From Marinilabilia salmonicolor (GTDB taxonomy: Bacteria; Bacteroidota; Bacteroidia; Bacteroidales; Marinilabiliaceae): DNA of 64,000 nucleotides. The stretch's first letter is position 1. Each line of letters starts with the position of its first letter. The position numbers were made by a program, and so were the translations under genes. The notes beneath the pieces are model-generated. The model saw only the letters and a program-made list of their open reading frames with translations. It had not been told where the DNA came from and did no database searches. The DNA is taken from the NCBI RefSeq assembly GCF_003003035.1, contig NZ_PVTS01000010.1:121616-185615 (forward strand). Direction: 5' to 3'. Of the stretch, positions 1-64,000 are shown in pieces.

Positions 1-2
1 AG

Positions 3-638
3 TTGTTGAGGCCGAAAGAGGGATGGGTGGAGACGACTCTTTTCAACTTAACTAATAACAAAAAAGAACTTTTTGATGATGGAGATTGGATTGAAGCAAA
101 TCACATTAGTAATCAAGGTATAAGAATTTTACAAACTGGGAATATCGGTATTGGTAATTTTGTCGATAAGACAAATAAAAAATACTTAATTAACGAGTCA
201 TTCAATAAGCTCCATTGTAAGCTACTCCAAAAAGGAGATTTATTAATTTGTCGTCTTGCAGAACCAGCTGGGCGTGCCTGTATCTTACCAGAAATAGGGG
301 AATCAAAAATTGTCACTTCTGTTGATGTTACAATCTGTAGACCACATGAGGATAAAATCAACAGAAAATTTCTTGTTCAATTATTTTCAACATCCGAATG
401 GTTTAAATGTATTAGTGAAAATGTTGGAGGAACAACACATAAAAGAATATCAAGAAGTGCATTAGGTAACATAAAGTTCAGAATACCTAACTTTTCAGAA
501 CAAAATAAAATATCTAAAGTACTTTCCTCAATGGACACCGAAATAGAGCAACTGGAAACCCAGCTTTCCAAATACAAACAAATGAAAACGGGCATGATGC
601 AGGAGTTGCTGACGGGGAAAAAACGTCTGAACCACTGA
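3..638 (+). CDS. hsdS: Type I restriction-modification specificity subunit HsdS (5' end outside window)
   Basis: The visible 211 residues hold one target-recognition domain followed by the conserved helical spacer of HsdS (around residues 163-208, ending KTGMMQELLTGKKRL). HsdS sets the DNA sequence recognised by the HsdM/HsdR complex. Full-length HsdS is usually near 400 residues with two recognition domains, so this is most likely the C-terminal half; the frame is open to the window edge and the only start seen is a TTG at position 3. A stand-alone single-domain HsdS is possible. hsdM is expected upstream, outside the window, and hsdR lies about 3.9 kb downstream behind three inserted genes. 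Confidence 0.88.
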   Translation: MLRPKEGWVETTLFNLTNNKKELFDDGDWIEANHISNQGIRILQTGNIGIGNFVDKTNKKYLINESFNKLHCKLLQKGDLLICRLAEPAGRACILPEIGESKIVTSVDVTICRPHEDKINRKFLVQLFSTSEWFKCISENVGGTTHKRISRSALGNIKFRIPNFSEQNKISKVLSSMDTEIEQLETQLSKYKQMKTGMMQELLTGKKRLNH

Positions 639-743
639 TTTATGTGATTTTTTGATGGGCTATGATTATTGGGTGGACTGTAATTATTTGATGGATTATT
701 ATTTTTTCAAAAAGCTAACTTAAAACCAACTAAATAGAATACT

Positions 744-1163
744 ATGATTAACCCTAACTACAAATACTCGGACATTACCGGCAATGTCATTGGTTGTGCC
801 ATGAGAGTACATTCTGCCTTAGGCAATGGATTTCAAGAAGTCATTTACCAAAGAGCTCTGGCCATCGAGATGGAAGAAACTGGTATTTCTTTCAGCCGTG
901 AGCATACCATGCCCATTTATTACCGGAACCAACAAATCGGTACACGCAGGGTCGATTTCCTGGTGGAAGGAGTGGTATCGGTTGAAATAAAGGCCGTAAC
1001 TACTCTGGATGATACCAATCTCGCCCAGGCCATCAACTACCTGGAAGCTTATGATCTTGAAGTGGGGCTGCTCATCAATTTTGGTTCCAAAAGCCTCCAG
1101 CATAAACGGATTGTTAATCGCAAGTTCAACCAAAAAAATCAGGGGAATCCTGAAATCACATAA
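744..1163 (+). CDS. GxxExxY family protein, PD-(D/E)xK nuclease-like
   Basis: A 139-residue protein carrying the family signature G29-F-Q-E32-V-I-Y35. It also has a nuclease-like core, D71 in RRVDFLVE followed by E81-I-K83, which fits the PD-(D/E)xK arrangement. The family is common in Bacteroidota and often sits in accessory DNA, but its function is not established. It lies between hsdS and the DUF262 pair, about 105 bp after hsdS, inside a type I restriction locus. A DNA-processing or nuclease role is inferred from the fold signature only. Confidence 0.8.
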   Translation: MINPNYKYSDITGNVIGCAMRVHSALGNGFQEVIYQRALAIEMEETGISFSREHTMPIYYRNQQIGTRRVDFLVEGVVSVEIKAVTTLDDTNLAQAINYLEAYDLEVGLLINFGSKSLQHKRIVNRKFNQKNQGNPEIT

Positions 1164-1257
1164 ATCAGTGGTGCAGACAATTGTTCGGCGCTAAGTGGCT
1201 ACAATTTAGGAGAGTGAATAACAACAAAACAGGTAATCTGGAAAATTATATAAAATT

Positions 1258-2607
1258 ATGGCTCAGACAACAAGTGAAAAAAATCAATTAAATACAGACA
1301 TAATATCTATAAAAGACTTACTTACCTTAGATGGATTGCAAATTCCAGTTTACCAACGTCCTTACAAATGGAAGATTAAAAATGTCAATCAATTACTTGA
1401 TGACATTATCACGCATAAGGACAAATCAGCATACAGAATCGGCACGATTGTTTTTCATAAGGACGAAATGGATATATTGAATATTGTTGATGGTCAGCAA
1501 AGAAGTATTACCATTTTGCTTATTGCACTGGCTTTATTGGAAAATGAAAAAATAAAAAAGATAGCTTCAAAAGAAAAGTATCATCTTGTAACACCAAACC
1601 TATTTTCTAAATCTCCACTCAAGAATTCAATTTCCAAACAAAACATTAAGGAAAATTATGCCGAAATAAAACAAAGGATAAAGGAATTTGATTTTGACTC
1701 TCTTCGTTTTTTTTATGATAAATGCCAACTCGTTAAAGTAGAGCTTTCAGATGTATCAGAGGCATTTCAGTTTTTTGATTCTCAAAATGCAAGAGGGAAA
1801 GATCTATATCCTCATGATCTGTTAAAGGCCTTTCATTTACGTGAAATGGTAACTACAACAGCAGAACAGGAACGAAATGCTATAATTGAAGAATGGGAAA
1901 GCTTGGACCAAAACACTTTAGAACGTTTATTTGAAAAATATCTATTCCGTATTAAAAACTGGTCAAAAGGTTATTCTGCGCGCATATTCACAAAAAATCA
2001 AGTTGATCTTTTTAAGGGCATTTCACCCGAGATAAAAGAGCCATACCCTTTTGCCTCCATTTATCGTATCAGCAATTATTTTATTGAAGGTTACAATCAA
2101 AACATCAATAGAAAAATTGACCTTAATCATATGAATTTCCCGTTTCAATTGGATCAGGCAATAATTAACGGAAAACGATTTTTTGAGTTTATTACTCACT
2201 ATAAAAAAATGATTTCCGAAACAACCAACGGTTTTATTGACAATAACATCATAAAAACATTGAATAATTATCCAGGAAAATTCAGAAAAGGAGATCGATA
2301 TGTCAGAGCATTATTTGACTGTTGCCTTATTTTTTATATAGACAAATTTGGTTTTACTGAAATGGAAAGAGCAATTGAAAAAATTTTCATTTGGACTTAT
2401 AAATTACGTGTAGAACATTACAGCATACAACTGGCTACCATCGATAACCATGCTTTAAATGAACCTTCCTTATTTAAAATAATTAAAGAAGCCACTCATC
2501 CCAAAGAAGTATTCTCTACTTATGTAACTGGCCCTTACAGAAAAATACCTAACCCAAAAACAACAGACATTGTGAACCTTTTTAATGAAATGGGATATGA
2601 ACAATAG
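1258..2607 (+). CDS. DUF262 domain protein, GmrS-like, without a nuclease domain
   Basis: A 449-residue protein with the DUF262 (GmrSD N-terminal) signature: IPVYQRPYKWK near residues 36-46, then IGTIVF, then the DGQQR motif at residues 78-82. DUF262 is a ParB/Srx-like NTP-binding fold used in type IV restriction of modified phage DNA. No DUF1524 His-Me finger is visible in the C-terminal half, so this looks like the NTPase-like partner. The next gene starts inside its last codons (23-bp overlap), so the two are probably translationally coupled and act together. Low-GC codon use differs from the following hsdR. Confidence 0.82.
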   Translation: MAQTTSEKNQLNTDIISIKDLLTLDGLQIPVYQRPYKWKIKNVNQLLDDIITHKDKSAYRIGTIVFHKDEMDILNIVDGQQRSITILLIALALLENEKIKKIASKEKYHLVTPNLFSKSPLKNSISKQNIKENYAEIKQRIKEFDFDSLRFFYDKCQLVKVELSDVSEAFQFFDSQNARGKDLYPHDLLKAFHLREMVTTTAEQERNAIIEEWESLDQNTLERLFEKYLFRIKNWSKGYSARIFTKNQVDLFKGISPEIKEPYPFASIYRISNYFIEGYNQNINRKIDLNHMNFPFQLDQAIINGKRFFEFITHYKKMISETTNGFIDNNIIKTLNNYPGKFRKGDRYVRALFDCCLIFYIDKFGFTEMERAIEKIFIWTYKLRVEHYSIQLATIDNHALNEPSLFKIIKEATHPKEVFSTYVTGPYRKIPNPKTTDIVNLFNEMGYEQ

Positions 2608-4504
2608 TAACGATATAAAAGAATTAACAATAAAGGAGCTTTTTAGTACAGGTAAATATGTCATTCCCCGTTACCAAAGAAACTATGCATGGCAGGAGAA
2701 AGAAATCACTCAGCTTATTCAAGATGTGTATGATTATGCCTTAAAAGATAAAACTAATTATTATATTGGAACATTGGTTGTTTATGAAAGAAGCCACAAC
2801 GGTCACACCTATTACGAAACTATTGATGGACAACAAAGACTCACTACTCTTAACCTTATAATTAGTGCCATCAAACGAAACTTCGCCAATCACGACAAAA
2901 TATATAATTTCCCCTTTGAACTAAATTTGGCATTTGATAGCAGAAAGAAATCTACATCCACCCTCCAGGCTATTGCAGAAATTAACGGCAGCAAGGAACC
3001 CTTTTTTCGTGATGAAATCAACTATGAATCAAATATTAAGCAAGGCTATTGGGATACCGTTAAATTCTTAAAAAATGAATTAAAAGAAGACAATACCATC
3101 ATTAATTTCTTTCGCTTTCTTACTGAAAATGTTAAAATTTTCAGGGTAAAAGTCCCTCACGACACAGATTTAAACCATTATTTCGAAATAATGAATAACC
3201 GTGGTGAGCAATTGGAAAAGCATGAAATTTTAAAAGCAAAAATGCTGGAAACTCTAAAAAATGAGGATTCCTTAAAATATTCATTCAATCTGATATGGGA
3301 AGCTTGCTCTGATATGGATCGATATGTACAATACGGATTTTCTACATCAAGAGGAAATCAGAAAAAGGATGAACGAAAAATTATATTCGGAGTAGATTGG
3401 AACAATTTACAATTCAGTACTCTCGATGAAATTGCGAATTCCATTATTGAATCGAATGAAACTAATACATTTGATTACAATGAGGATTCATTAACAATTG
3501 AAGAGATAACAAAACAACCTAGAAATAACCAAAATCTGGAATCAACGAAAAGCAACGATGCTGAACGATTCAGCTCTGTGGTTTCTTTCCCCAATTTCTT
3601 ACTTCACGTATTAAGGATTGTTACAAAAGAAAATATTCCACTTGATGACAAACGTCTTTTAGACACCTTTAACCATTACCTTGAAAAAGGCCCATGTTTC
3701 GTAAAAGAATTTGGCTTTGCTTTATTAAAAACAAGGTTCTTATTTGATAAATACATAATCAAAAGGGAATTTTTAAATGACAACGAACAATGGAGTCTAA
3801 AACAATTGAAGTTAGAAAAAGACAAGCCAAGATATGTTAATTCTTTTGGAGAAGACGAAAATGGTCAAAATAAAGAAATCATTATGCTTTTATCAATGTT
3901 CCATGTATCTTCACCTACTCAAATCTACAAACATTGGTTAAATGCAGCACTTTACCATGTTGTCTTCTATGGGGCTCAAAGTTTTTTATATTTCCTTCAT
4001 GATTTGAGTAAGGCTTTCTTTTTTGACCGCTTTTTGGCAAAAGAACCTCTCGACTATTATGATATCATCTACCAAAACCAAGGAATCCCAAAACAAAACT
4101 CTAAAAATGTCAATTGGGATATTCTGAATAAAGGGGTTCAAGTTGAAAACTTTATTTTTAATTACCTTGATTTTGAGCTCTGGAAAAGAAAAGCTGAAGG
4201 TTATGAAAAATTTGAATTTGCATTTAGGAGCAGTGTAGAACATTATTACCCTCAAAATCCGGTTGCTAATATTGAAAAACTAAAAAAAGAAATATGTGAT
4301 AATTTTGGGAATCTATGTTTGCTAAGTAGCAGTAAAAATTCAAGACTAACCAATCATACACCCGAAGCAAAAAAGGATTATTACATCAAAGCAGGAATTG
4401 ACAGCTTAAAACAGAAGGTCATGATGAATTATCCAGAAGAATGGGATGAGAAAGCCATATTAAAGCACGGAAAAGAAATGGAAGATATTCTAAAAAGCAT
4501 TTAA
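2585..4504 (+). CDS. DUF262-DUF1524 fusion, GmrSD-like restriction endonuclease
   Basis: A 639-residue protein with DUF262 at the N terminus (IPRYQRNYAWQEKE at about 23-36; DGQQR at 81-85). The C-terminal DUF1524-type HNH/His-Me finger has VEHYYPQNP with H553 and GNLCLLSSSKNSRLTN near 575-590. This is the full GmrSD architecture: nucleotide-dependent cleavage of modified or invading DNA. The start at 2585 overlaps the preceding DUF262 gene; an ATG four codons later (2597) is an alternative. The stop lies 2 bp before the hsdR start, so the gene is locked into the hsd operon. Codon use is AT-rich, like its partner and unlike hsdR. Confidence 0.87.
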   Translation: MKWDMNNSNDIKELTIKELFSTGKYVIPRYQRNYAWQEKEITQLIQDVYDYALKDKTNYYIGTLVVYERSHNGHTYYETIDGQQRLTTLNLIISAIKRNFANHDKIYNFPFELNLAFDSRKKSTSTLQAIAEINGSKEPFFRDEINYESNIKQGYWDTVKFLKNELKEDNTIINFFRFLTENVKIFRVKVPHDTDLNHYFEIMNNRGEQLEKHEILKAKMLETLKNEDSLKYSFNLIWEACSDMDRYVQYGFSTSRGNQKKDERKIIFGVDWNNLQFSTLDEIANSIIESNETNTFDYNEDSLTIEEITKQPRNNQNLESTKSNDAERFSSVVSFPNFLLHVLRIVTKENIPLDDKRLLDTFNHYLEKGPCFVKEFGFALLKTRFLFDKYIIKREFLNDNEQWSLKQLKLEKDKPRYVNSFGEDENGQNKEIIMLLSMFHVSSPTQIYKHWLNAALYHVVFYGAQSFLYFLHDLSKAFFFDRFLAKEPLDYYDIIYQNQGIPKQNSKNVNWDILNKGVQVENFIFNYLDFELWKRKAEGYEKFEFAFRSSVEHYYPQNPVANIEKLKKEICDNFGNLCLLSSSKNSRLTNHTPEAKKDYYIKAGIDSLKQKVMMNYPEEWDEKAILKHGKEMEDILKSI

Positions 4505-4506
4505 CC

Positions 4507-7500
4507 ATGAGCAAAATCGGCCACCTCGAACGGGAAACGCAAGACCGCATTGTCAAATTATTTCGCGACACACTGGGGTATCGCTATCTTGGTAACTGGG
4601 AAAAAGAAATGCGCTACTCCAATATCGAAGAGACCTTGTTGGAGGATTTTCTCAGATATCAGAAGAAATACAGCGATGATCTTATTGCCAAAGCCATGGA
4701 TAAGCTCAGGAAAGTGGCAGGCGACCAGAGCAAAAGCCTTTATGATGTCAATAAAGAAGTTTATTCACTGCTGCGCTACGGCGTGAATGTATCCCCGGGG
4801 ATTGGTCAAAACAAGGTAAATGTGGAACTTTTTGACTGGGAAAATCCCAAGTACAACGATTTTGCCATTGCCGAAGAGGTGTCGGTTCATGGAACCCACA
4901 AAAAGCGGCCCGACATCGTCATTTACATAAACGGCATTGCGGTGGGTGTGCTGGAGCTCAAACGCAGTACCGTCTCCATTTCCGAAGGCATCAGGCAAAA
5001 CCTCGACAACCAAAAGAAAGAGTTCATACAGCCCTTTTTCTCTACCATGCAATTTATCATGGCTGGCAACGATCATGAGGGCCTGGCCTATGGAACCATC
5101 GATACTACTGAAAAATATTACCTCCGGTGGAAGGAAGTAAGTGAAGAAGCCAATCCCAATGATAAATACCTGCTAGAGATAACGGCACCCATCAGAAGAC
5201 TGGCCGACAGCTTCGATTACCGCCTCGACAAGAACATCATTCAAATGCTCCATAAAGAGCGGTTCATAGAGCTGTTGCACGATTTCATAGTATTCGATCG
5301 CGGCGTAAAAAAACTATGCCGCCCCAACCAGTATTTCGGGGTTAAAGCGGCACAGGATCATTCAAGACGAAGAGAAGGCGGTATTATCTGGCACACCCAG
5401 GGAAGCGGAAAAAGCCTGACCATGGTTTGGCTCACCAAATGGATTCGTGAAAACATCAGCAATGCCAGAGTACTGATCATTACCGATAGAACTGAACTGG
5501 ACGAACAAATTGAGAAAGTTTACCGGGGTGTGAATGAGGACATCTACCGTACCAAAAGTGGAAGCGATCTTATTCAGCAACTCGACAACAATTCACCCTG
5601 GCTCATCTGCTCACTGGTACACAAATTTGGTGGCAAAGAAGATCTGAACGACAAAGAGGTGGACAATTACCTTCAGGAACTAAAACGTGGTTTGCCATCA
5701 GATTTTCGGGCAAAAGGCGAGTTTTTTGTCTTTGTGGATGAGTGCCACCGCACCCAGAGCGGAAAATTGCACGATGGGATGAAGATGCTTTTACCCAATG
5801 CTGTATTCATTGGTTTTACGGGTACCCCTCTGCTCAAAAAAGACAAACAGACCAGTCTGGAGGTCTTTGGGGAATACATACATACCTATAAATTTGATGA
5901 GGCCGTAAGCGACAAAGTGGTGCTTGATTTGCAGTATGAAGCGCGCGACATAGAGCAGAAAATTACTTCGATGGACAAAATCGACCAGTGGTTCGATGCC
6001 AAAACCCGCGGACTTACCGATATGGCCCGTGCCGAGTTGAAACAAAAATGGGGCACCATGAAAAAAGTATTCAGCTCCCGCTCACGGTTGGACAAAATTG
6101 TTGCCGACGTGATGCTGGACATGGGTACCAAGGAACGACTTGAAAACGGACAGGGAAATGCCATGCTGGTTTCCGAAAGTGTGTACAATGCCTGTCGTTA
6201 CTATCAGCTTTTTCAGGATGCAGGACTAAAGAAATGTGCCATCGTCACCTCTTATGCTCCTTCAGCAGATGACATAAAAGGGGAAACCACAGGCGAAGGA
6301 GATACTGAAAAACTCCTGAAGTACGAAGTTTACCGCAAAATGCTGGACGGCAAAGATCCGGAAACTTTTGAAACGGAGGTAAAGAAGAAATTCGTGGAAG
6401 AACCGGGCCAGATGAAGCTGCTCATTGTTGTGGATAAACTGCTTACCGGCTTTGATGCGCCGCCCGCCACCTATCTTTACATCGACAAATCCATGCGCGA
6501 CCATGGCCTGTTTCAGGCCATCTGTCGCGTAAACCGTCTGGACGGAGATGATAAAGATTACGGTTATATTGTAGATTACAAGGACTTGTTTAAAACACTG
6601 AACAAGTCTATCAAAGATTATACTTCAGGGGCCTTTGATGCCTATGCCAAAGAGGATGTGGAGGGCCTGTTGAAAGACAGACTGGACAAAAGCCGCGAAA
6701 GACTTGAAGATGCACAGGAAGCTGCCCGCGCACTCATCGAACCGGTGGAGCCACCAAAGGAACAATTGCAGTTTCAGCGTCACTTTGTAGGCGATCCTGA
6801 GAATAAAGACGACCTTAAAGATACCGAACCACGGCGCCAAGCACTTTACAAAGCGGTTACCAAGCTCAATCGTGCTTTTGCTAACATTGCCGACGAACTG
6901 ATGGATGCCGGATACTCCGAAAAAGAAATCTACGAAATCCGGGAGGAAGTCAAATTCTTTGAAAATGTACGCAAAGAAATCCAGCTCTTCAGTGGCGATT
7001 ACATCGACTTAAAACAATACGAACCCGCCATGCGTCACCTGATCGATTCCTACATAGGTGCCGAAGAAAGTAAAATACTGGCAAGCTTCGAAGAACTGGG
7101 TCTGGTAGATCTCCTCGTTGCCAAAGGCGTAGATGGCATCGATGAAATGCCTGAAAAACTGAAGAAGAACCCGGAGTCTATGTCCGAAGCCATTGAGAGC
7201 AACCTCCGTAAAGTAATTATCGAAGAACGCCCCACCAATCCGGCTTACTTCGACAAAATGAGCGTGCTGTTGGATGAAATCATTAAACTACGGAAATTAA
7301 AAGCTCAGGAGTACAAGGAGTACCTTAAAAAAATTGTGGAGCTGGCCCGACAGGTTAAACGTTCCGGTCAGGGAGCATCCTCCCCCTACCCGTCTTCTGT
7401 CAACACCGAAGGGAAACAAGCATTATATGACAATCTGGAAAAGGATGAAAAATTAGCCATCGCAGTGGATGAAAAAATACGGTACAATAAAAAAGACGAC

Positions 7501-7632
7501 TGGCGCGACAATAAATTCAAACAAAAAAAGGTCTTGAATGCCATTAAGGAAGCACTTAAAGAAAATGGTCATTCCGACCAGGAGAAAGCACAGGCCATCT
7601 TTGATTTGATTAAAAACAGAACCGATTATTAA
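4507..7632 (+). CDS. hsdR: Type I restriction endonuclease subunit R
   Basis: A 1041-residue motor/nuclease subunit. The N-terminal RecB-like nuclease shows D136 and E150-L-K152 (VLELKRS). The SF2 helicase follows with Walker A GSGKS at about 299-303, Walker B DECHR at 411-415 and TGTPL at about 438-442. A long helical C terminus binds the methyltransferase core. Length and order are normal for HsdR, and all key residues are present, so the enzyme looks intact. It starts 2 bp after the DUF262-DUF1524 stop. With HsdM and HsdS it translocates and cuts DNA lacking host methylation. Confidence 0.95.
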   Translation: MSKIGHLERETQDRIVKLFRDTLGYRYLGNWEKEMRYSNIEETLLEDFLRYQKKYSDDLIAKAMDKLRKVAGDQSKSLYDVNKEVYSLLRYGVNVSPGIGQNKVNVELFDWENPKYNDFAIAEEVSVHGTHKKRPDIVIYINGIAVGVLELKRSTVSISEGIRQNLDNQKKEFIQPFFSTMQFIMAGNDHEGLAYGTIDTTEKYYLRWKEVSEEANPNDKYLLEITAPIRRLADSFDYRLDKNIIQMLHKERFIELLHDFIVFDRGVKKLCRPNQYFGVKAAQDHSRRREGGIIWHTQGSGKSLTMVWLTKWIRENISNARVLIITDRTELDEQIEKVYRGVNEDIYRTKSGSDLIQQLDNNSPWLICSLVHKFGGKEDLNDKEVDNYLQELKRGLPSDFRAKGEFFVFVDECHRTQSGKLHDGMKMLLPNAVFIGFTGTPLLKKDKQTSLEVFGEYIHTYKFDEAVSDKVVLDLQYEARDIEQKITSMDKIDQWFDAKTRGLTDMARAELKQKWGTMKKVFSSRSRLDKIVADVMLDMGTKERLENGQGNAMLVSESVYNACRYYQLFQDAGLKKCAIVTSYAPSADDIKGETTGEGDTEKLLKYEVYRKMLDGKDPETFETEVKKKFVEEPGQMKLLIVVDKLLTGFDAPPATYLYIDKSMRDHGLFQAICRVNRLDGDDKDYGYIVDYKDLFKTLNKSIKDYTSGAFDAYAKEDVEGLLKDRLDKSRERLEDAQEAARALIEPVEPPKEQLQFQRHFVGDPENKDDLKDTEPRRQALYKAVTKLNRAFANIADELMDAGYSEKEIYEIREEVKFFENVRKEIQLFSGDYIDLKQYEPAMRHLIDSYIGAEESKILASFEELGLVDLLVAKGVDGIDEMPEKLKKNPESMSEAIESNLRKVIIEERPTNPAYFDKMSVLLDEIIKLRKLKAQEYKEYLKKIVELARQVKRSGQGASSPYPSSVNTEGKQALYDNLEKDEKLAIAVDEKIRYNKKDDWRDNKFKQKKVLNAIKEALKENGHSDQEKAQAIFDLIKNRTDY

Positions 7633-7696
7633 CCACATTCCCTGAAAGTTTGTTGCAATTAGACGAAAAGTTGCCATTAAAGAACAAATATTACAA

Positions 7697-7874
7697 TTTG
7701 AAAGGCGCGGTGGCCCGTCCGTTTTCCGGGCCGGCGGTTAGCGAAAAGTCAAAATGGGCGACTTTCAATGCCTTGCGCAATGGCCGGAAATTTTGGCTTT
7801 TGCGGGAGGATAGGTTAAAACGGACTAGACCTTTTTGGTTCTTTTTGGGGCAATGCCAAAAAGAACATTAAAAA
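7697..7874 (+). repeat. 178-bp repeat, left copy of an inverted pair
   Basis: This stretch downstream of hsdR is the reverse complement, with scattered mismatches, of 14313-14490. Shared landmarks are GGCGCGGTGGCC, CGTTTTCCGGGCCGGCGGT, CTTGCGCAATGGCCGGAAAT and CGGACTAGACCTTTTTGGTT. The copy could be read as a 73-residue ORF (7650-7871), but the other copy has a stop in that frame, so it is treated as non-coding repeat DNA. GC content is higher than in the flanks. Together the copies bracket the metalloprotease, the unknown gene, the TOTE-type helicase and the AlbA_2 gene. Confidence 0.85.
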
Positions 7875-7975
7875 GAAAGAACTTATTTTAGACTGATATT
7901 CTGAGAACATCATTAAAACAATGATTGGGGCTTTCTTTGTACAGAAATTCCAACAAAAAACTCAAAACGGAATTA

Positions 7976-8692
7976 ATGCACCAACTAACAATAAACAACA
8001 TAACCATCGATGTTGTCCGCAAAAACATCAAAAACATGCATCTGGCGGTTTATCCCCCTTCAGGCAGGGTTCGCATTGCCGTACCGGAGCATGTCAATGA
8101 CGAAACTGTCCGGCTCTTCGCCATTTCAAAGCTCTCCTGGATAAAGCGGCATCAGCGAAAATACATCAACCAGGAGCGTCTGGCTCCGCTGGTTTATAAA
8201 GAACGGGAAAGCCACTATTTCCTCGGCCAGCGTCTTTTACTGCGCATCAAAGAAACCACCGGGAAAGCAAAAGCCGTAATGCCCGGAAAAACTTATCTGG
8301 ATGTTTATATAAAAAAAGGAACAGATGAAGAAGGTATTCAAAAACTCATTGATGCATGGTATCGCATCGAACTCAAAAAGATTCTTCCGGAATTAATTGA
8401 TTACTGGCAACAAAAAATAGGCGTCTCATGCACCTTCTGGGGAGTTAAAAAAATGAAAACAAAATGGGGCTCCTGCAATACAGAGCAAAAACGCATCTGG
8501 CTTAACCTGGAATTGGCCAAGAAACCAAAACACTGCATCGAATACATTGTTGTTCATGAACTTGTTCACCTCTTAGAACGCCATCACAACGACCGCTTCC
8601 GGGCTTTAATGGATCAATACATTCCGGGCTGGCAAAAACTGCGGGATGAACTTAACCGGCTTCCGGTAAGCCATGCGGAATGGGAGTACTAG
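7976..8692 (+). CDS. YgjP/SprT-like M48-type zinc metalloprotease
   Basis: A 238-residue cytoplasmic protein, using the ATG at 7976; the longer frame from TTG 7925 adds 17 unconserved residues. The zinc site is clear: H194-E-L-V-H198 followed by a further histidine (HELVHLLERHHNDRF). The family hallmark KTKWGSC precedes it at about 161-167. This DUF45/YgjP family is frequently found next to type I restriction genes in Bacteroidota and Proteobacteria. Its substrate is unknown; turnover of HsdR or similar complexes has been suggested only by analogy. It lies just inside the left 178-bp repeat. No signal peptide. Confidence 0.9.
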   Translation: MHQLTINNITIDVVRKNIKNMHLAVYPPSGRVRIAVPEHVNDETVRLFAISKLSWIKRHQRKYINQERLAPLVYKERESHYFLGQRLLLRIKETTGKAKAVMPGKTYLDVYIKKGTDEEGIQKLIDAWYRIELKKILPELIDYWQQKIGVSCTFWGVKKMKTKWGSCNTEQKRIWLNLELAKKPKHCIEYIVVHELVHLLERHHNDRFRALMDQYIPGWQKLRDELNRLPVSHAEWEY

Positions 8693-8777
8693 TACGCTTA
8701 AAGAATTAACAATTCAAAGGATTATCTTTACAAAAAGTAATTAGTTTTACTAAACATCTAACCAAAAGAAAAATACC

Positions 8778-9410
8778 ATGGGATTATCCTTTCATTACAG
8801 CGGCGCCATAAAAAACAGGGAAGACCTTCCCAGCCTTATTGCCGATGTACAAACTCTGGCCAAAACACACGACTGGGAGTATCAGATTTTTGAAACCTCT
8901 TTTCCAGACAATGAAGTACCCCCTTATAACGAAGACCTTATTTATGGCATCAGCATCACTCCTCCCAAATGTGAAACCATTGATATTTGTTTTACACAAG
9001 ACGGGAGGATGAGCAGTCTTTTACACCTGCTAATGTGGAAAGACAGTGACCCCGCAGAGGCAGAAAAATACATGTATTTGCTATCCGTGAAAACACAATT
9101 CGCGGGTATAGATATCCATGTAATCGTCATCGATTTTTTCAGATACATCAGCCGTCAATATTTGAAAAACTTTACGCTTACCGACGAGGGCAATTATTGG
9201 GAAACCAGCGACATGCAAGTTCTTAAAAATCAATTTGACCGATTCTCCCGGGCTCTTGATTCCTTTGGGTTGGGACTGGAAACCACGCCTCCCGAGTCAA
9301 AAGAAAACCTGATTAACTATCTGGAAAGAATTGCTAAAAAAACGGACAACTTTTTGAAAAGAGAGGATGATAAGAGCAGGAATTCCTGGCGGAAAGGGCA
9401 AGTTCAATAA
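8778..9410 (+). CDS. Conserved hypothetical protein, 210 residues
   Basis: I do not recognise a family. The protein is soluble and acidic-to-neutral, with no signal peptide or membrane segment. It begins MGLSFHYSGAIKNREDLPSL and ends in a charged helical tail (about residues 155-205). The aromatic-rich middle with alternating hydrophobics suggests an alpha/beta fold. It starts 85 bp after the metalloprotease on the same strand, possibly in one transcript, and its end converges on the TOTE-type helicase gene 42 bp away. Confidence 0.75.
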   Translation: MGLSFHYSGAIKNREDLPSLIADVQTLAKTHDWEYQIFETSFPDNEVPPYNEDLIYGISITPPKCETIDICFTQDGRMSSLLHLLMWKDSDPAEAEKYMYLLSVKTQFAGIDIHVIVIDFFRYISRQYLKNFTLTDEGNYWETSDMQVLKNQFDRFSRALDSFGLGLETTPPESKENLINYLERIAKKTDNFLKREDDKSRNSWRKGQVQ

Positions 9411-9451
9411 TACGGTAACCGGAAAAATTTAAGAAGCTTAATTAATAAATC

Positions 9452-12433
9452 TCAAACCAACCTCTCTTCCAATTGCCCTTTCCAGACAATGAACCCTTTC
9501 TTTACATCTGAATAGTCATGAAATATTCTATTGAAATTTTCAGGCTGATTTTCTATAAAGAATTGACGCCCTTTATTACGGATGATGTTTAGATCTTTAT
9601 TAATGATGTTAAGATTCTCTTTCAAACGGCTTTTTTCAAAGCTCCAGATATAGGTTGCCTCTTCTGTGTCAAGCGTTTCAACAACTATGTGATATTTTTC
9701 TTCCCCTTGCAGTAAAAATACAAATGAAAAGGGAGATAGTACAAACCTGATTTTAAGGATGTGAGATAGATGGTGCTTTAGCAAAAATTTTATCTGTCTG
9801 TAATGCTTAACCGATTCATCTTTCAGTATCTCGTTAATAAGTTCTTCTTCAGAATTAAATAGTTGGTTGTTGTCATTTTGAAGACTATTTAAATCTACAA
9901 TATTAGGATTATTACGCTTTTTACCCCCAATTATCTCCCGGTTCAAGAAGTGAAACTTAACGCTGTCAATTATTTCAGAATTTATACGGTCAATATCTGA
10001 TGATGTAGCATTTTGAGCAATTAAGCTCCCATCCTTATATTCAGCATAAATATCCGCTTCAATATTTTTGACCCCCAATTGCCTGGAAAAATAAGGTTTT
10101 AAGATGGAAAATTCAGGTCTGATAGTGTCATTGTCAATCGAAAACTCAATGACTTCACCGGTCTCTTTGTCAATATAGTTGAAAAGAACACTTCCATAGT
10201 GAAACTCCAATTGATCAAATTTGAGTTTTATCCGTTCTCTGATTTCAGTATAAAGAGGCTTGTTGTATTGCTGATCTTCAATATTGTCAAACAGGGAGCG
10301 CTGCTTCTCCAGTTTTCTGTAATGCGCATTCCGTTTAAGAAACATCTTATTGAGATAGTCAATCTTATAATCTCGGTAATCATATATGGTTGGAGTTATT
10401 TCGGAGCGTTGAACCCGGCCAATATACTGTATCAACTTACCTTTAAAAGAAAAAGGATAAGCAAGAAATAACCTGGAAACATTCTGAATATCGCTTCCTT
10501 CACCAAAGAACTGACCGGTGGTTATTAAAACTTCGTAATGGCCTTCATTTAAAACTTTCCATTTTTGCTCTCTGGATACTTTAGAATCCGCTCCACTAAG
10601 GGTAACTGTTTCGTGGTGTTGTTTAAGAAACTGGTAAAGCGTATTGATGTGTTCTTTTCTTTCGGTAATCACTACACACTTATTCCCATTACTTATCTCA
10701 CTTCTGATATCATTAATAATTTGGGTATTTCTGGTTGAATCGTGAATAAGTATTTGAGATAGCGTTTCAAATGAGTCGGTTTTTGAATTGAATGGAACAT
10801 CAAGCTCGGTACTCTTTACAACTATCCTTGCTTGCTGAGTGTTTTGAACTTTGTTTGGTTCAACCTCAAATAGGATATTTCCTAACTGTATGGAGATTAG
10901 TTTGTCGTCAGTATGTTTCCGAAACGGGGTTGCTGTTAAGCCGTATAAGTAAAAGGTGTTTAATTTGTTAATAGCTTCTGCAAAAGATTTTGCTGGTATA
11001 TGATGACATTCATCGATGATTATTGTTCCGAATGAATTCATCAAATTTTCGTTGCCTTTTGAGCCCAGTTTCTTTGAAAGAGATTGAATCATGGCAACTG
11101 TAATAGTATCCCCAATTCTACTTTTGCCTTGTCCAATACTACCAATTTTAGTTTTAGGTATTCCCAGGAAGCTTTGTATTCTCTCTATCCATTGCTCTGC
11201 AATTTGTTTTCGGTGTACCACGATCAAAGCAGATTGCTTCTTCTCAGCAATAAGCTTTAAACCAATTATAGTTTTTCCACTACCAGGTGGAGACACAATT
11301 ATCCCAAAGTCTTTTTTAGCTGTTGCTGAAATTGCTTGCTCCTGGTTTTCTCTAAGTCGAATGTCACAGGAGAAATGGACTTCTTTCAGTTCATTCCGGC
11401 TGTCAATAAATTCAAAATCAACTTTATTCTTGTTACAAAAGGTAATCAGCTTTCCGGCCATTCCCCGCGGTATTTTAATTTCATCGTCCTCTTCTTCAAT
11501 GAAGTTAAAGTATCGGTCAATTTTGTATGTGCTTTTGCCAAGCTTCTTTTTTATGAAATATTCAGTGTTAGCAAAATTCAGTTCCTTTTTCAGATAGTTT
11601 ATTAGCTCAGAGGTTAAACCGGAGCGATTAAGAATGATTTTATTGCTCAGCCTGATTGTAAGTTTATCGCTATTCCTTTGTGTTAATGGTTGAGAAGTAA
11701 TTGGTGTGGTTTTATATTTTGAGAATAGTTGGTAAAAATTTTCTTCGGACAGGTGTTTTATGCTTTCTAAGTATTGCCACTGATTTTCAAATGCTTTAAA
11801 GGTCGTCGTATCTATGAAACAGTTATTTCCATGTTCTAAGGTTGTTTTATTAAATGGAAGAGCGATCAGATTCCCAAGCTTTTGGCCGGATAAGTAATCC
11901 TGATTTGGAAATAGTCTGTCAAAGCTGGAATATTTATCGAATTCGGAAATGATGCCACATTCTTTGAGCAATCCGATAAAAAATTTTCTTGAGTCCTTAG
12001 CCGGAAGTGGCTTTTCAAAAAAAATCCAAACATGAGCTCCTTTACCTGACCGGGACCGCTCAATGTATGCCGGGATTCCGTTTTCATTGCATTTATTGTG
12101 GAACAGGAGGCATTCTTGCTTCCAGTTTTCTTTGTCAAAATCTGCAGAAAGAAACCACGAGGTGTTATCTTCCAGAAGCGGATAAATTCCAATAAATTGT
12201 TTTCCCTCAAGGTGAAGTTTTATTTCATGTTGCGTGAGGGGTCTTCTTGTTTTGTCTTTAAATGTTGCTAAAGTACCCCCACCAAATTTATGCTGCTTGT
12301 ACGCATAAGGGTCATAACTATACGCAGGCATATAACCTTTTTTGCTGCCTTTTTCCCAGCGAATGGCGAATACATCTTCACGACATCTGAAGAATTGCTG
12401 TATTAGTTCAATATGGTGCTTTGCAATACTCAC
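9452..12433 (-). CDS. TOTE-type archaeo-eukaryotic primase fused to DEAD/DEAH helicase
   Basis: A 993-residue multidomain protein. Residues about 75-210 form an archaeo-eukaryotic primase (AEP) domain: the metal pair D98/D100 in SADFDKE, the SGKGAHVW motif with H134 (129-136), and KLGNLIALPF at 185-194. An SF2 helicase follows: Walker A SPPGSGKT 381-388, DECHH 474-478, GLTATPFRK about 498-506 and the arginine motif QYIGRVQR in the second RecA lobe. The last 250 residues are an uncharacterised region containing VVETLDTEEATYIW. TOTE-type AEP-helicases are predicted nucleic-acid-dependent conflict proteins. The gene stands alone on the minus strand within the island. A repair function is the alternative. 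Confidence 0.85.
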   Translation of the reverse strand: MSIAKHHIELIQQFFRCREDVFAIRWEKGSKKGYMPAYSYDPYAYKQHKFGGGTLATFKDKTRRPLTQHEIKLHLEGKQFIGIYPLLEDNTSWFLSADFDKENWKQECLLFHNKCNENGIPAYIERSRSGKGAHVWIFFEKPLPAKDSRKFFIGLLKECGIISEFDKYSSFDRLFPNQDYLSGQKLGNLIALPFNKTTLEHGNNCFIDTTTFKAFENQWQYLESIKHLSEENFYQLFSKYKTTPITSQPLTQRNSDKLTIRLSNKIILNRSGLTSELINYLKKELNFANTEYFIKKKLGKSTYKIDRYFNFIEEEDDEIKIPRGMAGKLITFCNKNKVDFEFIDSRNELKEVHFSCDIRLRENQEQAISATAKKDFGIIVSPPGSGKTIIGLKLIAEKKQSALIVVHRKQIAEQWIERIQSFLGIPKTKIGSIGQGKSRIGDTITVAMIQSLSKKLGSKGNENLMNSFGTIIIDECHHIPAKSFAEAINKLNTFYLYGLTATPFRKHTDDKLISIQLGNILFEVEPNKVQNTQQARIVVKSTELDVPFNSKTDSFETLSQILIHDSTRNTQIINDIRSEISNGNKCVVITERKEHINTLYQFLKQHHETVTLSGADSKVSREQKWKVLNEGHYEVLITTGQFFGEGSDIQNVSRLFLAYPFSFKGKLIQYIGRVQRSEITPTIYDYRDYKIDYLNKMFLKRNAHYRKLEKQRSLFDNIEDQQYNKPLYTEIRERIKLKFDQLEFHYGSVLFNYIDKETGEVIEFSIDNDTIRPEFSILKPYFSRQLGVKNIEADIYAEYKDGSLIAQNATSSDIDRINSEIIDSVKFHFLNREIIGGKKRNNPNIVDLNSLQNDNNQLFNSEEELINEILKDESVKHYRQIKFLLKHHLSHILKIRFVLSPFSFVFLLQGEEKYHIVVETLDTEEATYIWSFEKSRLKENLNIINKDLNIIRNKGRQFFIENQPENFNRIFHDYSDVKKGFIVWKGQLEERLV

Positions 12434-12570
12434 TAATGTTGTAATAGTTTACTTATTAGCAAAGAAAATAATAATCTGTGATTATTTATTCGAATAAGAA
12501 TAGCATTAGGTCTAAATTTCCTCCATTTGGAGTAAATTCCTTTAAGCGTATATGGCAAACAAAATAAAAA

Positions 12571-12603
12571 GCGCAGAAAACAGATCTCACCTGTTTCCTG
12601 CGC
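12571..12603 (-). terminator. Hairpin terminator after the AlbA_2 gene
   Basis: A 13-bp stem (12571-12583 with 12591-12603, one mismatch) is followed on the minus strand by a T-rich run. It lies downstream of the 12703-14256 gene. A similar hairpin sits behind the complete integrase at 14823-14853. Confidence 0.6.
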
Positions 12604-12660
12604 CTAATAAATCATTTCCGTAACAGAATAAATACCTCCCGGCCAATCTCTGATTATTTT
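12604..12660 (-). pseudogene. Relic of an integrase 3' end
   Basis: Minus-strand bases around 12624-12650 read QRLAGRY, matching the QKLAGRY C terminus of the complete integrase at 14871-16085. The block AATACCTCCCGGC is identical at both places, and the downstream hairpins also correspond. Only the last few codons remain. It suggests that a second related recombinase gene, or a duplicated end of this one, was removed here. Confidence 0.5.
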
Positions 12661-12702
12661 ATATTTCCCAATTCTAATTTGTTTATTTACATTTCCTTCG
12701 AC

Positions 12703-14256
12703 TCATTGATCTCTCCCCATTTTTCTCGTTATTATATAAAACGCCAATCCTTTTTTTGTAAGCTTATATTTCTGTTTAGAGCTTTTGGGTTTTTCAGGAA
12801 TTGTCCATTCTATTAGTCCATCCTCTCGTAACTTATTCATCATAACATATAGGGCACCTGAAATAGATTTTTGTCCCAATGCCTTTGAAACATCTTGTGT
12901 AGAACCCGACCCTTTTAAAAATTTTCCAAGAATACGCCCATAAAGAGACTCCTGCTGCAACTCCTGCTGCAACTCCTGCTGTAACTCCTGCTGCAACTCC
13001 TGCTGCTCCTTCTCTAACCCGCTATCTACCCAGGCTTTAAACTCGGGCTGTAATTTTTCAAACTCAGGCTGCAACTCGGGCTGTTCTTCTTTCGTAATGG
13101 TTCGTAATCGCTCACTACCGGTCACCACCGGCCTTATTATTTCCACATCAAAAAAATCATTCTTCTCTGCAATCCTGGGTGCTTCCAATCCTTGATCTTT
13201 ACAGGCATTGATAATTCTGCTTATACCACTGCCCCATTGTTCAATCAGGCCAAGTTCCTTAAAAACATGTGCCACTACACGGTTACGCGCTTCGCTGCGA
13301 CCGCTGAAAATATCTTCAATGGTAATATTGAAGGGCAGACTACCAGGTGAAACCACATTTACCACATCGTCATAAACCCCCACTTTTATATCCCTGCCCT
13401 GATTCACGTAGTCGCGATGAACCAATGCATTTACCAAAACTTCACGCAAAGCCACTACGGGTATTTCGTAAGTATCCGTTCTGTATAGTCCTTTTATTTC
13501 ACCTTTGAGATTGATATGATTCAGGACAAACGCCTGAGTATTTTCCAGCACAGCAAAGATATCTCCTCCGTATTCCTTTTTGTCGATGAATACGTCCATT
13601 GTCGTACCTTTAAAACGGCCACATTTCACTGTACAGTGCGGAAATTTGCCAAGGAGAATCATCAAAGCATTAGTGGGATAAACCTTTCCATTTTCTATCT
13701 TAATCAACTTCAGGTTTTTTAGTTTATCCTGAGTTAAAGGTTTACCAATACTTTCAAACTTGGTATGCAGAGGAGATACATCCAGTTCTTCAAAACCAAC
13801 ATCATAACAAATCTCTTCATCAAAACTGATGTGTCGTTTCTGACGTTCAAGTTCGGCAATGGTATTCAGGTCTGCCTGACGATTGGTAGAACCGATTCGA
13901 ATGTATGTTCCATCGGCTTTTCCCTGGCTTTTTAAAAAGTAAGGTTTCAGATTTCCCCTGAAAACCTCGATAACCAAAACCAGCCTACTGTGGATATTGA
14001 CACTGTAAATTTCAGGGATGATATCAGGCGAACAATTATCCGCCACAATAGAGGCCACTTTGTCCTGCATTTCGAAAATATCTGCATCATCAATTCCAAC
14101 CACATCCAATTGGTCGTTGACACCAATAATCAGTTTTCCTCCTCCTGTATTGGAAAAAGCAATAACGGTTTTAGCAATACTGTCATTTTTCGGAAGTTGT
14201 TCCTTTAATTCCAGTATTTTACTTTCCCCCTTTTTTATTTGTTCGGCTAAAGTCAT
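12703..14256 (-). CDS. AlbA_2 (Schlafen-type) putative DNA-binding, HATPase-containing regulator
   Basis: A 517-residue protein of the COG2865 type. The N-terminal AlbA_2/Schlafen domain has ESKILELKEQ (11-20) and AFSNTGGGKLIIGV (33-46). A GHKL-like ATPase domain at about 265-375 includes REVLVNALVHRDY and GLIEQWGSGISRI. Residues 391-436 are a Gln/Glu/Leu-rich linker with a perfect ELQQ tandem run. A winged-helix domain (about 440-510) ends the protein. Members are often annotated as transcriptional regulators or ATP-dependent helicase-like proteins; some lie in defence islands. It is flanked by the integrase relic downstream and the right 178-bp repeat upstream. Confidence 0.87.
   Translation of the reverse strand: MTLAEQIKKGESKILELKEQLPKNDSIAKTVIAFSNTGGGKLIIGVNDQLDVVGIDDADIFEMQDKVASIVADNCSPDIIPEIYSVNIHSRLVLVIEVFRGNLKPYFLKSQGKADGTYIRIGSTNRQADLNTIAELERQKRHISFDEEICYDVGFEELDVSPLHTKFESIGKPLTQDKLKNLKLIKIENGKVYPTNALMILLGKFPHCTVKCGRFKGTTMDVFIDKKEYGGDIFAVLENTQAFVLNHINLKGEIKGLYRTDTYEIPVVALREVLVNALVHRDYVNQGRDIKVGVYDDVVNVVSPGSLPFNITIEDIFSGRSEARNRVVAHVFKELGLIEQWGSGISRIINACKDQGLEAPRIAEKNDFFDVEIIRPVVTGSERLRTITKEEQPELQPEFEKLQPEFKAWVDSGLEKEQQELQQELQQELQQELQQESLYGRILGKFLKGSGSTQDVSKALGQKSISGALYVMMNKLREDGLIEWTIPEKPKSSKQKYKLTKKGLAFYIITRKMGRDQ
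12949..13002 (-). repeat. 12-bp in-frame tandem repeat coding ELQQ units
   Basis: About four and a half copies of a 12-bp unit (plus-strand form CTGCAACTCCTG) encode residues 419-436 of the AlbA_2 protein. One unit carries a single silent change (TGTAAC for TGCAAC). Slippage would change linker length in frame without breaking the gene. Confidence 0.85.
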
Positions 14257-14270
14257 AGCTCAATTTATTT

Positions 14271-14300
14271 TAGGGGCTGCTGAAAAAATCAGCAGCCCTA
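14271..14300 (+). terminator. Strong hairpin upstream of the AlbA_2 gene
   Basis: GGGCTGCTG (14274-14282) pairs perfectly with CAGCAGCCC (14290-14298) around an A-rich loop and is followed by TATTTTTATTT on the plus strand. It ends 15 bp before the AlbA_2 start codon on the opposite strand, so it could block read-through into the gene or shape its leader RNA. Confidence 0.5.
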
Positions 14301-14312
14301 TTTTTATTTCAT

Positions 14313-14490
14313 TTTTTATTGTTCTTTTTGGCATCGCCCCAAAAGGAACCAAAAAGGTCTAGTCCGTTTAAACCTATCCACCCGCGTCAGGCTTAATTTC
14401 CGGCCATTGCGCAAGGCCTTAAATGTCGCCCATTAAGCCTTCCCGCCGACCGCCGGCCCGGAAAACGGACAGGCCACCGCGCCTTTCAAA
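14313..14490 (-). repeat. 178-bp repeat, right copy of an inverted pair
   Basis: Inverted counterpart of 7697-7874. The reading frame that is open in the left copy is interrupted here by a TAA after PAVGGKA, so neither copy is likely to be a gene. The repeat stops about 60 bp before the AlbA_2 gene. Confidence 0.85.
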
Positions 14491-14702
14491 TAGTAACAGT
14501 CGTTCACTAAAATAACATTCCTTTGAACAGTGATATGTTGACAATTCAACTTTGCGGGTGCAAACTTTTTGAAGGATTTGCATAAAAACCCTTGCATATG
14601 AAATGAAATTACGAGCTTTAAATAACTAAATGTTAATTTTTTAAGTATTTTTCAGCAGATCCTATTTTATAAAGCTTTCTGGATTGTTCAGGTAAAAATA
14701 AC

Positions 14703-14814
14703 ATTTCATCCGGATAAAATCTACTTATTAGGTCGGATGGAACTCGCGATTCGTTTATACATGTCCTTAGATAGCTGACTTAGGAAGTCATAGCTGTATC
14801 CTCGTTTCATTCGG
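14703..14814 (+). repeat. R1 dispersed repeat, divergent copy a
   Basis: It begins TTTCATCCGGATAAAAT, continues GGTCGGATGGAACTCGC and ends CCTCGTTTCATTC, the same boundaries as R1 copies at 38.1, 39.6, 47.9 and 60.5-60.8 kb. The core between these blocks is diverged. The rest of 14491-14870 is AT-rich with no coding signal. Confidence 0.7.
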
Positions 14815-14870
14815 GAGAAAGTGCAGAAAAACAGATTTTAAACTGCTTTCTGCGTCATTCTCCTGATTCA

Positions 14871-16085
14871 TCAATACCTCCCGGCAAGTTTCTGCATATT
14901 CTTTTTAATCAGATTTTCAGTCGTGCGCGCATAACGCTGCGTCATTTTGATATTAGAATGCCCCAGCGTTTTTGAAACCACCTCCAGCGGCATATCATTT
15001 TCCAATGCCACCGTTGTTGCAAAAGTGTGACGGGCAGTATGAGTGGAAATAGGCTTTTCAATGCCACAGAGGTCCGCAATTTCTTTCAGGTAGCTGTTCA
15101 TCTTTTGGTTGCTCAAAACCGGCAACAATATGCCTTTATCCTGCAATTCCGGTTTGTTCTGGTATTTCTCCAGCAAACGTCGGGCAGCATCAATGACAAA
15201 AATGGTGCTCATCTGTTGGGTTTTTTGACGTTTCTTGTAAATCCAGAGAAACCCATCCTTATCTGTTGTCAGATGCTCCGGTTTGAGGGTTTTTACATCG
15301 GAAAATGCCAGTCCGGTGTAGCAGCAAAAGAGAAATATATCACGTACCTGATCAACGCGCTCAATGCGCAATTCCTTTTGGCGAATGGCCTCCAGTTCAG
15401 TGTCGGTTAAATAAACAGCATCCACCTGGTTCAATTTGAACTTTATGGAAGCAAACGGGTCTTTTTTCAACCAACCATTGGCCAGTGCAATTCTGACAAT
15501 CTTTTTGAAGTTTTTCAGGTATTTAGTTGTGGAATTGTGTGCGCAATGGCGCACCGTTTTAAAATAGAGCTCATAATCCTTTACAAATTGCTGGTTGAGC
15601 TCGTCCAATGCCAAATCTTCACGTTTGTAACGCCAGCGGATAAAATCTTTGGTGTGCTTATAGCTGGTTTCGTATCTTTCAACAGTGCCTTTGGCAAAAT
15701 CAATGCCCATTAATTTTCTTGCATTCTCGTTGTGTTCCCTGAAAACGCTGAGAATAGTGCGCTTTTGTTCTTTCTTTCCCAGAAGTTTCTCCTGCAACAA
15801 ACGAGGGGTAACTTCTATTTCTTCATAGGCCAGGTACTCCATAATGGAGGCTATGCGCTTTTTGAAATGATCTAAAGAAGCGTTGATGGCCTCCGCTTCG
15901 GGGGCATTCTTTCTAACCTTTTGCTGGATGTCGCTCCAATGTTTCGGGCGGATGGTTTTTTTGGCAGCAAACTCTGTCCGCTCCTGATTGATGGTGATTC
16001 TGACAAAAATGGCGGCTTCACCATTCTTAAGCAATTTTGTCCTTTTAATAAAGAACAGGATTTTGACGTGTTCAAGTCCTCTCAT
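14871..16085 (-). CDS. Tyrosine-type site-specific recombinase (integrase), Bacteroidota type
   Basis: A 404-residue integrase with an N-terminal Arm-binding-like region, a SAM-like core-binding domain (about 108-205) and a C-terminal catalytic domain. Catalytic residues are H349-T-A-R352, the GH pair G375/H376 and the nucleophile Y385. The usual first arginine is replaced by alanine (YTGLAFSDV, 256-264), as in CTnDOT-family integrases. The gene lies about 250 bp from the 3' end of tRNA-Ser and reads away from it, the classic arrangement of an island recombinase. It appears intact. Confidence 0.93.
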   Translation of the reverse strand: MRGLEHVKILFFIKRTKLLKNGEAAIFVRITINQERTEFAAKKTIRPKHWSDIQQKVRKNAPEAEAINASLDHFKKRIASIMEYLAYEEIEVTPRLLQEKLLGKKEQKRTILSVFREHNENARKLMGIDFAKGTVERYETSYKHTKDFIRWRYKREDLALDELNQQFVKDYELYFKTVRHCAHNSTTKYLKNFKKIVRIALANGWLKKDPFASIKFKLNQVDAVYLTDTELEAIRQKELRIERVDQVRDIFLFCCYTGLAFSDVKTLKPEHLTTDKDGFLWIYKKRQKTQQMSTIFVIDAARRLLEKYQNKPELQDKGILLPVLSNQKMNSYLKEIADLCGIEKPISTHTARHTFATTVALENDMPLEVVSKTLGHSNIKMTQRYARTTENLIKKNMQKLAGRY

Positions 16086-16184
16086 AACAGCTAATTTTTG
16101 AGGTTAAAACTAATGCTATGAGTTCATTTTTGAAGTTTCTGAAAGGCAGCAATACAGGGCGATTGAACGCAGTCTAGGACCGTT

Positions 16185-16233
16185 TCTGGTAGACTAAAAT
16201 TTGATTTATAAAGTCCACCAGAAGTCCACCAGA
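16185..16233. promoter_or_regulatory. Candidate integrase-binding repeats at the island end
   Basis: AGTCCACCAGA occurs twice in exact tandem (16212-16222 and 16223-16233). A near copy occurs inverted at 16185-16195 (TCTGGTAGACT). The repeats lie between the integrase start and the tRNA-Ser gene, where arm-type or core recombination sites would be expected. No second att copy was recognised by eye in the window. Confidence 0.5.
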
Positions 16234-16277
16234 AAAGTGCGTTTTTTAGCGTTTTATTGCACCGTTGTGCACATAAA

Positions 16278-16309
16278 AAAACCCTGTAAGTGTTGACTTA
16301 CAGGGTTTT
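16278..16309 (-). terminator. Terminator of the tRNA pair
   Basis: A 13-bp perfect stem (16278-16290 with 16297-16309) and 6-nt loop lie directly 3' of tRNA-Ser on the minus strand, followed by a T-rich tract on that strand. It probably ends the tRNA-Trp/tRNA-Ser transcript. Confidence 0.75.
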
Positions 16310-16333
16310 ACTTCTTTTTACTTAGTTACTCAG

Positions 16334-16421
16334 CGGAGAGTGAGGGATTCGAACCCTCGATACCCTTTTGAGGTATACACACTTTCCAGGCGTGCGCCTT
16401 CGACCACTCGGCCAACTCTCC
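16334..16421 (-). tRNA. tRNA-Ser (GGA)
   Basis: The 88-nt minus-strand gene folds as a class II tRNA with a 7-bp acceptor (GGAGAGT/ACTCTCC), discriminator G, an anticodon loop with GGA and a long variable arm typical of serine. CCA is not encoded. It lies beside the integrase and is the probable island attachment gene. Confidence 0.95.
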
Positions 16422-16431
16422 TAAAATACTG

Positions 16432-16504
16432 CACGGGAGGAGAGGCTCGAACTCCCGACACCTGGTTTTGGAGACCAGTGCTCTACCAACTGAGCTACAC
16501 CCGT
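16432..16504 (-). tRNA. tRNA-Trp (CCA)
   Basis: The 73-nt minus-strand gene has acceptor ACGGGTG/CTCCCGT with one mismatch, D-arm GCTCAGTTGGTAGAGC, anticodon CCA in the loop CTCCAAA and T-loop TTCGAGC. Discriminator G fits tryptophan. It is co-transcribed with tRNA-Ser, 10 bp apart. Confidence 0.94.
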
Positions 16505-16526
16505 GTATTTTAGCGTTTGTGCGGTG

Positions 16527-16558
16527 CAAAAATAGTTTTTTTGTAGCATACCACCCAA
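16527..16558 (-). promoter_or_regulatory. Bacteroidota-type promoter for the tRNA pair
   Basis: Minus-strand TATTTTTG (16527-16534) fits the -7 element TAnnTTTG. A TTG about 21 bp upstream (16556-16558) fits the -33 element. Transcription would start just before tRNA-Trp. Confidence 0.6.
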
Positions 16559-16740
16559 CGTTTCTGCCGATATTTTTTCAACATAATTTCAAGCTTTTGA
16601 CAATCAAGTTTTTTAACCTTAAAACACCTCCCCTTTTAAACTCAATCAACCTTTCAAATGTTTTATCTTCGGTAAATTCAGAGATCCATGCAAAATATTT
16701 TTTCAATTTTAGCTTGCTATTTTTTCATTCAGGCATTTGT

Positions 16741-16776
16741 TTTGCTGAATATACCATGTTAATTTAGCTACCTTTG
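16741..16776 (+). promoter_or_regulatory. Bacteroidota-type promoter for the TPR lipoprotein gene
   Basis: TACCTTTG at 16769-16776 matches TAnnTTTG. TTTG at 16741-16744 could be the -33 element, although the spacer (24 bp) is longer than usual. The rest of 16505-16844 is AT-rich without other signals. Confidence 0.5.
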
Positions 16777-16844
16777 CCGGAATACAAACTTTTGGCATAA
16801 GAAATGCATTAAATAATTGAGATAAAAATCAAAAACAGATACCG

Positions 16845-17735
16845 ATGAACTCTAGAAAACTCATTTTACCCGTTTTACTATTGATGATTATTGCAGCCTG
16901 TAACCCCTTGAAACAGGTACAGGGATATCAAAGCAGTATGAGTCAGGCCTACGAGACTAAGGATTATCCGGGAGTATTGACGGCATACAATCAGCTTGAA
17001 AAATACCATCAAACCAAAGAGAGCAATGTCAAACCTGAATATCTGAAGATGGCCGGGCAGGCAGCCATGGAGATGGAGAACTACACCAGAGCAGAAGAAA
17101 TTCTATCCCGGAATGTTGAACAAACCGGAGATATTAAAGCAGTGGAAATGCTGGCCAATATTTATGAAAAGACGGGCAAAGACGACAAAGAATACCATTT
17201 GTGGACAGAGTATTACGACAAGCTGGAATCGGAAGAGAAAAAGGCTGAAGTTTCGCAAAAACTCTTTGCATTCGAGATGAAACGTAAAGAATATGAGAAA
17301 GCACTGGAACGGGCGAAAAGGATGCCTTCATTAACCGACCCCAGATTTATGTTCATGCGCGTAGAAGCGCTGGATGCAACCGGAAAAGAAGAAGAAGCAC
17401 GAGAAATCAACAACAAGATACTGGAAAGGAACCCGAATTTTAAACCGGCAATGAAATGGAAAGCCATGGACATCACGGAGAGAGCCGAAAACTGGTACAG
17501 GGCAGAAATGACCAAATACAATAAAGATCAAAATTATACAGCCTATGTTTACCTGAAGCGGGAATTAAAGAAAATTTCCTCCATGTTTCGTCAGAGCCGG
17601 GAACTTTTCGAGAAGCTGCACGCCGAAGATCCTGACAACCAGCAATACATCAGATACCTGAAGAACATCTACCTGAGACTGGATATGCAGGAAGAGGCGT
17701 CCAAAATGGATATGTTGCTGGAAAATCAGCGATGA
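16845..17735 (+). CDS. TPR-repeat lipoprotein
   Basis: A 296-residue envelope protein. Residues 1-19 are a lipoprotein signal with lipobox IIAAC. The mature part is almost wholly helical and repeats the TPR pattern (for example YTRAEEILSRNVEQTGDIKAV and EYEKALERAKRM), giving several degenerate TPR units. It is probably anchored to the inner or outer membrane and acts as a scaffold. No specific partner is evident: the tRNAs lie upstream and trpB converges downstream. A TAnnTTTG promoter precedes it. Confidence 0.8.
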   Translation: MNSRKLILPVLLLMIIAACNPLKQVQGYQSSMSQAYETKDYPGVLTAYNQLEKYHQTKESNVKPEYLKMAGQAAMEMENYTRAEEILSRNVEQTGDIKAVEMLANIYEKTGKDDKEYHLWTEYYDKLESEEKKAEVSQKLFAFEMKRKEYEKALERAKRMPSLTDPRFMFMRVEALDATGKEEEAREINNKILERNPNFKPAMKWKAMDITERAENWYRAEMTKYNKDQNYTAYVYLKRELKKISSMFRQSRELFEKLHAEDPDNQQYIRYLKNIYLRLDMQEEASKMDMLLENQR

Positions 17736-17740
17736 ATTGG

Positions 17741-17791
17741 AGAATAGAGGTTGGTGAATAGAAGTTAGAGAATAGAGAATAGAGAATAGAG
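17741..17791. repeat. Short GAATAGAG microrepeats
   Basis: Tandem and near-tandem GAGAATA units follow the lipoprotein gene. The same kind of sequence, on the opposite strand, forms the 14-bp repeat array at 54.49 kb. Confidence 0.7.
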
Positions 17792-17810
17792 GTTTTTACC
17801 GGATACCGAT

Positions 17811-17850
17811 AAAAAAGGCTGTTGAGACAAGGATCGCAACAGCCTTTTTT
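17811..17850. terminator. Bidirectional terminator
   Basis: A perfect 14-bp stem, AAAAAAGGCTGTTG with CAACAGCCTTTTTT around a 12-nt loop, sits between two convergent genes and has T tracts on both strands. Confidence 0.9.
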
Positions 17851-17870
17851 CTTAGAAACAGAATGATCCT

Positions 17871-19082
17871 CTATCCTATTCCATAATCTTTGCCATAGTT
17901 CTCTACCACAAAGTCAATATCCTTATCACCACGACCGCTCAAATTGACCAAAACAGATTTGCGTGGATCTTTTTGAGCAAGTTTAATTGCATAGGCCACA
18001 GCATGCGCACTCTCAAGGGCGGGGATAATTCCTTCCAGTCTGCTGAGCTCAAAGAAGGCATCAATGGTTTCCTGATCGGTCACCATATCATAGTGCACAC
18101 GGCCAATATCTTTCAACATACTATGCTCAGGTCCGACACCGGGATAATCTAATCCGCTGGCCACTGAATAAACCGGACTGGGATTTCCTTCCTCATCCTG
18201 AAGCAGATAACACTTAAATCCATGAATCGTTCCGGGTTTTCCCTGTAACATGGTCGCGGCATGATCACCGGTTTTCAGGGAACGTCCTCCGGGTTCCACC
18301 CCGTAAAGATCCACCTCTTCATCATTCATAAATCCGGAAAACATCCCCATAGCATTACTACCGCCTCCCACACAGGCAACCACACTGTCGGGCAATTCAC
18401 CCGTCATTTCCAGAAACTGCTCGCGGGCTTCAATGCCTACCACATGCTGAAAATCGCGTACCATCATCGGGAAGGGATGCGGACCGACCACGGAACCAAT
18501 GCAGTAGATTGAATTCACAGGATCTTGCACATAGGCTTCAAAAGCTGAATCCACGGCCTCTTTCAGTGTTTTTAAACCTTTGGATACCGGAACAACTTTT
18601 GCCCCCAGAATATCCATACGCACCACATTGGGATGCTCCTTGGCAATATCCACCTCGCCCATGTGGATCTCACACTCCAAGCCAAAATAGGCTGCAGCAG
18701 TAGCCAATGCCACTCCATGCTGACCGGCTCCGGTTTCGGCAATCAGTTTTTTCTTGCCCATATACTTGGCCAGCAAAGCTTCACCCATACAGTGATTCAA
18801 CTTGTGCGCACCACTGTGGTTCAGATCCTCTCGTTTCAGGTAAATGCGACCTCCATACTTCTCGGATAACCTGTTGCAATAATAGACAGGCGTAGGACGG
18901 CCCTGATAATGCTTACGAATGCTTCGGAGCTCCGAAATAAAATTGTGTGATTTACTGATGGCATAATAAGCATCGGTAATCTTTTTCATCTCTTCGTCCA
19001 AAGCAGGAGGCAAAAAAGCACCACCATACTCTTTGTAGAATCCCTCTTTGTCGGGAAATTTTTTAAAGTAATTTTCTGGCAT
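17871..19082 (-). CDS. trpB: Tryptophan synthase beta chain
   Basis: A 403-residue PLP enzyme that condenses indole with serine. The Schiff-base lysine is K94 in [15 protein letters not shown], the catalytic glutamate region is ETGAGQHG (116-123) and the PLP-phosphate loop is GGGSNA (239-244). Length matches TrpB1-type chains. No trpA or other trp genes are adjacent: the upstream 580 bp is palindromic non-coding DNA and the convergent neighbour is a lipoprotein gene. It is therefore an orphan copy, perhaps for indole salvage or a second copy to an operon elsewhere. Confidence 0.93.
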
Positions 19083-19139
19083 AACGGTGATATTAAATAT
19101 ACAAATTCATTGAAATACACAAATCTTTCAAGCAACTGA

Positions 19140-19470
19140 CCTTGGCAGGTAAGCCTAAAAACCAGATTGTTTTATCGAAAATCGTCTCTGTTTGAATCTC
19201 ACGCGCGCAGCAAGTGAGATGAGTTTTGACGATTTCGATGAAAGAACCGTAGTTTTTAGAGCGAAAGCTGGCTCAGTCTTGAATTATTGCGTCTAGCGAA
19301 AGCAGTGTCAAACTTGTTTGAACAATGCTGAGCGTAGCAATAATCATGTTAATAAGTTCTTTGCCTACTTTCTTGTATCAAGACAAGAATTGGAGCGCAG
19401 CGGAAATCATGAACGCTAAAAGACATTATATCGTGAACTAAAGTAGGTCAGGGTTTAAGGGATGAAATCC
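19140..19470. repeat. Palindrome-rich intergenic block
   Basis: Three nested inverted repeats fill most of the 590 bp between trpB and the next gene. Arms are roughly 19153-19187 with 19228-19263, 19283-19297 with 19333-19347, and an outer pair CCTACTTT/AAAGTAGG around 19365-19447 enclosing TTCTTGT/ACAAGAA. GGGTTTAAGGGATGAAATC (19451-19469) recurs inverted at 28087-28105. No ORF is evident. Confidence 0.7.
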
Positions 19471-19487
19471 CTTTTACCAAAACAAAA

Positions 19488-19515
19488 AAACCGCAGGTGG
19501 TAAAGCCTGCGGTTT
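19488..19515 (-). terminator. Terminator after the phosphodiesterase gene
   Basis: AAACCGCAGG pairs with CCTGCGGTTT around an 8-nt loop, with a run of T on the minus strand. It is oriented to end transcription of 19669-20877. Confidence 0.85.
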
Positions 19516-19668
19516 CTTTGTTGATATTGTTGCACACAAATTGACGGCTGTCCCACCTGTTATGAGTCCAGTTCGCGCCACCAAATATGTGAATGATTGT
19601 TGTTCATGTTACTATTTGTTATCAAAACTGTGTGCAAGATATTAATTTGTTTTAAAAACACAAAACAA

Positions 19669-20877
19669 TTATTGCTTTAGTAATTCTGACACGTTAGAAA
19701 ATTTTCCATCATTGGGTGCAGGTTCAATATTTAATAATTTACATACAATGTTATACACTTCAATGTTCTGAAAAGACTTACATTCAATTCCGGAATTAAA
19801 CGAGGGCCCAATACCGTAAAATATTCCATGCATATCTTTATTTAAAAACGAATATCCATGAGTCCCCCCGTTTACAAATTGAGATGAATCCATATACACA
19901 CCCCAACCCTTTTTTGCGCAAACAACTAATGAAGAAATATTTTCATTAGTGCCGTATTGCAAAGTATCCGGAACATCATTTTTTTTCCAAACATTAATTC
20001 CTTCAATTCCTGAGAGTAAAGAAAAAACTGAATCCTCATACATTTCTTTGGATTCAACAAGAAAGAAAGGATTATTTCCATAAACGTTCTCAAGCAACGA
20101 TGGCGGAATATGGTCTTTCAACGCTACCGATTTCTCCTTTGTTACTTGTCCCATTCCATGATCGGAGACAATTATTAAATCGATAAAATCTGCAATGACA
20201 AGTCTATTCTTTTTTAAACAAAAAACGCCAAGTAAACTGTCAATTCGCTCCACAACTTTCCTGGTTTGTTTTGATTCTGGTCCAAATAGATGTCCTGATT
20301 TATCAGGCTGTTCAAAATAAAAACTAATTAAATGAGGTCTTTCATTAGCAGGAAACTGAAGCCAGCTTATCACTGAATCAATTCGCTGTTCAAATGAGAT
20401 TGAACTATCAAAGGCTTTCCAAATATCCGGTTGTTTTCCTTTAATTTTGGTCTCTGATCCGATCCAATAATAAGATGCAGTTATAATACCATGGTTACTG
20501 GCAGTTACCCAAAATGGTTCACCGGAATAAAACCGTGAATCCTGAACGGCATACCTGTCAGAAACTTTATATATCCTGTCAATTTCCGAATTATAAAAAT
20601 TATTACCAATTATTCCATGGTGATTAGGAAATAACCCTGTAGCAATAGAGTAATGATTAGGGAAAGTCTTTGAAGGAAAGCAAGGCATCAGACTTTGAGC
20701 CTTAACACCATTTGCAGCAATGGAATCCAAAACAGGGGTATTATAAATATCACTATAATCCCAGCGAAAACCATCCAAAGAGAGTATAATCACATACCTT
20801 TCACTATTTTTTGCATTTGCACCAATTCCCAAAAAACACAATTGAAATATGATTGCTGTCAGGAAAATACGTTTCAT
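19669..20877 (-). CDS. Secreted ectonucleotide pyrophosphatase/phosphodiesterase
   Basis: A 402-residue member of the alkaline phosphatase superfamily, NPP branch (type I phosphodiesterase). A signal peptide covers residues 1-22. Metal and nucleophile residues are visible: D35 in LSLDGFRWD, nucleophile T71 in PSKTFPNHYS and the later SDHGMG motif. Such enzymes hydrolyse nucleotide or sugar-phosphate diesters in the periplasm. It lies 50 bp downstream of a TonB-dependent receptor on the same strand, with a hairpin between them, which suggests uptake and processing of a phosphodiester substrate. Confidence 0.9.
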   Translation of the reverse strand: MKRIFLTAIIFQLCFLGIGANAKNSERYVIILSLDGFRWDYSDIYNTPVLDSIAANGVKAQSLMPCFPSKTFPNHYSIATGLFPNHHGIIGNNFYNSEIDRIYKVSDRYAVQDSRFYSGEPFWVTASNHGIITASYYWIGSETKIKGKQPDIWKAFDSSISFEQRIDSVISWLQFPANERPHLISFYFEQPDKSGHLFGPESKQTRKVVERIDSLLGVFCLKKNRLVIADFIDLIIVSDHGMGQVTKEKSVALKDHIPPSLLENVYGNNPFFLVESKEMYEDSVFSLLSGIEGINVWKKNDVPDTLQYGTNENISSLVVCAKKGWGVYMDSSQFVNGGTHGYSFLNKDMHGIFYGIGPSFNSGIECKSFQNIEVYNIVCKLLNIEPAPNDGKFSNVSELLKQ

Positions 20878-20889
20878 ATAAAAGACTTA

Positions 20890-20918
20890 AAAAGGGGTTG
20901 GTATTTCCAACCCCTTTT
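20890..20918 (-). terminator. Hairpin between receptor and phosphodiesterase genes
   Basis: AAAAGGGGTTGG pairs with CCAACCCCTTTT, with T runs on both sides. It could terminate the receptor transcript or reduce expression of the next gene. Confidence 0.85.
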
Positions 20919-20926
20919 TGTTTCTA

Positions 20927-23900
20927 CTAAAATTTATACCGAACACCTATTTGGGCTTTCCATCTGGAACTAGTCAAACCTGAATCATCAATATTCCAGG
21001 GTTCATAATCACCGTCATGGTTGAAGCCATATGTTGGAGTTGTTCCATCTTCAGCAAAACCCTCAAAATCAATAATTGTTGAATTGCCATAAGACACATA
21101 GTACCGACGTCCCCAGTCTTTATTTAGCAGGTTACCTACGTTAAAAACATCAAAAGTAAACTGCAAAGTTTGTTTTGAGTCTTTTACATTCACCCATAAA
21201 TCCTGAACAAACTTAAAATCAAAAATATGAGACATTGGCACCCGTGCTCCGTTTCTTTCAGCATATTGTCCCCTGCGCTCACTCAAATAGTCATCATTTT
21301 CAATAAACTGATTAAGTGCATTCCATTGTTCATCAGCCGTAGCTTCGTCAGCAAAAACAATCTCATCCTTTGATGCTGGTACATAAATTAAATTCCCAGC
21401 GTTCTCGCCTTCTCCATTAAGCCCCCCCCTGTCATTATAAGAATAACTATACGGCATACCACTCTGACCATTGTAGTAGAGACTGAAGGTGGATTTCAAA
21501 TGATTTAGATATTCCACAGAGTAAGTAATGTAGCCATTAATCTTATGTCCCAGGTCAAAATCTGAACGACTTAGCTCCAAATTATTCAATCCATCAACAG
21601 ATTCCATGTACCTCCATTGAGATGAATTCTGAGAAGAGGTAGCATCATTCATAGTCATGGAACGGCCATAAGTATAAGCTATACTTGCTGTTAATCCATT
21701 CTCAAAAGGTTTTTGAAGTTGAGCGGTAATGTTGTAGGAATATCCCTTATTGGTGTTTTTTCCCATCATTATCCTTGTATAGGCATCATCAATTTTCTCA
21801 TTACTATAATAAGGACGATTATCTACTCCGGTAAGGTTATACTCTGGTGTAGGGGAAACATTTACGTTGTAATAAATTACATTATTCAACGTTTTTGAAT
21901 ACAGCATCTCAAGAGTACCAACTACGCCCCAGGGTAATTTTTGATCAATAGCCAGGTTGGCCCGAAATGTTTGGGGAAATTTAAAATCTTCGGTAAACAA
22001 ATCAATTTGTCCACTGTACGGAAGGTCTTCCATACCAAAAGTGCTATTAGTATATTGATTTTGCCAGTCTGATTCAAATGGTATATCTGGTTCTGCGCCC
22101 GTCCAGTATGGACGTTGCTGATAAACGCCTCCAATTACAACTCCACTATTGGTATAAGATCCTCCTGGCCATACCAGAGGTAAACGAGAAGTAAAAATAC
22201 CTACTCCTCCCCTTAACTGTGTCTGGTCGTCTCCCAAAAGATCATAATTAAACCCTATACGAGGGGATAACAGCACCTGCGACTTAGGCATTTCACCCGA
22301 TTGAGCACCACCCAAATCCCAACCGGCAGCCTCCAACATCGGGATTGTAGAATTATTAAAATGCTCGTCTAGCGGAGGATCTGTAAGGAATAATGGCATG
22401 TCAGCGCGAATACCATAAGTCAGCTTAAAGTCTTCAGAAACCTGCCATTCATCCTGAATATACAATCCTAATTGAAGTAAATCAAAGTCAGCCGCAGCTT
22501 CAGATCCATCACCAATCACATCATCCACAAGTGAATAGCCTCGTTCGTATTGATAAGCCATCCCCGAGTTCATAAAATAATCCATATTTTCAAACCTGTA
22601 CTCACCAAAAGCTTTTCGCATAAACAAGTTATATACACTTGCAAACTCATTGTTTGTACCTATGGTAATGGTGTGATCTCCTTTATAGAGCTGAAAATTA
22701 TCTGTTACAGAAATCACATCCTGGTTAAGCTCATTGGCCGTTGAATACGGTTCCGAACCAAAATAGATAGTTCCATCGCCGTCATAGATTCTAACTGCCG
22801 GAAAATTTTGTCCTTTTGGATCACGGTCATCACGAACAAATGTTCCTGTAAGAATCAAGTCGTTGGAATAAGAATCAAAGTTGGATTTCAATTCAAGAGT
22901 AGTGGAGTTTGTTGTACTCGGAAAATACATGTAATTATTTGAAAAGCCAAGAGAATAGGAAGAAGATGCACTTGCATCGGTTAATTCGCTTTTGGTGTAG
23001 CTGTGGCGCAACATCATTTTATGGTTTTCATTGATGTTCCAATCCAGGCGTCCAAAAAGTTTAGTAGATTCAAGCTTTTTTTGCTTATTAAGGTACTCCC
23101 CAGGGTCATAACCATAATCTGATTCAAGTTTATTAACCAACGCATCCATGTCTGCTTGAGAAGCATCACCGATGTAATCATCAAAATCAAAAGGCAAAGG
23201 AGTTTCATCAGTCATTTTTTCTGCATTTGCAAAAAAGAACAGCTTGTTTTTTACGATTGGCCCCCCAAGACTGAGACCCTGCGTTTTATTTTCAAATGGA
23301 TCAAGCTTTTTACGTTCTCTTTCTTCATCATCAGTAGGTGTTTTACCTGCCAGATTTTCATTGCGAAAAAGATAATAAGCTGTTCCATGAAAAGCATTAG
23401 TCCCCCTTTTGGTAACAGCATTAATGCTTGCACCGGCAAATCCTGACTGACGCACATCGTATGGAGCAATATTTACCTGAAACTGATCAATAATATCCAT
23501 ACTGATTGGGCTGGCTCCTGTTTGCCCACCATTTGTTCCTGATGCGGCCAATCCGAACACATCATTATTCACAGCACCGTCAATAAGAATTTGATTGTAC
23601 CTGTTATTGATACCTGCTACAGTCAAAAAGCCTTCATCTCCGACTGATGCCTGTGGGGTAAGACGTGTAAAATCTGTAAGATCACGACCAACGGTAGGTA
23701 AAGAATTAATTTGATCATTTCCAACAACCGTTTCTGCACCAGTTCGGTTACCATCAAATATTTGATATTCTCCATTTACACTCCCCACAATATTCACTTC
23801 CTCCAGTGAAACACTTTCTTCCTTAAGTTCAATATTCACGTTTAAGGTTTGCCCCAAAGACAAGTAAATATCACTCATTGTATAAGGATGATAGCCTATA

Positions 23901-24166
23901 AATGACACTTTAAGAGTGTAAGGTCCTCCTACGTTCATATTTGGCAATCTATAAAAACCTTCAGCGTCTGAGACACCGCCATAATTTGATCCGCTGGGTT
24001 CGTGAACAATTACCACGTTTGCTGCAGGCAAAGGTTCTCCTTTTTCAGAGGTAATTCTTCCTGTGACTGAGGAGGTAGTCCCCCCCTGCCCCAAAACAAA
24101 ATTTGCAAACAAACAAATAAAACCCATAAAAAATAACATGGATTTTAAAATAAGTTTTCTTTTCAT
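20927..24166 (-). CDS. TonB-dependent outer-membrane receptor, Oar-like
   Basis: A 1079-residue receptor. A signal peptide (about 1-26, ending VLGQ) is followed by a carboxypeptidase-regulatory-like beta-sandwich (about 31-115, GRITSEKGEPLPAANVVI), a plug domain (about 140-260, with ILIDGAVNNDVFGL) and a long 22-strand barrel ending in RYKF. The architecture matches the Oar-like branch. Substrate is unknown, although the phosphodiesterase downstream suggests a phosphorylated or nucleotide ligand. A TetR-type operator lies about 150 bp upstream of its start. Confidence 0.93.
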   Translation of the reverse strand: MKRKLILKSMLFFMGFICLFANFVLGQGGTTSSVTGRITSEKGEPLPAANVVIVHEPSGSNYGGVSDAEGFYRLPNMNVGGPYTLKVSFIGYHPYTMSDIYLSLGQTLNVNIELKEESVSLEEVNIVGSVNGEYQIFDGNRTGAETVVGNDQINSLPTVGRDLTDFTRLTPQASVGDEGFLTVAGINNRYNQILIDGAVNNDVFGLAASGTNGGQTGASPISMDIIDQFQVNIAPYDVRQSGFAGASINAVTKRGTNAFHGTAYYLFRNENLAGKTPTDDEERERKKLDPFENKTQGLSLGGPIVKNKLFFFANAEKMTDETPLPFDFDDYIGDASQADMDALVNKLESDYGYDPGEYLNKQKKLESTKLFGRLDWNINENHKMMLRHSYTKSELTDASASSSYSLGFSNNYMYFPSTTNSTTLELKSNFDSYSNDLILTGTFVRDDRDPKGQNFPAVRIYDGDGTIYFGSEPYSTANELNQDVISVTDNFQLYKGDHTITIGTNNEFASVYNLFMRKAFGEYRFENMDYFMNSGMAYQYERGYSLVDDVIGDGSEAAADFDLLQLGLYIQDEWQVSEDFKLTYGIRADMPLFLTDPPLDEHFNNSTIPMLEAAGWDLGGAQSGEMPKSQVLLSPRIGFNYDLLGDDQTQLRGGVGIFTSRLPLVWPGGSYTNSGVVIGGVYQQRPYWTGAEPDIPFESDWQNQYTNSTFGMEDLPYSGQIDLFTEDFKFPQTFRANLAIDQKLPWGVVGTLEMLYSKTLNNVIYYNVNVSPTPEYNLTGVDNRPYYSNEKIDDAYTRIMMGKNTNKGYSYNITAQLQKPFENGLTASIAYTYGRSMTMNDATSSQNSSQWRYMESVDGLNNLELSRSDFDLGHKINGYITYSVEYLNHLKSTFSLYYNGQSGMPYSYSYNDRGGLNGEGENAGNLIYVPASKDEIVFADEATADEQWNALNQFIENDDYLSERRGQYAERNGARVPMSHIFDFKFVQDLWVNVKDSKQTLQFTFDVFNVGNLLNKDWGRRYYVSYGNSTIIDFEGFAEDGTTPTYGFNHDGDYEPWNIDDSGLTSSRWKAQIGVRYKF

Positions 24167-24317
24167 AAGGCTTCTCTTTTAACAGTTTAAAATAAAATAA
24201 AGGTCTAAATCAAATTTGAACATTCATAGGTGTTTATTTAATCAACAAAATTACTGGTCTTTAAAACTTAAACTCGCTTTCAAATGAATGGGTTCGTACA
24301 CAAAAGTGCGAAAAACC

Positions 24318-24329
24318 GACCAAACGGTC
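24318..24329. promoter_or_regulatory. TetR-type operator candidate
   Basis: GACCAAACGGTC is a palindrome (GACC/GGTC) inside ACCGACCAAACGGTCAGT, a common half-site layout for AcrR/TetR regulators. It lies upstream of the TonB receptor and beside the 3' end of a TetR gene, so receptor expression may be repressed by that neighbour. Confidence 0.6.
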
Positions 24330-24396
24330 AGTATATTTTTTATTAATATTGTGTTAATTCCTTGTAAGAGGGTCAGGTTTGTTGATAAGGTCAATT

Positions 24397-24963
24397 TCAA
24401 TTCTGAGAAACTCCGTCCCAATACATATCAAACACCATCCGAAAACGCTCTTCAAAGCATTTTCTGGGTTCCGGAAAACTCAGAAAATAATTGGCAGCAG
24501 CCCGGGTAAAAGAAAAATCAAAAAAGGTAATCATCTCCGGCGGATAAGCTTTCAGCATTCCCATATCCACTTTTTTCATTGTATTGGCCAGTGGCCCTTT
24601 CAGTGTTTCACCAACCGTACCCACCACCTCTTTGATATATGGGCTGGTTTCAAATATCACGATGTAATTAAATTTATGTGGATGCGTAATGAACCACTTC
24701 ACAATGGATCCAAACACATTGAACGAGTATTCCCGAGCCGATTCTCCTTTGTATTCTGTTACACAGTTTTTTTCTATTTCAAACATCAGGACCTTATACA
24801 ACTCTACGATCAATTCATCTTTGCTCTTAAAATAGTGATAAAAGGTACCTTTGGCAACCCTTGATTTTTTAACCACTTCATTTACAGAGGCGGAAAACCC
24901 CTTTTTCACAAAAAGCCTGGTGGCTTGTTTGTAGATGTTCTCTTTGGTACAGATTTTTGCCAT
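24397..24963 (-). CDS. TetR/AcrR family transcriptional regulator
   Basis: A 188-residue regulator, taking the ATG at 24963 (MAKICTKENI); the frame extends 18 unconserved codons further upstream. The N-terminal TetR helix-turn-helix is typical (KGFSASVNEVVKKSRVAKGTFYHYFKSKDEL, read here in two parts about residues 20-50). The C-terminal ligand domain is helical. It stands upstream of the TonB receptor on the same strand, with an operator-like palindrome in between. The ligand is unknown. Confidence 0.88.
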   Translation of the reverse strand: MAKICTKENIYKQATRLFVKKGFSASVNEVVKKSRVAKGTFYHYFKSKDELIVELYKVLMFEIEKNCVTEYKGESAREYSFNVFGSIVKWFITHPHKFNYIVIFETSPYIKEVVGTVGETLKGPLANTMKKVDMGMLKAYPPEMITFFDFSFTRAAANYFLSFPEPRKCFEERFRMVFDMYWDGVSQN

Positions 24964-25324
24964 CGGTTTGATTTCTGTTTGGGGTAAAAATAAAGAATTG
25001 GATAGTAGAAAATCCAATCGGATATAAATTTAGTAATTTGTTAACAATAAAGAAGAGGTTGGAGGCTGGAGGCTTGAAGATGGAAGATGGAAATTTGAGA
25101 ATGAGGCTTCCATAAAAAAAATCGTCCCGTGCATCCACGAAACGATTTTTTCCATCAGAATATGTAAAATATATTCTTGAGTGTGGTATAAAAAGGTAGA
25201 TTTTTGTCAAAATCAAGGCGTTTAAAATTTTTGTACCGGAGTTAACCCAATGTTAATGAGGATTCAAAAATTTTAAAGAACGAAGAGTTTGGCAATAAAT
25301 ATCCTTTTCAGACCGGGCTCATCC
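24964..25324. other. Intergenic region with purine-rich microrepeats and a hairpin
   Basis: Positions 25048-25092 hold GGAGGCTGGAGGCTTGAAGA-type microduplications. A hairpin with AAAAAATCGT/ACGATTTTTT arms lies at 25115-25151 and could end transcription of the ROK kinase gene. No coding signal. Confidence 0.6.
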
Positions 25325-26302
25325 TTATTTTTCCAGTTCTTTCCATACCAGGGCACTGGCACCAACAATGGCAGCATCGCCCAATTTCAGTTTTGATGGC
25401 AGAATCTTAATCTTATCCTTGAAAATTGGCAATAAGTGGCGGTTCATACTCTCATAAGTTGGCTTGAAAATATAATCACCCGCAGCTGTGGGACCACCAA
25501 AGAGGAAAATAGCTTCAGGTGCAAGATGATGCACTGTATCAGCCAGTCCCTGACCAAGATAATCCCCTGTTTTCTGGAATACTTCAAGGGCAATTTTGTC
25601 TCCCTTTTCAGCAGCTTCATAAATCATCTTGGAGGTAAGTTCTTTATACGACTTATCAGCCAGCAAACTATCTTCCGCATTGTACTGTGCAATCAGTTCA
25701 AAAGCAGTACGCTTCATACCTGGAGCAGAACAATAAGCCTCAAGGTGGCCTAAAGAACCACACCCGCAAACCCGGCCACCAGGGATCAATGTTGTGTGCC
25801 CGCATTCTCCGGCAAAACCATCGTGCCCGTAAACCAGATCACCATTTACTATGATGCCGCTTCCAACACCTGTTCCGAGCGTGTACATCACAAAATTTTT
25901 CATCTCTTTGGCTCCACCATAGACCATCTCACCAATTGCAGCTGCGTTGGCATCATTAGTCAGTGCAATAGCATATGAATCTGGAAAATGCTTTTTAAGT
26001 CCATCCACCAGATGAACTACACCTTTGAAAGACAAATTGGGAGCATATTCGATGGTACCATTGTAATAGTTTCCATTGGGGGCACCCAAACCAATTCCCA
26101 AAATCTCGGTTTCTTCATTCATCAACTTCAAGGAATTAATCAATTCCTTAATTTCAGACGAAAGATCAGCCATATACTTATCAAAATCTCCGTGCTTGGG
26201 GGTATCGATGGTGCGATTTACCATCACATTCCCTTCCTGGTCAACAGCACCAATCACTGTATTAGTACCACCAATGTCTATTCCTATAGCAATTTTCTTC
26301 AT
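25325..26302 (-). CDS. ROK-family glucokinase-like sugar kinase
   Basis: A 325-residue ROK kinase. The N-terminal phosphate-1 motif is GIDIGGTNT (8-16), the catalytic aspartate lies in LTNDANAAAIGE and the zinc-binding ROK signature is CGCGSLGHLEAYCS. It phosphorylates a hexose, probably glucose, in the cytoplasm. It follows the sugar MFS permease gene by 76 bp on the same strand, with a hairpin between, so the pair forms an import-and-phosphorylate unit. Confidence 0.92.
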   Translation of the reverse strand: MKKIAIGIDIGGTNTVIGAVDQEGNVMVNRTIDTPKHGDFDKYMADLSSEIKELINSLKLMNEETEILGIGLGAPNGNYYNGTIEYAPNLSFKGVVHLVDGLKKHFPDSYAIALTNDANAAAIGEMVYGGAKEMKNFVMYTLGTGVGSGIIVNGDLVYGHDGFAGECGHTTLIPGGRVCGCGSLGHLEAYCSAPGMKRTAFELIAQYNAEDSLLADKSYKELTSKMIYEAAEKGDKIALEVFQKTGDYLGQGLADTVHHLAPEAIFLFGGPTAAGDYIFKPTYESMNRHLLPIFKDKIKILPSKLKLGDAAIVGASALVWKELEK

Positions 26303-26330
26303 TGATATAATTTTTTGAAAAAGTTAAAAA

Positions 26331-26356
26331 AGCCGGAAGGTCTTATCCATCCGGCT
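26331..26356 (-). terminator. Hairpin between permease and kinase genes
   Basis: AGCCGGA pairs with TCCGGCT, followed on the minus strand by TTTTTTAAC. It probably causes partial termination between the two genes. Confidence 0.65.
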
Positions 26357-26378
26357 AATATTTAGTTTTAAAACAGTT

Positions 26379-27815
26379 CTATTCGGTACGAATAGCGTGT
26401 CCCTTCACAGCATAGAAGAAAATGTAAAGGTAACAAATCGCCGGAACAACGAATGCCCAGGTGTAACCAACGGTATCAGCAATTCCCCCCATAATTGGAG
26501 GAATAACAGCACCACCAACCACTAATGAGTTGATAATTCCTGAGGCAGAGGCCATTTCGCCTCCATCCAGGTCTCTTACTGCTAAAGAGAAAATATTGGG
26601 GAACATAATTGAGTTAAACAAACCAATTGAGATGATGGTCCACAAGGCCACCTGACCGGTTGTCAATGTTGTAATGAGCGCCAGCGAGGCTGCGACAATG
26701 GCAAAAACAGCCAGAGTGCGGGCCGCTTTTCCGGATCCTATCTGCATAATGATAAAGTTCACAAAAGCAACGCCCATAAAAATCAGACCTGCATTGAAAT
26801 TCCATGAATCAAAAGTATAACCGTCGGCAGTAACAAAGGCACCTGACAGCAATGCTAAACCAAGTACGAGAACAACCAGTCCATATTTTTTGGCTTTGCT
26901 CTTCATGTCAGAAAACATGATGGCACCAAAGAAACGGCCAATCATGGCACCGCCCCAATAGATTGCTGCATAAGTGGAAGCAACTTCAGGATCAATACCT
27001 CCGGAATTTTTAAGATAATTCACGATCAAACCGGCGTTACCGACTTCGGCTCCCACATAGGCAAAGATTGCAAAAGCACCCAGCAATACATGCGGATATT
27101 GCCAAACACTTTTCTTAACACTCTCTTTTTTCTCCGAAACAATTACCGGAAGTTTAATTGTAAACAAGATAACCGCCACTGCAATTACAACAATTGCCAT
27201 AGTAATGAAAGGCATTGGAACTCGCTCCGCAGCTGCAATACCATATTCTTTCGCACTCATCAGGCTTTCGCTCAGCCCACGGAAAATAGCAACGGAAATA
27301 ATCCAGGGAGCAATCATGGTTGCAATGGAGTTCAAAGCCTGTGTCAGATTCAAACGGCTCGAAGCAGAACTTTCAGGTCCTAATGCTGTAACGTAAGGAT
27401 TGGCAGCAACCTGAAGAAAAACAACTCCGGCAGCCAGGATGAAGGTGGCTACCAAAAACATTCCAAAAGAAACAATCTTGGCACTTGACCAAACATCTCC
27501 TGCTTCATTTAATCCTGAAGCCATTTGAGCAGCAGGCCAAAAGACCAAACTTCCCAATCCCATCAAAAGCAGTCCGAGAATAACCGTCCACTTATAGCCA
27601 ATTTTGGTTACCAGCTTTCCCGAAGGAATGGAAAGTATCGGATAAGTAATAAAAAATGCTGATGACAATAACTGCGCGGCCCACTCGGGCAATCCAAAAA
27701 TGGCTTTCACCGGTGCTGTCATCGTAACAATAAAGGTGGTCGCAAAACCAAAAATAAAGAAGACGGCACCGAATACACCCATGCCCAGTCCGTAATTACT
27801 GTTTTTCTGTTCCAT
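26379..27815 (-). CDS. Sugar MFS permease, FucP/GluP type
   Basis: A 478-residue inner-membrane transporter with about 12 hydrophobic segments. It resembles the fucose/glucose-galactose proton symporter branch (FHS family): an early FGFATTFIVTMTAPVK helix, and SGKLVTKIGYKWTVILGL, the MFS loop 2-3 signature variant. The longer central loop and extra hydrophobic inserts are common in Bacteroidota members. It lies upstream of the ROK kinase, which would trap the imported sugar. Confidence 0.9.
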   Translation of the reverse strand: MEQKNSNYGLGMGVFGAVFFIFGFATTFIVTMTAPVKAIFGLPEWAAQLLSSAFFITYPILSIPSGKLVTKIGYKWTVILGLLLMGLGSLVFWPAAQMASGLNEAGDVWSSAKIVSFGMFLVATFILAAGVVFLQVAANPYVTALGPESSASSRLNLTQALNSIATMIAPWIISVAIFRGLSESLMSAKEYGIAAAERVPMPFITMAIVVIAVAVILFTIKLPVIVSEKKESVKKSVWQYPHVLLGAFAIFAYVGAEVGNAGLIVNYLKNSGGIDPEVASTYAAIYWGGAMIGRFFGAIMFSDMKSKAKKYGLVVLVLGLALLSGAFVTADGYTFDSWNFNAGLIFMGVAFVNFIIMQIGSGKAARTLAVFAIVAASLALITTLTTGQVALWTIISIGLFNSIMFPNIFSLAVRDLDGGEMASASGIINSLVVGGAVIPPIMGGIADTVGYTWAFVVPAICYLYIFFYAVKGHAIRTE

Positions 27816-28307
27816 AAGTTTTATTAAATTTTGTGTGTGAGTTTCTCAAATGCAATAATACCGCAAATTTGCTTTTTTTACAAAACTTAACAGCACTAAA
27901 TTCAGGGTACACTAATTTTCAGAATACATGGCAAACTGCCATAAACCATCTCTATTAATGACACTTAACACGCTAACCATAAAAAAAATATTTTTTACCC
28001 TTCTTCATAGATCTCTTTAAATGTGGCTAATACCAATTCTTGTTTTAGGTTTTAGATCATAATTGTCCCAACCTTTTTCCAAAAGTGATTTCATCCCTTA
28101 AACCCGGAATTACTTTTTTGTTTTGACACAATGGTAATCAAAAAAATTATTTCATAATTCTTGCTGCACTCGACAGTATTTCAAGCAAGTCAATACGTTT
28201 AAAATATTTACTCTGGACAGAATAATTCTAAAACCAACAAAAAAGGGTGCATTTTCTCGATTCGAAAAAATGCACCCTTCAATTTCTTTTGTTAATTCCA
28301 AAAAAAA
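27816..28307. other. Intergenic, one short shared repeat and a terminator
   Basis: AT-rich, no gene. GATTTCATCCCTTAAACCC (28087-28105) is the inverse of 19451-19469. A strong hairpin follows at 28243-28279. Confidence 0.6.
28243..28279 (-). terminator. Terminator of the NigD-like gene
   Basis: AAGGGTGCATTTT pairs perfectly with AAAATGCACCCTT, then TTTTTTG on the minus strand. Confidence 0.88.
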
Positions 28308-29000
28308 TTATTCCTCTTCAACCCCGTACTCATAATCCACCTCTATTTGTGAATAAGGCATGGAGTAAAAGCTCTGGTTCTCAAAAATCAATTCTACTTC
28401 TTCAAGACTTTCAACCTGCAAGGGCTCCAATCTGAAACTCATTATACCCCTGTAAATCTCTTCCATATCATCTTCACGGGCATCGTGTCTTACCTGAAGA
28501 TAGATTTTTGCAGGATCATCCGTTTGTTCATCCGGATCTTTTACCACATTGATGTAATGAACTTTACCATCTCCGTAAAATTGAAAATCAATGTTCAGAA
28601 AATCACCGCTTACCCACACTTCATTGATGTATATCTGATCATCACCAATCGTGTCGCGGTTCTCTTCATTCAACTCAATCACATCTTTGAGTCTCACCTC
28701 CTGAACGCTGTAAACATCTACCAGATAATCGTAAGTTGTATTCTCTTCATTTAACTCACTTACCGAATACTGAATCATCACCCGCTGTTCTTCTTCAAAA
28801 TCAAAGCTTGCTGGATAATTATCCAACTCCAGCAACAATTCTGAATCTGTCAAAACACGAATCTCATCCGTTTCACCCATTTTTACAATACCCATTTCCA
28901 GATAACGCATGGGGGTCGATTCATTATCATCATCGAGACAGGAAGTAAAACCAACTCCAAAAAACAAAGCGATGAATAAACCAAAAAGATACTTTCTCAT
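28308..29000 (-). CDS. NigD-like lipoprotein
   Basis: A 230-residue lipoprotein using the ATG at 29000, which has a strong AGGAGAG ribosome site; the upstream 31 codons in frame are not conserved-looking. The signal ends in the lipobox FTSC, followed by the acidic stretch LDDDNE usual for surface-exported Bacteroidota lipoproteins. The rest is beta-rich, with the N-terminal OB-like plus C-terminal sandwich pattern of NigD-like proteins. Function is unknown. It follows two FKBP-like lipoprotein genes on the same strand. Confidence 0.7.
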   Translation of the reverse strand: MRKYLFGLFIALFFGVGFTSCLDDDNESTPMRYLEMGIVKMGETDEIRVLTDSELLLELDNYPASFDFEEEQRVMIQYSVSELNEENTTYDYLVDVYSVQEVRLKDVIELNEENRDTIGDDQIYINEVWVSGDFLNIDFQFYGDGKVHYINVVKDPDEQTDDPAKIYLQVRHDAREDDMEEIYRGIMSFRLEPLQVESLEEVELIFENQSFYSMPYSQIEVDYEYGVEEE

Positions 29001-29151
29001 AATTCTCTCCTCTGAAAAATTTAAACAATAAAATAATTCAACAACTTTAACCATGCCTGTGCAGTGGATATTATCATAGACTAACAGCCACAATCACCTG
29101 CATTTTCAAAAGAAAGATGAAAAAGAAAACAGAAGGTTGCGTTAAGAAAAT

Positions 29152-29691
29152 TTATTTTTCCAGGTAGGTTACCTCCAATTCCAGAACCCGGGGCGTATAA
29201 TCCTGACGCGACCAGAGGCTGGAGGAGATGAATACCCATGCCTTGGAACCATAGGTCATATTTGTGACAGCATAATTCAGGCCCGAAAAAACCCCGCTGT
29301 AAACATCTGTCTCACCGGCAGTAAAAACCAATGGCTCAGGCCTTTCATAGTTGGATTGATCGATGTATAACCCGGGTGTATCTGTTGAGTCTCGTGCAAT
29401 CACATAATAAACATATCGAATGCCTACTTTTTTACCTACTTTTACGGTATCATCCGTTCCTTCCCTGGTTTCAAAAAATACATACCCCAAAGAATCAAGA
29501 TAATTAAGAGTCCTTCCGGTCTCAACAACAGTGTCGTTTACAAAAATATCCAAATACTCATCCATCAATTCCTGCTCTTCACGGATCATCTCTTTTGTAT
29601 TGATTCGGTATCCTTCGTCACAAGCATTCATTAAAACACTTCCGGCAATCAGGCTGATCAGGATCAGCAGGTTCAGAACATTTCGCTTCAT
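29152..29691 (-). CDS. FKBP-like lipoprotein (DUF4827-like)
   Basis: A 179-residue lipoprotein with signal and lipobox LMNAC (about 20-24). The C-terminal 100 residues follow the FKBP layout (VKVGKKVGIRYVYYVIA, then the GSKAWVFISSSL loop), but the usual aromatic active-site residues are poorly kept, so isomerase activity is doubtful. It resembles the DUF4827 proteins that accompany DHH phosphoesterase genes in Bacteroidota (inference). It sits between a better-preserved FKBP and the NigD-like gene. Confidence 0.7.
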   Translation of the reverse strand: MKRNVLNLLILISLIAGSVLMNACDEGYRINTKEMIREEQELMDEYLDIFVNDTVVETGRTLNYLDSLGYVFFETREGTDDTVKVGKKVGIRYVYYVIARDSTDTPGLYIDQSNYERPEPLVFTAGETDVYSGVFSGLNYAVTNMTYGSKAWVFISSSLWSRQDYTPRVLELEVTYLEK

Positions 29692-29879
29692 GTGGTTATT
29701 GCTTATTATTATATTTTACAAATTAAGTTATTTTTAAAGAACACTATAGTGTAAAGCCCCATAATTTCCCAAACAAATTTTTGTGCTGCTTTATTTTTTC
29801 CGGGTTAAGCTATTTCGTAATAGTAAGGTTTATTGCACTTAACATCATAATCACCTGACTCATAACAAAATCCGGAGAT

Positions 29880-30416
29880 TTATCTGACATCGGTGACATA
29901 AACATCATATAGAATGATGGCCCGGGCCGGTATTTCAGCATCATCACCTATCAATCCATGTGCCAGGTGAGGTGGCATGATAAACCGGGCACGACTGCCT
30001 TCTCTGAGCAACAATACTCCCTCTTCCAAACCGGACTCAACTCCTCCGCGGCCGACCAAAAATTCACGAGGTCCACTATCATTTGAATCATAACAAACCG
30101 TTCCGTTCAGCAATCTTATGCGGTAATCTATCTGAACCGTTTGCCCGGATTCAATGAGTGGACCCTCTCCCGGTTCATCAATGATATACCACAATCCGCT
30201 GCCGGTAGTTTTCATATCAATATTCACAGAATCCAGATAGTTTTTGATTTTATCCTGTTCGCGTGAAACCAACGAGCGATTAATGTTAATATACGTTTCA
30301 ATCGGGATTTCTGTATTTTTCCCTTTTTCGTTTCTGTTTTGCGATCCGGAACAACTGCTGATAAGCATCATAGAAAACAAAACCAGCATTTTAGGTATAA
30401 ATGGAAATAATCTCAT
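29880..30416 (-). CDS. FKBP-type peptidyl-prolyl isomerase lipoprotein
   Basis: A 178-residue envelope protein with lipobox ISSC at about 20-23 and a C-terminal FKBP domain (about 75-178: GSGLWYIIDEPGEGP, VQIDYRIRLLNGTVCYDS, GLEEGVLLLREGSRARFIMPPHLAHG). It resembles the GldI group of FKBP lipoproteins that assist folding of outer-membrane or gliding proteins. Its start codon overlaps the DHH phosphoesterase stop by 4 bp, so translation is coupled. Confidence 0.88.
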   Translation of the reverse strand: MRLFPFIPKMLVLFSMMLISSCSGSQNRNEKGKNTEIPIETYININRSLVSREQDKIKNYLDSVNIDMKTTGSGLWYIIDEPGEGPLIESGQTVQIDYRIRLLNGTVCYDSNDSGPREFLVGRGGVESGLEEGVLLLREGSRARFIMPPHLAHGLIGDDAEIPARAIILYDVYVTDVR

Positions 30417-31450
30417 TTGCTTTTTATTTTGTGAACAAATTCCGGTAGTGTATCTCTGAAACGTTGAATCGCTTCCTCAAGTGTACCATGCCATTCACCT
30501 CCTGCGGCATTTACATGCCCGCCACCGGAAAAAAACTGTTCCGAGTAACTGTTTACAGGTACTTCATCCCTTGACCGAAAAGAAACTTTCACAAATTTAT
30601 CCTTTTCTTTCTCGGTAAACATTGCAGAAACACCAATTCCTTTGATTCCCAACGGATAATTCACAAATCCTTCGGTATCTCCGGGCTGATAATTATGCTT
30701 CTCAAGGTCGTCCAAAGACAAAGAGATAAACGCAGCACCGTTTTCTTCCATCAGCTCCAGTTTATTACAAAGAACGTGCCCAAGAAGACGCATCCGCCCC
30801 AAAGAGTTGCTTTGAAACAATTCTTTATGAATCAGACTTTTATCAACGCCCTTCCCCACCAGATCGGCAACTGTCAGATAGGTTCGGGGGTTGGAAGAGT
30901 TGTAACTCAACACCCCGGTATCGGTTATTATGCCTGCATAAAAACATTCTGCTGCCTCCAGCGAAATGTGCTGATTCCACTCCAAAGCATTTATCAGGTG
31001 AAAAGACAACTCGCAGGTCGATGAAACCGAAACTTCACTAAAAAGTACGTCGGCAATGCCCTCTTCAGGATCCGGATGATGATCAATCATCACACGGGGA
31101 ACGGTCACTTCTGCCAGATCATCAGCCAAATCCCCTGTTCGTTTCACGTTGTTAAAGTCAAGAAACATCAGTAAATCTGCTTCTGACAGGGCGGTCAGAA
31201 CATTTTTACGATTGTGCTCATGAACCAAAATATCTGATGCGCCATGCATCCAGCCAAGATTCCCGGGTACTTCATCAGGAACTACCACGGTGGCCTTCTT
31301 TCCGAGCTTGTGAAATAAATTCCACCAACCCAGAATACTACCAATCGCATCTCCATCAGAGTTTTTGTGAGGTATCAAAACTATGGAAGAAGCATTATTT
31401 ATCAATTCCCTGAATCGGGATAAGTGTTCGTTGTTAAAATCCATCGGCAT
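30413..31450 (-). CDS. DHH-family phosphoesterase, NrnA-like nanoRNase/pAp phosphatase
   Basis: A 345-residue protein. The DHH domain has IPHKNSDGDAIGS, LDFNNVKR and IDHHPD; the DHHA1 domain ends with the FSGGGHVNAAGG substrate-binding loop. NrnA-type enzymes degrade 2-5-nt RNAs and dephosphorylate pAp. It heads a minus-strand envelope cluster (FKBP, FKBP-like, NigD-like) and is divergent from ndk. ATG codons at 31450 and 31444 are both possible starts. Confidence 0.92.
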   Translation of the reverse strand: MPMDFNNEHLSRFRELINNASSIVLIPHKNSDGDAIGSILGWWNLFHKLGKKATVVVPDEVPGNLGWMHGASDILVHEHNRKNVLTALSEADLLMFLDFNNVKRTGDLADDLAEVTVPRVMIDHHPDPEEGIADVLFSEVSVSSTCELSFHLINALEWNQHISLEAAECFYAGIITDTGVLSYNSSNPRTYLTVADLVGKGVDKSLIHKELFQSNSLGRMRLLGHVLCNKLELMEENGAAFISLSLDDLEKHNYQPGDTEGFVNYPLGIKGIGVSAMFTEKEKDKFVKVSFRSRDEVPVNSYSEQFFSGGGHVNAAGGEWHGTLEEAIQRFRDTLPEFVHKIKSK

Positions 31451-31467
31451 TAGTTACAGATAAAATG

Positions 31468-31475
31468 CAAAGGTA
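31468..31475 (-). promoter_or_regulatory. -7 element for the DHH phosphoesterase operon
   Basis: Minus-strand TACCTTTG matches TAnnTTTG 18 bp before the start codon. No clear -33 TTTG is visible. Confidence 0.45.
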
Positions 31476-31527
31476 ATAAATTACCGTCCTTACCGAAAAA
31501 TTACTATTTTTATTAAAAAACAAGATT

Positions 31528-31953
31528 ATGAAGAAAGGAACCTTTACACTTACCATGATTAAACCCGTAGCGGTTAAGGAACATCATGTGGGAGACATTT
31601 TAAGCCACATCGAACATGCCGGCTTTCGCATCATTGCACTGAAAATGACCCAAATGCCCAAAGAGAAAGCAGAGGTTTTTTACGAAGAACATAAAGACAA
31701 ACCCTTTTTTAACGAACTGGTGACTTTTATGAAGTCCGGTCCGGTAGTCGCGGCCATTCTGGAAAAAGAAAATGCAGTGGCCGATTTCAGAAAACTGATT
31801 GGATCCACCGACCCCGTGGAAGCGGAAGAAGGCACCATCCGAAAAATGTTTGCAAAATCAAAAACGCACAATGCCATACATGGTTCGGACAGTGACGAAA
31901 ATGCCATGCGTGAAGCATGGTTCTTCTTCAGTGAAATGGAGCAATTCAGCTGA
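31528..31953 (+). CDS. ndk: Nucleoside-diphosphate kinase
   Basis: A 141-residue enzyme that equilibrates NTP and dNTP pools using a phosphohistidine. Active-site H118 lies in [12 protein letters not shown] and the N-terminal strand [11 protein letters not shown] is typical. Length is normal for the hexameric type. It is divergent from the DHH phosphoesterase operon and ends 2 bp before the convergent TonB_C gene. Confidence 0.96.
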
Positions 31954-31955
31954 TT

Positions 31956-32579
31956 TTACCTGATAGGTGGTGTTCCCCGTTTGGTGGTAATAATTACAAC
32001 TCCGTTTTGTGCATCGGGGCCATATTTCTCAACCGCTTTTTCGCCTTTCAACACCCTTACTGACTTTACATTATAGTGAGGGACTTTGATGTATGCTTTA
32101 GCAATTTTGTCGTCAATGACAAAAAGAGGCATCTGTTCCGTAAGGCCATTTTTCCGGAGGGTTTGCATGAAAGCTCGTTCTTCCTCTGACAAGGTAAACT
32201 TAACGGGAATACGAACCCGCGAATCGACCTCTTGTCCGTTTTTTTGTGCCGGCTTCCAATCCTGCATCAACCTTGCCAGGCGCAATGCTTCACTATCCAG
32301 CAGAGGATCCACACCATTGATGATTTCAGGTTCCATCAACTTTCCGTCAGAGGTAACAACAGCCTCCAGAAGAACGGTACCTTCAATCATCTCAAGGCGG
32401 GCTTCATCCGGATACTTCATGTACTTCTCATGAAAAGAAGCAATGTTTCTGGGCTTCCCTTTAAACTTAGCCTCTTTATCAACATCCTGAGCCACAGTTT
32501 CTGATTGAGAAAAAGAAACAGATGCCATACTCAGAAAACAAAACATCAATGTGCCGGTAAGTAATTTGATTTTTTTCAT
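31956..32579 (-). CDS. Secreted TonB C-terminal domain protein with receptor-plug-like tail
   Basis: A 207-residue protein with a cleavable signal (1-24, ending SFSQ). A TonB_C fold covers about 42-135 (GTVLLEAVVTSDGKLMEPEI, LMQDWKPAQKNGQEVDSRV). The last 50 residues (VKSVRVLKGEKAVEKYGPDA then GVVIITTK) resemble the TonB-receptor plug segment around its variable loop. No N-terminal membrane anchor remains after cleavage, so it is unlikely to be a classical energy transducer. It is convergent with ndk. Confidence 0.82.
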   Translation of the reverse strand: MKKIKLLTGTLMFCFLSMASVSFSQSETVAQDVDKEAKFKGKPRNIASFHEKYMKYPDEARLEMIEGTVLLEAVVTSDGKLMEPEIINGVDPLLDSEALRLARLMQDWKPAQKNGQEVDSRVRIPVKFTLSEEERAFMQTLRKNGLTEQMPLFVIDDKIAKAYIKVPHYNVKSVRVLKGEKAVEKYGPDAQNGVVIITTKRGTPPIR

Positions 32580-32701
32580 GACGGTAGGTATTAAAATTAG
32601 GTTTGATCAAAAATCATCAATAATTATACCAAAACAATTGTAAAGATCATTGCCGAAACAAAATAAAAACAACAAATTTGCGGGATTAATCAGGTACATC
32701 C

Positions 32702-33607
32702 ATGCAAATAGTAACAAAAAGCCTTTTCAAACTTCATTTGGTAGTCTTCATATACGGATTCACTGCCATTTTGGGGAAACTCATCACTCTGGATGCCATC
32801 CAGCTGGTATGGTACCGCATGTTGATTGCATTCCTTGCATTAGGGGTGTTGCTTCAAATGAGAGGCCGGAAATTATCGGTGGACCGGAAAACGGTTGTCC
32901 AACTCATTGGCATTGGCTTTGTAGTTGCCTTTCACTGGATTACCTTTTTTCATGCCATCAAAATAAGCACCATTTCTGTTGCCCTTGGTTGCCTGGCTTC
33001 CACCACACTATTTACCAGCCTTTTGGAGCCTGCATTGGTCCGCAGGCCACTAGTATGGATCGAAGTAGTTACGGGAGTACTTATTATTGCGGGCTTGTAT
33101 ATGATTTTTCAGTTCGAGCCCGATTACATCACCGGAATCATAACGGCCCTTATCTCGGCTTTTCTGGCCGGGTTATTTACGGTACTGAACAAAGTAATGA
33201 TTGCCAGACACCGACCGCTGGTAATAAGTTTTTACGAAATGGGCGGTGGTTTTGCGGGAATTACCTTATACATGCTTTTTAGCGGCACTTTCGAAGCCGG
33301 TCTCCAACTCCCCGTCTGGAGCGACTGGTTATTTCTATTGTTGCTGGGCGTAGTTTGTACGGCCTATGCTTTTGCCGAGAGTGTAAAAGTGATGGATGTA
33401 CTTTCGGCTTATACCGTGGTACTGACAATCAATCTGGAACCCATATACGGAATTTTACTTGCATTTGTCTTTTTTGGAGAATCAGAGCTTATGTCCGGAG
33501 GTTTTTACCTGGGCACACTGACCATCCTGGCAGCAGTATTTCTATTTCCAGTTTTAAACCGAAAATTCATTAAAAAAAGAAAAGCCCCCAAAATGCCCCG
33601 GGATTAA
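32702..33607 (+). CDS. EamA/DMT-family transporter
   Basis: A 301-residue inner-membrane protein with ten hydrophobic segments arranged as two EamA repeats (about 10-140 and 155-290). The basic C terminus (KKRKAPK) is on the cytoplasmic side. DMT exporters typically release amino acids or other small metabolites; the substrate is not predictable here. Its end converges on the PatB-type lyase gene 19 bp away. Confidence 0.9.
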   Translation: MQIVTKSLFKLHLVVFIYGFTAILGKLITLDAIQLVWYRMLIAFLALGVLLQMRGRKLSVDRKTVVQLIGIGFVVAFHWITFFHAIKISTISVALGCLASTTLFTSLLEPALVRRPLVWIEVVTGVLIIAGLYMIFQFEPDYITGIITALISAFLAGLFTVLNKVMIARHRPLVISFYEMGGGFAGITLYMLFSGTFEAGLQLPVWSDWLFLLLLGVVCTAYAFAESVKVMDVLSAYTVVLTINLEPIYGILLAFVFFGESELMSGGFYLGTLTILAAVFLFPVLNRKFIKKRKAPKMPRD

Positions 33608-33626
33608 AATCACAAACAACAAAAAG

Positions 33627-34802
33627 CTAATGAGCAATCTGATTGCGGGCCTCCAACAGTTGAGCCATTGCCTTTTCAATAACTTTTCTGGAGGAAGCCA
33701 CGTTCAGACGCTGAAAGTTTGATCCCTGACTTCCGAATGTCGGCCCGTAATTAAGTCCGAGGCCTGCTTTTTCAACCATAAACTTCCTCAACTGTGCATC
33801 TGACATTCCCCAGGCTGTGAAATCAAGCCACATCAGATAGGTCGCTTCGGGTTTATGAATCTGTACCTCAGGCATATTCTCCTCCGCAAAATCCATTACA
33901 TAGTCGATGTTTCCCCTGATGTATTCCAATAGAGCATCCAGCCAGATCTCTCCGTCTTTGTAGGCCGCTTTCAGCGCTTCAGCACCAAACATATTACCGG
34001 TAAAAAGATGAGAGCTCTGCAAAATTTTTTGCATTCCCTTTCTCAGCTTTTCATTGGGTATGATAATGTAAGAAGTGTTCAATCCGGCAATATTAAAAGT
34101 CTTACTGGGCGCCATGCAGGTAATGGTATTCTCAGCCAATTCGGGACTGATGGAAGCCAGAGGAATATGAGGCTGATCTCCATGCACCAGATCTGCATGT
34201 ATCTCATCCGAAACAATCAGCACATTATTTTTTTGGCAAACAGCTCCCAGGGTAGTCAGTTCTTCCCTGCTCCATACTCTGCCAACCGGATTGTGTGGAT
34301 GACACAAAATCAGCATTTTCACATCGTTGGAAGAAGTAATCTTATCCAAATGTTCAAAATCCATCCGGTATCCCTTTTGGGTATTCAGCAGCGCATTTTC
34401 TTCAATCACTCTTCCGTGATCCTTCACCACATCAAAAAACGGTGGATATACGGGCGGTTGGATAACCACCTTATCGCCTTCATTGGTAAAGGTCTGAATG
34501 GCCATTATCAAAGTGGGAACCACTCCCGGCATGAACTCCACCCATTCGCGTGAAACATGCCACCTATGCCTCTTTTTCTGCCACTCCACTATGCGCTGAA
34601 AAAATTCCTCATCCCTATTGGTATATCCGTACAAAGGATGAGCAGCCCTTTTCCGGATGGCCTCTACAACCTCTTGCGGAGCTTTAAAATCCATATCTGC
34701 CACCCACAAAGGAATCACCTCATTGGTGCCAAACAAACGTTCTCTGAACTCCAGTTTAAGGGCATTTGTGCCACTTCGGTCAATTATTTTATCAAAATTC
34801 AT
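33627..34802 (-). CDS. MalY/PatB-type PLP aminotransferase, probable C-S lyase
   Basis: A 391-residue fold-type I PLP enzyme, starting at ATG 34802 after a good AGAGAGAA site; the frame extends 22 codons further without conservation. The sequence NFDKIIDRSGTNALKLEF...PLWVADMDF at the N terminus and the Schiff-base lysine in MAPSKTFNIAGL identify the MalY/PatB group. Members cleave cystathionine or cysteine conjugates, releasing thiol, pyruvate and ammonia. The gene is monocistronic, with R2 repeat DNA upstream. Confidence 0.9.
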   Translation of the reverse strand: MNFDKIIDRSGTNALKLEFRERLFGTNEVIPLWVADMDFKAPQEVVEAIRKRAAHPLYGYTNRDEEFFQRIVEWQKKRHRWHVSREWVEFMPGVVPTLIMAIQTFTNEGDKVVIQPPVYPPFFDVVKDHGRVIEENALLNTQKGYRMDFEHLDKITSSNDVKMLILCHPHNPVGRVWSREELTTLGAVCQKNNVLIVSDEIHADLVHGDQPHIPLASISPELAENTITCMAPSKTFNIAGLNTSYIIIPNEKLRKGMQKILQSSHLFTGNMFGAEALKAAYKDGEIWLDALLEYIRGNIDYVMDFAEENMPEVQIHKPEATYLMWLDFTAWGMSDAQLRKFMVEKAGLGLNYGPTFGSQGSNFQRLNVASSRKVIEKAMAQLLEARNQIAH

Positions 34803-34848
34803 TTCTCTCTTTTTTATCATCAAAAATATCTGTGCCGGTAATATAACA

Positions 34849-34886
34849 AAAAAGACACCCACCCCCAAAGGCGTAGATGTCTTTTG
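34849..34886 (-). terminator. Hairpin after the DUF4625 lipoprotein gene
   Basis: AAAAGACA pairs with TGTCTTTT, with further imperfect pairing inside (CCACCCCC with GGCGTAG). It has a T run on the minus strand. Confidence 0.6.
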
Positions 34887-34905
34887 ATATTATTGGCAAC
34901 TTAGC

Positions 34906-35047
34906 CTCTCTTATTGGTCGCTTTACGACCAATAAGAGAGAAGGCGTAGCGGATACCTCTAACCCCAGGGCGTTGCCCCAGGCTATTGCTCTCAGGCTTT
35001 TAGCCTGATTATACCTTACCAGTCTTATGTATAAGGCAGGGCTAAAA
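34906..35047. repeat. R2 hairpin-rich repeat, copy 1
   Basis: It opens with a perfect 15-bp stem (34906-34920 with 34926-34940), followed by CCCAGGGCGTTGCCCCAGGC and a CTCAGGCTTTTAGCCTGA hairpin. Related sequence recurs at 37.85-38.09 and 51.05-51.19 kb. Confidence 0.75.
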
Positions 35048-35052
35048 ACTTA

Positions 35053-35505
35053 CTATTCGGTAATATTAAATGAGATTGTTTTTACCGGAGCAGTATTGCC
35101 AGCAGCATCAATTAGTTCTACAGTCAATGTGTAAATTCCTTCTTTACTATCACCTGGAATTTTGCCAAAATACTCTTCGTTAAAAGAATAGCTATCACCT
35201 GTTGTAATAGAAATCCCTACAGGATCAGAACTCCATGGTTCATCATCAATACTTTTTAAAATGCTCAAAGAGAAAGTGCACGAATCCAAAGCAACATTAT
35301 CGGTAAATTCACCTGAAATAAAAAAATCACGAGCTGTTTTACTATAGGAACCATTTTCTTCAGGAGTAGTGATCACTATCACCGGATTCTCAGTATCCAC
35401 GGGTTCTTCCTTGTTGTCATCATCATCACCACCACAGGCAACAAATCCAAACGATACCATAAAAGTCATTAAAAACAACAGGGGATTTAAACGGTTCATT
35501 TTCAT
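35053..35505 (-). CDS. DUF4625-like lipoprotein
   Basis: A 150-residue lipoprotein. Its signal ends at lipobox FVAC (about 21-24), followed by GGDDDDN, an acidic surface-export-type signal. The mature part is one immunoglobulin-like beta sandwich (ENPVIVITTPEENGSYSK, GIYTLTVELIDAAGN) typical of DUF4625. No catalytic residues are apparent. It follows the gmd-fcl pair on the same strand but is probably independent. Confidence 0.75.
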   Translation of the reverse strand: MKMNRLNPLLFLMTFMVSFGFVACGGDDDDNKEEPVDTENPVIVITTPEENGSYSKTARDFFISGEFTDNVALDSCTFSLSILKSIDDEPWSSDPVGISITTGDSYSFNEEYFGKIPGDSKEGIYTLTVELIDAAGNTAPVKTISFNITE

Positions 35506-35529
35506 AAAACAAAGATTATTAATTTCAAA

Positions 35530-36618
35530 TTATTTGGATTTATATTCCTGATAAACAGCCTCAATACCTTCCTCAAGCGAAATAGATGCTTTAAAGCCCA
35601 GATTATTCAATCTGGAAACATCAAGTAACTTCCTAAAGGTACCGTCCGGCTTGGTCTCATCCCACGCTAACCTACCTTCGAAACCGGTAATTTTCTGTAC
35701 AAGAGCAGCCAGTTCCGCAATGGACTGATCCTCTCCCACTCCAATATTTATATGTGTGTTTCTAACCTCATTAAGACCCCGCTCTTTTACGATGTCTTTA
35801 AAACTAACCTGCTCCATCAAAAAGATACAGGCTCGTGCCAAATCTGTGGAATGCAAGAATTCTCTGCGCGGTGTTCCTGAACCCCAGAGCTTCAGTTCCA
35901 CTGTATTATCAGCTTTAAATATACCAAATTTTTCCAAAGCATCCGTAAGTTCATCATCATTTCCGTTCACTTCCACACCTTCTACGGGATTCACCTTAAA
36001 ATCGTTACGAATGCCTTCAAAATCATTGTTCATCAACATTCCCGCCAAGTGCATTTTCCGTATCAGAGCCGGTAAAACATGAGAACCCAACAAATTGTAA
36101 TTGTCATTGGGGCCATATAAATTGGTGGGCATAACGGAAATAAAATCGGTTCCGTACTGCAGGTTATAGGATTCACACATTTTCATTCCCGAAATCTTGG
36201 CAATGGCATAAGGCTCATTGGTATATTCGAGCACATCGGTAAGCAAATGTTCCTCTTTCATGGGCTGGGGACAGGCTTTGGGGTAGATGCAAGAGCTACC
36301 CAAAAACAAAAGTTTTCTGACCCCGGACTTCCATGAAAAATGGATGATATTATTCTGAATCTGCGTATTTTGATAAATAAATTCGGCACGATAGGTATCA
36401 TTAGCCAAAATGCCTCCCACCCGGGCGGCTGCCAGAAAAACATATTCCGGTTTTTCTGTTTCAAAGAAATCCTCCACCTCTTTTTGATTCAGAAGATCAA
36501 GTTCTGTCCTGGAACGAAGAAGCAGATTGTGATAACCGGAAGCCTCCAGTTCACGCCTGATGGCCGATCCTACAAGTCCCCGATGTCCTGCAATAAATAT
36601 CTTACTGTTTTTATCCAT
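35530..36618 (-). CDS. fcl: GDP-L-fucose synthase
   Basis: A 362-residue short-chain dehydrogenase: NADP loop GHRGLVGSA (11-19), then SSCIYP and the catalytic YxxxK in YAIAKISG. It performs epimerisation and reduction of GDP-4-keto-6-deoxymannose to GDP-L-fucose. An insert at about 200-220 (VEGVEVNGNDDELTDALE) lengthens it compared with the E. coli enzyme. It starts on the last base of the gmd stop codon (TAATG), so the two are coupled. Confidence 0.95.
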   Translation of the reverse strand: MDKNSKIFIAGHRGLVGSAIRRELEASGYHNLLLRSRTELDLLNQKEVEDFFETEKPEYVFLAAARVGGILANDTYRAEFIYQNTQIQNNIIHFSWKSGVRKLLFLGSSCIYPKACPQPMKEEHLLTDVLEYTNEPYAIAKISGMKMCESYNLQYGTDFISVMPTNLYGPNDNYNLLGSHVLPALIRKMHLAGMLMNNDFEGIRNDFKVNPVEGVEVNGNDDELTDALEKFGIFKADNTVELKLWGSGTPRREFLHSTDLARACIFLMEQVSFKDIVKERGLNEVRNTHINIGVGEDQSIAELAALVQKITGFEGRLAWDETKPDGTFRKLLDVSRLNNLGFKASISLEEGIEAVYQEYKSK

Positions 36619-37733
36619 TATTCGTAATAGTTGAGCGTTTGATATCCACCATCATTCAAAAACTTATCCCGCTTCATGAGTTTCAGGTCACTTTCCATCA
36701 TATCCTCTACCAGACCTTTCAAATCATACTCCGGCTCCCAGCCCATCTTCTCTTTGGCTTTTGTGGGATCTCCAATCAGCAACTCCACTTCGGTAGGCCG
36801 GAAGTACCGCGGATCAACCTCAACCACACATTTGCCTTTTTCCAATTGATATTCAGGATTATTGCAAGCAACTACATAACCCTTCTCTTCAACTCCATCA
36901 CCTTTAAACGCCACCTCTATACCTGCTTCAGCAAAGGCGAGTTTCACAAACTCACGTACTTCGGTAGTAACACCGGTAGCCACCACAAAATCCTCCGGTT
37001 TATCCTGCTGAAGCATCAGGTACATCGCTTTCACATAATCTTTGGCATGCCCCCAGTCACGCTTAGCCGACAGGTTACCGAGAAATATCTTGTCCTGCAA
37101 ACCCAATGCTATACGAGCTGTGGCTCTTGTGATTTTTCGGGTCACAAAAGTCTCCCCCCGGATAGGGGACTCATGGTTAAACAAAATACCGTTGCAGGCA
37201 TACATATCATAAGCCTCACGATAATTTACCGTAATCCAGTAACCATAAAGTTTAGCAACCGCATAAGGTGAACGTGGGTAGAAAGGAGTCCGTTCTGTTT
37301 GAGGAACTTCCTGAACCATTCCGTACAACTCACTGGTGGAAGCCTGATAAAACCTGGTCTTTTTTGTCAATCCCAAAAGGCGAATGGCTTCCAGAATTCT
37401 CAGGGTGCCTATTCCATCGGCATTGGCAGTATATTCAGGAGTATCAAAACTTACCTGAACATGCGACATGGCTGCAAGGTTATAAATCTCATCTGGTTGA
37501 ATCTCCTGAATGATGCGTATCAGATTCGTGGAATCGGTAAGGTCGCCATAATGCAGAAAGAAGTTACGGTGCTCCACATGAGGATCCTGATACAAATGAT
37601 CAATACGATCGGTATTAAACAGAGAACTGCGTCTCTTAATTCCATGAACGATATACCCCTTTTTCAGAAGAAATTCCGAAAGATAGGCGCCATCCTGTCC
37701 CGTAATACCGGTAATGAGTGCTACTTTTGCCAT
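36618..37733 (-). CDS. gmd: GDP-mannose 4,6-dehydratase
   Basis: A 371-residue dehydratase: [10 protein letters not shown] (8-17), catalytic STSELYG and [10 protein letters not shown], and the [11 protein letters not shown] substrate loop. It converts GDP-mannose to GDP-4-keto-6-deoxymannose for GDP-fucose. It is the first gene of a two-gene operon with fcl. Minus-strand TAAATTTG at 37773-37780 could be its -7 element. Confidence 0.96.
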
Positions 37734-37844
37734 CGCTTATATAGATTATGTAAGTTTCTGTTTAAAAAGTTACAAATTTACAACAATTAAGCAACTCTCC
37801 CATAAAATAAGCAGATAGAAATCAACTTGCTTTATACATAAAAC

Positions 37845-38092
37845 AGGTACGATGTAAACAGGCTGAAAGCCTGAGAGCAATATCCCAGGGCAACACCCTG
37901 GGTTTTGAGGTATTCCTCATTCCCCCTCTCATTATTGGTGGCGTCGCGACCAATAATGAGAGAGGGGTGGGTGTTTCAATTTTCCTGGGGCGTTGCCCCA
38001 GGCTATTGCTTAAAGACCTTCGGCCTTAAAAAACGCAACAATATTATGTATTCCTCTAAAAGGAAAAGCCTCGCTTTTGGGAGGACTGCTTT
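37845..38092. repeat. R2 hairpin-rich repeat, copy 2
   Basis: The longest copy. It contains CAGGCTGAAAGCCTG, CCAGGGCAACACCCTGG, a long stem around 37923-37967 (CTCATTATTGGT/ACCAATAATGAG), GGGGCGTTGCCCC and AAGACCTTCGGCCTT. Each is a short hairpin. It adjoins an R1 copy directly downstream. Confidence 0.8.
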
Positions 38093-38093
38093 A

Positions 38094-38193
38094 TTCATCC
38101 GTATAAAATTAATTTCTCAAGGTCGGATGGAACTCGCATGCAAGAACTTATACATATTCTTTGGGGGCAACCATTGCCATGCTCGTTTCATTC
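38094..38193 (+). repeat. R1 dispersed repeat, copy b
   Basis: Runs from TTCATCCGTATAAAATT through GGTCGGATGGAACTCGCATG to CCATGCTCGTTTCATTC. GATGGAACTCGCATG and the inverse of CATGCTCGTTTCATTC form imperfect terminal inverted repeats. Confidence 0.8.
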
Positions 38194-38235
38194 TTTTAAA
38201 ATTGGCCATAGTTTAAAATAATGTTATTGCAATTA

Positions 38236-38475
38236 GAGATTGTCTCGGGCGTTGCCCTCGCAATGAACAAACTAAGATGCTCAATGTAAAAACTCTGGGA
38301 AAAGTTATTCGTTGAGCAGGTGCGGCGGATTCTTTCGTGGGAAAGCGGCAAAGCCGAAGCCGATCCGCCGTTTTATCTTAAACGGAGGATTGGCGCTCAG
38401 CCTTGCTGCTTTGCTTGCCAAAGAATCCTCCGCACCTAATCTGCTCATTGCGAGGGTTTATCCCGAAGCAATCTC
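38236..38475. repeat. 240-bp nested palindrome
   Basis: Outer arms are 38236-38266 and 38445-38475 (GAGATTGTCTCGGGCG.. with ..CCCGAAGCAATCTC). Middle arms are 38314-38335 and 38420-38446 (GAGCAGGTGCGGCGGATTC with its complement), with GCAAAGC/GCTTTGC further in. The GAGATTGCTTCG...CGCAATGA outer arms resemble ends seen in widely dispersed palindromic elements of many bacteria. No ORF is supported. Confidence 0.75.
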
Positions 38476-38524
38476 TGAATGTAGTTATTTGAAACTATAC
38501 CCACTTAAAAACATCATGCCCGTT

Positions 38525-39517
38525 TCATTTTTTCCCCGACAAATTCTCCCAATACCAATGAATTGCCTCTTTAAGTCCGTCACCTACTTTAAACAACGGT
38601 TCATAACCTAAGAGTGTTTTCGCTTTTTTCACTGAAGCCAGTGAGTGAGGGACATCCCCTGCTCGTTCAGGACCATAGTGAATGCTCACATCAGCTATTT
38701 TACCATCATACTCCGCAAGCAAATTCTTCAAGTGACCAATCAATTCGTTCAGGGAAGTTCGCTCGCCACAAGCCACATTGTAAACCGTGTTCACCGCTTC
38801 CGGCGCCTCTACTAAAGCCGCAAGTTCATTGGCCTGAACAACATTGGCCACAAAGGTAAAATCACGCGAAAAGGTACCGTCTCCGTTAATTACGGGGGAC
38901 TTACCGTCAATCAGTGCACTCACAAATTTGGGAATTACAGCAGCATAAGCCCCGTTGGGATCCTGCCTGGGGCCAAAAACATTGAAATACCGAAGTCCGA
39001 TTAATTCCATTCCATAGAGCTTGCCAAAAACATCGGCATACAATTCATCCACATATTTGGTTATGGCATAAGGAGAAAGCGGCTTGCCAATTTTATCTTC
39101 AACTTTAGGCATCACCTCACTGTCGCCATAAGTTGACGAACTTGCAGCATAAACAAATCGTTTCACCCCGGCATCTCTTGCTGCCACCAGCATATTCAGA
39201 AAACCACCCACATTCACATCGTTGGAAGTGATGGGATCATTGATGGAACGTGGGACACTCCCCAGTGCAGCTTCATGCAGAACAATCTCCACTCCTTCCA
39301 CCGCTTTTCGGCAATCCTCAAGATTCCTGATATCTCCCTCAAGCAGTGTAAATGCAGAATTTTCTTTAAATGGAGCAATATTCTCAGGTTTCCCGGTGGA
39401 GAAATTATCCAGACAGGTAACTTGATTCTCCTGTTGCAGCAACTTTTCAATAATATTGGACCCAATAAATCCGGCTCCACCGGTTACCAATACTTTTTTT
39501 TGTCTTATTTCTCTCAT
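38525..39517 (-). CDS. NDP-sugar 4-epimerase, WbpP/TviC-like
   Basis: A 330-residue extended short-chain dehydrogenase. The NAD loop is [11 protein letters not shown] (13-23), with [10 protein letters not shown] and the catalytic YAITKYVDE. The [12 protein letters not shown] and [25 protein letters not shown] signatures (split here) are typical of UDP-GlcNAc/UDP-GalNAc(A) 4-epimerases. It supplies sugars for surface polysaccharide, fitting the nearby gmd-fcl pair, from which repeat DNA separates it. Confidence 0.9.
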
Positions 39518-39552
39518 TTTTAAAATTTTCCATTAAACTCTGACAAATTTCC

Positions 39553-39583
39553 AAAAAAAAAGCGGCAAATGCCGCTTTTTTTT
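39553..39583. terminator. Bidirectional-looking hairpin before rny end
   Basis: AAAAAAAAGCGGC pairs with GCCGCTTTTTTTT around AAAT. It lies upstream of the epimerase gene and downstream of rny on the minus strand, so it probably ends the rny transcript. Confidence 0.8.
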
Positions 39584-39584
39584 A

Positions 39585-39694
39585 TTTCATCCGTATAAAA
39601 TTTACTTATTATGGCCGGATGGAACTCGCAATCCTTTTATACATGCTCTTTTGTGGCAAGTTTGAGGAATCAAAGTTCCATGCTCGTTTCATTC
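39585..39694 (+). repeat. R1 dispersed repeat, copy c
   Basis: TTCATCCGTATAAAATTTAC, GGCCGGATGGAACTCGC and CCATGCTCGTTTCATTCC mark the copy. Its centre carries an extra TTGAGGAATCAAAG segment. It ends a few bases before the rny stop codon. Confidence 0.8.
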
Positions 39695-39700
39695 CTCAAT

Positions 39701-41230
39701 TTATTTTGCATAATTAATGGCTCGTGTTTCCCTGATAACTGTAATCTTAACCTGACCGGGATAAGTCATCTCGGTTTGGATTTTACGGGCGATATCTGCT
39801 GAAAGCTGATCCGCCTCATGATCGCTAACTTTTTCACTACCTACGATTACTCTCAATTCACGTCCGGCCTGAATGGCATAGGTTTTTAAAACTCCGGGAT
39901 ACGAAAGGGCAAGCGTTTCCAGGTCCTTCAGACGCTTGATATAAGCTTCTACCACCTCACGGCGAGCACCGGGTCGTGCACCTGAAATGGCATCACAAAC
40001 CTGAACAATGGGCGAAATCATGCTGGTCATCTCCACCTCATCGTGGTGGGCACCAATGGCATTTGCAATATCCGGTTTCTCTTTATATTTCTCGGCCAGT
40101 TTCATACCCAGAATGGCGTGCGGCAAATCCGGATCTTCGTCACTTACCTTACCGATATCGTGCAACAGTCCGGCTCGCTTGGCCCTTTTGGCATTTAACC
40201 CGAGTTCGGAGGCCATTATGGCACAGAGATTTGCGGTTTCCCGACTGTGCTGAAGCAGATTCTGTCCGTAAGAAGAACGATATTTCATCTTACCGATCAG
40301 CTTAATCAATTCAGGGTGCAAACCATGAACCCCAAGGTCAATGGCAGTGCGTTTACCATTTTCGATCATCTCCTCTTCCACCTGCTTGCGCACCTTATTA
40401 ACCACCTCCTCAATACGGGCGGGGTGAATACGGCCATCGGTCACCAACTGGTGCAATGCCAGTCGGGCTACCTCACGGCGCATGGGATCAAAGCCAGAGA
40501 GAACAATGGCTTCAGGAGTGTCGTCCACAATAATTTCAACACCGGTGGCAGCTTCCAAAGCTCTGATGTTTCGTCCTTCACGCCCGATGATGCGACCCTT
40601 AATCTCATCGGAATCGATGTGAAATATGGTCACAGAGTTTTCAATGGCTGTTTCGGTTGCAGTGCGCTGAATGGTCTGGAGAACAATACGTTTAGACTCC
40701 TTATTTGCATTGATACGGGCCTCATCCATAATATCGTTGATGTACGACATTGCTTCGGTTTTGGCCTCCGCTTTAAGCGATTCCACCAACATCTCTTTGG
40801 CTTCATCGGCCGACATTCCGGAGATAGCCTCCAGTTGCTCCACCTGTCTTTTATGAGTTCTGTCCAGATCTTCACTTTTCTTCTCCACCAACTCCAGTTG
40901 TTGATCCAGATTTTCGCGGATAGCGTCGGTCTCTTTCTTTTTACGCTGCAACTCCTCCATTTTCTGCGAAAAGGTGGATTCTTTCTGCTTCAATTTGTTT
41001 TCAGCAGCAACAATCTTTGAGTTTCGGGCATTAATTTCCTTTTCATGTTCTGCTTTCAGTTGCAGAAATTTCTCCTTCGCCTGAAGTATCTTATCCTTTC
41101 TGATGACTTCGGCCTCTGCTTCTGCCTCCCGGATTACCTTGCGGGATTTGGACTTAAGCGCTGTATTGAGCAGCACCCATATCAAACCGCCACCGGCCAG
41201 AAAGGCAACTATTGCTATTACTATTTCCAT
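39701..41230 (-). CDS. rny: Ribonuclease Y
   Basis: A 509-residue endoribonuclease. An N-terminal membrane helix (3-24) is followed by a long coiled coil (about 30-165), a KH domain ([28 protein letters not shown] region, about 203-250) and an HD domain (HSRETANL and LLHDIGK, about 325-420). It initiates mRNA decay at the inner membrane. Length and domain order are standard. It is preceded by zapA and a coiled-coil gene on the same strand. Confidence 0.96.
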
Positions 41231-41255
41231 TGTTTCGTTTTTAAACTAATGATAC

Positions 41256-41334
41256 AAAAAAACCGCACCTTTGTCCTGAAAATCAATAAAGCATTGAAGC
41301 ACAAAGCATCAATACATTCAGGAAAAGTGCGGGC
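41256..41334 (-). ncRNA. Candidate structured RNA between zapA and rny
   Basis: On the minus strand a rod-like fold is possible: CCGCAC/GTGCGG closing stem (41263-41268 with 41327-41332), an internal loop, TCCTGAA/TTCAGGA, then an ATTGA/TCAAT tip, followed by seven U. Placement next to zapA recalls the zapA-ssrS (6S RNA) arrangement of Proteobacteria. A plain intrinsic terminator for the zapA operon is the simpler alternative. Confidence 0.4.
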
Positions 41335-41355
41335 AACTTATCTAAACAAAAATAT

Positions 41356-41646
41356 CTACTCTTCTGTCAGGATTGCATCAATTTTATCGTTCAAGTCTTT
41401 TACGGCATCAACAATCGGTGAATAATCATGTTTGTTTTCAAGTTCCAACATCTTAATAACATACTGAAGTGAAGCCATGGCCAGAAAATCCTGGACATCC
41501 TTGTCGTGATACCGTTGTTTATACTGTAAAACTTTCTCATTAATAAGACGGGCAGCTTTCCTGATCTTCTCCTCATCATCCCTGTCAATTCTCAGCGGAT
41601 AATAACGGTCTGCCACATTTACTCGTATGGAAAGCTTGTCATCCAT
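41356..41646 (-). CDS. zapA: Cell division protein ZapA
   Basis: A 96-residue protein with the ZapA fold: an N-terminal beta-rich head (LSIRVNVADRYYPLRIDRDDEEKIRKAA, about 4-31) and a C-terminal coiled coil (about 55-95). It bundles FtsZ protofilaments at the division ring. It starts 9 bp after the coiled-coil gene upstream, in one transcript. Confidence 0.9.
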   Translation of the reverse strand: MDDKLSIRVNVADRYYPLRIDRDDEEKIRKAARLINEKVLQYKQRYHDKDVQDFLAMASLQYVIKMLELENKHDYSPIVDAVKDLNDKIDAILTEE

Positions 41647-41655
41647 TTAACGTAC

Positions 41656-41949
41656 TTAACGATTTAAAAGTGCAATGCACTTATCAATTTCCCGCACAAT
41701 CTGGTTAATCCTGCTCTTTGTTTGCTGAACATCTTCGGGTGCGCTCTCCAGCACTTTTGCCATTTTGGTATTCCCAAGTTGCTCTTCCAGGTCTGTTTTG
41801 CTGTTAACAGCCTCCTTTAACTGACCGGTAAGCTGTGATACTTCATTCTTCAACCTTTCATTTTCACGCTTTGCATCACGGTACAGCTGCACCAGTCGGT
41901 CAACCCGGGTTCCCAATTCAACAACCAAATCTGTATTTGGATCAACCAT
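41656..41949 (-). CDS. Small coiled-coil protein paired with ZapA
   Basis: A 97-residue protein, mostly coiled coil at about 8-60 (VDRLVQLYRDAKRENERLKNE then VSQLTGQLKEAV), with a short helical tail. It has no signal peptide or membrane segment. Position immediately before zapA is consistent with a ZapB-like division partner, but this is inference; sequence alone shows only the coiled coil. Confidence 0.75.
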   Translation of the reverse strand: MVDPNTDLVVELGTRVDRLVQLYRDAKRENERLKNEVSQLTGQLKEAVNSKTDLEEQLGNTKMAKVLESAPEDVQQTKSRINQIVREIDKCIALLNR

Positions 41950-42303
41950 TGTTCAATTATTCGTAATAATTATCTTCGATTTCCTACAGATACCAACAAC
42001 CGAATACCTGACGATGTTTACCACCTGTATTGAATCAAATGTAAAGTGAAAGTCCCTTCAGCAAACAGAGACACTTCTTTTTCTGCTTATTCCTTAAAAT
42101 ATAGCATTCTGTAAATACTCATTTAAACCATTTCTTTAGGCAAACCTAAAATCGGTTTTATGCATATTCCAGTACAAAATTAACATTGTTTCATAATTAC
42201 CCAAAATTCGCAACAGAAAAAAGTATTTTATTTTTCAATATTGGAAATAGAATAAGAAAAATCATTGGGGAACGATTGCCAAAACGCATCGCTCCCCAAA
42301 CCT
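41950..42303. other. Intergenic, no gene
   Basis: AT-rich region between the coiled-coil gene (its promoter side) and the receptor terminator. No coding signal and no further repeat recognised. Confidence 0.5.
42265..42299 (-). terminator. Terminator of the TonB receptor gene
   Basis: TTGGGGAACGAT pairs with ATCGCTCCCCAA (one mismatch), followed by a minus-strand T-rich stretch (TGATTTTTC). Confidence 0.85.
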
Positions 42304-44346
42304 TTAATAATCAAACTTCAGTTGAATACCTGCTTTAATCCACCTTCCGGGACGTGCAAGTTCACCCATATCATAGTATTCCTTATCGAACAAATTTGTA
42401 GCTTCCGTAAAGACGCGCCAGGTCTTGTGATTCCATGTCAGGCGCAAATCAGCAATCAGAAAAGGAGAATAATCCATCAGGTTATTGGTTGTTGAATTTT
42501 GGTAGGCCCCCACTCTGTCCTGGTATAGAAAATTCCACCTTGCAGAAATATTTTCAATTATTTTATGCTGAACACCCACATTCAACTTATGCTTCACATG
42601 GTTGAGCACATAACGTGACTCATAGCCGGCTTCGGGCTTTTTATCCTGATCCAGCCAGGCATATCCCGCCTCCAGTTTTTCCACAAACGGAAGTCCCAGC
42701 CTGGAAGGGAAGATTGTTGCCATTACCTCTACTCCGTAAGCATCTATTTCATTCACATTGGTAGTGGTATATTCTTCCTGCCCCTCAGGTCTTCCCCAGT
42801 CGATCAGGTTTTTCCCACGACGGAAAAAACCATTCAGATGTCCAGATATTGCGGGACTCACATATCTCAATCCCGTTTCAATGGTGGCAGCCTCTTCGGG
42901 CTCCAGATCGGAATTTCCCACGTGAATGGGACTATTGTAAGATAAATCGGTAAAAGTGGGCATCCGAAGCGACTGGTTGTAGCTGGCCAGCCATTTAACG
43001 CGTGGAGAGACCCAATAACTCACATCCACCCCCGGAAACCAGTTGAGCCGGTAATCCAGCCCTGAATTAAAATTGGCCATCACACCTCCGGAAACAGAGA
43101 AGTTTCCAATTTTAACGTTGTGTTCCAAAAACAAGGAAGTATTGGTCCGACTGTAGCTTTTGGTAAAGTAAACATCCTCTTCTCCCGGAACTTCAAGCGG
43201 TTGCTCCAGCTCGTTTCCTATATTATTGCTCCAGATATTTTCTGAACGAAGCTCTCCCCCAACCGATGTTTTGCCCCATGACCAGGGGATGGTTGCATTA
43301 ATGTTTCCACCATAAACATCGGTAAGGTGATAATTGTGATTGGTGTACCAGTCGGGCGCATTGTTCCCACCCCGGAACAGCTCAAAACGGTCGTGGTGGC
43401 GACGCCAGTAAAGTGATGGTTTTAATTTTATGACATTCCCGGTTTCGAACCCCAGAGAAGAGAAAAAAGTGCGGGTTTCTTCATATTGATTGGGATATGC
43501 GGCACTGTAAAAGGAGTTGGCTCCAAAAGCTTTGGTGGTATAACCGGTCTGAAAATTCAGCTCTTCATTGTTCTGGTGGAATCTTAACTGATAAAACAGA
43601 TTCATCAGGTCAAAGTCAGTGTTTTCAATATACCCATTGCTGCCCCCTTTGCTTGCAGAAAGAAAACTGGTGGTATTTCCAATGTTATGGTTTAAGGTTG
43701 CTCCGGCATTGTAGAGTCCGTGTTCACCGGCCATCACATTAGCAGAAACTTTATTTTGCTTAGAGGTCGCGGTAATAATGTTGATTGCCCCGCTGAATGC
43801 ATTGGGCCCATGCACTCGGGCTGCCGGCCCTTCAATCACCTCTATACGTTCAATACTGTTCAGGTCAACCGGCAGATTCAAATTATGGTGCCCCGTCTGA
43901 GGATCGGTAATGTTCATCCCGTTGAGCAAAATCATAACCTGATCAAACGAACCTCCCCGCAGGCTCAAATCGGCCTGAACACCCAAGGGACCACGCTCCT
44001 GCACATCCACATTCATCATATACCTGAGTAGTCCCTGAACGCTCTGCACAGGCAAAGCTTCAATCTCACTCCGGGGGATAACCGTGATCATTCGCCCCAC
44101 CTCTGAGTATAGCGAAGGCGCGCGGTGAGCAGTCACCTGAACTTCGGCAAGGCGGATTTTGTTGGTAATGGAATCAGTTTCAGTTTGAGCGAAGGTATTC
44201 ATAAAGCCAAGACAGATAAAATATGAAGCGGCCAGCATACCGATTTTCACCTCGCGATGCAAAGTATTGAATGCGGCATAACTACGATGTTCCCAACGAG
44301 TAAACCTCAGCGTTTTGATAATTGAAATAAATTTTTTGATCATCAT
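42304..44346 (-). CDS. TonB-dependent receptor, BtuB/FepA-like size
   Basis: A 680-residue receptor without the carboxypeptidase-like domain. The N terminus is long: about 35 residues precede the signal helix (MLAASYFICLGFMNTFAQ, about 37-54), so an internal start near M37 is possible. TonB-box-like LAEVQVTA, plug domain about 75-190 (LLNGMNITDPQTGH, IERIEVIEGPAARVHG), then a barrel ending in KFDY. The small size fits vitamin or metal-chelate uptake. No cobalamin riboswitch is seen. It follows the amidoligase cluster on the same strand, 58 bp after the amidohydrolase. Confidence 0.9.
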   Translation of the reverse strand: MMIKKFISIIKTLRFTRWEHRSYAAFNTLHREVKIGMLAASYFICLGFMNTFAQTETDSITNKIRLAEVQVTAHRAPSLYSEVGRMITVIPRSEIEALPVQSVQGLLRYMMNVDVQERGPLGVQADLSLRGGSFDQVMILLNGMNITDPQTGHHNLNLPVDLNSIERIEVIEGPAARVHGPNAFSGAINIITATSKQNKVSANVMAGEHGLYNAGATLNHNIGNTTSFLSASKGGSNGYIENTDFDLMNLFYQLRFHQNNEELNFQTGYTTKAFGANSFYSAAYPNQYEETRTFFSSLGFETGNVIKLKPSLYWRRHHDRFELFRGGNNAPDWYTNHNYHLTDVYGGNINATIPWSWGKTSVGGELRSENIWSNNIGNELEQPLEVPGEEDVYFTKSYSRTNTSLFLEHNVKIGNFSVSGGVMANFNSGLDYRLNWFPGVDVSYWVSPRVKWLASYNQSLRMPTFTDLSYNSPIHVGNSDLEPEEAATIETGLRYVSPAISGHLNGFFRRGKNLIDWGRPEGQEEYTTTNVNEIDAYGVEVMATIFPSRLGLPFVEKLEAGYAWLDQDKKPEAGYESRYVLNHVKHKLNVGVQHKIIENISARWNFLYQDRVGAYQNSTTNNLMDYSPFLIADLRLTWNHKTWRVFTEATNLFDKEYYDMGELARPGRWIKAGIQLKFDY

Positions 44347-44373
44347 AAAAATTTTTTGAGATTAATAAAGGCG

Positions 44374-44381
44374 CAAAGGTA
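44374..44381 (-). promoter_or_regulatory. -7-like element before the TonB receptor
   Basis: Minus-strand TACCTTTG 28 bp upstream of the receptor start matches TAnnTTTG. A -33 box is not obvious, so this could be an internal promoter or chance. Confidence 0.4.
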
Positions 44382-44403
44382 ACCATAAAGAAAACACTCT
44401 GCA

Positions 44404-45117
44404 CTATCTCAAAACACTCAAAAAATCTTTAAAAACGCCACAAAAGCTTTGGTTGAATTGCTTACTGAAAGCATATTTCTGATTAACTTCAAGTTCAATA
44501 CCGGCATAATTTTCAGGGCCAAACTGGTTCCGTAAAGCAAAAACATGGCCGTCATTTTTACCCAGATAGGGATAATTCATCCGAATATGCAAACCTGGCA
44601 ACCGGGCAGCCATTTTTTTCTTCCACAATAAGGAAATCTCTTTCTCCAGACCAAAACCGGGATCATAGAGCAGCCCGACATCGGCATTTCGCTCCTTCCC
44701 CTCAAAAACCGGAGTAAAAGAGTGTACCGAAACATGCAAAACAAACCGTTTTTCATCTGTCAGAGATTTCAAATGAGCAGAAAACTTTTCCCTGAAAGGC
44801 TGGTAATACTGGTCTATAATAGTCCTTTTTTGAACTTCTTCCAGCAATCGGGTAAACTCAGAAAACAAAGAGCTTTTATTCAGTGAACGATTCAAGTCTA
44901 TCAACAGTCTGGTAGTTTCAGAAAACAGGGAAAAATCGACTCCTGCATCCCCCATTTCCATGAAAAGATCAAGAGCGCCCGGATCCCACCCCCTGTGAGA
45001 GGCAAGAATCCCGGAAGCATTCCTGAACAAACCGCTGAAAGCATCAGGAACAACATTTCCGCCATGCTCACAGGAAAGCACAACAGCAATTTTGCCGGGG
45101 AAAGCTCCTTTCACCAT
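44404..45117 (-). CDS. N-formylglutamate amidohydrolase-like enzyme
   Basis: A 237-residue zinc-amidohydrolase-like protein from ATG 45117; the frame extends to 45192 but would overlap the upstream gene by 56 bp. Family motifs are VVLSCEHGGNVVPD near the start, ASHRGWDPGALDL, RLLIDLNRS and the late IELEVNQKYA. Classic members release formate or trim N-acylglutamate. Here it ends a cluster with a GCS2 ligase and a RimK-like ligase, so hydrolysis of a glutamyl amide product or intermediate is a reasonable inference. Confidence 0.85.
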   Translation of the reverse strand: MVKGAFPGKIAVVLSCEHGGNVVPDAFSGLFRNASGILASHRGWDPGALDLFMEMGDAGVDFSLFSETTRLLIDLNRSLNKSSLFSEFTRLLEEVQKRTIIDQYYQPFREKFSAHLKSLTDEKRFVLHVSVHSFTPVFEGKERNADVGLLYDPGFGLEKEISLLWKKKMAARLPGLHIRMNYPYLGKNDGHVFALRNQFGPENYAGIELEVNQKYAFSKQFNQSFCGVFKDFLSVLR

Positions 45118-45136
45118 CTTCAGATCAATCCATCTT

Positions 45137-46372
45137 TTAAACACCAAACAACCTGTTTTCTCCCAGGCATCCGGCCAATTCACGATAAACACGACAAAAG
45201 TTGGTCATTGAGAAGTCTCCATCCATTGCGTTCAGGAGCCGTTGAGCCAACGATCCGGAATTCACAATTTCTGAGAAGACCCGGTAGTATTCAGGATCCA
45301 TCACATTCTGAAGAGAAGGTTTCAGAAAATGCCAAAGCTCTCCGGCTGTTATCCTTTTCTCATTACATCCCCAGAACTTCAGATATTCAGGATCATCAAT
45401 CAGGGTGCTTCCGGATTCACGTATGATTGCCTGAAAAATGGTTGCCAAACGGTTCTCGTGCCACTGTATTTGCTCCTCAAATGGTAAAAATGCACCCTCA
45501 ACAATCAGTTTCACCAATCCGGTAATGGCATCTACTATGGCCAGATCTGCCAAAGGAGCTTCCTGATTATCAACAACCCGGATTTCAATAGCCCCACGGT
45601 CAAACCGGGAAATAGCACCCCGGGAATTTAGAAAATGCTTATCCAACACATTTTCCTTATCAAATGGAGCAATATCTCTAATTATGGGGGCAAAAATCCT
45701 TTGAAAATAGGCCTCTTTGCTAAAAACCTGTTCGGGAACAATGACTCCGGCAATGGATGGTATTTTCTGCTGGTTGTGACGGTACGCCTCCAGCCTGCTG
45801 TCATGAAACCCGGTAAACCGACCATCCAGAAAAGGTGTGGAGGCAGCAATGGCAGAAATTATTGGCAATACCATCCGAATGGCAGCATGAAGGCGGCCAA
45901 ACTCCTCATCTCCTGAAAATGGCAAGTTGATATGCGTACTTTGAAGGTTGCTCCATCCATGCCCCCGGCAATCAAAAATTCTGTTGTAAAGGCTATAAAT
46001 CTCATTGTATTCATGTTGCCACAAATGCGTATCGGTGTGTGGATTCATCCACGGATGGGCTCCCCCGGGCATCAGTTGTGCATTAAAATCACTTAGGATA
46101 TTGTTAATTTCTGTAATATTGGTATGAAAATCGTGATGAAGGCCGCTGATACCGGCCACAGGCCCATTGGTCTTCAACTCAACAACATGATTTACCAGTT
46201 CATTGCTCCAGGCAACAGTCCCGTTTTCAAAATCGGACGTAATCTCTCCGGTGACCTTCTGTAACAGCTGATCACAAACAGGCATTACATTTAAGGTGTC
46301 CCGGTCCACAATCATGTATTCAAGCTCTACCCCGGTAACCTCAAAGAGATGAAAAGGATGATGTTTTGTCAT
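45137..46372 (-). CDS. GCS2-type carboxylate-amine ligase
   Basis: A 411-residue protein of the glutamate-cysteine ligase family 2 (YbdK-like) in the glutamine-synthetase fold. The N-terminal GVELEYMIVD and the later PGGAHPWMNPHTD, STHINLPFSGDEE and IEIRVVDNQEAPLAD match the metal- and substrate-binding strands. It should ligate an amine to the gamma-carboxylate of glutamate or a glutamate-like acid using ATP. It starts 12 bp downstream of the ATP-grasp gene. Confidence 0.88.
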   Translation of the reverse strand: MTKHHPFHLFEVTGVELEYMIVDRDTLNVMPVCDQLLQKVTGEITSDFENGTVAWSNELVNHVVELKTNGPVAGISGLHHDFHTNITEINNILSDFNAQLMPGGAHPWMNPHTDTHLWQHEYNEIYSLYNRIFDCRGHGWSNLQSTHINLPFSGDEEFGRLHAAIRMVLPIISAIAASTPFLDGRFTGFHDSRLEAYRHNQQKIPSIAGVIVPEQVFSKEAYFQRIFAPIIRDIAPFDKENVLDKHFLNSRGAISRFDRGAIEIRVVDNQEAPLADLAIVDAITGLVKLIVEGAFLPFEEQIQWHENRLATIFQAIIRESGSTLIDDPEYLKFWGCNEKRITAGELWHFLKPSLQNVMDPEYYRVFSEIVNSGSLAQRLLNAMDGDFSMTNFCRVYRELAGCLGENRLFGV

Positions 46373-46384
46373 TTCTCGGTTTTA

Positions 46385-47896
46385 TTAAAAGAGGGAATTC
46401 TTTAACTTTTTGTTTCTGCCTTTATCGTCCGGCAATTGTTTGAGAGCAGAGCCATTGATCTGTTCCAGTAAAAACAGCACAATCTTTCTGTAAATCTCCT
46501 CCTTCAACAATCCATCCTCCACTCCGGCATCGATGTTGGGATTGTCATTTATCTCAATGACAAAAGGTTTTCCATCCAGCTCTTTAATATCCACTCCGTA
46601 AAGACCATTTCCAATCAGTCTGGTTGCTTTCAATGCAATTTCGAGCACCTGTACGGGAGCATCTGCAGGTTCCAGAATGTCAAAATTGCCTTCTACTTCA
46701 GACTTCTTTTTGCTGTTCCAGTTGTAAATCTGCCAGTGTCCCGAAGCCATGTAATAACGACAAACGAACAAGACCTCATTGTTGAGAATCCCTACCCGCC
46801 AGTCATAGTCGGTAGGCATAAATTCCTGAGCAATCAATAAGTCAGACGCCTTCAGCATCTCCTTAACCTTATCTTTAAACTCCTCTTTACTGTTCACCTT
46901 TACAACTCCCTGAGAGAAAGAAGAATCAGGTAATTTCAGCACACATGGAAATCCGAGAGAATCAGCATCCCGCGGATTATCAGACAATAAAACCAAAGTT
47001 TTGGGAGTAGGTATTTTGGCATTGCGCAACAATTCGGTCAGATAAACTTTATTGGCACATTTCAAAATGGAATCGGGGGAATCCAGAACCGCCAATCCTT
47101 CACTCTGAGCTCGCCGGGCCATGCGGTATGTATGATGATTCACTGCAGTAGTTTCCCTGATAAGCAGTGCATCGAACTCCCCGATGCGATTGTAATCCTC
47201 TTTGGTAATAAACTCCACATAACAGCCAAGCTTTGAGGCAGCTTCCTCGAAAGCAGCCAGCGCTTTTTTATTAGAAGGAGGAGACGTTTCATCCGGATTG
47301 ACAAGAATGGCCAGATCGTAAATATACTTTCCGGGCCGGGCCAGATCATAGCGCTTTCGCTTAAAGTATTCGATGGCAAAATTCTCCAGATACGGGAGAT
47401 GATGCTCAGGAACTTCCTTAAAAGGAATGGTACGAATGGAAAAAACCTCCCATTTCCGTCCGTTATGCACAAAGCGGGCACGCAGGAATGGTGCCTGAAA
47501 CAACTTATGCAATTCTTTGGCCAGACGTGCATACTGAATAGATATATTCTGGCCGAAATAAATACTCAATACAAATTCCTGTGACCGGATTCTTTTCAAA
47601 CTCTTTTGTATCAAGTCGTCCAGATCATCCGAAACACTTTTTACCAGAGCCCTTTCCCGGAGATCCAGAATATTCTTAACCGAGGGAACTACCTTATGGC
47701 CTCTTGCTTCAGCCAGTAAAGAGACATAATACCCGCGGGTTTGATAGGCATAATCATTAGAGAGATTGAAAACTCTTACATTCCGGAGCTTAGAGAAGCC
47801 GGAATCACTCAAATATCTTCGGGGAGAGATTACATCCACTCCCGGAATATCCAAACCCCAATGCGAGGGTTTGTTGATTACAATAATCTTCTTCAC
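46385..47896 (-). CDS. RLAN-RimK ATP-grasp ligase
   Basis: A 503-residue protein. The first about 180 residues match the RimK-like ATP-grasp N-terminal (RLAN) domain (KKIIVINKPSHWGLDIPGVD, then VISPRRYL). A full ATP-grasp domain follows from about 275 (LDSPDSILKCANKVYLTELL, CVLKLPDSSFSQGVVKV, GVDIKELDGKPFVIEINDNP), with the metal-binding E-I-N-D-N. Such enzymes attach amino acids to a carboxylate, RimK itself adding glutamates. The start is GTG at 47896. First gene of a tight three-gene run with GCS2 and the amidohydrolase. Confidence 0.9.
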   Translation of the reverse strand: MKKIIVINKPSHWGLDIPGVDVISPRRYLSDSGFSKLRNVRVFNLSNDYAYQTRGYYVSLLAEARGHKVVPSVKNILDLRERALVKSVSDDLDDLIQKSLKRIRSQEFVLSIYFGQNISIQYARLAKELHKLFQAPFLRARFVHNGRKWEVFSIRTIPFKEVPEHHLPYLENFAIEYFKRKRYDLARPGKYIYDLAILVNPDETSPPSNKKALAAFEEAASKLGCYVEFITKEDYNRIGEFDALLIRETTAVNHHTYRMARRAQSEGLAVLDSPDSILKCANKVYLTELLRNAKIPTPKTLVLLSDNPRDADSLGFPCVLKLPDSSFSQGVVKVNSKEEFKDKVKEMLKASDLLIAQEFMPTDYDWRVGILNNEVLFVCRYYMASGHWQIYNWNSKKKSEVEGNFDILEPADAPVQVLEIALKATRLIGNGLYGVDIKELDGKPFVIEINDNPNIDAGVEDGLLKEEIYRKIVLFLLEQINGSALKQLPDDKGRNKKLKNSLF

Positions 47897-47916
47897 GTAA
47901 AAAATTAAGAATTAAA

Positions 47917-48012
47917 GAAACGAGCATGACAACGATTGCCACAAGAGAATATGTATAAGTTCTTACATGCGAGTTCCATCAGACCAATAACTTAGTTTAA
48001 TTATATACTGAT
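47917..48012 (-). repeat. R1 dispersed repeat, copy d
   Basis: GAAACGAGCATGACAACG, GAATATGTATAAGTTCTTAC and ATGCGAGTTCCATCAGACC match the 60.5-kb array in the same orientation. It sits between the C39-like peptidase and RLAN-RimK genes. Confidence 0.8.
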
Positions 48013-48018
48013 TAAACA

Positions 48019-48723
48019 CTAATCTTTGAACAGGACCAGCATATTGGCATCATACGTTACAATGCCCAGCAAAATGGAGTTTATCAGGCGATGAACATCC
48101 ACCTGGTAATAGTTATCTCCCGAAATGGGATTTTCTTTATAGGGATCGGCGATGAAGACCCGATCTTTGTCCATTCCACTGAGCACAACAAAATGCCCCA
48201 TTGGTTCACCTTTCAAATCATGATAAACAGACCGGTCCTTATGATCTGTATATTCCCGTTTGGATTTATAGAGATAAGTGGCACTCAGACCGGTTAATAC
48301 AGGTATGCCCTGATGCAGATAACGCTCAAAGATGCACCGGTTCAGATCTTCAAACACAATTTCTCCCCCCATCTGCAAATATTGCTGATAGGCCCGGGTT
48401 GCCTGCAAAAACTTCTTTCCGTGTTTATAGCGCAATTGAAGTTCCAGCCGTTCAATCAATTCATTGGAAGAAAAATCTTCCCAGGAAGGATCAAACATCT
48501 TCAGGTTATAGGAGTAAATCCTGGTTTTCAGGTCTCTTTTGAGGGCATCCATTCCCAGCATCACAGCCAATGTCCCCCCTTCAGGAAGATAATTCACACT
48601 CTTCACCACCTCATCCAGAGAGAGATCCTCTCCCAGGTAGCGATACACGGCATGCAGGCTTGTAGGTCCGCAGGTAGAATCGTCAGGCTGCGAAAGTATG
48701 CTGACAAAGTGCCTGTTTTTCAT
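48019..48723 (-). CDS. C39-like papain-fold peptidase
   Basis: A 234-residue cytoplasmic protein with the C39 triad: Q12/C18 in SQPDDSTCGPTSL, H176 in GHFVVLSG and D192 in ADPYKENP. The family cleaves leader peptides at glycine motifs or hydrolyses isopeptide/amide bonds. It lacks a transporter domain and signal. It is directly upstream of the RLAN-RimK, GCS2 and amidohydrolase genes, a neighbourhood described for amidoligase systems, so peptide processing within that pathway is inferred. Confidence 0.87.
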   Translation of the reverse strand: MKNRHFVSILSQPDDSTCGPTSLHAVYRYLGEDLSLDEVVKSVNYLPEGGTLAVMLGMDALKRDLKTRIYSYNLKMFDPSWEDFSSNELIERLELQLRYKHGKKFLQATRAYQQYLQMGGEIVFEDLNRCIFERYLHQGIPVLTGLSATYLYKSKREYTDHKDRSVYHDLKGEPMGHFVVLSGMDKDRVFIADPYKENPISGDNYYQVDVHRLINSILLGIVTYDANMLVLFKD

Positions 48724-48926
48724 GGTTACATCAATAAAAAATACCGATGTAATATTAGAACATTTTTACATTGAATGTATCAGCATCCAGAAAATATTTT
48801 TAGGCTATCCCAAAAATCATATATGCCCGGAAAATATGGAGATTGCTTCGTTAGATCTGCAATAAACCTGCGATTGCGGAGTGCCGGGAAAAGAAATAAT
48901 ATTTTCTCCCGGCTATAAAGCATAAA

Positions 48927-48956
48927 AAACCCTCTCCGGAGAACCGAAGAGGGTTT
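48927..48956 (-). terminator. Terminator after the DUF4295 gene
   Basis: AAACCCTC pairs with GAGGGTTT around a loop, then TTTATGC on the minus strand. It ends the rpmB-rpmG operon. Confidence 0.75.
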
Positions 48957-48991
48957 ATGTATCGTACGTCTCACAACGTGAGCACAGGAAA

Positions 48992-49144
48992 TTACTTTTT
49001 AAAGTAGTCTTTTACCAAATCGTTTGGCACTACATCTTCCTGAAAAGAGTAAGATCCGGTTTTAGATGACTTCACCATTTTAATAACTTTGGTATGTCCT
49101 TTACCTGCACCTTTTTGTACTGATGCTACTGCTTTCTTAGCCAT
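48992..49144 (-). CDS. DUF4295-type small basic protein
   Basis: A 50-residue protein, MAKKAVASVQKGAGKG to a KDYFKK end, rich in lysine. It is the DUF4295 family that regularly follows rpmG in Bacteroidota and is probably a ribosome-associated accessory protein (inference). It begins 11 bp after the rpmG stop, so it belongs to the same operon. Confidence 0.88.
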   Translation of the reverse strand: MAKKAVASVQKGAGKGHTKVIKMVKSSKTGSYSFQEDVVPNDLVKDYFKK

Positions 49145-49155
49145 GATCTACTGTT

Positions 49156-49344
49156 TTATTTGATTTCACGATGAACAGTATAACGCTTCAAAACAGGGTT
49201 ATACTTTTTCAATTCAAGACGATCCGGGGTGTTCTTACGATTTTTCACACTGATATACCGTGAAGTCCCGGGCATTCCGCTCTCTTTGTGTTCGGTGCAT
49301 TCCAAAATCACCTGAACGCGGTTTCCTTTACCTTTCTTAGCCAT
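49156..49344 (-). CDS. rpmG: 50S ribosomal protein L33
   Basis: A 62-residue L33: the conserved core [15 protein letters not shown], then [20 protein letters not shown] and a VHREIK end. Only one cysteine remains, so it is the zinc-independent form. Middle gene of rpmB-rpmG-DUF4295, 17 bp after rpmB. Confidence 0.95.
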
Positions 49345-49361
49345 AATTTACCCTCCGTTTT

Positions 49362-49604
49362 TTAGTATTTTGAAATAAAACCATTCTTTTTGGCTGACTC
49401 CAGTGCAGCTTTTACGCCCACTTTATTGATCAGCCTAAGCCCTGAGGCAGATACCTTCAGGCTAACCCAACGGTCCTCTTCGGGTAAATAAAACTTCTTA
49501 TTGAAAAGGTTTGGATTGAACCTCCTTTTGGTTCTTCTCTTTGAGTGGGAAACGTTGTTTCCTACCTGAAAGCTTTTTCCTGTTATTTCACAAACTTTTG
49601 ACAT
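49362..49604 (-). CDS. rpmB: 50S ribosomal protein L28
   Basis: An 80-residue L28 with the normal N terminus [20 protein letters not shown] and [11 protein letters not shown] motif. First gene of the cluster. Confidence 0.96.
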
Positions 49605-49739
49605 TGCTCAACCGTTTTTCGATACGTTTTTCAAACAGAGCGCAAAATACGGCATTTTTCTTAAAACAAACAAACTTTTTCTTTTATATTTTTCACCAAT
49701 AGGGCCATGATGCAACAAACAGTAGGTTTTACTTCGTTA

Positions 49740-50987
49740 TCAGATCTCCCCCTTTTTCATCATCTGCATCAATTCAATCAAAGCTGTTTCTGAGGTTCGC
49801 ATAATGTTGCGCTCGCGATATTTCCCAAAGTTAAATAATTTGCTCACAACTCCCTTCCCTGATGCAGCCCAGGCAATCCAAACGGTGCCAACAGGTTTTT
49901 CATTGGTTCCGCCACCGGGACCGGCAACACCCGAGGTAGCAATGGCATAATCCGCATCTGTGATATCTAACACTCCCAGAGCCATCTGCTCAACCACCTG
50001 CTTACTCACTGCACCAAACTCTTTCAGATCCCGTTCTCTCACCCCCAATAACCGCTGTTTCAATTCGTTGGAATAAGTAACCATGCCTCCTTTAAAATAG
50101 TCTGAAGATCCAGCCACTGAAGTTACCAGATGTGCAAGATACCCTCCCGAACAACTCTCCGCCAGAGCCAGCGACTTTTCTGTATTGCGGAAAAACTCAG
50201 CAAAAATATCGGAAGCAGGCAAATCTTCATCCCCGTAAATATTATCACCAACAATGGGTTTCAAACCATCAACAGCATTCGCAATTTTTGTCTCTAAGGT
50301 TTTGGCATCATCACCACGAGCGGACAAACGCAAACGAATTCTTCCCGGAGCAGGCAAATAAGCAAGCTTAATTTCCGGTGGAAGGTCATCCTCCCAATCC
50401 GTGAGCATCTCTGCCAGAACCGCTTCAGGGATATTGTGTATCAGAATGGTTTTATGAATAATGATACCCGGCCGGTATTTTTGTATCAACCGGGGAATAA
50501 TGCGTTCACTCATAACCCGTTTCATTTCCGACGGGACGCCGGGCATCGACACCACCACACTGTCATTGTAATCGAACCACATTATGGGTGCAGTGCCCAT
50601 AGGGTTTCGTATTACATCACATTTCTTGGGCACCAGGGCCTGTTCTCTGTTGAGTTCATTGATGCTTTTTACGCGACCTTTCAAAAACTTCTGAATATCA
50701 CCAAACACCTCTTCATTAAAAACCAAATGCGTATCGAAAAATTCACACAGCGTTTTTTTGGTTATGTCATCACGGGTTGGTCCAAGCCCTCCGGTCATGA
50801 GTACAATTTTGGCCCTCTGTGTTGCCTTTTCGAGCACATCCTTAATTTCTTCTTTCTTATCGCTGACAGATGTAATGCGTTGAACATCGAAACCGGCCTT
50901 ATTCAATTCCCGCCCCATCCAGGCAGAGTTGGTATCTGTAACCTGACCAATCAGTAACTCATCTCCTATTGTAATAATTTCTACCAT
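49740..50987 (-). CDS. cinA: CinA family nicotinamide-nucleotide amidohydrolase
   Basis: A 415-residue two-domain protein. The N-terminal MocF/MoaB-like domain (about 1-170: IGDELLIGQVTDTNSAWMG, GGLGPTRDDITK) is followed by a C-terminal CinA domain (about 255-410: LALAESCSGGYLAHLVTSVAG, ATSGVAGPGGGTNEKPVGTVW). It recycles nicotinamide mononucleotide from NAD breakdown and may cleave ADP-ribose. Length is normal. It is monocistronic, upstream of the rpmB operon on the same strand. Confidence 0.94.
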   Translation of the reverse strand: MVEIITIGDELLIGQVTDTNSAWMGRELNKAGFDVQRITSVSDKKEEIKDVLEKATQRAKIVLMTGGLGPTRDDITKKTLCEFFDTHLVFNEEVFGDIQKFLKGRVKSINELNREQALVPKKCDVIRNPMGTAPIMWFDYNDSVVVSMPGVPSEMKRVMSERIIPRLIQKYRPGIIIHKTILIHNIPEAVLAEMLTDWEDDLPPEIKLAYLPAPGRIRLRLSARGDDAKTLETKIANAVDGLKPIVGDNIYGDEDLPASDIFAEFFRNTEKSLALAESCSGGYLAHLVTSVAGSSDYFKGGMVTYSNELKQRLLGVRERDLKEFGAVSKQVVEQMALGVLDITDADYAIATSGVAGPGGGTNEKPVGTVWIAWAASGKGVVSKLFNFGKYRERNIMRTSETALIELMQMMKKGEI

Positions 50988-51593
50988 CAGATAAACATAG
51001 TTTTTACCCTACCTTATAAATGAAATGTTTATTTTCAACTAGCAGGTAAAATGTAAACAGGCTGAAAGTCTGATAGAAATAGCCAAGGGCGTTTCCCCAG
51101 CCTATTGCTTAAAGACCTTCGGCCTTAAAATAACACAACAACATCATGTATTCCTAAAAAAGGAAAAAACTTCGCTTTTAAGAGGAATGAATTATTCACA
51201 AATAATCGATCACGATGTCGGATTTCCGAAAAACACAAAGTTAATCTTTTGGGTGAAAAATTGCCTTCAAAAAAAATGGATATAAAGAATCAAAAACTAA
51301 TTAAAGAAATATTTCTGCATTTTAGTTAACAAATGCAAAAACAAGGTCTCTATTTCAGACTTGAACATTGCACATTTAGGGTCAATTTTCATGTTTTAAA
51401 ACATAAATTACTGCAACATTTCTTTAATTAAAACACGGAAATGAACGTATATAACACTATTACAGTTACTTCTTTTTATCTACATATCTAACTTATTGTG
51501 GTAGTTAATGATTATTAAAGATTTTTTTCTTTAATTCTGCACATCTAATTTTACACCAAAATAAAAATGAAAAACAATTAAAAACAACCTGTC
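50988..51593. other. Intergenic region with an R2 copy and long AT-rich leader
   Basis: Positions 51053-51192 are R2 repeat. The 400 bp before the biotin-carrier gene are strongly AT-rich with no ORF; no TAnnTTTG box is convincing. Confidence 0.6.
51053..51192. repeat. R2 hairpin-rich repeat, copy 3
   Basis: GTAAACAGGCTGAAAGTCTGA, GGGCGTTTCCCCAG, CCTATTGCTTAAAGACC and TTCGGCCTTAAAA follow the order seen at 37.85 kb, but the long ATTATTGGT stem is missing, showing internal deletion. Confidence 0.78.
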
Positions 51594-51974
51594 ATGAAAA
51601 AGTATTTGATTACCGTAAACGAAAAACAGTACGAAGTAGATGTTGAAGAGGTAAGAACTACCGGAGGTGCTTTCCAGACCCTGAAATCTGCACCAAAAAT
51701 GAAAAGTGGCGTAAGTCCGAGTCAGATTAAGTCATCAAAACCCAAAACTTCATCTAAAGGGGGAGAAAAAGTAACTGCTCCAATGCCTGGCAGCGTGTTT
51801 AAAATGTTGGTTGCTGAAGGTGATGAAGTAAAAAAAGGTCAGACCCTTTTGGTATTTGAAGCCATGAAGATGGAAAACGACCTTACTTCTCCTGTTGACG
51901 GAAAAGTTGCTGCCATCAATGTAGCCGAAGGCGATGCCATTGCAGCAGGTCAGGAATTGATTATTATTGCATAA
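51594..51974 (+). CDS. Biotin carboxyl carrier protein
   Basis: A 126-residue carrier. A variable Pro/Lys-rich linker (about 34-60) leads to a biotinyl domain with the modified lysine K92 in FEAMKMEND. It shuttles carboxyl groups for the carboxyltransferase encoded 17 bp downstream. This size is typical of the carrier subunit in Bacteroidota oxaloacetate or methylmalonyl decarboxylase-type complexes. Confidence 0.92.
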   Translation: MKKYLITVNEKQYEVDVEEVRTTGGAFQTLKSAPKMKSGVSPSQIKSSKPKTSSKGGEKVTAPMPGSVFKMLVAEGDEVKKGQTLLVFEAMKMENDLTSPVDGKVAAINVAEGDAIAAGQELIIIA

Positions 51975-51991
51975 CCCCGTAAAACTGTCGA

Positions 51992-53545
51992 TTGTATATG
52001 GGTAAAGTTGGAATTACAGAAACAATTCTACGCGATGCGCACCAGTCACTGATTGCCACGCGTATGAAAACCGAAGAGATGCTCCCGATGATTGAGCAAC
52101 TCGATGATATAGGTTACCACTCACTAGAGGCCTGGGGTGGAGCAACTTTCGATGCCTGCATTCGCTTCCTGAATGAAGATCCCTGGGAGCGCCTGCGGAA
52201 AATCAAAGCAAAGGCCAAAAAGACTCCGTTGCAGATGTTGCTGCGCGGACAGAATCTCCTTGGATACAAGCATTATGCCGACGATGTAGTCGAATATTTT
52301 GTACAAAAAGCTGTGGCCAACGGGATGGACATCATTCGTATTTTTGATGCACTGAACGATCCCCGAAATATGGAAACAGCCATTAAAGCTTGTATCAAAG
52401 AAGGTGGACACGCTCAGGGATGTATCAGTTACACCACCAGTCCGGTGCACAATCTGGAAATGTTTGCCAAGGATGCCAAGCGTCTGGAAGATATGGGCGC
52501 CCATTCCATCTGCATCAAGGATATGGCAGGATTGCTGAAACCCTATGATGCATACAACCTTATCAAGGCCATCAAGGAAACAATAAAAGTTCCCGTTCAA
52601 CTTCACACACACTATACCAGTGGAGTTGCCTCCATGACCTACCTTAAAGCGATTGAAGCAGGTGTGGATGTTGTGGACACAGCGCTCTCTCCCATGGCCG
52701 GCGGAACTTCTCAGCCTGCAACAGAGCCGTTGGTTGCTTCTCTTCAGGGAACTGAGCGGGATACCGGCTTAGATCTGGTAAAACTCAGTGAATTGGCCGC
52801 TTACATGCGTCCATTGAAAGACAAATGGCTGGAGTCAGGCCTGCTCAACCCCAAGATGTTGGGAGTTGATGCCAATGCCTTGATTTATCAGGTTCCGGGT
52901 GGAATGTTATCCAACCTAGTATCACAACTTCAGCAATCCAACGCTATGGATAAATACGAAGCTGTGCTTGAAGAGGTGCCCCGTGTACGTAAAGACTTCG
53001 GTTATCCGCCGCTGGTAACTCCATCCAGTCAAATTGTTGGTACCCAGGCAGTATTCAACGTACTGATGGGCGAACGTTACAAGATGGTTCCAAAGGAATC
53101 AAAAGGTGTGGTAAAAGGAGAATACGGAACTCCTCCTGCACCTATTTCTGATGAAATCAAGAAAAAAATTCTGGGCGACGAAGAGGCAATTACATGCAGA
53201 CCGGCCGATCTTATTGCACCGGAACTTGATAAAACCAGAGAAGAGATAAAAGATCTCATCACTCAGGATGAAGATGTACTCACCTATGCACTTTTGCCAC
53301 AGGTAGCAAAAAAGTTCTTCGAAATGCGGAAAAACGGAACACTTACTGCTCCGGAAGAACCCAAGCCGGCTGCAAAAGCAGCTCCTGCAGCAGAAAGCAA
53401 TGGTGAAGAAGAAAATGAGGAAGAATTGGCAGCTGTGATTTCAGCAGCTGTTGCTGCACAAGCAGAGCCGGGCACCCAGTATGCCGTTCGGGGTTTCAGA
53501 CAGGTTGTTAGCCCGTGGGTATTGTCAGGTCGCCTGAACCGCTAA
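51992..53545 (+). CDS. oadA: Oxaloacetate decarboxylase alpha-type carboxyltransferase with OadG-like tail
   Basis: A 517-residue carboxyltransferase. The HMGL-like barrel is about 5-290 (RDAHQSLIATRMKTEEMLP, QLHTHYTSG with metal histidines) and the PYC_OADA domain about 300-465. The usual C-terminal biotin domain is replaced: after a Pro/Ala/Glu linker (about 468-485) the last 30 residues, AAVISAAVAAQA then VVSPWVLSGRLNR, resemble the C terminus of OadG gamma chains. Biotin is supplied by the upstream carrier. No membrane beta subunit is adjacent. ATG codons at residues 1 and 3 are both possible starts. Confidence 0.88.
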   Translation: MYMGKVGITETILRDAHQSLIATRMKTEEMLPMIEQLDDIGYHSLEAWGGATFDACIRFLNEDPWERLRKIKAKAKKTPLQMLLRGQNLLGYKHYADDVVEYFVQKAVANGMDIIRIFDALNDPRNMETAIKACIKEGGHAQGCISYTTSPVHNLEMFAKDAKRLEDMGAHSICIKDMAGLLKPYDAYNLIKAIKETIKVPVQLHTHYTSGVASMTYLKAIEAGVDVVDTALSPMAGGTSQPATEPLVASLQGTERDTGLDLVKLSELAAYMRPLKDKWLESGLLNPKMLGVDANALIYQVPGGMLSNLVSQLQQSNAMDKYEAVLEEVPRVRKDFGYPPLVTPSSQIVGTQAVFNVLMGERYKMVPKESKGVVKGEYGTPPAPISDEIKKKILGDEEAITCRPADLIAPELDKTREEIKDLITQDEDVLTYALLPQVAKKFFEMRKNGTLTAPEEPKPAAKAAPAAESNGEEENEEELAAVISAAVAAQAEPGTQYAVRGFRQVVSPWVLSGRLNR

Positions 53546-53577
53546 AAGCTAATTCTCCTTATTGGTTTAAAAGCAGC

Positions 53578-53601
53578 AACGCCCGGTGAAAGCCGGGCGT
53601 T
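53578..53601 (+). terminator. Terminator of the carboxyltransferase operon
   Basis: AACGCCCGG pairs with CCGGGCGTT around TGAAAG, followed by a T run on the plus strand. Confidence 0.9.
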
Positions 53602-53726
53602 TTTGTTTGTTCTTTTTTGAGAAAATCTGATAATACTTTTCTGCCTGATGCATAAACCTGGAACACATCCGGAATTTGCACTCATTAAAATTCCTTCACT
53701 ACATAAATTCAGAATTGGTAGTTATG

Positions 53727-54392
53727 CTAATCAGTGAGTTTTGCCCATGATTCACCCTCAGATTCTTCTTCCCATTCATCCTCCACGGGAGGAGGTGGTT
53801 TTTGCGGACCTTCTTTGCGAAACACCACGGCTGTTACCACCCCGGCCAAAGCCCCCCACATATGGGCCTCCCATGAATAATCCACCAGCCATTCCACTGG
53901 GAAAATTCCCCAAAACAAGCTGCCATAGAGAAAGACCACCATCATGGACAATGCAATCAGTGGTACATAGTTTCGGATAATTCCGCTGATGAAAAGAAAT
54001 GAAGCGACACCATAAACCAGGCCGCTGGCTCCAACGTGCCAGGCGTCCCGGGCGCCAAACCACAACCATATACCTGCGAGCACATAAATCCAGATAAATA
54101 CTTTCAGCGCAATATCGCGATACACATAAAACAACACAGAGGTAAGTACCAGAAACGGTCCGGCATTGGCGCCCAGATGGCCCCAGTCGGCATGAATAAA
54201 AGGTGACAATAACACTCCGGGAAGTCCCTCTACAGATAAGGGCTTAACTCCAAGAAAAAACCAGTGGGTATCCTCCAATACCTGAACTGTATGCACCAGA
54301 AACATCAGTAACAACAAAAATAACGGGAAAACACTGCTGTAAAGTATCTTTTTCCGTTCTGCTATGATATGTTGCTCAGATAAACTGGTCAT
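53727..54392 (-). CDS. Rhomboid-family intramembrane serine protease
   Basis: A 221-residue membrane protein with about six helices. Catalytic dyad: S123 in GASGLVYG and H177 in WEAHMWGALAG; H72 and N76 in HADWGHLGANAGPF complete the oxyanion region. The C terminus is a soluble acidic, proline-rich tail (about 195-221). It cleaves transmembrane substrates within the inner membrane; the substrate is unknown. Confidence 0.9.
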   Translation of the reverse strand: MTSLSEQHIIAERKKILYSSVFPLFLLLLMFLVHTVQVLEDTHWFFLGVKPLSVEGLPGVLLSPFIHADWGHLGANAGPFLVLTSVLFYVYRDIALKVFIWIYVLAGIWLWFGARDAWHVGASGLVYGVASFLFISGIIRNYVPLIALSMMVVFLYGSLFWGIFPVEWLVDYSWEAHMWGALAGVVTAVVFRKEGPQKPPPPVEDEWEEESEGESWAKLTD

Positions 54393-54486
54393 AAGATATG
54401 ATTAGCTGTTGGCTGTTAGTTCGTGGCTGTTAGCTCTTGACTCGTAGCTCTCGCTGATTACTAACTATTATCTATTCTCTACTATC

Positions 54487-54550
54487 TATTCCCTACTGAC
54501 TATTCCCTACTGACTATTCCCTACTGACTATTCTCTACTGACTATTCTCT
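54487..54550. repeat. 14-bp tandem repeat
   Basis: About five copies of TGACTATTCCCTAC (two with TCTCTAC variants) run into the 3' end of the threonine aldolase gene, whose last codons (MLVENSQ) are encoded inside the repeat. The array is related to the GAATAGAG repeats at 17.74 kb. Confidence 0.85.
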
Positions 54551-55566
54551 ACCAACATCTTTATTTCAGTCACAAATCCTTTAATCTCCTCCTCCGTGGT
54601 ATCAAAAGAGGTCATCCAGCGCACTTCATTTCTGGATTCATCCCACATATAGAAAAAATACTTCTGCTGCAATGGTTCAATAATCTGTGGAGGAACGATT
54701 GCAAAGACACCATTGGCCTGTGGCTTCTGGGTCAATTGAACTTCCTTAACCGACTCAAGTTCCCGTGCCAGAAGACTGGCCATATAGTTGGAATGCTCCG
54801 CATTTTTTCTCCACAACCCATCGGTCAGAAAAGCCTCAAACTGGGCAGCAATAAAACGCATCTTGGAATGAAGCTGAGTTGTTTGTTTGCGAATGTATTT
54901 TGCATTTTCCACAAAACCGGGATTCAGAAAAACCACCGCCTCTCCAAACATCAGTCCGTTTTTGGTACCTCCAAACGACAGCACATCCACCCCAACATCG
55001 GTCGTCATCTCTCTAAAGTCGCAACCTAAAGAAGCAGCGGCATTGGATATTCGCGCCCCATCCATGTGAAGGAACAAACCATTGGAATGCACAAAATCAG
55101 ACAATCGCTTTAATTCCTCAAGAGAATATAAAGTGCCCATTTCAGTAGATTGGGTAATAGAGACCACCCCCGGCTGTGAGTGATGTTCAAATCCAAAACC
55201 ATGCAGATGTTGCTGAATTAAATCCGGAGTCAGCTTTCCATCCGGGGTTTTAATGGTCAACATTTTGCATCCTGTATGTTTCTCAGGAGCACCGCACTCA
55301 TCCACATTGATGTGAGCAGTATCCGCAGCAATCACTGCGTTAAATGGCCGTGTCATGGCCTGAAGGGCAATAACGTTGGCGCCGGTACCATTGTAAACAA
55401 AAAACACCCTGGCCTGCTCACCAAAAACTTTCTGAAAAAGCACCTCGGCACGTGCGGTTACCTCATCCCCTCCGTATCCGACAGCATGCTCTTTGTTTAC
55501 TTCAACAATAGCCTTCATTACATCAGGATGAACACCTGAATTATTATCACTTGCAAATCCCTTCAT
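54535..55566 (-). CDS. ltaE: Low-specificity L-threonine aldolase
   Basis: A 343-residue PLP enzyme that splits threonine or allo-threonine into glycine and acetaldehyde. The Schiff-base lysine is in SFGGTKNGLMFGE, and substrate residues are in FVYNGTGANV and HMDGARISNA. Length is typical. Its stop codon lies in the 14-bp repeat, so repeat expansion could alter the C terminus. Confidence 0.93.
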   Translation of the reverse strand: MKGFASDNNSGVHPDVMKAIVEVNKEHAVGYGGDEVTARAEVLFQKVFGEQARVFFVYNGTGANVIALQAMTRPFNAVIAADTAHINVDECGAPEKHTGCKMLTIKTPDGKLTPDLIQQHLHGFGFEHHSQPGVVSITQSTEMGTLYSLEELKRLSDFVHSNGLFLHMDGARISNAAASLGCDFREMTTDVGVDVLSFGGTKNGLMFGEAVVFLNPGFVENAKYIRKQTTQLHSKMRFIAAQFEAFLTDGLWRKNAEHSNYMASLLARELESVKEVQLTQKPQANGVFAIVPPQIIEPLQQKYFFYMWDESRNEVRWMTSFDTTEEEIKGFVTEIKMLVENSQ

Positions 55567-55676
55567 TCTTAAATCATTTATGGTTAATTTTTCGGTTGGG
55601 AGGTCATGCGAATGTAATGTTTTTTTACTTTTTCGGAAATGACTCCATTAATATCAGAATGAAGTTTGACACAAAA

Positions 55677-55717
55677 AAAGCCTGTTTTGCAGACATAAAG
55701 CAGACAAAACAGGCTTT
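55677..55717. terminator. Hairpin with AAAGCCTGTTTTG arms
   Basis: A 13-bp perfect stem with T runs on both strands, between the R3 elements and the threonine aldolase gene. It can end transcripts from either side. Confidence 0.75.
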
Positions 55718-55732
55718 GGTTCATCACTATTT

Positions 55733-55884
55733 AGTGTTTGTCTATAAAGTCCAACTTCTGCGTTGTTGCTCAAAATCTAAATCCTCAAATACATTAGTAT
55801 TCTGCGGTTTATATTTTTCACACGCCTTGAATTTGAACTTTCTATTTCAAACACGTGAAAAACGCTTAGTTTATAGACAGGCAC
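55733..55884. mobile_element. R3 MITE-like element A
   Basis: Left end GTGTTTGTCTATAAAGTCC and right end CTTAGTTTATAGACAGGCAC are imperfect inverted repeats (consensus GTNNCTGTCYATAAASTNN). Non-coding and AT-rich, with no transposase. Confidence 0.65.
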
Positions 55885-55888
55885 AATT

Positions 55889-56080
55889 TAATGCCCATCC
55901 TTAAACTAAGCAAAATTTGTTTTTGATCATGTGCTTGTCAAGAAAGTGCAGTTACAATGCCTGCCCCGATTTTTTTCGGGGGCTTGCGAAACCGCCAAAA
56001 ACGCAGTTTACTAATCGTAAATGAGTATTTTGGCGGCAAGCGTAACGACGCAAGTGATACTTTATGGACAGAAACTATTT
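55889..56080. mobile_element. R3 MITE-like element B
   Basis: A diverged left end (ATGCCCATCCTTAAACTAAG) and a right end whose inverse is AGTTTCTGTCCATAAAGTAT match R3. Inside lies a CCGCCAAAA/TTTTGGCGG palindrome. It is directly downstream of element A, making a tandem pair. Confidence 0.55.
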
Positions 56081-56088
56081 AGTTGGGA

Positions 56089-57213
56089 CTATCTGGCATG
56101 AAAGACCAGCAATGGCGTAGTAGAGTGAAACAACATCCTCTTACCAACACTGGGGTTAAAAATTCGTGAGAAGATATTCCTTCGATGCGTGGTAAGGCTG
56201 ATGATATCCACATCTTTTCTTCTGACGTAGCTCTCCATCCCTACCCAAAAATCTTCATTTTTTACCAAATCGAAGTCAATTTTTGTTTTGGGAAATTTTT
56301 CCGAAACATATTTTTTCAGGCCTTCCATCTTGAGGTTGTCCCATTTGACCGAAGATTTCTCACAAACATGTGCAAACGTAATGGCCACATCCAGAGGCTT
56401 CACCAGTTTCTCCAACTTGTCCAGAGCCACAAAGTCCGATTCCTCAAAATTAGTGGCATACAACACTTTCTTTATTTGATCGATTCCTTTGTAATTAAAA
56501 TCTTCAGGAACTGCAAGAACAGGCACTTTAGCCCCTTCCATCACTTCAGCAGTGACACTCCCGATCAGGTCAGATGCTTTGCGGTCTTTCCCCCGGGTAC
56601 CCATAATAATAACGGTTGGCTGATACTCTTCACTGAAATGAATAATTTCATCCTCGGCTACTCCCCGCAACAATTTTGACTTAACGGCCAGGTTGTCAAA
56701 AGATTTTTCAGCCTTACGCTTTTTCATATGGCTCATAAACCCTTTCATATCCTCCTTAGCCTTCTCCTCCAAATCAATGAGCATCTCATCCATACTGGTA
56801 TCGTACACATAAGCTTCTGTAAAGGGCAGCGTATTAATTACGGGGTTGTAAAAAACATGCAGCACCATTATTTCTGCATCCAAACGGGCAGCCCAGTCGA
56901 GGGCCATCTCCGCAGCTTTGGAGGAATAATCACTAAAATCGACGGGTAACAGGATACGGGCTCTTCCGGGACGTCCGCGCTTACGCTCCTCCGCTTTAAT
57001 CAGTTCGGGTTTTTCAACCTCTTCCATGAGTTGAACGGCCTTTTCAAGATCGGTCTCCCGGATTCTGATTTTCACTCCCTCGGAAACAGCCCCCTGAATC
57101 AGGTTGACATTCTCCAAAAAACATTCAATATCCTCGCTTTCAAGCAAAGATCTAATGATTTGAGCATGTTCAAATGTACGGGTAGCCAGTGTTATGATCT
57201 TTTCGTCCTTCAT
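56089..57213 (-). CDS. DUF2007 plus two universal stress protein domains
   Basis: A 374-residue cytoplasmic protein. The N-terminal 70 residues match DUF2007 (IRSLLESEDIECFLENVN, KIRIRETDLEKAVQLMEE). Usp domain 1 (about 84-225) has the ATP-binding-like MGTRGKDRKASDLIGSVTAE; domain 2 (about 228-374) is more diverged. Such tandem proteins bind nucleotides during stress or growth arrest. It sits beside the relA/spoT homologue on the same strand, which is suggestive but not proof of a shared role. Confidence 0.87.
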   Translation of the reverse strand: MKDEKIITLATRTFEHAQIIRSLLESEDIECFLENVNLIQGAVSEGVKIRIRETDLEKAVQLMEEVEKPELIKAEERKRGRPGRARILLPVDFSDYSSKAAEMALDWAARLDAEIMVLHVFYNPVINTLPFTEAYVYDTSMDEMLIDLEEKAKEDMKGFMSHMKKRKAEKSFDNLAVKSKLLRGVAEDEIIHFSEEYQPTVIIMGTRGKDRKASDLIGSVTAEVMEGAKVPVLAVPEDFNYKGIDQIKKVLYATNFEESDFVALDKLEKLVKPLDVAITFAHVCEKSSVKWDNLKMEGLKKYVSEKFPKTKIDFDLVKNEDFWVGMESYVRRKDVDIISLTTHRRNIFSRIFNPSVGKRMLFHSTTPLLVFHAR

Positions 57214-57304
57214 AGCTTAGAATTTAGAATTATCTCCCATTAAGTTAGAAAAAAACGATCATAAAATCAACAGCGAAAAAAATTAAATCACCGCATTGAG
57301 GAAA

Positions 57305-59527
57305 TCAAACGGCATCAAAGCGGGAAACATCAAAAACTCCTCTGATGTTCTTAATTTTCTTCATCAAAGTATTAAGCGACTGTTTGTTGTTCACAAATAC
57401 CGAAAGTGTTCCTTCAAAAACTCCGTCGTGAGAATTCACATTAATGGAACGCATTTTTAGTCCCATATCTTTAGAAACCACCTGAGAAATATTGGTAACA
57501 ATTCCGATATCATCCTCTCCCGTTACCCGCAGAGCTGCAAGGTAGGAACCTCCGGCTTCGCCTGTCCAGCGGGCAGGAACTATGCGGTAACCATATTTTT
57601 GCCGCATATCGGGTGCATTGGGGCAGTTTTTCCGATGAATGCGAATGCCTCCGGTGACCGAAACAAAACCAAAAATATCATCGCCAAAAATGGGATTGCA
57701 ACATTTGGCCAGCTGAAAATTCACATTACTCAGATTCTTATCTATCAGCAAAACATCCTGTCCGGCTTCCTCTTCGTGTTCTGTGGGGGTTACAAAATTC
57801 TCGGCACTGCGCCCTGCCAGTTGACTTTCAGCCAGTTCTTTTTCCTTCTCTCTCTCTTTCAGGATGTACTCCTTCACGGCCACGGCATCCAGATTGTCCT
57901 CGGCAATGTCTCTGAAAAAATCATGAACAGACTTATACCGAAAATGCTTTACCAATTGACCAATTAATTGATCGGTCAGTTCCATTTTCCAGTTTTTCAG
58001 GCGTCGGGCAAGCATCTCACGTCCTATTTCGGCCTCTTTGTATTCAATATCCCGGAGAGCCTGTTTCAGTTTTGTTCGGGCCCGGGAGGTGCTCACCACA
58101 CTCAGCCAGTCACGTTTGGGTTCCTGATTGGATGAAGTCTGAATCTCCACCTGGTCACCATTTCGCAACTCATATTTTATGGAAACATTTTTTTGATTGA
58201 CACGTGCTCCCACACATTTTTTTCCCACTTCGGAGTGAATATCAAAGGCAAAATCGAGTACGGTTGCTCCCTTGGGTAAGCGACGCAGATCACCCTTTGG
58301 TGTAAAAACAAAAACCTCCTCGTCGTAGAGATTTAACCTGAAGTCATCAATAAAGTCAACCGCATTAACTTCCGGATTTTCAAGAATCTCACGCACATTG
58401 GTCAACCACTGATCCAATCCTCTTTCACTTTTGATGCCCTTATACCGCCAGTGAGCTGCCAGTCCCTTCTCGGCAATTTCGTCCATACGTTTGGTGCGAA
58501 TCTGCACTTCAATCCATTTATGATTTGGCCCCAACACCGTAGTATGCAACGACTCATATCCATTGCTTTTGGGCACCGAGAGCCAGTCACGCAATCGACT
58601 GGGGTTAGGCTGATACTTGTCGGTGACAATGGAATATACCTTCCAGCATTCCGCCTTCTCTCTTTTGATATCGGTATCAATAATAATCCGGATGGCAAAA
58701 AGATCATAAACCTGCTCAAATTCTACATTTTGCTTACGCATTTTATGGTAGATGGAATTGATGGTTTTGGTTCTGCCCTTGATGTCAAAATCCAGCCCCT
58801 GTTCAGCAAGTTCCTTTTTCAACGGAGCAATAAACTCACTGATGTATTTTTCCCTGGCACGCTTGGTTTCATTGAGTTTTTTGGCAATGAACTTATACAT
58901 TTCACGATTGGTGAACTTCATCACCAAATCTTCCATTTCCGATTTAATGGTATAGAGACCAAGCCGGTGAGCCATTGGAGCATAGAGGTAAGCAACCTCC
59001 GATGAAATGATTTCCTGACTCTGCAGGTCGTACCGCTCCAACGTACGCATGGTGCGAAGGCGGTCGGCAATAATAACCAGAATAACCCTTACATCCTGTG
59101 CGAAGGTGAGCAACAACTTACGGAAATTTTCACTCTTAATGGAGGTATTTCTGTTGTATAAATCCGCCACTTTGTGCAGCCCCTCCATGATTAGCACCAC
59201 GTGGTCGTCAAATTGCTCCCGGATTTCCTCAATGCTAATTTCACCGTTTCGAAGAACATCGTAAAGCAAAGAGCAAATAAGGGAAGTCCTGCCCAAACCA
59301 ACCTCTTCAACCACAATACGCGCAATCTCCAGAGAGTGCAACAATGCCGGTGTTCCTGAAATTCGCCGGATATTGGTGGCTTTTTGCAAAGAAACAGCAA
59401 TAGCCTCCCGAATCATCTTCACGTCACCAGACTGAATAATGGCTTCAGATGCATTCAACAAAGACTTATAGCTCTGCAATATATCTTTTTTCTCCTGTGG
59501 TGTTATGGGTTTATTCAGATTGGGCAT
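57305..59527 (-). CDS. RelA/SpoT homologue with degenerate hydrolase site
   Basis: A 740-residue (p)ppGpp enzyme starting at ATG 59527 (MPNLNKPITP); the frame runs 48 codons further without homology. In the N-terminal HD region the first histidine is kept (H64), but the HD pair is Y89-D90, the following ED pair is R93-N94, and DRLHNM is DRLRTM (T159). The synthetase is complete: D275 (YDLFAIRI), RLRDWLSVPK, GYESLHTTV, E340-VQIRT and GLAAHWRYK. TGS (about 390-450) and ACT domains follow. Probably a synthetase-only RelA-type enzyme. Confidence 0.93.
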   Translation of the reverse strand: MPNLNKPITPQEKKDILQSYKSLLNASEAIIQSGDVKMIREAIAVSLQKATNIRRISGTPALLHSLEIARIVVEEVGLGRTSLICSLLYDVLRNGEISIEEIREQFDDHVVLIMEGLHKVADLYNRNTSIKSENFRKLLLTFAQDVRVILVIIADRLRTMRTLERYDLQSQEIISSEVAYLYAPMAHRLGLYTIKSEMEDLVMKFTNREMYKFIAKKLNETKRAREKYISEFIAPLKKELAEQGLDFDIKGRTKTINSIYHKMRKQNVEFEQVYDLFAIRIIIDTDIKREKAECWKVYSIVTDKYQPNPSRLRDWLSVPKSNGYESLHTTVLGPNHKWIEVQIRTKRMDEIAEKGLAAHWRYKGIKSERGLDQWLTNVREILENPEVNAVDFIDDFRLNLYDEEVFVFTPKGDLRRLPKGATVLDFAFDIHSEVGKKCVGARVNQKNVSIKYELRNGDQVEIQTSSNQEPKRDWLSVVSTSRARTKLKQALRDIEYKEAEIGREMLARRLKNWKMELTDQLIGQLVKHFRYKSVHDFFRDIAEDNLDAVAVKEYILKEREKEKELAESQLAGRSAENFVTPTEHEEEAGQDVLLIDKNLSNVNFQLAKCCNPIFGDDIFGFVSVTGGIRIHRKNCPNAPDMRQKYGYRIVPARWTGEAGGSYLAALRVTGEDDIGIVTNISQVVSKDMGLKMRSINVNSHDGVFEGTLSVFVNNKQSLNTLMKKIKNIRGVFDVSRFDAV

Positions 59528-59993
59528 ATCAAAAAAGTTTTGAATGGTAAAGATAAAACATTCAATGGAGGACCGGGACAAAAATAATGTTAAACCTGGT
59601 ATTCCACTTTGGCATATTTGCAGACTTAATGGGCCATATTGCAAACAACTCCTTTTAACAGCTTGATTCATTCGGTGAAGTCAATAAAACAGGCATAAAA
59701 CAATCCGCTTTCTCATTGGTTATTCTATTAATTTGCATTATTAACAAATAATCTATTCCGATGTCCAACTATCTGCAAAATACAAACGTCCTCAATAAAA
59801 TGGATTTGAAAAAACTCATTATTCCCTACATCCATTTTATCTGCGGTTGATTGTATTTTTTGATATTTGAACATCTCATAACGATAATTCATGAATAAAG
59901 CAGGTTAAATGATTGCAAACTCACATTTGACATTCTCAAAAAAAAACTCTATATTTAATTAATTGAATGTTAAATTGTAAAAACCAATAAATT
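59528..59993. other. Intergenic, nothing recognised
   Basis: AT-rich divergent spacer between the RelA/SpoT homologue and the YtxH gene. No repeat, ORF or clear TAnnTTTG box was found by eye. Confidence 0.5.
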
Positions 59994-60272
59994 ATGAAGA
60001 ATACCGGATTATTTTTAGGAGGACTTATACTGGGTGCCGCAGCCGGTGCCGCACTTGCACTTTTATATGCACCACAAACAGGTGAGGACACAAGACGTCA
60101 GATTAAGATAAAAATTGACGAACTGGAAGATGAACTGGATAAAATGCGGGAAAAGCTGAAAGAAAAAGGCACCGAAATGAAAGAGGATGCCCGCAAAAGA
60201 GTTCAGGATCTGGAAAACAGGATTGAAAAACTAATGGAAGAATACCGGAAAGCTCCGGAAAAAGCGAAATAA
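59994..60272 (+). CDS. YtxH-domain membrane-anchored protein
   Basis: A 92-residue protein. A glycine/alanine-rich N-terminal membrane segment (about 5-28, LFLGGLILGAAAGAALALLY) and the APQTGEDTRRQIK signature define YtxH. The rest is a charged amphipathic coiled coil (about 38-88). Members are linked to general stress and envelope protection. It starts a plus-strand group with the holin-X protein and a small basic protein, though an R1 array lies between. Confidence 0.88.
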   Translation: MKNTGLFLGGLILGAAAGAALALLYAPQTGEDTRRQIKIKIDELEDELDKMREKLKEKGTEMKEDARKRVQDLENRIEKLMEEYRKAPEKAK

Positions 60273-60292
60273 TTGGAAAGATGAAAAACTTC

Positions 60293-60324
60293 AAAAAAGT
60301 TGTTCTTAACGGAACAACTTTTTT
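60293..60324 (+). terminator. Terminator of the YtxH gene
   Basis: AAAAAAGTTGTTC pairs with GAACAACTTTTTT, then TATTTT. Confidence 0.88.
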
Positions 60325-60525
60325 ATTTTAGGAAAAATTTGCACATTGCATCTGACAAATGTCGGGAAAATATGGGTTCTTACCCGATCTCCATTTTGTA
60401 GTACTTATGCAAATGGGTATGACTGTGGAACTTTGATACGGCCCCGGCCATATCGCTTTGTTACAAAGAAACCTGCAACCAAATCCCCTGTTGCATCAGA
60501 AAAAGTGAAAGTGGATTTATAAAAA

Positions 60526-60850
60526 GGTTGCGAGTTCCATTAGACCTTTATAATTAAATTTTATACTAATGAAACGAGCATGGCAACGGTTGCCTCAAAA
60601 GAGGATGTAAACAATCAACCATGCGAGTTCCATCAGACCAATAACTTAGATAAATTATTTACTGATGAAACGAGCATGGCAAAGGTTGCCTCAAAAGAAT
60701 ATGTATAAGTTATTGCATGCGAGTTCCATCCGACCTTGAAAAATTAATTTTATACGGATGAAACGAGGATGATATTTTTTAAGCATAAATATCACAATAG
60801 AATATGTTTAAAAAATATTATGCGAGAGCGAAGCGGTTCCATTCGTTCTC
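60526..60850 (-). repeat. R1 tandem array
   Basis: Three units begin GAAACGAG at 60571, 60667 and 60760, a period of 93-96 bp, with partial copies at each end (CGAGTTCCATTAGACC; GCGAGAGCGAAGCGGTTCC). Each unit reads GAAACGAGCATGGCAA, GGTTGCCTCAAAAGA, CATGCGAGTTCCATC and TTTTATAC. Units differ by point changes and are not separated by unique spacers. Confidence 0.85.
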
Positions 60851-60897
60851 AAATTTTTAATTAGTTTTTTATCAGACAATTACAAAATTTTAAACGA

Positions 60898-61263
60898 ATG
60901 AAAGAAAGTATTACGAGCGAAGTTGATGAACTAAAAAAAGAACTTGAGGAATATTTACAGATTCGGGTTGACCTTGTAAAATTGCATGTAGCAGGGGAAA
61001 TGTCCCGCTTCTTCTCAAGTTTCATGACGAAAACAGTTTTGCTCTACCTCTTTTTCTTTGTCTTTATGTTTTTTTCTCTGGCAGCGGCTCTGTTACTGGG
61101 CTCCTGGTTAGAATCGTATGCTTTGGGGTTCGCCATAATGGGGGGCATTTTCTTACTGGCAGCATTAATTTTCTGGATTCTGAGGAAGCAACTCATAGAA
61201 CGTCATGTGGTTCAAAGATTTATAGAGTTGATGTTTCCAAAGTTTGAAGACGATGAAAAATAG
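60898..61263 (+). CDS. Holin-X/phage-holin superfamily III membrane protein
   Basis: A 121-residue protein with an N-terminal amphipathic helix (about 1-35, KELEEYLQIRVDLVKLH) and two membrane helices (about 44-70 and 76-100). It belongs to the actinobacterial holin-X-like family often paired with YtxH proteins in stress operons. Despite the name it is a resident envelope protein, not a lysis gene. The next gene follows after 57 bp. Confidence 0.85.
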   Translation: MKESITSEVDELKKELEEYLQIRVDLVKLHVAGEMSRFFSSFMTKTVLLYLFFFVFMFFSLAAALLLGSWLESYALGFAIMGGIFLLAALIFWILRKQLIERHVVQRFIELMFPKFEDDEK

Positions 61264-61320
61264 GGATTCATCAAAATCAGGAATTGCCTGTTACCATATA
61301 AACAAGAATTTTCGGAAAAT

Positions 61321-61566
61321 ATGAAAAAGAAAAACAACGACTACAGACATATAAAAAGTTACCGGGATCTGATTGCTCAAAAAACGCATCTTGCTTACAA
61401 AGCCAAATACAGCGAGAAGCAACTGGAGATCAGACTGCTGGAAATTGGCTACTATTTACACCCGGTACGCCTGGTTCCGTCACTAGTGACAGAGTGGGCA
61501 CAACCGATGCTGATGGAGTTAAAAAACAGAATAAAGGAGTATTTTTTCGGGCGTAAAAGAAAGTAA
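61321..61566 (+). CDS. Small basic protein of unknown function
   Basis: An 81-residue lysine/arginine-rich protein (MKKKNNDYRHIKSYRDLIAQ to KRK) with no membrane segment or signal. It follows the YtxH and holin-X genes on the same strand, so it is likely a third member of that envelope-stress group. I recognise no domain. Confidence 0.75.
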   Translation: MKKKNNDYRHIKSYRDLIAQKTHLAYKAKYSEKQLEIRLLEIGYYLHPVRLVPSLVTEWAQPMLMELKNRIKEYFFGRKRK

Positions 61567-61582
61567 TCTACGAGAAAAACTA

Positions 61583-63373
61583 TCAACCATGTAGTTTACC
61601 GGCTTGTAACGAAAGCGGGTGCGTAAACCAGAATGTACTTCCTTTGTTTTCTCTGCTTTCCACACCAATTTTCCCACCAAAATATTCAACAATACTCCGA
61701 GCAATAGCCAAGCCAAGACCGGTGCCGCCGGCATGATGGTTCCCCGCCTGAAAAAACCGGTCGAAAACATGCGGTAAATCCTCCGGTGGAATCCCGCGCC
61801 CCGTATCGGCAACCCAAAATTTCAAATGGTCCGGTTGCTTGCTGCACCCCATAATAATGGTTCCCGAATCGGTATGCTTAATTGCATTGCTCAGGAAGTT
61901 ATTCAATACCTGCATCAACCGACTTGGATCCGTGGTTAATAGAAAATCCTTGCAAACATCTTCAGCCTGGCGCACAAAATCAATTCCTTTGTTGTCTGTT
62001 TCAACCTTATAATGCTCATACAATTCAATCAGAATATTCTTAACCATCATTTGCGAAAAAGAAAATCCGATAACACCACTCTCAATTTTTGATATGTCAA
62101 TAATGTCATCTAATAATCGCATCAATCGTTGTGCACTATTGGATATAATACCGGTATATTTCTGAACATTTGGTTCCTGAGCCTCAATTTCAAGCAGCTC
62201 ACAAAAGCCAATAATTGAATTCATGGGAGTCCTTATTTCATGGCTCATATTTGCCAGAAAAGCTGTTTTAAGATTGTCGTTTTTTTCTGCTTGAATTTTG
62301 GCCGCTTTCAATTCATCATTCATCGAAGCAATTCTGGCATTGTGCTGTTGAAGCTGAATATTTTGATTTTCCAGCTTGCTTTGTGACACCTCTAACTCAT
62401 GTTGAAAAGTCTGACTTCGTTTCAGCTCTTCCTGCAGATCAGCAGTACTTTTTCGCACCTGTTTTTTCAGTGACCACGACCAATAGAAAAAAATAAGAAC
62501 CAGTAAAACAAGAGGAACAACAATCCACATTGTCAGCATCATCACTCTTCTCCATGAAAAAGGAGTGTTTTCATAAATACCGAACCATTCCTGATAGATC
62601 CGGTCATAGGTCCCATTGGTCTTAATAATGCTCAGACCTTCGTTCAATATAGCCAATAACTGGGTGTTTCCCTCAGCAACTGCCATACAATATTTTTGTT
62701 GTATGGCCGCTTTCCCCACATCTTCCACATTACTCACTTCATTGCTACTCAAAAACCTAAGTCCCTGAAGCCTGGAGTGAAAGGCGAAATCTCCAATGCC
62801 TTCGGAGAGCGCTATAAACAGGTCACCAAAATCCGTAAAGGTTATCAGTCGGGCTTCAGGATATCTTTCAATCATGTAATCGTGTCCAAGATCTCCTTCC
62901 TGAACAAGTACAACCTTATCTTCAAAATCCTCACTGTTTTTAATCGTGGAACCTTTGCGGACAAAAAACGAATAAGAGCTGATAAAATGGGGTATAGAAA
63001 AATCGGCAATGGCATCTCTTTGCTGAGTCTGATACATTCCGGACACCACATCAAAAGTTCCCTGATCAACAGAGGTTCTGACCTCACCCCATGAAATCAA
63101 CTCAATTTTAATATTAAGTTTCATAACCTCTGCCACCGCCTTGATAATGGCTACCGTAAATCCGTCAGGCTCTCCTTTTTCATTCAAAAACTCATAAGGG
63201 GCATAATTGTGGTCACCAATGACATGGATTACCGAGTCCTGCCACTCCGGATATGATAGTGTGCTAAAATCGGGGTTTTCATCATTACTCAGGTCAATTG
63301 CCTGTGCATTACACTCCCAAAATGCAGGAGTCATCAACCACAAAGAGACGAATATGACAAAAAATCGAAGCAA
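61583..63373 (-). CDS. Periplasmic-binding-domain sensor histidine kinase
   Basis: A 596-residue sensor. A signal-like helix (1-23) precedes a bacterial solute-binding (SBP_bac_3) domain at about 48-265 (DHNYAPYEFLNEKGEPDGFT, GTFDVVSGMYQTQQRDAIADF). A single membrane helix (about 278-300) and a coiled coil (about 310-365) lead to HisKA with H378 in MSHEIRTPMN and an HATPase domain (NNFLSNAIKHT, DTGRGIP, GTGLGLAI). No receiver domain is present and no response regulator is adjacent. The ligand would be a small amino-acid-like molecule, as for family 3 binding proteins. Confidence 0.92.
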   Translation of the reverse strand: MLRFFVIFVSLWLMTPAFWECNAQAIDLSNDENPDFSTLSYPEWQDSVIHVIGDHNYAPYEFLNEKGEPDGFTVAIIKAVAEVMKLNIKIELISWGEVRTSVDQGTFDVVSGMYQTQQRDAIADFSIPHFISSYSFFVRKGSTIKNSEDFEDKVVLVQEGDLGHDYMIERYPEARLITFTDFGDLFIALSEGIGDFAFHSRLQGLRFLSSNEVSNVEDVGKAAIQQKYCMAVAEGNTQLLAILNEGLSIIKTNGTYDRIYQEWFGIYENTPFSWRRVMMLTMWIVVPLVLLVLIFFYWSWSLKKQVRKSTADLQEELKRSQTFQHELEVSQSKLENQNIQLQQHNARIASMNDELKAAKIQAEKNDNLKTAFLANMSHEIRTPMNSIIGFCELLEIEAQEPNVQKYTGIISNSAQRLMRLLDDIIDISKIESGVIGFSFSQMMVKNILIELYEHYKVETDNKGIDFVRQAEDVCKDFLLTTDPSRLMQVLNNFLSNAIKHTDSGTIIMGCSKQPDHLKFWVADTGRGIPPEDLPHVFDRFFQAGNHHAGGTGLGLAIARSIVEYFGGKIGVESRENKGSTFWFTHPLSLQAGKLHG

Positions 63374-63451
63374 TAGCGTATAATTTAGTTTCAGGCTTTT
63401 GTAACTTACGCAACAGAGCTAATAAAAGTTTTACTTTTTTAACCTTAATTA

Positions 63452-63614
63452 GTCTCTGTCCATAAAGTCCCGTTTACTGCGTTACCCCATTAGCGGAAAT
63501 TGCTCATTTACTCAAGTAAACTCCGCATTTCCGCTAATGGCAAGCCTTGTAAACGGAACCGTCTGAACAGAGACAACGAACTTGAGAAACTTTGCTTAGT
63601 TTATAGACAGGCAC
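63452..63614. mobile_element. R3 MITE-like element C
   Basis: Left end GTCTCTGTCCATAAAGTCC and right end CTTAGTTTATAGACAGGCAC are imperfect inverted repeats. TAATTA-like sequence flanks both sides (TTAATTA before, CTAATTA after), a possible target duplication. Inside is a CCATTAGCGGAAAT/ATTTCCGCTAATGG palindrome. Confidence 0.65.
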
Positions 63615-63619
63615 TAATT

Positions 63620-63750
63620 AGTCTCTGTCCATAAAGTACCACTTGTATCCCCGAAGGATCGGGGCAGTCTGTTACGCTTGCCTAGCAATTGGCACTGTCT
63701 GACCAGAAACAGCCCTAAAAACAATATTTGCTTAGTTTATAGATTGACAC
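63620..63750. mobile_element. R3 MITE-like element D
   Basis: Starts GTCTCTGTCCATAAAGTACC and ends CTTAGTTTATAGATTGACAC, directly adjoining element C. It shares GTTACGCTTGCC with element B. Confidence 0.6.
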
Positions 63751-63898
63751 TTTTTTTAGGGTAACACCATTCCCATTTTTCTAACTCATGCACAACAGAA
63801 TTCAATGAATGACTATTTCTGCATCAAAAGGAGAATGGAACGTTAGTCCCTCGCCGGATTTGCGCTTTTTTCCTGAGTTCCGCACTGGGACACCCAAA

Positions 63899-64000
63899 TT
63901 AAAACCCAAAGAGATCTGCAAGTCTTTTTTGTTCCTCGTTTAAGAGTAAAGTTTCTGTGTAAGTATTGCCAGTTAAGGGATCTGTAATTTCTACTGCATA
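63899..64000 (-). CDS. C-terminal end of a gene entering from beyond the window
   Basis: A minus-strand frame with a TAA stop (63899-63901) reads YAVEITDPLTGNTYTETLL then LNEEQKRLADLFGF. The codons look coding and the frame is open to the window edge. 34 codons are too few to name a family. Confidence 0.6.
   Translation of the reverse strand, partial: YAVEITDPLTGNTYTETLLLNEEQKRLADLFGF

Follow-up and report, generated by a model that had tools for sequence, protein, structure and literature searches.

A conserved four-gene amidoligase cluster in Marinilabilia salmonicolor with alternating GCS2 and GNAT partners of its RLAN-RimK ligase

Glutathione is synthesized by an enzyme pair in which one ligase has the GCS2 fold and the other is an ATP-grasp; NAGGN synthesis proceeds through a GNAT-ATP-grasp synthetase. 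In protein modification, RimK adds glutamate to the C-terminus of ribosomal protein S6, and ATP-grasp enzymes also modify graspetides. Closest to the locus described here are the RLAN-RimK neighborhoods with peptidase, acetyltransferase or GCS2 genes that were reportedly predicted by Iyer et al. 2009 (doi 10.1039/b917682a); the conserved linkage to a peptidase and a second amidoligase, reportedly typical of them, is also present in our cluster.

This cluster is located in the window, i.e., the whole stretch of 64,000 nucleotides of M. salmonicolor DNA that was analyzed. In agreement with the initial annotation, all four open reading frames were found on the minus strand at 44404-48723, encoding a C39 peptidase, an RLAN-RimK ligase, a GCS2-fold ligase and an FGase-family hydrolase (Table 1). 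Each of the four proteins was assigned by Pfam above the curated cut-off, and their catalytic residues are intact. The four genes, which lie next to one another on this strand, are predicted to be an operon; the gaps between them are 122 nt (C39 to RLAN-RimK), 12 nt (RLAN-RimK to GCS2) and 19 nt (GCS2 to FGase, counted from the ATG). The FGase gene probably starts at this ATG (45117) and not at the GTG at 45192, because the alignment of its relatives begins near there. The upstream hairpin at 48956-48927 is among 10 terminator-like sites found across the stretch, compared with 5.5 expected.

Table 1. Positions of the cluster genes and associated features in the window
Feature	Position	Strand	Remarks
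C39-like papain-fold cysteine peptidase	48019..48723	-	234 aa; Gln12, Cys18, His177, Asp193
RLAN-RimK ATP-grasp ligase	46385..47896	-	503 aa, GTG start
RLAN domain, ligase residues 26-169	47390..47821	-	Pfam PF14401
Partner signature Ser111...Asn117	47546..47566	-	codons 47564-47566 and 47546-47548
GCS2-fold carboxylate-amine ligase, divergent subfamily	45137..46372	-	411 aa
FGase-family (PF05013) predicted metal-dependent amidohydrolase	44404..45117	-	237 aa from ATG 45117
Terminator-like hairpin, upstream of cluster	48927..48956	-	13-pair stem, T tail; consensus match only

The peptidase scored 40.6 bits with C39_2 and 36.2 bits with C39, both above cut-off; its profile matches the C39 peptidase domains of ComA/PCAT in the PDB, and Q12, C18, H177 and D193 were invariant in 51/51 aligned rows. 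Only peptidase matches were obtained above the Pfam cut-off for its 234 residues, and no ABC transporter domain was seen, unlike in a C39 bacteriocin-exporter peptidase, where the peptidase is fused to an ABC exporter. The second protein belongs to the RLAN-RimK ligases: an RLAN domain (153.1 bits, cut-off 25) is followed by a RimK-like ATP-grasp part (37.6 bits, cut-off 21) that matches LysX, ArgX and RimK in structure comparison, with K283, K321, E448 and N450 invariant in 51/51 rows. The GCS2 protein (93.1 bits) is predicted to adopt a complete GCS2 fold with conserved catalytic residues and matches glutamate-cysteine ligases. For the FGase protein (75.9 bits), the PDB relative is 2odf (Atu2144, E 2.7e-17), and E17, H18, H128, H132, R143, E208 and E210 were invariant in 29/29 rows.

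With glutathione synthesis, the cluster shares a GCS2-fold and an ATP-grasp ligase, which would give a gamma-glutamyl-capped peptide, but it differs in its divergent GCS2 protein, in an ATP-grasp of the RimK/LysX and not the GshB type, and in the RLAN domain, the C39 peptidase and the FGase-family hydrolase. The initial label "GCS2 ligase" holds for the fold, but the protein scored below the cut-offs of the curated YbdK and glutamate-cysteine ligase models TIGR02050 (59.9 vs 176.4 bits), PRK13515 (53.3 vs 371) and TIGR02048 (36.7 vs 249.05). Likewise, "N-formylglutamate amidohydrolase-like" is borne out at the level of the FGase family but not for the deformylase HutG (TIGR02017, 17.0 vs 278.75 bits). 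The ligase shares a RimK-like ATP-grasp with the RimK/RimB system of S6 glutamylation, and RimB and RimK often occur in the same genomes; however, it scores below the cut-off for canonical RimK (TIGR00768, 74.4 vs 143.4 bits), no Rimk_N (PF18030) match was listed at E up to 1, and its partner genes differ. It also differs from LysX/ArgX with LysW, scoring 70.9 bits against a LysX cut-off of 275.6 and having no widely recurrent small carrier ORF (20-100 aa) in the flanks. At alternative loci, GNAT-RLAN-RimK fusions combine in one chain the same two kinds of domain as the NAGGN synthetase (TIGR03103). This model was nevertheless absent from the 25 best NCBIfam matches of one such fusion (L044) and gave 18-31 bits with three GNAT proteins of the alternative loci (cut-off 569), and no protein of the M. 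salmonicolor genome exceeded that cut-off.

The initial annotation had set conservation of the gene order as a check. The order C39, RLAN-RimK, GCS2, FGase was observed in 37/80 named loci, from Bacteroidota to Planctomycetes and Proteobacteria; these loci are the 80 most similar to the window out of 591, which biases the sample toward the four-gene type. Among those with sufficient flank on both sides, the order was found in 34/61. Junction gaps in the best 80 of 591 loci were at most 30 nt, or overlaps, in 58/64, 56/63 and 39/39 cases, where overlaps are inflated as ORFs were taken from the first start codon. In a set of relatives, 8/28 loci had the order, one of them with an FGase gene cut by the contig end. 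Furthermore, each pair of the four proteins had correlated distance matrices over 48 four-gene loci (r 0.66-0.84), with 0/1000 permutations as high in every case. Given this recurrence and these correlations, the gene order is beyond chance. The two predicted ATP-dependent amide-forming folds, the peptidase and the amidohydrolase thus travel together in other genomes, contrary to the lack of co-occurrence that would have spoken against the initial annotation. An RLAN match was present in 44/395 sampled Bacteroidota genomes, M. salmonicolor included (43 above cut-off), and in 34/143 genomes of a gammaproteobacterial sample drawn around a genome having RLAN.

The FGase hydrolase looks accessory, judging from close relatives that keep only the remaining three genes of the cluster. 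In L031, L041 and L042, no FGase gene was found and the gap between GCS2 and a TonB receptor gene is too short to fit one. The three genes also occurred without FGase in 10/61 well-flanked named loci (among the best 80 of 591), and an obligatory role of this gene was hence rejected.

The partner of the RLAN-RimK ligase alternates. Among 138 distinct loci, 84 had a GCS2 and 39 a GNAT partner, with both at none and neither at 15; GNATs were counted at E < 1e-10 with a model from four Bacteroidota sequences and within 2 kb of the ligase, and absences are weak at the 19/137 loci where the ligase has a flank shorter than 1.5 kb. A quick partner tree (LG+G4, SH-aLRT only), from which the duplicates L058, L220 and L234 as well as L057 (which gave no hit for RLAN-RimK) and L225 (whose ligase is truncated at 162 aa) were left out, contains at least three partner changes, forced by the starred branches; with three independent changes, the p value of a sign test is 0.25 at best. 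Ser111 was present in 84/84 ligases with GCS2 vs 0/39 with GNAT, and Asn117 in 83/84 vs 0/39. Eleven of the loci with neither partner carry this signature; eight of these retain C39 and/or FGase, and none has a GNAT within 2 kb. Of the four without it, L086 and L235 have a GNAT no more than 2.4 kb away, L086 being counted as "neither" because its GNAT lies at 2.3 kb and L235 because its adjacent GNAT is of another subfamily, while no GNAT was found among the three neighboring ORFs scanned at each of L083 and L222. L086, placed among GCS2 loci on the tree, could be a fourth partner change. GNATs of another kind adjoin 2/84 GCS2 loci, on the opposite strand in L115 and fused to a carbon-nitrogen hydrolase on the same strand in L226. 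The partner GNATs are closest to RimI (TIGR01575, 46-72 bits, cut-off 86.4). At 18/39 GNAT loci, no C39 protein of the DUF3335 type was seen; fusion of DUF3335 to GNAT is called frequent in the passage of PMC10318531 that cites Iyer et al. 2009.

On the ligase side, 66 columns were at least 95% identical in both the GCS2- and the GNAT-partnered groups, and no column was conserved yet different between them; judging from these alignments, the two groups therefore share one ligase core. Positions conserved only in GCS2-partnered ligases were concentrated in residues 1-190 (15/31, vs 14/66 of those conserved in both groups; Fisher p 0.009, kinship not corrected). We propose that the RLAN domain may recognize the cap or the cap-bearing substrate.

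Inspection of 147 flanks, each at most 1.5 kb long, for ORFs of 20-100 aa revealed no recurrent small ORF beyond near kin; the eight largest groups occurred only in Pontibacter (3-5 loci) or in near-kin pairs such as Sabulibacter and Rufibacter. The commonest flanking families occurred at 8, 7 and 7 of the 80 named loci (best 80 of 591), and the members scanned were DnaJ, a histidine kinase and amidotransferases that act in the synthesis of GMP or carbamoyl phosphate. Because these families are generic and each is found at no more than 8/80 loci, a fixed fifth gene was rejected. With neither a linked precursor nor a fixed fifth gene, free small substrates are favored.

Tentatively, we consider that the four enzymes may make a small peptide that is capped at its amine end and extended at its carboxyl end. 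The GCS2-fold ligase would join a gamma-glutamyl cap to the substrate amino group using ATP, while a GNAT, where it is the partner, would place an acetyl cap instead; we infer that either partner serves the same purpose, namely the acylation of an amine. RLAN-RimK would likely add an amino acid onto the carboxyl end of the same substrate, also using ATP, and its RLAN domain would sense the type of cap. The C39 peptidase would supply or trim the peptide, and the FGase-family hydrolase would remove the cap or recycle the product. The genes, their families, the intact catalytic residues, the conserved order and the alternation of GCS2 and GNAT beside the same ligase can be read from sequence, to which the reactions, the substrates, the equivalence of the partners and cap reading by RLAN are our interpretation. 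The same logic operates in glutathione and NAGGN synthesis, although the cluster enzymes fall short of the curated cut-offs for both pathways. A broader generalization, which we hold to be rather doubtful, is that such loci are modular capped-peptide makers of many phyla, in which one ligase core works with GCS2 or GNAT caps read by RLAN through positions 111/117, yielding a widespread but as yet undescribed class of metabolite. The small-molecule reading by itself gives no explanation for the presence of the C39 peptidase.

If the capped-peptide reading is true, a metabolite or tag is made in about a tenth of the sampled Bacteroidota and in one quarter of the genomes in the gammaproteobacterial sample, for which no structure or role was found in the literature searched. 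The alternating partners make the orphan RLAN a testable specificity domain, and Ser111/Asn117 would assign the RLAN-RimK of a genome to one cap type from sequence. Iyer et al. 2009 is cited in PMC12239564, PMC4431377 and PMC10318531. In a search that covered few subscription journals, no paper was found that joins RimK to GCS2, to C39 together with GNAT, or to glutamate-cysteine ligase together with N-formylglutamate amidohydrolase, or that joins this amidohydrolase to ATP-grasp.

The main competing explanation, possible although on balance unlikely, is that protein or peptide ends are modified: C39 would cleave a protein or ribosomal peptide, GNAT or GCS2 would modify the new N-terminus, RLAN-RimK would extend the C-terminus and the hydrolase would reverse this. 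Glutamylation of a protein tail is favored by the co-occurrence of RLAN with RimB and RimK, which form a system of this kind. In one Bacteroidota sample, with the M. salmonicolor genome left out, RimB (PF05618) was present in 33/43 RLAN genomes vs 74/351 others (raw p 7e-13, kinship below family not corrected), and all 107 RimB genomes held RimK. By family, the figures were 7/11 RLAN-holding families vs 16 of all 56 (p 0.008), as read by hand with the family of M. salmonicolor in, the weak RLAN hits G254 and G469 out, and the total of 56 taken from family-code numbering. M. salmonicolor itself has one frame of 480 aa with matches to RimB as well as RimK. On the other hand, both were missing from 10/43 RLAN genomes (two of these ten being weak RLAN hits), and no RimB or RimK gene was found beside the four-gene loci searched. 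A RimB-RimK fusion gene adjoins three GNAT-RLAN-RimK genes, but these are the only 3/108 loci (L030-L137) with such a neighbor and none was seen at the 34 gammaproteobacterial loci, so that adjacency is not the rule. RimI acetylates a protein N-terminus; as the partner GNATs resemble it most, protein modification fits as well, but no recurrent target gene was found in the flanks.

Less can be said for a paralogous glutathione-type pathway, which we judge improbable. Here, GCS2 would make gamma-glutamylcysteine, the ATP-grasp would add a third residue, and the thiol would be used with a papain-fold transpeptidase, comparable to phytochelatin synthase, which uses glutathione. The enzyme pair is that of glutathione synthesis, the GCS2 model matches glutamate-cysteine ligases, and among 99 relatives a high-scoring GCS2, taken for the glutathione type, was present in 11/14 with the cluster-type GCS2 vs 9/85 (raw p 4e-7, kinship not corrected). 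However, 3/14 relatives have the cluster type without another GCS2, the M. salmonicolor genome already contains a separate GCS2 and ATP-grasp pair (L138), the cluster GCS2 lies below every curated glutamate-cysteine ligase cut-off, and the presence of a GNAT in place of GCS2 at 39 loci would be hard to reconcile with a thiol-precursor step. A RiPP system, in which C39 removes the leader of a ribosomal precursor decorated by the ligases, appears very improbable: ATP-grasp enzymes are known from graspetides, but the C39 protein lacks an ABC transporter domain and, within the flanks of up to 1.5 kb, the largest small-ORF groups are restricted to Pontibacter or near kin. C39 peptidases do cleave the leaders of many RiPPs (PMC8939145). 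The best class of answer is still the one initially suggested, namely a peptide-like product or else modification of a protein.

The initial annotation also held that the TonB receptor whose gene adjoins the cluster in the window could import or retrieve the product. Such a receptor was near the cluster in 6/142 loci, all of close relatives (L031, L034, L037, L041, L042 and L045), and at none of the other 102 loci or of the 34 gammaproteobacterial loci (E 1e-10, half coverage). The cluster is conserved without TonB outside these six, and the receptor was rejected as a part of the system. In Gammaproteobacteria, an M20 peptidase was observed at five loci (L202, L208, L216, L224 and L228, grouped by similarity with two Pfam-scanned). 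It was not retained as a counterpart of the hydrolase, because the M20 peptidase of L202, the one scanned with NCBIfam, is the acetylornithine deacetylase ArgE (above cut-off), which makes synteny with arginine genes the simpler reading. An M14 carboxypeptidase was present at three loci (L203, L209 and L218, one of them Pfam-scanned).

A description of the four-gene set was not found in a full-text literature search; Iyer et al. 2009 is said to have predicted amidoligase neighbourhoods of this kind, and no claim of novelty is thus made for the cluster itself. Both the partner alternation and the signature of two residues reported below are results of the present analysis. A passage of PMC10318531 cites Iyer et al. 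2009 for GNAT-DUF3335 proteins.

RLAN was present in 29 of 100 related genomes, including that of M. salmonicolor, and 28 loci were fetched from the other holders. The conserved order of C39, RLAN-RimK, GCS2 and FGase genes, which the initial annotation had proposed to verify, was found complete in 8 of these 28 loci and, with the same orientation, in 37 of 80 named loci (those ranked best out of 591 from the genome collection; C39 split into two ORFs in one). The remaining loci of relatives lacked only FGase (3), contained RLAN-RimK with GCS2 alone (3), with FGase (1) or with none of the other three genes (12), or gave no match at all (1). Another 21 of these 80 best loci contained C39-RLAN-GCS2, part of them at contig ends. 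Judged from record titles and gene matches, four-gene loci were observed in Bacteroidota (Cytophagales and Pontibacter), Fibrobacter, Ignavibacteria, Omnitrophota, Spirochaetes, Vicinamibacteraceae, Planctomycetes, Nitrospiraceae, Desulfobulbaceae, Thiobacillus and other Gammaproteobacteria, in many cases as metagenome bins. Genes overlapped or were separated by at most 30 nt at 58/64, 56/63 and 39/39 junctions of the named loci, where measurement from the first start codons inflates overlaps. Pairwise distances of the four proteins correlated at 0.66 to 0.84 (48 four-gene loci; 0/1000 permutations as high for each pair). The 84 GCS2 loci in the tree set contained C39 in 76 and FGase in 54 cases, and FGase is the most dispensable member. 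The TonB receptor, initially suggested to import or retrieve the product, turned out to be local synteny.

Nine of the 28 loci from relatives encoded a ligase of 651 to 663 amino acids with an N-terminal GNAT domain (from lengths and model matches, the alignment of four and Pfam analysis of one). In a sample of 143 Gammaproteobacteria, the class of a Nevskia genome, 34 genomes had RLAN. Their loci encoded a GNAT-C39 (DUF3335) fusion in 21 cases (model matches; Pfam analysis of five), GNAT without a DUF3335-type C39 in 2, the four-gene type in 7 and neither partner in 4, two of which had C39; locus L235, counted among the latter, has a GNAT of another subfamily. Overall, 138 distinct loci comprised 84 with GCS2, 39 with this GNAT, none with both and 15 with neither. 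A GNAT of another kind adjoins the GCS2 loci L115 and L226, which counts against strict exclusion. The tree required at least three partner changes, all forced by starred branches, compared with about 33 for shuffled labels; since such shuffles show only clustering, the effective sample is just three changes.

In other respects the ligase does not vary with the partner: 66 columns showed 95% identity or more in each group, and no column was conserved but different. Columns conserved only with GCS2 were concentrated in residues 1-190 (15/31, versus 14/66 of the shared columns; p 0.009). Ser111 was present in 84/84 loci with GCS2 and 0/39 with GNAT, and Asn117 in 83/84 and 0/39, respectively; these are the two columns altered throughout all three GNAT clades. 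The loci with neither partner agree in part with this rule. Eleven had the signature, of which 8 kept C39 and/or FGase and none had the partner-type GNAT within 2 kb. Four were without it, two of them (L086 and L235) with a GNAT within 2.4 kb, and no GNAT was found among the neighbours scanned in L083 and L222.

GCS2 enzymes join an amine to the side-chain carboxyl of glutamate, GNATs acetylate amines, and RimK-like ATP-grasp enzymes extend a carboxyl group by an amino acid. The alternation of two unrelated amine-acylating enzymes beside one carboxyl-extending ligase suggests a substrate that is capped and later extended. GCS2 or GNAT would cap its amine, RLAN-RimK would then lengthen it at the carboxyl, and C39 and FGase may serve in trimming and recycling. 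This logic resembles glutathione synthesis, in which a gamma-glutamyl cap is followed by an ATP-grasp step, and NAGGN synthesis, which uses GNAT and ATP-grasp. Across 147 flanking stretches, small ORFs recurred among near kin at most, and no flanking family occurred in more than 8 of the 80 named loci (best 80 of 591), the widest scanned being generic; free small substrates are favoured by this. The M. salmonicolor genome has a second, separate GCS2 and ATP-grasp pair (L138), taken for a putative glutathione pathway, and the cluster is therefore not its sole route of that kind.

A somewhat less probable alternative is that the cluster modifies protein ends, as does the tail-glutamylating RimB/RimK system. 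In its favour, RimB was found in 33/43 RLAN genomes versus 74/351 others of the Bacteroidota sample, and by family in 7/11 RLAN-holding families versus 16/56 of all (p 0.008). RimK was present in 107/107 RimB genomes of that sample and absent from the 10 RLAN genomes without RimB. PF05618 was detected in 10 of 12 RLAN genomes picked by hand from the 80 named ones, RimB and RimK match together in one M. salmonicolor frame, and the partner GNATs are similar to RimI.

Features in and around RLAN-RimK loci (L, individual loci; G000, the M. salmonicolor genome)
Feature	Location	Remark
Four-gene cluster	window:44404-48723	minus strand
Genes resembling ribosomal proteins L28, L33 and a DUF4295 protein	window:49000-49640	small; directly upstream; from sequence reading
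RimB (PF05618) and RimK	L044:3539-4927	fused, one protein
RimB (PF05618) and RimK matches	G000:C6:98795-99880	single 480-aa frame
RLAN-RimK with class III aminotransferase, radical SAM protein, DUF2807 protein	L222:430-5753	adjoining
Class II glutamine amidotransferase	L089:10433-11491	GATase_4, one scanned; similar ORFs in L098, L102, L107
GNAT-C39 (DUF3335)	L206:3189-5402	~370-400 additional N-terminal residues
GNAT-C39 (DUF3335)	L223:279-2618	~370-400 additional N-terminal residues
GNAT-carbon-nitrogen hydrolase fusion	L226:6842-8398	adjoins C39 gene of four-gene locus
FGase, then weak HD-domain match	L079:9705-10967	same frame; Ignavibacteriales four-gene locus

In L222, where GCS2 and GNAT were both absent among the neighbours scanned, the ligase may have a further biosynthetic role. 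The class II glutamine amidotransferase is a neighbour of the cluster in 4 of the 80 named loci (best 80 of 591); since EgtC of ergothioneine synthesis, of the same class, takes off a gamma-glutamyl cap, it could be a lead towards gamma-glutamyl chemistry. The additional N-terminal residues of the L206 and L223 proteins matched no Pfam family. The hydrolase fusion of L226 is a possible additional capping or amidation module. Near GNAT-C39/RLAN-RimK, an M20 peptidase was observed in five gammaproteobacterial loci (L202, where it is ArgE, L208, L216, L224 and L228), a possible tie to N-acetylglutamate metabolism, and a family of M14 zinc carboxypeptidases (one scanned) adjoins these genes in L203, L209 and L218.
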